Positions 1 to 25,834 of a stretch of DNA of 25,834 bases are shown here, piece by piece. A model generated the notes under the pieces. That model saw only the letters and a list, made by a program, of their open reading frames with translations, ran no database searches and was not told where the DNA came from. Both the position numbers and the translations under genes were made by a program. The DNA comes from Chrysochromulina tobinii (Eukaryota > Haptophyta > Prymnesiales > Chrysochromulinaceae), in assembly GCA_001275005.1 (NCBI GenBank), contig JWZX01001835.1:1-25834 (forward strand), in the 5' to 3' direction. Position 1 is the stretch's first letter, and the number at the start of each line of letters is the position of its first letter.

Positions 1-196
1 GCTGGGCGATGCGGCAGGCGCGCGCGCACATGAAAACCCGCGATTCTAACGAACGGCAAAGGACTTGACCAGACTTCCGACCAAGGAGACGGCCACTTCG
101 GGCCTTCGCGACCTCCGACGACTTTTCCCCAGTGGCCGGGGCCTCCCTCTGACCTACCCCCTTAGCAAAACACGGCGCCAAGGGGGTCGCAGAAAC
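1..196 (+). other. 5' leader of the glutaminyl-tRNA synthetase gene with a possible upstream ORF
   Basis: This stretch precedes the first in-frame ATG of the synthetase. It holds a short ORF with two in-frame ATGs at 9 and 30, ending in TGA at 66-68 (19 or 12 codons). It could be an upstream ORF in the leader or simply the tail of an unseen upstream transcript. The synthetase frame is open further 5' back to a TTG at 65, but a eukaryotic start there is unlikely. I see no clear TATA box. Confidence 0.35.
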
Positions 197-2612
197 ATGG
201 CCGACGAAGCGCCAACCGAGGCGGGCGGCGTGTCCAAGACCGCATGCAAGAAGGCCGCCGACGACGCGGGCAAGGCGGCGAAGAAGAAGCCCGATCCTGA
301 GGGCCTCGCACTCATCGAGCAGGCCAAAGAGGCTTATGCGGCCAAGGACCTCGAGAAGGCGTTTGCGCTCTACAAGGAGGCAGAGGAGAAGTGCAAGAAC
401 TCGACGATGGATGCGGTGCCCAAGGAGAAAAAGCCCAAGGGGCCCAATCTGCATGCTGCGGCGACCGACGCTGCCGCTGAACTGGCCGCCGACGATGCGA
501 CCGCCGCTGAGGCCGAGAAGAAGCCGCGGCTGTACCTGTCCAACCCGGAGGAGAACCTGCAGGCGAAGCCGACGCGCGAGGGGATGGCCGCGGGTTGCAA
601 CTACGCCCTCAACTCACCGGCAAAGCTCAAGAAGCACCTCGAAACGACGGGCGGCGCGTACCGGACGCGCTTCCCGCCCGAACCGAACGGCTACCTGCAC
701 ATCGGGCATGCTAAGGCGATGAACTTCAACTTCGGGCAGGCGCGCATCGCGCGCGAGATGGGCAAGGGCGGCACCACGGTGATGCGCTTCGACGACACCA
801 ATCCGGCCGCCGAGAAGCAGGAGTTCATCGACTCGATCCTCGACAACCTCAAGTGGCTCGGCCACGAGCCTGCGAGAGTGACTTACTCGTCCGACTACTT
901 CCAGGAGCTGTACGATCTGGCGGTGCAGCTGATCAAGGACGGCGGTGCGTACGTGTGCCACCAGACCGGGCCGGAGATCAAGGCCTCGCGCGAGCTGCTG
1001 CGCGCGTACCACGGACGCGGCCTCAAGGCAAGTGAGCGAGGCCCACTGCCTAAGGGTGCCGCTTCGCCGTGGCGTGATCGGCCCGTGGCTGAGAACCTTG
1101 CCGAGTTCCGGAAGATGAAACAGGGAAGGTACGCACAGGGGACGGCTTTCCTTCGCCACAAGGGCGACCTGTTCAGCGAGAACTCGTCCATGTGGGATCT
1201 CGCCGCGTACCGCATCATCTACCAGGCACACCCGCACACGGGTGACGCCTGGTGCATCTACCCGACGTATGACTACACCCACTGCATCGTCGACTCGCTC
1301 GAGGACATCACGCACTCGCTGTGCACGCTCGAGTTCGCGCAGCGGCAGGCGGCCGACGGCCCGTACTACCACCTGCTCCACAGCCTTGGGATGTACAAGC
1401 CAGTCACGTGGGAGTATTCTCGGCTCAACCTCACCCACGCCGTCATGTCCAAGCGGAAACTCAAGTTCCTCGTCGTGTATGGCTACGTGGGCGGCTGGGA
1501 CGACCCTCGGCTCTGTACGCTCAACGGCCTGCGCCGGCGCGGCTACACGGGCGCGACGCTCAACCGTTTCTGCGAGGCCGTTGGCGTGACGCGCGCCGCG
1601 ATGGTGGCACGCAATGAGCTGCTTGAGCAGCTTGCGAGACAGGTATCATGGCGCTCGAATGGCCTCGCCTTGCCCCCCAGATGGCCTCGCTTTGCTAATG
1701 GATGGCCTCGCCTTGCCCCTGGATGGCCTCTTGCCCCTGCGTGCCTCTGATGGCCTCCGATTGCATCTCTGAGTGCATGCGGATCTCGCGCGACAGGAGC
1801 TCGAGGCGGTTCCGCGCCGCTTCGCCGTGCTCAAGCCGCTCAAGGTACTGCTCAGTGGCCTGGCTGAGGGGGGCAAGAGCTTTGAGATGAAGAACCATCC
1901 GCTCATCGACGCGATGGGCGCTCGCCAGATGCATCTCGGCAGCGAGATCTACATCGAGATGGACGACTTCCGGCCCGAGCTCGCCGATGACCCCAAATTC
2001 TATGGGCTCGCGGTCGGGCGCGAAGCCGGCTTGCTCGGCGCGGGCGTCAACATTACGGTGACCGAGGCTGTGCGCGACCCGAAGACAGGAGAGCTGCTGC
2101 ACTTGCTCGCGACGGCGGACCCGACACGTGAGCGAAAGGTCAAGGGCCACCTGCACTGGGTGAATGCCCAGACGGCCGTCCCTGCGGAGTGCCGTGTGTA
2201 TAGCGTGCTCTTCTCGCCCGAAGACCCCGAGCTCGCAGCCAAGGAGATTGCGGCGGCGGCGGGCGCAGCGGAGGCGGAGGAGAACGACGACAATGACGAA
2301 GACAATGACGATGCGGACGCCGCTGCTCTCGAAGAGGCCAAGGCCAAGGCGGCGGCGGCGGCGGCGGCGGGCAAGGTGGCGTTGCCCAAGTGGCTTGAGC
2401 TGCTCAACCCAGACTCACTCGTCGTCGAGAGCGCGCTCGTCGAGAGCTGCTTGGCCAAGGAGGCGGCGCCGCCCAACAAGGCCGCCGACCGTCCCGCCTT
2501 CCAATTTCAGCGCGTCGGCTTCTTCTGTGTTGATGACGATTCGACGACGGCCAATCCCGTCTTCAATCGCATCGTCGCTCTCAAGGAGGACAAAGAGAAG
2601 AAGACGCTGTAG
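197..2612 (+). CDS. QARS1: Glutaminyl-tRNA synthetase, cytosolic eukaryote type (two exons)
   Basis: Class Ib aminoacyl-tRNA synthetase that charges tRNA-Gln with glutamine. Coding sequence is join(197..1642, 1797..2612), 753 residues. The start is the ATG at 197 (context aaacATGG). The N-terminal ~150 residues are Lys/Ala-rich with a helical, TPR-like segment. The Rossmann fold begins at FPPEPNGYLHIGHAKA, with the HIGH signature at residues 168-171. The family-typical SPWRDRP, CIYPTYDYTH, D(S/I)xEDITHSLCT and WEYSRLNL blocks follow, and the KMSKS-equivalent is VMSKR at 416-420. Exon 2 encodes the anticodon-binding beta-barrels (from AVLKPLKV, through the region leading to LNPDSLVV). An Ala/Asp/Glu-rich insertion (about 2240-2385), including a run of Ala codons, interrupts the distal barrel region and is not typical of the family. 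Splicing at 1642/1797 joins LEQLARQ to ELEAVPRRFAVLKPLKV and restores the expected family sequence. Identification is firm; the exact start is less so. Confidence 0.95.
1643..1796 (+). other. Intron 1 of the glutaminyl-tRNA synthetase gene (GT-AG, 154 nt, phase 0)
   Basis: The frame stops at 1750 in the middle of a conserved domain, and the family sequence resumes in another frame at 1797. Donor CAG|GTATCA and acceptor GCGACAG|GAGC join the two in frame. The intron contains three to four degenerate copies of a GATGGCCTCGCCTTGCCCC unit, then decamer-like units TCTGATGGCC, TCCGATTGCA and TCTGAGTGCA. The last nucleotides of the upstream exon (CTTGCGAGACAGG, spanning into the intron) reappear almost exactly at the acceptor (CTCGCGCGACAGG). 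Confidence 0.85.
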
Positions 2613-2834
2613 CCGACATACGGCTGTAGAGGGTGTACGGCCCAGAGGGCTCGAGGGGCCATCTTTTGTTGGGTCAAACATGTCGAGCCTGTACTTCGCC
2701 TCCGGTGGGTCGGCTTTCGATGTTGTGTGTCAGTGGAATGTGCTCATGTTCGGCATGGGCCAGGTGGCCGCATGCGGCACGGACGAGGACGACATATGCC
2801 ATATGGAGGACGAGAACGGAAGCCGTTTCGGCCG

Positions 2835-2901
2835 GTTCTGAACTTGCGGGCGGGCCGGTGGTGCGTCACTTCTTGTTCTGAACATGCGGGCGGGCCGGTG
2901 G
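2835..2901 (+). repeat. 27-nt direct repeat, period 40, spanning the phosphatase start codon
   Basis: Positions 2835-2861 and 2875-2901 are identical except at one base. That base makes the second copy AACATGCGGG, which contains the ATG at 2884, while the first copy reads AACTTGCGGG. So the predicted start codon of the downstream phosphatase lies inside a duplicated sequence. Confidence 0.85.
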
Positions 2902-4776
2902 CTCTTGCGCCGCACATACTCCTCCGGCGCACTCCCAGTCCTCCCAAGCCGCGTGGCCGCTGCTCTTGATGAGCGGGCGGACGCAAACCGTGTTCTCTTG
3001 GCGAAGATGCTGCAGTTGCTAAGGAAGCGCGTGGTCGACAGTGACCCATCGGTGAGCCAGTTGGCATATCCTCCAGAGCCGGAGAGCTCAAGCATTACCC
3101 TGGATGCAGCGTCGCTCACGCACGGCACGGTGAGCGACGTTGTTCAACGCCTTTGCACCGACCCTGACGCGCGCCTCCACCCGACGGCCCTCAAGCTCGC
3201 CCTCGACTCTGCCGCGTCGGCGGCGGGGCAAGATCGGACGGTCGTCGATCTGACGGATCGTACGATGGTGAGCATCGTCGGGGACTTGCATGGTTGTGCG
3301 CTCTCACTACGCCACGTCATGGGCATTGTGGGCGCACCCTCCGAGTCATCCGCAATCGTCTTCAACGGCGACTTTGTCGACCGCGGCGCAAACGGCGTCG
3401 AAGTGCTCGCGTCGCTCGCGCTGCTGAAGGCATGCCATCCGCGCGACGTGGTGCTTCTGCGCGGCAACCATGAGGACGAGCTGCTCGCCACAGCGTACGG
3501 CTTCAAGGACGAGCTCACGAGCAAGTATCCGGGCCAGGCAGCCGAGCTGTGGGACGCTGCGGTCCGCTTGTTTGCGGCGCTGCCGCTTGGCGCCACGGCC
3601 CCGGAGGCGTTCATCGTGCACGGCGGGCTGCCTTCGGAGAAGTTTGAGATCGCGACGCTCGCGCGGCTGGGTGTGGCCGAGCGCAGGCTGCCCAGCGTGC
3701 TGCGCGCCGCGGCGGCGCCTGAGGGGCCCTCAGCCCATGCGGCAGCCGAGCAGTTGGCCTTGATGCAAGGCGTGCTGTGGAGTGACCCGGCCCACGGTCG
3801 GGATCACGTGGGCGTGAAGAGCAACGACTCGCGTGGCGGCACGGGCTGCCTCTTCGCGGAGGACGTGAGCCGCGCCTTTTTGCAACGTGAAGGCCTGCGA
3901 TTCCTCATCCGGTCCCACCAGGTCGTCGAGGAGGGGTACGAGCGCACGGTGCTCGACGAGCCGACAACGACGAAGCCGAGCTCGGAGCTGACGAAGAGCT
4001 TGGAGCTACTCACCGTCTTCTCGGCGGCCGCGTACCCGAATGGCGAGGGGGCGAACAAGGGCGCCGTGCTCCGACTGCGTGCTGCCCCGGTGCATGGCGC
4101 CGTGTCGGGCGCGGGCGCGCGCGCGGCCACCCTCGAGCCAGTCACCTTTCAGCTTCACGGGGCGTCCAGGCCGGATCGCGACGCTGACGCGCGCCGCTCT
4201 CTCGGCGCCCTGATCCGCTCGCATCGCGGCCGGCTGCGCGAGCGCTTCGGCGCACACGTGCGCGAGAAGCAGACGCGCATCGGCGTGGACGCGTGGGCCT
4301 CTGTGATGCGGAGCGAGCTCAAGCTGCTCGTCGACTGGGAGGCGCTCCAGCCCGCGCTGGCGCCGACGATCAAGCGAGGAGGGTCCACAGGACTCGTCGA
4401 CACAGGGCTGGTGGACTTTGAGCGCTTCTTAGCGAGTCCGCTGGTGGCGGGTGAGGCCGAGGGTCCGCGAGGCAAGCCCGCGAGCGGTGGCGCAGCCCAG
4501 GCCGGCGAGATCGAGCGCCTCTATAAGAGCCTCGAGTCCTTGCGAGCGGTCGTCGAGATGCTCGACACCGACAAAAATGGCAAAGTCGACCGCGACGAGT
4601 TCCTCGAGGGCTTTCAGCAGCTCAACGAGGGCCTGCCTGACGCGGAGAAGCTGAGCAGCGAGCAGGGCTGGCGCGACGTGGCGAATGCGCTCTTCGACAC
4701 GGTCGACACCGATGGGAGCGGCACGATCTCGCTGGCGGAGCTGACGGAGGCCTTCCGGATGACGGTGATGCGGTGA
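2884..4776 (+). CDS. PPP-family Ser/Thr protein phosphatase with C-terminal EF-hands (PPEF/RdgC-like)
   Basis: Metallophosphatase predicted to dephosphorylate Ser/Thr residues with a two-metal centre; the EF-hands suggest control by calcium. The sequence is intronless, 630 residues, close to the usual PPEF length. The PPP hallmarks appear in order: GDLHG (Asp134, His136), GDFVDRG (162-168), RGNHE (193-197), HGG (246-248) and RSHQ (343-346, His345). Thus the metal ligands and the catalytic His are all present. Two canonical EF-hand loops follow, DTDKNGKVDRDE (561-572) and DTDGSGTISLAE (608-619). The stretch of about 150 residues between catalytic domain and EF-hands is charged and holds a partial helical region. 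No obvious N-terminal IQ motif is visible, unlike animal PPEF. The first ~40 residues (MRAGRWLLRRTYSSG...) are Arg/Ala-rich and could be a targeting peptide or mis-assigned leader; the next in-frame ATG is at 3007. Confidence 0.9.
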   Translation: MRAGRWLLRRTYSSGALPVLPSRVAAALDERADANRVLLAKMLQLLRKRVVDSDPSVSQLAYPPEPESSSITLDAASLTHGTVSDVVQRLCTDPDARLHPTALKLALDSAASAAGQDRTVVDLTDRTMVSIVGDLHGCALSLRHVMGIVGAPSESSAIVFNGDFVDRGANGVEVLASLALLKACHPRDVVLLRGNHEDELLATAYGFKDELTSKYPGQAAELWDAAVRLFAALPLGATAPEAFIVHGGLPSEKFEIATLARLGVAERRLPSVLRAAAAPEGPSAHAAAEQLALMQGVLWSDPAHGRDHVGVKSNDSRGGTGCLFAEDVSRAFLQREGLRFLIRSHQVVEEGYERTVLDEPTTTKPSSELTKSLELLTVFSAAAYPNGEGANKGAVLRLRAAPVHGAVSGAGARAATLEPVTFQLHGASRPDRDADARRSLGALIRSHRGRLRERFGAHVREKQTRIGVDAWASVMRSELKLLVDWEALQPALAPTIKRGGSTGLVDTGLVDFERFLASPLVAGEAEGPRGKPASGGAAQAGEIERLYKSLESLRAVVEMLDTDKNGKVDRDEFLEGFQQLNEGLPDAEKLSSEQGWRDVANALFDTVDTDGSGTISLAELTEAFRMTVMR

Positions 4777-5082
4777 GCGGGACAGTGTCCGAGTCTGGTA
4801 CATGTGTGCCAACTCCACAGGCGCGGAAACACATTCACATTCACACACACACCTTACACATGGCGGGTGCCGCACCTTTGCGCGGTTCGGGAAACCACGT
4901 TCGACCTTGTGTTCACAGATGCGCGAGCTCGCGGCGTTGAGTACAGTACCGGTGTGCGCCCGCGTGTTCCGTGTGTCTCGTGTGTGTCCCGGCTCCCCCC
5001 GGTGTCTTTTTACCGGTACCGGTCTAGACCGGTAGGCCGGTAACAGTATATATGTTTTCGGCGTCGGCGGCGAGATGTGACC
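4777..5082 (+). other. Intergenic stretch: GT/CA-rich part and likely promoter of the beta-helix gene
   Basis: The 306 bases between the two plus-strand genes hold a CA/TG-rich segment (about 4827-4865 and 4955-4990), an isolated TACCGGT at 4947, and a cluster of ACCGGT motifs and a TATA-like run (described separately). No RNA gene or ORF with support is seen. Confidence 0.5.
5011..5053 (+). promoter_or_regulatory. ACCGGT palindrome cluster followed by TATATAT, upstream of the beta-helix gene
   Basis: Positions 5011-5023 read TACCGGTACCGGT, and 5017-5034 form a perfect 18-nt palindrome, TACCGGTCTAGACCGGTA. A further GCCGGTAAC follows at 5036-5044 and TATATAT at 5047-5053, about 30 nt before the ATG at 5083. 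A dyad next to a TATA-like run fits a core promoter with a dimer-binding site, but if TATATAT were a true TATA box the 5' leader would be almost absent. The function is inferred. Confidence 0.45.
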
Positions 5083-6225
5083 ATGGTCGTGCTCCCCGAC
5101 GCGAGTGCTACCTCCAGCGCGACCGTGAGCTCCTTCACCAGAGCCGAATCGCAGTCGACCGCAGCTCACACATGGGAGTCGCGGGTGCTTGCGCTGGCAA
5201 TGGCTGCTCATAGCCGCCTTGGCATCCACTGTGCTCAGTCTGTGTGCGATGTGGCCAGATCGCCCGATCTTCTCCTGCAGATCATGCGGCAAGCCGTGCT
5301 GGTCGTTCCGGACGATGTGTCGACGCTGGTTGCGGCTCTTCACCGTGCCGCACCGTGGCAGCAGGTGCTGCTCCGGCGTGGCGAGTACAACGTTGATGGT
5401 CGTGTGGGTGGTGGGCCGGGCTCTTCACAATTGCGTGTGAGTCGCCCCGTCGAGATTTGCGGCGAGCCGGGTGCGGTGCTGCGTGGCACGCTTGTGCTCG
5501 ACAAGCACTGCCTTGGCGGTGCCGTGCGCAATTTGCGCATCGACGACGGCGGCGACTGTTGCATTCGCTGCGAAGGAGGGAGCTGGGAGCTGACGGGGGT
5601 GAGGCTGCGTTGCTCACACGGTTCGGCCCTGCTCGTCACCGGGTCGTCACGCGTTGTGCTGAGCGAGTGCGTGCTGGGCGGAGAAGACGACGAGGAGGCC
5701 GGTCAGCATGTGATGCTCTCGGCCTACGGCTCGTTACAGGAGACTGGTCTGCATAAACGCGCTTGCTTTGCCCTCGTCTCAAAGGACGAGGCACGCATCG
5801 TCGCCAAGCTGTGCTCACTGCGCCAGTGCAGCGAGGCCGCTGTGCTCATCGCCCACGCGTCTCTCGTGTTCCTGGAGGCATGCGACCTCTCACACTGCAC
5901 AGCCGCCTTTCTGGCCGGGGAGGGCTTCGGCCACTCACTGCGGCTGGACGGGTGCACCTTAATGAAGACGGCACTCAAGATTTGGGCAGATGCTGACCGT
6001 CCTCGGGCCTTTGAGTGGGGTGCGAGCGAGTACGAGGAGGTCCGCGAGGAGCCCGAGGGCGAGGAGAGCGGCTACGCGGACATTGTGCGGCCCGCACAGC
6101 CACGTGGAGCCCATGACGACGACTCATCGGACACGGACTCTCTCGAGGATGCCACCGCGTTCGCCAACATGGAGGCGCTCATGGAGGAGCTCGACAATGC
6201 CGCGCTGAGCGCGGCCGCGTCGTGA
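5083..6225 (+). CDS. Right-handed beta-helix (pectate-lyase-like/CASH fold) repeat protein
   Basis: Predicted 380-residue protein with no signal peptide or catalytic signature that I recognise. The ATG at 5083 sits in a strong context (gaccATGG). After a Ser/Thr-rich N-terminus comes the typical start of a right-handed beta-helix domain of the type found with F-box or SHCBP1-like proteins: VVPDDVSTLVAAL, then RGEYNVDGRV, then VSRPVEICGEPGAVLRGTLVLD. This is followed by short repeated rungs (VRNLRIDDGGDCCIRCEGGSWELTGVRLRCSHGSALLVTGSSRVVLSECVL..., then ...VFLEACDLSHCTAAFLAGEG..., then LRLDGCTLMKTALKI). The C-terminal ~80 residues are acidic (EYEEVREEPEGEESG, DDDSSDTDSLED). Such proteins usually serve as binding scaffolds; an enzymatic role cannot be read from the sequence. 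Confidence 0.8.
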   Translation: MVVLPDASATSSATVSSFTRAESQSTAAHTWESRVLALAMAAHSRLGIHCAQSVCDVARSPDLLLQIMRQAVLVVPDDVSTLVAALHRAAPWQQVLLRRGEYNVDGRVGGGPGSSQLRVSRPVEICGEPGAVLRGTLVLDKHCLGGAVRNLRIDDGGDCCIRCEGGSWELTGVRLRCSHGSALLVTGSSRVVLSECVLGGEDDEEAGQHVMLSAYGSLQETGLHKRACFALVSKDEARIVAKLCSLRQCSEAAVLIAHASLVFLEACDLSHCTAAFLAGEGFGHSLRLDGCTLMKTALKIWADADRPRAFEWGASEYEEVREEPEGEESGYADIVRPAQPRGAHDDDSSDTDSLEDATAFANMEALMEELDNAALSAAAS

Positions 6226-6751
6226 GTGCGGGGCCACTCATTTTGTTCTTGATGTCGCGTTCACGAGTCATGATGTATACAGTCTACGGTCCAACATCCG
6301 CACAAAATCCCGTAGTACATAATATATTAGACCTAAGACCATAGATTACCGATCGGAGCGACATCTCAATTCACATGATCGGATAGGGGGGTACCGTCCG
6401 GAATTCGTATACTGCTGTCTCCCGGGCGTGGGGCGCGCGTCGCGCGTCGATGTCCGTTTGCGCATAGGTGGCAAGCATGCATGTGTGTAGCTGTTCTCCC
6501 ACATTCGATTGACGATTCTCGTGAACGTCGCATCGCCACGCGAACGATCCAAGTAGATCCAGGCCTGTGGCTCGTATCCGCTGCGCATGGACTCAGCTTG
6601 CCTCGACACGCTCGATTGACATCCTCAACATGGATCTGCACGGAGAGCTGGCTGTCGAAGTGGCAGCTGCGCACGCACTCCCCCTACAGTACCGGTACAC
6701 TCCCCTTGAGCGCCTCAGTCCGACCCCTGTGCATGGAGTGCATGATCCACT
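6226..6751. other. Convergent intergenic region with no supported gene
   Basis: These 526 bases lie between the 3' ends of the beta-helix gene (+) and the metalloprotease gene (-). The first part is AT-richer than the coding sequence (about 6265-6350, with TAATATATTAG near 6322) and probably holds the 3' UTR and poly(A) site. A GTACCGGTAC palindrome lies at 6689-6698, the same core motif seen upstream of two genes. Open frames here are short and without recognisable similarity. Confidence 0.5.
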
Positions 6752-8767
6752 CTAGTGCTCTGCAATGGCCATGAATTGAGCGGACGGAGACGATGATTGA
6801 GCCGTGACGGCGGCAGGGACGGACGGATACGTGGTTGATTGAGTGGACCCGGCCGCTCTCATTTGGCACCTCCCAAACTTGCCGAAGGCGCTGTACAGCC
6901 TCGACTTGGCCATTTGCTTCCTGTGCTTCGCTTCGATGAGCTCCTTCTCTTGTTCATACTTGGCCCGATGGCGCGCAGCCTCGCGCCGCTCGAAGCCGTG
7001 CACGACGCTGCTGCACGTGATGACCATGAAGAGGCAGATGATGGTCGGGAAGAGGAGGTACACGGCGATGCGCACGATGCCGATGTTCAGGTTGATGTTG
7101 TGGCAGACCGACTCGAAGAGCGCCGACTTGGCATTGCAGTCGGGGTAGAGCACCGCGAGTGCCTCGAGGTCGTCGTCAAACAGGCACGTGCGGGGGTTGT
7201 GCTGGGTGCGCGACTCCATCTGCGCGTCGCGCGTCGGGTAGCGCACGTTGAGCTTGGTCTCGTCAATGTCTTTGGAGGCGCCCGGGGGCACCCCCGCCTC
7301 GACGGCGGCCCACGGGTTGTTGCAGAACAAGCTCGGGTTCGGGCGCGTGCCGTCCAGGAGCGCGCCCGAGATGAGTCTGTGGTACGAGTTGTTGCCCGGC
7401 GAAGGCAGCGCCCAGCTCTGCGAGGCGCCGTTGGCGGGGGTGAGCCAGTTGTCAGGGATGTTGTCCGGGTGGCCCAGGCCAAGGAAGTGTCCGATCTCGT
7501 GCAGCGCCGCCGCCTCGAAGTCGTAACAGTCAAAGCACGGCTGGAAGATGCGCGTCGTGATCACGGGCGGCAGGATGAGCATCAGGATGAAGATCGTGAG
7601 GATGACCGGGTTCCAATGCGCGATGACGCGCACGATCGCGGCGAGGCGCTCCTTGATGGAAAGTTTCCCGTCGCCATCCTCATCGTCCACGTGAGCGCCC
7701 TTCGCGTCGCGCTCGTCGGCGTCTTCGCAGACGCCGCAGTGCAGCGTGCGCATCACTATGGTAGCGACCAGACAGAAGTAGAAGAGGATCGCGATGGCCG
7801 TGACTCCGTAGGTCAAGCCCCAGATGAGCAGTCGCGCATTCCCGGGTGAGCCAAGTGATTGCTTGAGCTTGTGGAAAGGCGCGCAGAACTGCGAGTCCAG
7901 GTACCAGCACACCCGCTTCACATTGAAGCTGAATGTGCCCGCGTACGCCTCGACTACCTGCGTGCGCGGCATCTCACACTCATCAGAGGGACACTCGGGG
8001 GCACTCAGAGAAACCACTCATATCGGACTACTATATAGTACGGAGCTATATACTCGAGCTCAACGAGGCACTCAGGGGCCTACTACCTGGCGGTTAAAGT
8101 TGACGACGCCTGCGGAATTCGTGAAGCATGGGCGTCTACCGTTGCTGTAGCGGAAGTCGGAGCTGTACTGCGCGTGTGGCAGTGCCGTCGCCACGGCGGT
8201 CCCATCTCCTCCGTTGCCGTTCTCGCCATCTAGGCTGTGGTCGTGCGACGTGACCCAGATCTCAGCGAGGGGGCATCCCCCGTGCGGGAAGACGCAGCCA
8301 GCTGCCATGGAGCTCGGGTTGCATGCGGGGCCCACGTGCCTCGGGCCCGTGGGCGGGCCGTAGTTGAGCCCGGCGAGCGTGCACTCCTCGGTCATGTCGA
8401 CAAACTTGAGGAATCGGCTGTTGGCCGCCCACTTGTCGAACGCACGCGCGACCGCCGCGTGGATCTCCTTGCAACCGACGAAATTGCCACCCGGGATGTC
8501 CTCGCGGAACTGTGGCAGGATGAGGGCGCAGAGCTTTGCGTCAAAGGCCCACGTGATCCCACCACCCAGACCACGGGTATCGTCCGAACTCTCGGGACTG
8601 TGCCACAGCCAGCCCAGTTCAGCGATGGGGTCTGACCGAGTGCGCCGACCGCACATCATCTGCGATTGGATCTCGCTGATCTGCGCGCCGTAGACGGACT
8701 GCGAGGTGGTGACCCAGCCATAGACGTGCGCGAGCAGCGTCGCAATCACGGCGAAGCGAGCAGCCAT
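6752..8767 (-). CDS. Membrane matrixin-like (M10-type) metalloprotease with an inserted TM hairpin and EF-hand
   Basis: Zinc metalloprotease. Coding sequence is complement(join(6752..7957, 8087..8767)), 628 residues. It starts at the ATG at 8767 with a signal peptide (MAARFAVIATLLAHVYGW). The first half resembles the N-terminal part of a matrixin domain: GGGITWAFD, AVARAFDKWAANSRFLKFVD, then AEIWVTSHDHS. The zinc site HEIGHFLGLGHPD is at 380-392, with the three His and catalytic Glu381 present. A plausible Met-turn (AQMESR) and the usual FDDDLEALAVLYPD end the domain. Between the halves lie two hydrophobic helices (about 270-296 and 345-362) around a canonical EF-hand loop, DEDGDGKLSIKE (319-330). 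A third helix (IGIVRIAVYLLFPTIICLFMVI) follows the catalytic domain, with a basic C-terminal tail. With a signal peptide the two catalytic halves would lie outside and the EF-hand loop inside the cell. The substrate is unknown; wall or matrix remodelling is only a guess from family members such as gametolysin. Confidence 0.85.
7958..8086 (-). other. Intron of the metalloprotease gene (GT-AG, 129 nt, phase 0)
   Basis: On the minus strand the donor is CGCCAG|GTAGTAGG and the acceptor CACGCAG|GTAGTCG. Removing it joins GVVNFNRQ to VVEAYAGTFSFNVKRVCWYLD in frame. The octamer CAGGTAGT occurs at both boundaries. The intron contains decamer-like units CCTGAGTGCC, TCTGAGTGCC, CCCGAGTGTC and TCTGATGAGT, plus an AT-rich middle with TATATAG repeats. 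Confidence 0.85.
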
Positions 8768-9122
8768 CGTGTTTTTACGAGTAAATCTCGTCAACGTGCC
8801 CGTCACAAAAACAAGGCGTTCTTAAATTGAGGGTCCGCCCTGGAGGCCCGATTTGGGTCGGTAGTCAGTGTCCGTTTGCATGCTGGACCTCTCTTCAAAT
8901 ATCGAACCGAGCAGTATTCGGATAGCCGATTGTTATTAGTTTTTGAGTGAGAATTCACACAAAGTTGACACCTGCAGAGAGGGGCGCATTCTGAGACGTC
9001 AAGCCGAGAGCTGAGCCGGACCCGCCACGCAGACTCTTCCAGTTCCACAGACTGGAGCATCTCTTGACACCAAAGACTCATCTGACATATCCGATACTGT
9101 GGAGACTCATCTCGACACCGCC
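8768..9122. other. Intergenic region upstream of the metalloprotease; nothing recognised
   Basis: These 355 bases separate the start of the metalloprotease gene (-) from the stop of the GTPase-domain gene (-). The part around 8890-8960 is AT-richer and may hold the metalloprotease promoter. I see no strong TATA box, RNA gene or conserved ORF. Confidence 0.4.
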
Positions 9123-11443
9123 TCATCGACCAGGCCATTCGAACGCGAAGCTTGCCGCGTCGATTGAGCTCATGCACGAGTCCATGGAAGCACTCGCCGC
9201 CAATCGGACACCGACGCCGACGCCCGCGCCCACACCAAAAAAGGGCAGCCCTCCCGCGAGCTGATCGTGCATCAAGTGCGCCTTGTGGCTGGGGCGTGGC
9301 GCGGCGCACGTCTCGACCAGCCGCCACAGCTCGCGCATGTTCGTGCCACGCGTCGCGCTACCCGCCAGAAAGCGAGCCGCCGTACCGTCGAGGGACCTCA
9401 GCTCGGGGATCGGGCATGGCTGCAAGTCGGACTTGTTGCAGAGCACGAGGAGTCGTGAGACGAGCGCCTCCTGCTCCTTCTTGGAGGCGAGCTCGTGTGT
9501 GAGCTGCTTGAGATGGCGCGCCACGTACTCCTGCGAGGGAGCCACAATCACAGGTCATCAGGGTTCATGAGGGGGAATCACAGGTCATCAGGGTTCATCA
9601 GAGGCCGTCGGCGCACCTTGAGGGAGCCGCGCTGCTCATCCACCGCATCCCACACGACGAGGGGCGTCGCCGCTACCAAGGCCTCCCTCGCTGTGGGCTT
9701 ACCCTCGACGACACTGAGCAGCACGTTGTTGCTCGCTGCGAAGCCCTCGAGCACTGCGATGACGGTCGACTTTCCGACGCCTGCGTCGCCGAGCACGATG
9801 AGATGTGGGAGTGCCGCCGACGGCCATCCCGGGACCGCGGGTAACGACGGCGTGGTCGTCGGCGACGGCCAAGCCGGCACCACAAACGCTGGAGCTGCTA
9901 CAGGGGGGCTCGCGGGTATCAATGGCGTTGTGGATCTGCTGTTGATGGCCTGGCCGGTGCCACCGTCGGGGATCGCCTGGTCAGGGTCCTCCTGGTCACG
10001 CGAGCCGGCGTCGGCGCTGGCTTCGGTGGCGGGCACAGCACTAGCTGGCCCGGCGCGTTGGCTTCGCTGGCGGGAGTCCCAGCCCCCCGCAGCTGTCAAA
10101 CCGCCGCCGCCGCTGCCCCCACCGCTGCCCCCACCGCTGCCCCCGCTGCGTGAGGGAGTGGGGCGGTGTAGCGGCAGCGGCGGCGTGGCGCCCATCACGC
10201 CAGACACGGGCACAGGCAAAACGAGCATGGCGCAGGCAGAACGAGGCACGTGCAGCGGCAGTGGTGACAGCATTGCGCTCCCGAACAGCGGGGGTTCGCT
10301 GTGGGGATCGCTGCTGTGCGTCGGGGGGCTACTGCCGTGCAGAGCGGCCATCCCCGGGCTCGCTTGCTGCGGCGTGGTCCATCCGGCGTCGTCACGCTCT
10401 TGACCTCGGCGTGACCTCGTGACCTCGGGTTCGTCACGCTCGGGCATCCCGAGGTCACGCACGAGGTCGAGTAATGACGTCTGCAAGTTGCCAGGGAGCT
10501 CCAGTAGGGGCGATACGCTATGCCGCTCCCCTGCGCCACCCGCCGCCCGGGGCGGCGTCGGGCTCAGGCTGCGCGGGCTGGCGCGTGGGCTGGCGCGTGG
10601 GCTCAGATCGCGAGGCGTGGTGCGCGGGCTCTGGCGCGGGCTACTGCGCGGGCTCCACGCATTCGAATTCTCCCCGGCGGACTCGGCGACTCGCGGCATG
10701 CTCGGCACGTACGGCGCCGGCTTGCTGCGCCGCCCGTCGCTCCGCTCGTCGAAGGCCGCAAGCATGTCCGCGCACGCCTTGACCGCCCGCGTGCTTTTGA
10801 GCTCGACAAGGGCTGGGCACGAGAGGCTGCGGTGCATCGCGCGGTTCTGCTGCTTGCGCAGCTTGCGACCCTTGAAGAAGCCGACCGCGCCCACAAGCAG
10901 CGCGCACAAAAACGTGCCGAAGATCAAGTCGGACACTTCGGACGGCACCACGTTCTCGACGCATTGCGGCAGCGGCAGCAGAGGCGCCGTGTTGGCCGCG
11001 GTGGGTGTACCCACGTACGCCTGATGCTTCAACAAGCGCTCGCGCTCCGCCCGCTCGCGCTCGGCCTTTTTGCGCGCGATGGCCTCCTCCTTGCGTGCCT
11101 GCTCCTTGGCGCGCTCGAGCCGCTCGCGCTCGGCCTTCTCCCGCGCGGCATGCTCCTTGGCCTCGCGCTCGAGCCGCTCGCGCTCTGCCTTGTCACGAGC
11201 CAACCGCTCGCGCTCCGCCCTTTCGCGCTCCTTGTCCGCCCTCTCGCGCTCCGCCTTCTCCCGCGCCGCCTGCTCCTTGGCGTCGCGCTCGAACTTGTCG
11301 CGTTCTGCCTTCTCCCGCGCCGCCTGCTCCTTGGCGTCGCGCTCGAACTTGTCGCGCTCCTCCTTACCCGCCTTGGCCTGCTCCTTGACGCCGCGCTCGC
11401 GCTCGTCGCGATCTATCTTTTCGCGATCCTTGTCCTTGTCCAT
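9123..11443 (-). CDS. Coiled-coil, single-TM protein with a divergent C-terminal small-GTPase-like domain
   Basis: Coding sequence is complement(join(9123..9530, 9617..11443)), 744 residues from the ATG at 11443. Residues 1-140 are an extremely charged Lys/Glu/Arg helix with repeated units (DKFERDAKEQAAREKAER twice, then related ERERLEREAKE forms), likely coiled coil. One hydrophobic helix follows at 172-190 (DLIFGTFLCALLVGAVGFF) with Lys/Arg just after it. Next is a long disordered Ser/Pro/Arg linker with SPR repeats (SPRSSPRQSPR...) and a Gly/Ser run. The C-terminus has a P-loop GDAGVGKST (552-560), a YDVT-like LVVWDAVDE, a G4-type NKSD (641-644, in LLVLCNKSDL) and a G5-type SAT (667-669). 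This order and spacing fit a Ras-like fold, with an SRP-receptor-beta-like arrangement of TM plus GTPase as one possibility. The switch region between P-loop and WDAVDE is short and has no clear DxxG (VVEGKP stands in its place). The family is not assigned; nucleotide binding is likely, hydrolysis uncertain. The last ~55 residues after LVETC are low-complexity. Confidence 0.75.
9531..9616 (-). other. Intron of the GTPase-domain gene (GT-AG, 86 nt, phase 0)
   Basis: On the minus strand the donor is CCCTCAAG|GTGCGCC and the acceptor CCCTCGCAG|GAGTAC. It joins WDAVDEQRGSLK to EYVARHLKQL and restores the GTPase fold. GGCTCCCTC occurs immediately before both splice sites. The interior holds two near-identical ~30-nt units made of TGATGAAC, CCTGATGACC and TGTGATT elements. 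Confidence 0.8.
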
Positions 11444-11730
11444 TTTGTACGTAGCGGGCGTATTCTCGGGCAGCTACAGGTTCTACAGGTTTGACTGCGA
11501 CTTTTGACTCGCGCTGCCGGGCACGGACGCCCCCAGCGACCATCTTTCGCAATCTCGGATTCGAAATGCTCGATTGACGAATTGAGGACTCATCCTGAGA
11601 CAGGGAAGGACAGTGCAAGAGCCTTTCGCATTTGACCAGAACTGCAGTGGACTGGCAAGTGTGTATGGTGAACCAAGTGGCGTGAAATGAGGAAGCTCAG
11701 GCCAAACTGGGTTTTTTGAAGTCGTGGTGG

Positions 11731-14343
11731 ATGCTCTCTTGGCTGATTGGGCTCGGCGCCGAGGCTGTCGGGCCGGCGGCGGCGCCGTCGAGCCCAACGG
11801 GATCGGAATTGGCAACGGGATCAGGTCACGCCGCAGATTCTCGCGCCACCGCCATGCTCGATGGGGGCGAGACCTCTGGCGCGTTCGCGAGTGCCGGGCA
11901 GACCTTTCAGGTCCTGTCGGGCACGGTGGTGCCGGGATACGACGCGTTCGTGGCGGCGCAGTCGAAGACTCTGCACGCGTATGCCAAACTGCGCAGCGAG
12001 ATGCGCGCGCTCAACTTCCTCGCCCAGCATCCGGTGCTGCTCGAGGAGATCGCTCACGTGCGCCACTTCTTCCTCATGCGCCACCTTGATCTGAAGATGC
12101 CGATGGAAGAGGCGGAGGAAGAGGCGGCAGGCTTCTTCTTGCTCGATGCGGCCGCTCACGCCGCGCGCAGCCACTACCTCAAGCACAAGGAGAGCGTGAG
12201 CGCCTCCGCGCAGGAGGGCGTGCGCATGCTCGCCGCGGCCGTGAGCGCCCCGGGTGATCCGGTGGGCGTGGGCCCTTGCATAGCGCAGCGCGTGGGGGCG
12301 TGGATGGGTGTGGTGCACCAGCAGCGCGACCAGCTGCGCGAGCACCTCTTCAGCAAAGGCAGCGCCCTCCCCCACTACAAGTCACCCGCGAAGGAGAGGG
12401 AGTCCAAGCACCCTGCGAGCTCGAGTCCCAAGCCCGCAAGGAGCCCGAAGCATAAGGATCAGGCCAGCCCGAAGCAGCAGCATGCTGAGCAGCAGCCGCC
12501 GAACCCGCAGACCAAGCGCTCGCCGGCGACCGCGCGCGGCAAAACGTCCTTGACGGCGCGCAACGCCAAGCCGCCGCTCAAGGAGCGACGGAGCAAGCCG
12601 GCAGTCGACCCAGCGCGTGTGCTCGAGACGCTCGGGTACATCTGAGTGCATCTGAGTGCATCTGAGTGCATCTGAGTGCATCTGTGTGCTCGAGACGCTC
12701 GGGTACAAGCCTCTCGGCCCGATCGCGCAGCTGCATGCAAGTGCTCACCACGGCGCTGCCCCCCCCCCCTCCCCACAGGTACAAGCCTCTCGGCCCGATC
12801 GCGGCGGGGGCCTTCTCGACCATCCTTCGCTGCAAGGCGCTGCGCGACTCGGGCGCCGTGCTGAGTGGCGTCGAGGTCGCGGTGAAGAGCTTCGACGCCG
12901 CCAAGTGCGCTTACATCTGCCACCCTGATTGCGCCTGATTGCGCCTGATTGCGCTCATCATCTGCCCTCAACATCTGATTGCGCTCATCATCTGTCACGA
13001 ATGTGCCACCGCCCTGAGAGTGCCACCCTGAGTGCGTCTGATTGCGTTGCATGCAGGTGCTCGAAGGACCCCACACCCTGAGTGCGTCTGATTGCGTCTG
13101 ATTGCGTTGCATGCAGGTGCTCGAAGGACCCCACGCTCGCGGCGGCGCGTGACAACGAGATCGAGGTGTTGCGCTTGCTTCGCGTCGAGCTCGACCAAGC
13201 CGCGGAGGGTCGGGGAAGCCACGTGGCGAGGGGAGGCCATCCGCACGTGGCGAACATGCTCGACGAGCTCGGGGACACGAGCGAGCCGCACATACACGCG
13301 GTGCTTGAGTACTGCGCGGGCGGCACCCTCAAACGCTACTTGCAGGCGCGTCCGAGTGCCTCCGAGTGCCTCCGAGTGCCTCTCTGACTGCCCCTCCCAT
13401 GGCCTCTCATTCCCTCTCATTCCTCTCCTCGCAGGCGCTCACGCTGCTCAAGGTGGGCTCCGTCTCCCCGAGCGTGGCTGGGCTGCAGGGCATGGTGCCG
13501 CCGCTGGTTGCGCGCGCCACCTTCCAGCTCGCGAGCGCGCTCGCGCACCTGCACGGGATGGGCGTGGTGCATGGCGACCTCAAGCCTGCCAACGTGCTGC
13601 TGCGCGATATCGTCGACGTCAAGGATGAGGCCAAGGCCGCCTCCATGCTCCACCTCAAGCTGTGCGACTTTGGGTTCGCTTGCAAGTGCGACGACAAGAA
13701 GCTTCGCTGCTACTGCGGCACGCCCGCGTACCTGGCACCCGAAGTGGCGACGCCCACGGACGCGCATAAGGGCTACCACGGCAAGCCCGTCGACATGTGG
13801 GCGCTCGGATGCGTGCTGTATGAGATGCTGCACGCCTCGCGAGCCTTCACCTCGCTCGAGGCCTACCAGCTTGAGTGCTGCGTGCGCCAGTGCAACTACA
13901 ACCCAGTCTGCTCCGAGGTACCGCCCGCGGCCAAGGCGCTCATCTCGGAGCTCATCGTGGCCGACTACACGGCGCGCCTCAGCGCCGCCCAGGTCCTCGA
14001 GCACCACTGGATACGCAACCCGAATGAGCACTGGCCGCCCGCGAGTTGGGGGGGCCAGTCGGCGCGTAACGAGCGCCGTTCGCCGCGCGCGATCACACCT
14101 CAGCGCCCATTCACGGCGAGGACTAGCGGTGCTCGGCAGCCCTCACGCACGCCGCGCTCGCCCTCGCCGCACCGGAGCCCGCAGCCACGCGCCGGGGGCG
14201 GAGGCAGCTCCTTCCACGCCGAGTCCCGGAGTCCTTTCCATGCTCCCTCGTCCGACGCGTTGCTACAGCGTCCGAGTGGAGTGCTCGACGCGCAGGCCGA
14301 GGTGGACTCGCCTGTGCCGGCCAAAGGCGGCGGTGGTGGTGGA

Positions 14344-14382
<39 letters not shown>

Positions 14383-16236
14383 TTCGTGCCGGGTAAGCAC
14401 CGGGAGATGAGCGATGAGGGCTCGATGCCAACAGATCCGACCGATGCGGGCGCGCCCACAGGTGAGCTGATGCCCTCTGATGGCCTCTGATGACTTCTGG
14501 TGACCTCTGATGACCTCTGATGACCTCTGATGACCTCTGATGGCCTCTGATGACTTCTGGTGACCTCTGATGACCTCTGATGACCTCTGATGACCTCTGA
14601 TGGCCTCTGATGACCTCTGATGACCTCTGATGACCTCTGATGACCTCTGATAGCCTCTGATGGCGATGTCGTCGCACCCTCGCCCTCCGCAGCTGGTGGA
14701 GGCACCTCGACCAATACGGGCCGGCGTGCCTCCGCTCGCTGGCACCAGTCCGCTCGAGGCCAGTCGGCGCGCTACCCACATCCGACGCGCGTGGGCGATC
14801 AGTTCGTGTGGACGACGGCCGAGCCGGTGACGAAGCCCAACCCCAAGTCAGCTCGGGGCAGCAAGAGTAGCCGCAACGGGAGCCACGGATTTGACGACAC
14901 GCGGACGAAGCCCAACGGCGCCGACGAGAGTGAGAGCGAGAACTTGCCGGATACGCCGTCGGGCACCTCGTGCGACTCGTCGCCGCATCCGTGGACACGG
15001 CCCGCCCTAGAGCCCTCGCCCTACGCGCAGGCGCCGCCCAAGAAGCTGCCGCCGCGCCGACGCGACCGACCACCACGGGCGCTCGGGACAGCGCCCCTCG
15101 AGGAGGCCGACGCGTCCTTCGCGAACGCGGCCGGCTCCGACGCCTACGCCGGGCGCCGTGGTGAGCACTTGCATGCCGGCTCCGAGGCCTATGCGCTCCC
15201 CGCCGCCTTTCGTGGCCTCGACGCGCCCGGTGCGCCCACGCCGGCCATGGTGGTGGACGCGGCGCCCGCGACGGCGCTCGAGTGGCTCGCCACGTTTGGT
15301 AAGAGCCACGTCGGCCTCGCCGAAGCAGTCCTCACGACCCTCGAGGCTCATATGGACCAGCTCGCCGAGGTGCGGGCTGCCGGCGGCGCCGATCCCGACG
15401 ACGAGCTCCGCGGCCGCTTTGGCTTCTTCGGCGGCCTCGGGGGCGGCCTCGGCCTCGGAGGCGGCGAGCCGCAGCCGCTGCTGGCGGCGGGCGAGATCGA
15501 GGGCATCGTCAAGGCTCTCAAGTGCCACCCGTCGTCTGATCGGCTGCAGGCCCTCGGCATCGGGCTGCTCGGCCGCATGTGCGACTCAGACGAGCGTATC
15601 CGTCTCGCCTTCGAAGCGGGCGCGCCTCAGCTGGTACTCAACACCATGCGCGCCCTCCCGAGCGCTGATGCGGTGCAGATCGCGGGCTGCGTCGCGCTCG
15701 GGCAGCTCGCAATCTCGGCCTCGCGAGCTCGCGAGCTCGCGGCGCTCGGGGCGGCGCCTGCCGTGCTCGCGGCTCTCAGCGCACGGCCAGAGCGCGCCAA
15801 CTTGCAGGCATACGGCTGCAAAGCGATCGCCCGCCTCGTCGGCGGCAGCGCACCCGACCCGCAGTGCTGCCAGCTGGCGGCAGACGAGGGCGCGCTCTCC
15901 GCAGTCGTGGCCGCGCTTGAGCGCCACCCCTGCCATGAGGGTGTGCTGCAGTGGGCGACGAGCGCGCTGCTGCGGCTCTCGCACGATAATGCGAGTCGTG
16001 CGCACCTCGCCATCAAAGTCGGCGCGATCGAGGCGCTGCGCGGCGCGATTGCGAGCTTACCGGTCACAAACGCCGCCTCTACGTTCACGCGCACCAAGCA
16101 CGACGCGGCGCGTGCCACCCGACTGGAACTCGTCGAGAAGTGGCTCACGCTGCACGAGCGATTCGATTCGGCGCCGGCGAGCAAAGCTGAGCGCGTGTGG
16201 ATTGACATGGTCTGGGAGAGCTATGGCTCAGCGTGA
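11731..16236 (+). CDS. Protein kinase with N-terminal helical domain and C-terminal ARM-like repeats (five exons)
   Basis: Predicted Ser/Thr kinase of 1276 residues, join(11731..12635, 12779..12904, 13117..13345, 13435..14461, 14693..16236). Residues 1-300 are an unrecognised helical region followed by a Lys/Pro/Ser-rich linker. The kinase domain starts near YKPLGPIAAGAFSTI (303-317, first loop Gly replaced by Ala). It has VAVK (Lys338), a likely helix-C Glu358, hinge LEYCAGG, catalytic loop HGDLKPAN (466-473), DFG (498-500) and APE (521-523). All key catalytic residues are present, but HRD is HGD. After the C-lobe (LSAAQVLEHHWI) come an Arg/Ser/Pro linker and a run of about 19 Gly. The final ~250 residues contain ARM-like helices (IEGIVKALKCHPSSDRLQALGIGLL, LQAYGCKAIARLV, VLQWATSALLRLSHDN). 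The kinase-plus-ARM arrangement recalls Fused/ULK4-type kinases, but I cannot assign the family. The exon 3 boundary is uncertain (see that intron). The start could be a few codons different. Confidence 0.8.
12617..12803 (+). repeat. Copy of the spliced exon 1-exon 2 junction inside kinase intron 1
   Basis: Positions 12684-12707 are identical to 12617-12640 (24 nt, including the last 19 nt of exon 1), offset 67. Positions 12703-12727 are identical to 12779-12803 (25 nt, the first of exon 2), offset 76. The 44 bases at 12684-12727 therefore equal the mRNA across the splice junction (19 + 25 nt). Confidence 0.9.
12636..12778 (+). other. Kinase intron 1 (GT-AG, 143 nt, phase 2)
   Basis: Donor CTCGG|GTACAT, acceptor CCCACAG|GTACAAG; joining gives ETLGYKPLGPIAAGAFS. 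It opens with four TCTGAGTGCA units (12640-12681), then a 44-nt copy of the flanking exon junction (12684-12727), then a C-rich tract before the acceptor. Read through, the frame ends at TGA 12643-12645. Confidence 0.8.
12905..13116 (+). other. Kinase intron 2 (GT-AG, 212 nt, phase 2)
   Basis: Donor GCCAA|GTGCGC, acceptor ATGCAG|GTGCTC; joining gives FDAAKCSKDPTLAAARDNEIEVLRLL, which carries helix C. It contains CCTGATTGCG three times in a row (12925-12954), more TCTGATTGCG and CCTGAGTGCG units downstream, and a duplicated acceptor region. Confidence 0.75.
13025..13134 (+). repeat. Tandem duplication of the acceptor and start of kinase exon 3
   Basis: Positions 13025-13074 and 13075-13134 are the same sequence except that the second copy has one extra TCTGATTGCG decamer (50 versus 60 nt). 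Each contains the acceptor TTGCATGCAG and the first 18 nt of exon 3. Use of the upstream acceptor (AG at 13055-13056) would run into TGA at 13078-13080 after eight codons, so the downstream one must make the protein. Confidence 0.9.
13346..13434 (+). other. Kinase intron 3 (GC-AG, 89 nt; or GT-AG from 13376, 59 nt)
   Basis: The acceptor CTCGCAG|GCGCTC at 13434 is clear, and the next exon is in phase 0. Two donors keep the frame. TTGCAG|GCGCGT at 13345/13346 is a GC donor and matches the acceptor junction (GCAGGCGC on both sides). CTCCGA|GTGCCT at 13375/13376 is GT but would retain most of a TCCGAGTGCC triplicate (13351-13380) as ten codons. Since decamers of this kind lie inside the other introns, I prefer the GC donor. 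Confidence 0.6.
14462..14692 (+). other. Kinase intron 4 (GT-AG, 231 nt, phase 1)
   Basis: Donor CCCACAG|GTGAGC, acceptor CTCCGCAG|CTGGTG; joining reads GAPTAGGGTST and continues in frame into the ARM-repeat exon. Nearly all of it is a decamer array (separate entry), followed by a short C-rich tract before the acceptor. Confidence 0.8.
14476..14665 (+). repeat. Decanucleotide tandem array TCTGATGRCC with higher-order structure
   Basis: About 19-20 head-to-tail 10-nt units, mostly TCTGATGACC, with variants TCTGATGGCC, TCTGATGACT, TCTGGTGACC and TCTGATAGCC. A block of seven units (70 nt) in a fixed order of variants occurs twice in a row from 14476, so the array grew by multi-unit duplication. 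Every sense unit except the TCTGGTGACC variants holds TGATG or TGATA, so all three sense frames are closed. The antisense is stop-free in all frames. Confidence 0.95.
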
Positions 16237-17058
16237 TGGCGGCCACCGGCTGGCTGACTCAGCCATCCTATTCGCCCACTGCCCCTACGGCCATGCCCAG
16301 ATGCATGCCCCCAACCACATGTACCCAAGGCGTAACCACATGTACCCAAGGCGTGCTGCTGCGTGCCCATGATGGAGATGCCATGCTGACGCTCAAGCTG
16401 CTGATGATGATCATGAGTTCGTGATGCTGTCCGCACGGGGTGAGATGCACGCATGCTGCTGTCAGCTGTGTGGTGTGTAGTGCGCCTGTCACCTTGCGCC
16501 CAGGTTGGTCCGTCTAGCAGTTGGGAGAGCTTGGCACTCTGCCCCTGGCTGCGATGTACACTCAACACTATGCGTACATGACGGATCGTGGCGGTTCCGT
16601 TCGTTTTTTTATCGGCGGACATAATTATCACTGGGCCGTGCCGCCGAGGCGCGTGGGCGCCCTCCACGACCACGTATCTATCTAAAGACTAAACGACGCG
16701 AGAGGCAGAGCAGGGCAGCAGGCCAGAGGGCCGCAGGGCGTGTCGACAGGGCGTGCGCTTCGCGTGCGAAACACCACGCCCCAAACCGCGATGCGAGCCG
16801 GAGGAGCGACATGCCCCCAGCCGCCACGGCCCACGCTCGACGCGCTCGCTCGCGACCGCTCACGCTGTGACCGGCTCAAGGGACCGGCTGACACTTCCTC
16901 GACTTCGCTGAGCCGCGCGGCAGGGCGAGCGCGTGGCCCCGGGGGGGGCGCGGTGCCGGTGGCCGGTGCGAAGCGCAAGCTAGAGGGTCGGTCCGGATTT
17001 CTAGGCAACTTTGCGTGCTGAGCTCACTGATCAGGGAGCGAGATTTGAAACAGCCCCC
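16237..17058. other. Intergenic region with no supported gene
   Basis: These 822 bases follow the kinase stop. They contain a perfect 21-nt tandem duplication (separate entry), a short AT-rich spot near 16605-16632 and a GC-rich segment before the next gene. A 93-codon frame (16740-17021) has no recognisable similarity, so I do not call it. The 3' UTR of the kinase and the promoter of the next gene must lie here. Confidence 0.45.
16313..16354 (+). repeat. Perfect 21-nt tandem duplication downstream of the kinase gene
   Basis: The unit AACCACATGTACCCAAGGCG+T occurs at 16313-16333 and again at 16334-16354 with no mismatch. It includes CACATG and lies in the presumed 3' UTR. Confidence 0.9.
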
Positions 17059-18570
17059 ATGCCCAACTTTGGTGCGAAAAGACACCTCATTGCGCTGTTG
17101 CGCTCTGGTGTAGGGAGCGCAGCAGCGCACCGTGTCGTCACGTCCCAACTCTTTGGGATCATGCTCGTAGGGCACCTCGCAACATGGTGGGATGGAGGCA
17201 TCCAGCTCTCTGGTTCCACACACAGATCGACTTGCCAACGTCCGCCACCAGCCCTGAGCATGCCGTCTGCCCCACAGCCACTCTCGCTTGATGTGGGCAA
17301 AAAGGAGCTCTTTGACACTTTCCGCTTGCACGACAAAGCTGGTCCGGCCACAGGGTCACTGCTGGCACGACAGTCGAACGGCCTTGCTGCCTTCAACAAC
17401 GCCTCCGCCTTGCCGAGGACGACTGTTGATAAATCACCCACAGGGTCTCCGCAACGGATTATCGCGCCGGTACGGGCCGAGGATGCCACCACGATGCGAC
17501 GCGATGCGATCGAAGACGACATACCAGGGTTCCAAGGACTAAAAGACCGTGGAACACGGCCACCGCCGCCTGAGCACCTTCGGCCCGGCGGCGTGGGCCG
17601 TCGCGCTCTGCCCGAGCTTCTGCCCTTCAATGATGGCTCAATCTTGCAGATGATTGCGGGCCACAGAGACCTAAGCGAACGCGCTCGTGCCGACCCAATG
17701 GTGAACGAGCTTGGACGCGGCTCTGGGCTCCAACTTACGGCAGTCCCTAGAGCGGAGCACGACGAAGCCGTGTTCAATGCGACCATCGGAGCAGCCAAGA
17801 AGAGCGCGGGCGCATTCGAGCGCCTGATGACGGATAGCACCCCCTTCTCACTGAATGGCGAGGCTCCCTCCGCATATTCCGATCATCATCATGATCCACG
17901 AAGGCGATCCACCGACGTTACCATGGTTGGCGAGGATGTGCGCAGGCTCGTGGAGCGCAACTCGGACTTCGAGCGTCGCCTGCTCGAGGACCCGCCCGAC
18001 GAAAGCAAGACGAAGTGGAGGCTTGGTGACCCGGAGCCGTTTCGCATCGACTTCTCAAAGGCGCGGATTCATAAGAATCACCTCGATCCCAATCAAGCGG
18101 CTTGGCGGGAGCCCGACAAGCAGCCCTTTCGCATCGATGGCTCGGTTCCTCGCACTCTCGAACAGGCCGTCGATCGAGCAAATGCAGGCGCTGCAGCTCC
18201 ATACGCTGGCGCGTCTGTCAATGCGCGCCGTTATTCGGATATGCACTTAAATTTCCGGCCCGAGGCAGCGGGCGTGGGGCGTCGGTACGCTCTCTACAGG
18301 GGAGTACACGACGCAGAGAGCACGCAGCTCGACGGACAGGAGGCCCACGAGAGCGACGGATTCACCTTTGGACCATTGGCGAGCGGGCCGCGGATCGGGC
18401 CAATGCGGTCAGACATTGTGGCATCGGGTGGAGACGTCGGTACATGGAGGCACTGTGACTCGGGGACATCGGGGCTGTCCTGGAGGGAGCTTCAACGCCA
18501 GGGCGTCTCTTTGAAGTCATCGGCGAGTGAGTCGGCGATGTATGGAGTCGGAGGGCGACGGTATCGGTAA
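17059..18570 (+). CDS. Protein of unknown function, intrinsically charged
   Basis: A long open frame ending at TAA 18568-18570. I do not recognise the family. The first in-frame ATG is at 17059 (503 residues); a later ATG at 17260 is a good alternative because the sequence becomes more protein-like there (LSLDVGKKELFDTFRLHDKAG), while the preceding ~67 residues look like translated leader. The protein is hydrophilic, with Arg/Asp/Pro-rich stretches (DIPGFQGLKDRGTRPPPPEHLRPGG). A loose internal repeat WRxxDxxPFRID (WRLGDPEPFRID, then WREPDKQPFRIDGS) is visible near 18019-18142. No membrane helix, signal peptide or enzyme motif is seen. It is flanked by unrelated genes, so context gives no hint of its job. 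Confidence 0.6.
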   Translation: MPNFGAKRHLIALLRSGVGSAAAHRVVTSQLFGIMLVGHLATWWDGGIQLSGSTHRSTCQRPPPALSMPSAPQPLSLDVGKKELFDTFRLHDKAGPATGSLLARQSNGLAAFNNASALPRTTVDKSPTGSPQRIIAPVRAEDATTMRRDAIEDDIPGFQGLKDRGTRPPPPEHLRPGGVGRRALPELLPFNDGSILQMIAGHRDLSERARADPMVNELGRGSGLQLTAVPRAEHDEAVFNATIGAAKKSAGAFERLMTDSTPFSLNGEAPSAYSDHHHDPRRRSTDVTMVGEDVRRLVERNSDFERRLLEDPPDESKTKWRLGDPEPFRIDFSKARIHKNHLDPNQAAWREPDKQPFRIDGSVPRTLEQAVDRANAGAAAPYAGASVNARRYSDMHLNFRPEAAGVGRRYALYRGVHDAESTQLDGQEAHESDGFTFGPLASGPRIGPMRSDIVASGGDVGTWRHCDSGTSGLSWRELQRQGVSLKSSASESAMYGVGGRRYR

Positions 18571-19139
18571 AAATATAATGGGCTTTTCGCGGGCCGTCCA
18601 GGCGTGGCTGACGACCCGGCGGGGGCGACAGTTTGCAACTTCGTCTAGTACCGTGTAGCTACCCCGCTAAGCGGCATAAATTGATAATTATGCAACACGA
18701 ACAGCTCCTCGAAAGGTGGCGGGATAATGCGAGTCGAACGTTGCGAATTGCACGATTTGGCAATTGGGCGGCGTTTTACTAACGGTTGAAGACATAAAAG
18801 AAAAAGAAGAAGAAGGGAAAGGTAGGAGAAGGAGAGAAGAGGGAGTCTGTAGCTCCCCCAATTGCACGACGTCGGACGCGTGATGGAAGCTCGGCTCAAC
18901 GCAATTTTCTAAAGCTCGAACACACAGGCCGGGCTGTGCTGAGCGCTTTCGAGAAGGCGGTTGTTCCTCGTCTGCGTCTCACTGGACGTGTTACTCCAGC
19001 GGCTATGCGCCGTTCTTGCGCCCACGGCCCCACGCGCCACGACAGTCGGGGGCCGAGCGCCTCGCCCGCCATCCACCTTGATCGTGTGTCAGCTGCCTGC
19101 TGCCGCCTCTACCTTCGCTGCTGTCTTCAACGCCCCGTG
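18571..19139. other. Convergent intergenic region with purine tract and fossil gene end
   Basis: These 569 bases lie between the convergent unknown gene (+) and TPR gene (-). The part at 18575-18800 is AT-richer than its surroundings. A 50-nt purine run is at 18796-18845. A second copy of the last codons of the TPR gene is at 19089-19133. An 84-codon minus-strand frame over the purine tract is low-complexity and not called. Confidence 0.5.
18796..18845 (+). repeat. 50-nt polypurine tract (one interruption)
   Basis: All bases from 18796 to 18845 are A or G except T at 18823, with GAA/AGG-rich repeats. On the minus strand it is a long polypyrimidine run in the presumed 3' flank of the TPR gene. 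Confidence 0.85.
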
Positions 19140-19184
19140 TCAGTGGCCAGCTGCCGCCTCTACTTTGGCTACCTCCTTCAACGC
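19089..19184 (-). repeat. Tandem duplication of the last 15 codons of the TPR gene
   Basis: On the minus strand 19184-19140 encodes ALKEVAKVEAAAGH plus TGA. After two codons, in the same frame, 19133-19089 encodes ALKTAAKVEAAAGS plus TGA. The two 45-nt units match at 36 positions, with a period of 51 nt (17 codons). Confidence 0.85.
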
Positions 19185-20879
19185 CGTGCGCACCATCTCA
19201 AGCTCCTCGTTCGCCTCACGCCGCTGGGTTTCGTCAGACGCGTGCGACTGGCATGCATGCAGGTGCTCCTCCGCCTCGAGCAGCGCCGTCTTGCACTCCT
19301 CCGACCCCAAGGCGTTCTGATCGAGCGCGACGCGTTGCTTGAGGAAGGCGAGCATGCGCCGCGCCTGGTACTGCGTGCGGCTACCCACCACCCAATTCCG
19401 CAGCCGACGCATCTCCTTATCGAGATTACTGACCACCTCAATCCCGAGCGCGTCGCGCGTCACGAGCTGCACGTCCTGCTGCGTCGCCGCGGCTGCCACG
19501 TACGCTTCGAGCTGCTCGATCGCAGGGCGCACGGCCCTCTGGTTGTATAGGGCCATCCCTGCAAAGTAGCGAGCGTACGCCGTCCCAAGGGGCGGCTCGA
19601 CCAGCTCGTCGCCGTTGCGAGTCCGCAGATCTCGAGTCCGCAGATCGGCCTCGAGGCGGAAGTAGCTCGCAAAGTGCGCCGAGGCTGCCTCCCACTCGCC
19701 GAGCTCGGCCGCCACCAGTCCGAGCCAAAAGAGGGCCCTCGCCTCCTCCGCCCTGGCGCCTCCATCCCGGGCGCACTGCAGCGCCGCGTCGCAAGCCTCG
19801 CGCGCAGCGCTTGCGTCCTTCACGGGTGGCTCCTTCTCGAGCACCTCAAAGATCGCCATGTCGACGAACTCGCGCGCTGGCACCGTGCCGAGCAGCGCGG
19901 CCGCGCCCTTGCGCAGCAGGTCGTCGCACTCCTGGCGTGCGTCCGCCTTGGCCACGCTGCCCGCCGCGAGCCGCGCGCCACCGAAGCCTTTGCCTGCGAA
20001 GAGTGCGCGGTCGGCGGCCCGTTGCCGCTGCTTGACGGCTTGCTTGGCGCGCTGGAGCAGCTCGAGCACCGGGCGGCTCCCCCCCGCTGGGAGGCTCGCC
20101 GCGCGCTCGAGCAGGGCGACAGCGCGCTCGGGATCAGCGTGCTCGAGCCGTTCAAGCCAGCTCTGTGCGCTGCGTAGCAGCAGCTTGATGAGATCTTCTC
20201 CTTCGGGCGAGCAGCGCAGACCGCTCTCGCAAAGCTGGGCCGCGAGCTCATGCCGGTGCAGCTTGAGTGCGCACAGCGCTGCGTTCGAGAAGCACGGGAT
20301 GCACACGCGTAAGGCCTCTAGATCGTAGAACATCTTCGATGGGTTGGAGACCCATCCGAGCCGCTGCATGAGCTCGACGGCGACCACGTACGTGCGCAGC
20401 GCCCACGCGAGCCTGCCCTCCTTGAAGAGCCGATTGCCGGCCTCCTTGTACTTCCCGGCGAGTGCGGTCGCGAAGGTCGTGGTGGAGTTGGCCTCTTCGA
20501 TCGCGGTCGGCAGCATGGGACCCACTGCGGCGTCGTAACCGATATCCACATCTTCGACCGAGGCCAGGAGTACTAACGCGGCATGATTTGCAGCGGCAAC
20601 GGCAGCTGCCAAAGTGCTGGTCGTCGAGGCTGACTGCTGCACAGCCTCTATGGGCACATCGTTGAGGACGAATCCGTCCTCGAAGCGCAGCGTGAGAGTG
20701 AGCGTGTCTCCAGAGTCTCTGTGCAGCTTCTTAACCGTCGCAAATTCCAGGTCGAGACCTGACTCGCGTCGTGCAAGCACCTTAGTGCCGACTGTGGGCG
20801 CCGACGCCTGAGCGGTGAAGACGGGTTGCAACCCGCCAGTGAACAGATCTGACGGAGGCGGCGACGGCGGCGGCTCCAT
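19140..20879 (-). CDS. TPR protein with N-terminal Tudor-like segment
   Basis: A 579-residue soluble protein starting at the ATG at 20879. Residues about 28-82 (VGTKVLARRESGLDLEFATVKKLHRDSGDTLTLTLRFEDGFVLNDVPIEAV) look like a Tudor/SGF29-type beta-barrel, which in known proteins binds methylated Lys/Arg or mediates protein contacts. A TPR-type repeat begins near residue 142 (GKYKEAGNRLFKEGRLAWALRTYVVAVELM), followed by a conserved-looking second repeat (CFSNAALCALKLHRHELAAQLCESGLRCSPE), as in TPR co-chaperones. More helical repeats follow (ARALFWLGLVAAELGEWEAASAHFASYFRLE; YARYFAGMALYNQRAVRPAIEQLEAYV). The C-terminus is a charged helix (ETQRREANEELEMVRTALKEVAKVEAAAG). The partner is unknown; scaffold or co-chaperone is an inference from the TPRs. 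No intron is needed. Confidence 0.8.
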   Translation of the reverse strand: MEPPPSPPPSDLFTGGLQPVFTAQASAPTVGTKVLARRESGLDLEFATVKKLHRDSGDTLTLTLRFEDGFVLNDVPIEAVQQSASTTSTLAAAVAAANHAALVLLASVEDVDIGYDAAVGPMLPTAIEEANSTTTFATALAGKYKEAGNRLFKEGRLAWALRTYVVAVELMQRLGWVSNPSKMFYDLEALRVCIPCFSNAALCALKLHRHELAAQLCESGLRCSPEGEDLIKLLLRSAQSWLERLEHADPERAVALLERAASLPAGGSRPVLELLQRAKQAVKQRQRAADRALFAGKGFGGARLAAGSVAKADARQECDDLLRKGAAALLGTVPAREFVDMAIFEVLEKEPPVKDASAAREACDAALQCARDGGARAEEARALFWLGLVAAELGEWEAASAHFASYFRLEADLRTRDLRTRNGDELVEPPLGTAYARYFAGMALYNQRAVRPAIEQLEAYVAAAATQQDVQLVTRDALGIEVVSNLDKEMRRLRNWVVGSRTQYQARRMLAFLKQRVALDQNALGSEECKTALLEAEEHLHACQSHASDETQRREANEELEMVRTALKEVAKVEAAAGH

Positions 20880-20895
20880 CTAGAAAACGAAAGGT

Positions 20896-20909
20896 CCGGT
20901 ACCGGTACC
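20896..20909 (-). promoter_or_regulatory. ACCGGT palindrome just upstream of the TPR gene start
   Basis: Positions 20896-20909 read CCGGTACCGGTACC, containing the 10-nt palindrome GTACCGGTAC (20899-20908), 17 nt upstream of the ATG at 20879 on the minus strand. The same core clusters before the beta-helix gene. A regulatory role is inferred from position and symmetry only. Confidence 0.4.
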
Positions 20910-21110
20910 TTAAACTTCGTCAATGACAAAGTTCGCACGAATTACCCCGATGCTGCACAGCGCCCGCATCGACCGCTCGGGTCGAAGAACAGAGCCTGTC
21001 ATCCTTTGCATCCTTCGCCTCGTCCCGTTTAGCTTGTAGCTCTCTCGCTCTCGCTCCGTGGCGCCGGCGCGTCGCCGTGTCTCCCGTCTGGCTCTACGGT
21101 CGCTGGCCGC

Positions 21111-23975
21111 TCAGCGCCATCCCTGCTGCGGCACGCCTCCCGGGCAGTGCCATCCCTGCTGCGGCACGCCTCCCGGGAAGCAACCATACCCATACCCAGA
21201 GGGTACAGTCGGGAAGCTGCTCGGAACCGTCGCCTGCAGGTGCCACGGCGTGCCGGCATGTGGGGGCGGCGTCACGACCAGGCCGGCTGACGCACTCGCG
21301 GCTGCTGACTGCTGCCGCTTGGCCAGCGCCGCGAGCTTGTTGGCATGGATGCGCGCCTTCTGTTCCTCGCTCAGAGAGGGCGTCTGCGGCTGTGGTGCCG
21401 GCGGCTGACCAGCCGCGCCTGCCCCAGCCGCCCAGCCGCCGCTGCCGCCGCCTCCGCCGGCAGCGTGCGCGCCGTCGTGAGCGTCTGGCGCGCTGCCGGC
21501 GGCGCCGCTCCAGCGAGGGTCGTCGCTGGCCTCTGCCTCGAGGGCCGCGTAGAAGTCGACTACCTTGCGGTGCGCGACCACCTTACCGGGCGCAAACGAG
21601 ACGATGCGCGTCTGCTGGAGCGAGACGGCACGCGAGAGGGCGACGTAGGCCTGGCCCGCCTCGAAGCAGCTCGAGAGTTCGACCTCGAGTGACGGGATCG
21701 TCATGCCCTGGCTCTTGTGGATCGAGATGGACCAGGCGAGCTTGAGAGGTACCTGTGTGCGGCTCGCTACTGTGCGTCCACCCTCCTCAACTGTCCACTC
21801 TTCGGGGTACACGACGCGCGTGAGCCACCCGGCGGCACCGGCGAGCGGGTCCACCTGGAAGGCGACGCGCGGCACGAGGGGCGGCATGTCCTTTGGGTGC
21901 ATCGTGACGCGCTTGAGACGCTCGTCCACTGCGGGCGCCTCGAAGCCGGTGACTACGCCGCGCGAGCCGTTGACTAGCTTCGCTTGCTGGTCGAGGTTCT
22001 TGAGAAGCATCACTTGCGCGCCCAAGCGCAGCGAGAGGCGCGGCTGCGCGATGCAATCCTTGATCAGGTTCGGTGCACCCTCGTCATAGCTCATCCAGAT
22101 GCGCAGCGCCGCCCCCTCCCCATGCGCGAGAGCATCGAGACGCATCTGATTCTCGCTGTCCGAGGACTCATTGTTCGGATACAGGCGCGTCGACAAGAAG
22201 AGACCGACGGGCGGCGCGCCCGCGCCGGCTGGCACCGGGAAGGCGACCATGGCCGGTGACGGCTCGCCACCGGCGTCGGCGGGCGGCGCGGCGGCGGTCG
22301 CGATGGGTTGGGGCGCTTGGGCGGTCGACGTGAGCGGCGGCGCGCCGCCTCGCGCGCCGCGCACAAACTGCTCCGGGGGGTGGCTCACATGATGCTGGAG
22401 CTGCGCGATCGAGAAGGGCGAGAGGCGCGCACGGCGCATCTCGTCGAGCAGGGCAATGAAGCCCGCCTCCTTTTGGCGAAACGTCTTCGTCAGCACGATG
22501 GGCAGCAGCTGAGCCTCCCGCCAGGCATCCGTCTCAAAAAGGAAGCGTACTGTCGGATCGCGCTCCATGCCTACCGGCGGCAGCTGGAAGAAATCGCCGC
22601 ACAGCACGAGCTGGATGCCACCAAACGGCTCGTCCGACGGGTCGTGCGTCGTTGGCATGCATCGGGCGCCGCGCACCGTGCGCGCGACGAAGTCGAGCTT
22701 CTCGAAGAGGGTGCCATCGAGCATGCTGATCTCATCGATGACGAGCGCGCGGCAAGAGAGCCAGCGCTTGCACACGGCTTGCTTCGACGCGACCTTGTCG
22801 GCGAGCTCCTTGGCCGAGTCGCGCCCGAGCCCGATGCCAGCGAAGGAATGCACGGTTGTGCCGCCCAGCGCGCATGCGGCGATCCCAGTCGAGGCCGTCA
22901 CGAAGACGGCTTCTCTGCCGTACATCATGCGCAGCAGATCGATGATGCTCTTGAGCGTGTAGCTCTTGCCCGTGCCTGCGCCGCCCGTGAGGAAGATGCT
23001 GTCACCCTGGCGGACCGCCTCGGCCGCACGCTGCTGCTCGTTGCTCATCTGCGGCGCTGCTGACGGTTCGTCCGATGCCAAGAGCGGGGAAGATCCCTCG
23101 GCCTTGGCGGCCGCCGCGTCGTCGGCGGCCGTCGGCGCATCGACGCTCCCCGCGACGCTCTCGCTCTTCGGACGCGCGTGCTCGGCAACGCACCGCAAGA
23201 TGGAGTCGCCGTACGAGTCTGCCTTGGCCTTGCCAATGCCGTTGATCTCGAGCAGTTGCAGCCGGCTCGTCGGCCGCTTGTTCGCGATCATGGCGAGCAC
23301 TTGGTTCGATGCGACCTGGTACGCCGGCTTACCCTCGGCGAGCCGTGCGCGCAGCGCAACGAGCGCCTGATAGAGCGAGATGTTCTCAAGCTTGACGCCA
23401 AGCTCTGAGGCCGACGGGCCGCGCGATCGCTTCGCCGCTGCCACCTCGCCGCCGTCTTGGCCCGCCGCCGAGAGCGCGTCGGCCCAAGTGGGCGGCTTCG
23501 GTGCCTCTGTCAAAGACGACGGGTGCGGCACGACCGGAGGCAGCGCGGGCGGCTGAGATGTCGACTGTGGCAGCGGCTGCAGCGGTCCGCGTGCGCACAA
23601 GGAAGAGCTGGGAGAAGCGTGAAGTGGCCATGCGGGCAAGTAGGCTATCGCCTGTTCCACTGCCTGCACTGCCTGCGCAGCACGGGCTCGCACCCCGCTG
23701 TCACCGTTGCAGCGCGCGAGCCGGTTGAGGACCTGCGGTGCACGCGCAAGCGGCCGCCCCGCCTCGCCCTCCCAGTCGCCGCGCTGGGCGATCTGTTCGA
23801 TCGCCTCACAGCATGCAGCGCACAGGGTTGTGCCCGATGGTGAGGCAGCGCTGGCATTCAGCCACGAGAGGAGCTTATCCACGTCTCCGATGGTGCCAGT
23901 GGAGGCGAGCGCTGTCGCCTCTTTGAGCTGGTCATCTGTGGCGGACGACTGGCATCGTGAGAAGAGGAAGTCCAT
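21111..23975 (-). CDS. Pif1-family DNA helicase with N-terminal HRDC domain
   Basis: Superfamily 1B 5'-3' DNA helicase of 954 residues, ATG at 23975, no intron. Residues 1-110 are helical with a possible HEAT-like unit. A Pro-rich linker leads to an HRDC-like domain (about 200-263, LYQALVALRARLAEG to LLEINGIGKAKADSYGDSIL), a nucleic-acid-binding module better known from RecQ helicases and RNase D. The helicase core follows: Walker A GGAGTGKS (Lys337), motif Ia TASTGIAA, Walker B VIDEISMLD, motif III LVLCGDFFQLPPV (DFFQLPPV is diagnostic for Pif1), motif IV TKTFRQ, then HKSQGMTI and VALSRAVS at the end. A Gly/Ala/Pro-rich insertion sits between motif IV and the distal motifs. The C-terminal tail has Gly runs, a helix (LSEEQKARIHANKLAALAKRQ) and two PGGVPQQGWH repeats. 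A role in genome or organelle DNA maintenance follows from the family; compartment cannot be read. Confidence 0.92.
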   Translation of the reverse strand: MDFLFSRCQSSATDDQLKEATALASTGTIGDVDKLLSWLNASAASPSGTTLCAACCEAIEQIAQRGDWEGEAGRPLARAPQVLNRLARCNGDSGVRARAAQAVQAVEQAIAYLPAWPLHASPSSSLCARGPLQPLPQSTSQPPALPPVVPHPSSLTEAPKPPTWADALSAAGQDGGEVAAAKRSRGPSASELGVKLENISLYQALVALRARLAEGKPAYQVASNQVLAMIANKRPTSRLQLLEINGIGKAKADSYGDSILRCVAEHARPKSESVAGSVDAPTAADDAAAAKAEGSSPLLASDEPSAAPQMSNEQQRAAEAVRQGDSIFLTGGAGTGKSYTLKSIIDLLRMMYGREAVFVTASTGIAACALGGTTVHSFAGIGLGRDSAKELADKVASKQAVCKRWLSCRALVIDEISMLDGTLFEKLDFVARTVRGARCMPTTHDPSDEPFGGIQLVLCGDFFQLPPVGMERDPTVRFLFETDAWREAQLLPIVLTKTFRQKEAGFIALLDEMRRARLSPFSIAQLQHHVSHPPEQFVRGARGGAPPLTSTAQAPQPIATAAAPPADAGGEPSPAMVAFPVPAGAGAPPVGLFLSTRLYPNNESSDSENQMRLDALAHGEGAALRIWMSYDEGAPNLIKDCIAQPRLSLRLGAQVMLLKNLDQQAKLVNGSRGVVTGFEAPAVDERLKRVTMHPKDMPPLVPRVAFQVDPLAGAAGWLTRVVYPEEWTVEEGGRTVASRTQVPLKLAWSISIHKSQGMTIPSLEVELSSCFEAGQAYVALSRAVSLQQTRIVSFAPGKVVAHRKVVDFYAALEAEASDDPRWSGAAGSAPDAHDGAHAAGGGGGSGGWAAGAGAAGQPPAPQPQTPSLSEEQKARIHANKLAALAKRQQSAAASASAGLVVTPPPHAGTPWHLQATVPSSFPTVPSGYGYGCFPGGVPQQGWHCPGGVPQQGWR
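21116..21177 (-). repeat. 33-nt tandem repeat at the end of the Pif1-like gene
   Basis: A 29-nt sequence is repeated exactly at 21116-21144 and 21149-21177 (period 33 nt, 11 codons). It encodes PGGVPQQGW twice at the extreme C-terminus of the helicase, and keeps the frame. Confidence 0.9.
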
Positions 23976-24108
23976 GATCGAGACTCGTGAGACAGGAACA
24001 CTCGATCACTTCAAACTTTGGCGCGAGAGCGGACGAGCGCGCTGTCGATACATGTAATAAGTAGAGAAAGTCGGAAATGACTGTCCCGCGGTGTCTCCAA
24101 AGCCACAA
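23976..24108. promoter_or_regulatory. Compact divergent promoter region between helicase and pseudouridine synthase genes
   Basis: Only 133 bases separate the ATG of the Pif1-like gene (-) from the ATG of the pseudouridine synthase gene (+), so both promoters must overlap here or extend into coding sequence. The AT-richest part is ATACATGTAATAAGTAGAG near 24050. No defined motif is recognised. Confidence 0.5.
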
Positions 24109-25326
24109 ATGAAGAGATTTCATGCGTTTCCCAGATTTCCCACACAAATGGTACTCTCGTCTGCACTCGTCACGCCCTGCACCACCAGGATGCCGAGGCT
24201 CGACATGACGATGACGACAACAACTTCAGAGCACGATGTTCGCAAGGATGAACACTGGTGGAGGACTCGCCAGCTTTTAGAGCAGCGTGCTGCGCTCTTC
24301 ATGTCCGGCCTCAGCTCAGAACTTATTCAAGCCCTTGTACGAAACCCGGATCGTGGACTCGTAGCGGCTGTCGCCGCTGCTGCAATCGTCAACGAGCGGT
24401 CCGTGTGGCGAGCAGCAGCTTCGCTGAGACCGAATCCCTCCTTTTTCCACTTTGTGTTCAACAAGCCTGCCGGAGTGCTGAGCCAGCCAAACCAATTCGG
24501 CCGTCCGGAGGACGTCAGTGTTCATGATGCCCTGCCATCAGGCTACCCGAGAGTGCCGTTCGCAGGCAGGCTGGACGCCGACACGGAGGGCTTGTTGTTC
24601 TTCTCCGACGACGGGAAGCTGCTGCAGGCCCTTGCCGAACCTCATGCCGAGCCTGACTCCCAGCCTGCTGCTACGGAGCCAGAGGTCGACTGTCAAGTAG
24701 CAGCAGAGCTGACTGAGAGAGGTGTGAATGTGGCCAAGACTGTGACCAAGACTTACCACGTCGAGGTCGAGTTTCTCGTACCCGACTTGTACAGCGGCTG
24801 CGAGGATAGCCCTGCCGCTACGCTGGAGCGGCGGGTGGCGGCCGTGGCTTGCATGGCGCGGCCGTTGAACATCAAGGGCACGTTGAGCACGCCTGCTGAG
24901 GTGTGCCTCGTACCGCGGGCCTCACTCTCCGAGCGGGGGAACGAACCGCACGTCTTCTGGGTCTCTGTGGTCCTTCGGCAGGGCTTGAATCGTCAGGTGA
25001 GGCGGCTGTGCCGACGGGCCGGGCTGCGGGTGCGTCGCTTGGTGCGCGTCGCCTTCGGTCAGCTGCTCCTCGGCTCACTGGCGCCTGGCCAGGCGCGTGC
25101 GCTCACCGCGGCCGAGGTCTCGGCCTGCTACGCTGCTGCGGGCTTAGTCCCTGTGGCCTCATTGCCCTGTCCGGTCCCACCGCAAGGCGCTGAGCTCGTG
25201 GCAGCCCTCGCACTACTCGCCGACGACGGAATCTCCAGTTGTAGCACGTCGAGCAGCGGGGCGGCGATTTCCCGCGCGAGTCGACACCTCAGTGTGGCGA
25301 CTTTCGGCGAAAACTGTCTTCCGTAA
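24109..25326 (+). CDS. RNA pseudouridine synthase, RsuA/RluB/RluE type
   Basis: Isomerises uridine to pseudouridine in RNA; family members act on rRNA, and in algae often in plastids or mitochondria. The ATG at 24109 gives 405 residues; ATGs at 24148 and 24190 are alternatives. The first ~80 residues are not conserved and could include a targeting peptide (MKRFHAFPRFPTQMVLSSAL). I see no S4 domain. The catalytic domain starts at FVFNKPAGVLSQ, with the catalytic loop FAGRLDADTEGLLFFSDDG (Asp156). It continues with the family block TKTYHVEVEF, then LRQGLNRQVRRLCRRAGLRVRRLVRVAFGQLLLGSLAPGQARALT, which is diagnostic for this branch. A ~35-residue acidic insertion follows the catalytic loop, and a Ser-rich tail extends past the family's usual end. 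No intron is needed. Confidence 0.9.
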   Translation: MKRFHAFPRFPTQMVLSSALVTPCTTRMPRLDMTMTTTTSEHDVRKDEHWWRTRQLLEQRAALFMSGLSSELIQALVRNPDRGLVAAVAAAAIVNERSVWRAAASLRPNPSFFHFVFNKPAGVLSQPNQFGRPEDVSVHDALPSGYPRVPFAGRLDADTEGLLFFSDDGKLLQALAEPHAEPDSQPAATEPEVDCQVAAELTERGVNVAKTVTKTYHVEVEFLVPDLYSGCEDSPAATLERRVAAVACMARPLNIKGTLSTPAEVCLVPRASLSERGNEPHVFWVSVVLRQGLNRQVRRLCRRAGLRVRRLVRVAFGQLLLGSLAPGQARALTAAEVSACYAAAGLVPVASLPCPVPPQGAELVAALALLADDGISSCSTSSSGAAISRASRHLSVATFGENCLP

Positions 25327-25582
25327 CGATACGCCGCACCGTCCACTGATCGTTGTTATGTCTTCTGATCTGTAACAATTATATATATTGTACCGCTTGT
25401 AAAGAAAAACGTACAGCAGCCGTGCACACGCAGCTCGCGCACCGCCTTCACGCGGCTCGCAGCGCGCGTGGCAAGTTGCAAGGGTTGAGGGTTGACTACA
25501 AGGGTTACGCCGGACTGTAGATGCACCTCTTGCAGCCTGCCTCTGTGGCTGCTCGTGGCGCTCAGACATGGATCATTACGTC

Positions 25583-25834
25583 TCACGTAGACCCGCTGCC
25601 ACTGCTATCATAATCCACCAAGCCGAGCACTGCGGCACCGTTGCTACCTGTTGGCGCTGCTGGCACGGGCGGCGGCGCGGGTGGTGGTGGCGGCGGCGCG
25701 GGTGCCTTGGGCTGCAGCACAATGCTCATTGGTAGCTTCGGACGCTTTGGTGCTGCTTTGGCCGCAGGCGGCACGGTGGTGGCGGAAGTCCCTCTGGCGC
25801 CACCCAGGCTGCCATCACCGCCGACGCCGCCGCC
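25583..25834 (-). CDS. C-terminal part of an unrecognised Pro-rich protein, cut by the window edge
   Basis: An open minus-strand frame runs from the window edge to TGA at 25583-25585, 83 codons. It reads Gly-rich, then KRPKLPMSIVLQPKAP, a proline run (APPPPPPAPPPVPAAP), and ends GLVDYDSSGSGST. The run of Pro and the acidic/Ser ending resemble the tails of various nuclear or splicing-related proteins, but I cannot name the family. The 5' part is outside the window. The frame is long for this length and codon usage is GC-rich like its neighbours, but a chance frame is not excluded. Confidence 0.5.
   Translation of the reverse strand, partial: GGGVGGDGSLGGARGTSATTVPPAAKAAPKRPKLPMSIVLQPKAPAPPPPPPAPPPVPAAPTGSNGAAVLGLVDYDSSGSGST

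What the first reader, a model, noticed from the sequence alone, without database searches (positions are those of the whole stretch)
1643..14692. Shared decanucleotide family inside all seven introns
Seen: the seven introns that can be placed, in four unrelated genes on both strands, all carry related 10-nt units in the sense direction of their own gene: TCTGAGTGCA, TCTGATTGCG, TCCGAGTGCC, CCTGAGTGCC, TCTGATGACC. I did not notice arrays of them in exons or intergenic DNA. Each unit carries TGA (or CGA in a minority), and since 10 is not a multiple of 3 an array puts stops in all three frames, so a retained intron would end translation quickly. The CTGAY core resembles the branch-point consensus yUnAy, so arrays could supply many branch points. 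Inference: a lineage-specific intron component, either functional or the mark of how these introns arose. This is the strongest candidate here for an undescribed system.
Basis: partly seen in the sequence, partly recalled or inferred. Interest (0 to 1): 0.8.

Follow-up and report, generated by a model that had tools for sequence, protein, structure and literature searches.

The report
Decamer-array introners with long target duplications
In an alga genome related to Prymnesium and Emiliania, short repeated DNA cassettes that carry the end signal of an intron appear to have jumped into genes, copying a stretch of the gene as they landed, and so made many new introns.

Summary
In 226 kb (window plus 20 contig starts) intron decamers run 145 sense to 5 antisense; period-10 arrays found without a motif rule are 30 sense, 1 antisense in labelled introns. 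But only 25 of 47 high-confidence introns carry one. They look like the mark of how introns arose, not a splicing device. Two dispersed cassettes end many of these introns, each with a branch-point-like motif and a 3' splice site: B, decamers plus TGATNGCCTCCCTCATCAG (2,305 matches, reversed control 0), and A, core GTGCTCANCACGGCGC (3,346 versus 22). The next exon often begins GT. In 10 of 20 A and 7 of 20 B copies, the start of that exon is duplicated (12-40 bp) before the insert (chance 4-8%). So the duplicated exon supplies the 5' splice site, the insert the 3' half. This works like introners, known from Chrysochromulina, but the duplications exceed the 3-9 bp described for earlier families, and the body is a minisatellite, which the published screen would probably have discarded. 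Splicing is inferred from protein homology; RNA evidence and the way of movement are missing.

The parts
1643..1796 (+). GlnRS intron with decamer units (TCTGATGGCC, TCCGATTGCA, TCTGAGTGCA); no flanking duplication seen
   Evidence: the spliced protein matches P0121 at 77% over 100% of its length; homologues continue across the junction as exon 2 reads (which aligned exon 1 only)
7958..8086 (-). Intron of a matrixin-like membrane protein gene, with CCTGAGTGCC/TCTGAGTGCC/TCTGATGAGT units; intron begins GTAGTA, next exon GTAGTC (weak similarity only)
   Evidence: anchored score 5.0; the Peptidase_M10 match lies away from the junction
9531..9616 (-). Intron with CTGATGACC/CTGATGAAC units; next exon begins GAG, no duplication found
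12617..12640 (+). First copy of a 24-bp exon segment (GTGTGCTCG..GGTACA) left of the decamer array of kinase intron 1
   Evidence: read from the sequence
12639..12689 (+). Decamer array (CATCTGAGTG x5.1, 97% matches) in kinase intron 1
   Evidence: TRF
12684..12707 (+). Second copy of the 24-bp segment, right of the array (the insert here does not end in AG)
   Evidence: read from the sequence
12703..12727 (+). Copy 1 of a perfect 25-bp target duplication (GTACAAGCC..ATCGCG); its GT is a candidate 5' splice site
   Evidence: score 25.0, 25 bp
12728..12778 (+). Family A insert (..CTGCATGCAAGTGCTCACCACGGCGC..CCCCACAG), supplying branch-point-like CTCAC, pyrimidine tract and 3' splice site
12779..12803 (+). 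Copy 2 of the 25-bp duplication = start of the next kinase exon
12905..13116 (+). Kinase intron 2 with several decamer stretches
13057..13074 (+). Copy 1 of a perfect 18-bp duplication GTGCTCGAAGGACCCCAC inside intron 2
   Evidence: score 18.0, insert 42
13075..13116 (+). 42-nt decamer insert (CTGAGTGCG TCTGATTGCG x2 .. TTGCATGCAG) ending at the 3' splice site
   Evidence: sequence
13117..13134 (+). Copy 2 of the 18-bp duplication = start of the next kinase exon
13346..13434 (+). Kinase intron 3 (TCCGAGTGCC x3; GC donor, or a GT donor at 13376)
   Evidence: the Pkinase match spans the junction
14462..14692 (+). Kinase intron 4; 19.6-copy array CTGATGACCT at 14467-14662; 3' splice site at 14692 or 14653; no duplication (score 8.5, below threshold)
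15144..15174 (-). Family A copy inside a kinase exon, antisense to the gene, without the pyrimidine tract; 14-bp flanking duplication; duplication plus insert = 45 nt, in frame

Best explanation
The decamers are the body of an introner-like insertion family (B). An insert made of tandem CTGAKTGCCT-type units and ending CTGATTGCCTCCCTCATCAG or CTGATTGCAG lands in an exon in sense orientation and duplicates a long target stretch (about 14-50 bp). The insert ends with a 3' splice site directly before target copy 2. Copies survive mainly when the target begins with GT (or GC), because GT of copy 1 then serves as 5' splice site and removing [copy 1 + insert] restores the exon exactly. Family A does the same with a cassette inside inserts of roughly 35-80 nt. 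Shown here: cassettes, copy numbers, orientation, GT bias, duplications in part of the copies, protein continuity across some junctions. Inferred: that the insertion made the intron, that splicing occurs at these sites, that decamers were multiplied by slippage before or after insertion, and the way of movement.
For: B 3' cassette (<=1 mismatch) 2,305 genome matches, reversed control 0; A core 3,346 versus 22. Next exon begins GT in 21 of 46 unit introns and 5 of 5 A introns, against 4 of 58 other introns and 4.8% inside exons. GT follows the cassette in 61 of 100 listed (exact) B copies, GC in 16, and in 86 of 100 listed A copies ending CCCACAG, GC in 7; these four are my hand counts. Duplication of the exon start at score >=9: A 7 of 8 and strict B 4 of 13 in the random sample, introns with neither 2 of 58, exonic GT null 7.2% of 1,470; at >=12: 6 of 8, 3 of 13, 1 of 58, 4.2%. 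Copies taken by list order: A 10 of 20 (6 of 20 at >=12), B 7 of 20 (all >=17.5). Inserts that are decamers wholly or nearly: L014 2121 (24-bp duplication), L015 1940 minus (26, perfect), L025 8631 minus (27-28), L026 9565 (24, perfect), window 13116 (18, perfect). Coding flanks in sense: A 18 of 20, B 19 of 20 with 0 antisense and 1 unclear. DEAD, Y_phosphatase, Pkinase and HPAT matches run across array-intron junctions.
Against: Half of A and 13 of 20 B copies show no clear duplication. Some scored duplications are array-internal or repeat a whole cassette (L026 7116; L072) or do not begin with GT/GC (L015 7774 TT, L015 3768 CC, the latter antisense to its predicted gene; L050 CC, L051 AT on copy 1, L070 GA, L074 AA). 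The relaxed B count (12 of 31 at >=12) mixes exon-flank duplications with repeats inside arrays. Anchored at the predicted 5' splice site, only 3 of 46 unit introns and 0 of 5 A introns reached score 8. In one search the looser null was 14.2% at >=8 and 5.1% at >=12. Six of the 20 A loci (L039, L040, L043, L045, L050, L052) lack a CACAG-type end and may not be cassettes; L039 and L052 are the two antisense ones. Five of the seven window introns have no clear duplication. No RNA reads, no relative with an empty site at DNA level, no mobilising enzyme looked for.
Confidence: 0.77

Rival explanations
1. No mobile element: old introns gained minisatellites by slippage around their branch point, and exon duplications come from ordinary tandem duplication in unstable repeat DNA.
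For: Arrays are homogeneous within but differ between introns. Whole units are re-duplicated, e.g. four A copies at 71-74 bp spacing in C90 and the repeated insert in L015 7982-8105. Many unit introns have no exon duplication.
Against: Thousands of near-identical 19-nt and 16-nt cassettes, in coding flanks of one strand in nearly all copies examined, are not explained by local slippage. Duplications begin right after the cassette's AG, mostly at GT, and occur with single A inserts that hold no array. An A copy sits antisense in an exon with its own duplication.
Confidence: 0.14
2. Functional splicing array: decamers are kept to give many branch points, decoy 5' splice sites (CTGAGT resembles GTGAGT) or stop codons that destroy unspliced messages.
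For: Sense bias 145 to 5; units contain CTGAY or CTGAG, and in unit introns CTGA near the 3' splice site peaks at 15-19 and 25-29 nt; U2 has the usual GUAGUA.
Against: Conservation inside arrays peaks at G and A, not at U(-2) and A as branch points need, nor at T, G and A as stops need. 22 of 47 high-confidence introns have no sense unit. Sense bias also follows from the position of the 3' splice site.
Confidence: 0.08
3. Assembly or gene-finder artefact.
For: The gene finder is home-made and introns have no RNA support; the assembly is unnamed.
Against: Counts of cassettes and of GT after them do not depend on the gene finder, reversed controls are near zero, and Pfam matches cross junctions.
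Confidence: 0.01

Closest known systems
Introners (Gozashti et al. 2022, PMC9860276; abstract, found passages and sections 7, 8, 15, 17, 23 seen)
   Same: Dispersed similar cassettes in introns of unrelated genes, insertion with target duplication, one splice site carried and the other taken from the duplication (as in Symbiodinium, their Fig. 2B legend). Chrysochromulina sp. is among their hosts.
   Different: They give 3-9 bp duplications for earlier families and 4-8 bp in their examples; here 12-40 bp in list-order copies, up to 50. Their Chrysochromulina example has 4-bp duplications, carries the 5' and borrows the 3' splice site, the reverse of ours. They required similarity near both intron ends and removed low-complexity families, so these would probably have been missed (my inference).
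Amoebophrya introner elements (PMC7789003; passages seen)
   Same: Repeated introns with direct repeats at the borders in a marine protist.
   Different: 3-5 nt direct repeats, 8-20 nt inverted repeats and non-canonical splice sites; here long direct repeats and GT/GC-AG; inverted repeats were not searched for.
Intron gain by tandem genomic duplication (potato RdRp, PMC4974935; start of abstract in search listings only)
   Same: Duplicated exon sequence takes part in making a new intron.
   Different: As far as the listing shows, one gene by tandem duplication; here a repeated insert supplies the 3' half, in many genes.
Direct repeats at intron borders (Rogers and Bendich 2025, PMC11782384; abstract only)
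   Same: Direct repeats of 4-30 bp (mean 11.4) near borders, read as insertion marks.
   Different: A survey of 213 introns across intron classes, not one family with a shared cassette.
Emiliania huxleyi intronic 10-11 bp tandem repeats (Read et al. 2013; recalled, paper not held)
   Different: I could not check sequence, strand bias or duplications; it may be the same phenomenon.

Membership tests
Introner | Similar sequence in introns of many unrelated genes | tested here: met
   A 3,346 and B 2,305 matches, controls 22 and 0; coding sense flanks in 18 of 20 and 19 of 20 copies examined
Introner | Similarity reaches near both intron ends (criterion of the published screen) | tested here: not met
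   Where a duplication is seen, only the 3' part is shared; the 5' part is the unique target copy
Introner | Target-site duplication at the insertion | tested here: met
   A 10 of 20, B 7 of 20 at score >=9 against 7.2% null; not seen in the rest
Introner | Short duplication of 3-9 bp, as described for earlier families | tested here: not met
   12-40 bp in the list-order copies; 9-50 bp apart from whole-unit repeats
Introner | Terminal inverted repeats (some families only) | not tested
   No search was made
Introner | Intron newly gained relative to relatives | not testable with these tools
   No DNA of a close relative was available
Introner | Spliced out of mRNA | tested here: inconclusive
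   No RNA; protein homology continuous across junctions in GlnRS, DEAD helicase, PTP, kinase intron 3 and HPAT
Ordinary minisatellite | No strand or genic preference | tested here: not met
   Of 51 TGA-bearing period-10 arrays: introns 30 sense and 1 antisense, intergenic 3, exonic 1, unlabelled loci 16

The most novel reading that the evidence does not exclude
These introners move through RNA rather than as DNA transposons: the 3' end of an excised intron (branch-point region to the terminal AG) is reverse-transcribed into a staggered break in a transcribed exon, giving inserts that end exactly at a 3' splice site, sense-biased genic location, long variable target duplications and borrowed 5' splice sites; repeated priming on the same short template, or slippage, makes the decamers.
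Probability: 0.22. Interest if true: 0.92.

Novelty: new variant of a known kind. Interest (0 to 1): 0.76.

Why it matters
How eukaryotes acquire new introns is an old open question. If right, a compact haptophyte genome holds very many introns made by two tiny cassettes, part of the target copies are still readable, and one family has a minisatellite body, a class that the published screen would probably have removed as low complexity. Duplications of 12-50 bp fit poorly with the short fixed duplications of the cut-and-paste transposons proposed for most other introners. It would also explain strand-biased decamer repeats in introns, and it can be tested with existing haptophyte genomes and RNA-seq.

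Tried and rejected
Rejected: U2-based explanation by extended pairing (U2 has the usual GUAGUA; my by-eye pairing finds complementarity only around CTGAY; not computed). Rejected: every unit as a branch point or stop codon. A first duplication count (A 20 of 29 and B 15 of 31 at >=8, null 14.2% of 351) used looser sites, included loci picked for their cassettes (L032, L033) and caught coding repeats; replaced. An earlier version had a faulty pattern and missed most A copies. The first anchored test found 0 of 5 A introns with a duplication because the gene finder had placed most of their 5' splice sites inside or near the cassette.

Led nowhere: rRNA search (unanswered, not tried again); viral-contig scans, 1 hit for A (L034, a contig of the viral collection whose last ~200 bp read like alga intron DNA, perhaps a chimera; judged by eye, no homology search) and 0 for B. 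Paper searches for prior reports: haptophyte introns with tandem repeats or minisatellites, Chrysochromulina tobin genome (passages of PMC4580454; of the Diacronema genome PMC8379373; of the Daphnia repeat survey PMC3152781), introners with haptophyte or Chrysochromulina, introner with tandem or target duplication. In these listings and passages I saw no report of decamer-array introners or of long duplications in haptophyte introns. Subscription papers and supplements were not read.

Full report
What the window is. The window is a whole contig (C832) of an unnamed 53.15-Mb, 2,253-contig genome. Its GlnRS is closest, among named proteins listed, to Prymnesium parvum (61%) and Emiliania huxleyi (56%), with unnamed environmental sequences closer: a haptophyte by homology. 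Genes read here include GlnRS, a matrixin-like membrane protein (Peptidase_M10) and a protein kinase.

Checking the observation. I wrote a small Viterbi gene finder trained on this genome. Introns and intergenic DNA share one emission model, so unit content cannot pull a segment into the intron class; coding frames cannot hold the units' TGA in frame, so absence from exons is partly by construction. In 225,834 bp (window plus the first 10 kb of 20 contigs spaced through the assembly), intron counts were 91 sense and 2 antisense for YCYGANTGC, and 54 and 3 for TCTGATGRCC; intergenic 10 and 2; exons 25 and 4. Arrays of period 10 detected with no motif rule numbered 59 over all held loci; 51 contained [CTA]TGA on one strand; in labelled introns these were 30 sense and 1 antisense, with 3 intergenic, 1 exonic and 16 in unlabelled loci. 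Genome-wide, three CTGA at 10-bp spacing occur 11,589 times against 1,146 for the reversed pattern.

Are they introns? The spliced GlnRS matches P0121 at 77% over its whole length; an alignment of exon 1 with five homologues shows them continuing as exon 2 reads. In spliced models, Pfam matches cross array-intron junctions: DEAD helicase (L010, junction at residue 293 in a match of 169-337), tyrosine phosphatase (L011, 266 in 70-286), HPAT (L015, 218 in 152-354) and Pkinase (window, intron 3). The kinase and HPAT models had cassette translations removed by hand, outside the named junctions. No RNA evidence was available.

What they are. Array introns end in a few recurring ways: CTGATTGCCTCCCTCATCAG, CTGATTGCAG or similar. 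The first belongs to a dispersed cassette with 2,305 genome matches at <=1 mismatch and none in the reversed control. Introns without decamers led to a second cassette, TGCATGCAAGTGCTCACCACGGCGCC, pyrimidines, CACAG, with 3,346 core matches against 22. Some B inserts also hold TGCATGC before the last unit (L055, L074), so the two may be related. Each cassette contains a yUnAy-like motif (CTGAT or CTCAC) at a usual distance from the AG (recalled ranges).

The exon after these introns is unusual: it begins with GT in 21 of 46 unit introns and 5 of 5 A introns, against 4 of 58 others. In the listed rows, GT follows 61 of 100 B copies (16 more are GC) and 86 of 100 A copies ending CCCACAG (7 more are GC), by my hand count. 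The cause is visible in young-looking copies: the exon start is duplicated upstream of the insert. Window kinase intron 1: GTACAAGCCTCTCGGCCCGATCGCG, 51-nt A insert, the same 25 bp again. Window kinase intron 2: 18 bp, 42-nt decamer insert, 18 bp. L015 9439: 43 bp with 42-nt A insert. L015 1940 minus: 26 bp perfect around 52 nt of decamers. L026 9565: 24 bp perfect around 76 nt, mostly decamers. L014 2121: 24 bp (two differences) around 110 nt of decamers.

How often? Random sample: duplication score >=9 in 7 of 8 A ends, 4 of 13 strict B ends, 2 of 58 introns with neither, and 7.2% of 1,470 exonic GT positions; at >=12, 6 of 8, 3 of 13, 1 of 58 and 4.2%. One of the strict B hits is array-internal and one begins CC. 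Exact copies taken by list order, one per contig: A 10 of 20 (6 of 20 at >=12), B 7 of 20 (all >=17.5; one of them, L072, is a repeat that itself holds a cassette). Six of those 20 A loci lack a CACAG-type end. Duplication lengths there were 12-40 bp, medians 20 (A) and 23 (B). A relaxed array definition gave 12 of 31 at >=12, mixed with array-internal repeats. Anchored at the gene finder's 5' splice site only 3 of 46 unit introns reached score 8, so most older copies show no readable duplication.

Mechanism. Best reading: insertion into an exon with a long target duplication; the insert carries branch-point region and 3' splice site; the duplicated target carries the 5' splice site; splicing [copy 1 + insert] out restores the message. 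GT at the start of the target is then explained by selection alone, though one A copy antisense in an exon (window 15144-15174) also begins its duplication with GC, which hints at an insertion preference (n = 1). In the list-order copies nearly all lie in sense with coding flanks: A 18 of 20 (2 antisense, both without a CACAG end), B 19 of 20 (1 unclear) (loci of about 500 bp, home-made model). Few intergenic or antisense copies of B would be odd for a DNA transposon unless selection or decay hides them; this leaves room for an RNA route (novel case).

Function of the units. Within arrays, mismatches to the array consensus are lowest at the G (8 of 336) and A (13 of 336) of CTGA and at the C four bases after the A (16 of 336), and not low at the T (27 of 336). 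That fits neither branch points in every unit nor stop codons in every unit. The arrays look like multiplied insert body; the last unit may serve as branch point.

Compared with the known. Published introners (PMC9860276, sections read) share the principle, including a Symbiodinium family that carries the 3' and borrows the 5' splice site, and a Chrysochromulina family that does the reverse with 4-bp duplications. The differences here are the long variable duplication, the tiny 3'-only cassette, and the minisatellite body. I therefore call it a new variant of a known kind. I recall, unverified, that the Emiliania genome paper mentions 10-11 bp tandem repeats in introns.

Limits. Home-made gene models, one genome, no RNA, no relative with an empty site; half or more of the copies show no duplication; organism known only by homology.

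Noticed in passing
genome-wide; window 12728-12778: Second dispersed intron cassette, family A (TGCATGCAAGTGCTCACCACGGCGCC..CACAG), 3,346 core matches at <=1 mismatch, not mentioned in the finding.
   Followed up: yes
window 15130-15188, minus strand: Family A copy antisense inside a kinase exon with a 14-bp duplication; 45 nt in frame, so it adds 15 codons: an exonised cassette.
   Followed up: partly
L033 (C90:14700-15600): Four A cassettes at 71-74 bp spacing, with target copies between: [target+insert] units re-duplicated in tandem.
   Followed up: partly
predicted introns of the sample: About 14% of predicted donors are GC rather than GT (false introns included), and GC is the second commonest dinucleotide after the B cassette.
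   Followed up: no
L034 4300-4554: A contig of the viral collection whose last ~200 bp look like haptophyte intron DNA with an A cassette; perhaps a chimeric assembly.
   Followed up: partly
window 13346-13434: Kinase intron 3 may use a GC donor and its next exon also begins GCGC, a possible decayed duplication.
   Followed up: no
L026 6949-7169 and 7669-7813: Large decamer arrays whose unit-plus-exon blocks repeat, so several candidate 3' splice sites follow each other.
   Followed up: no
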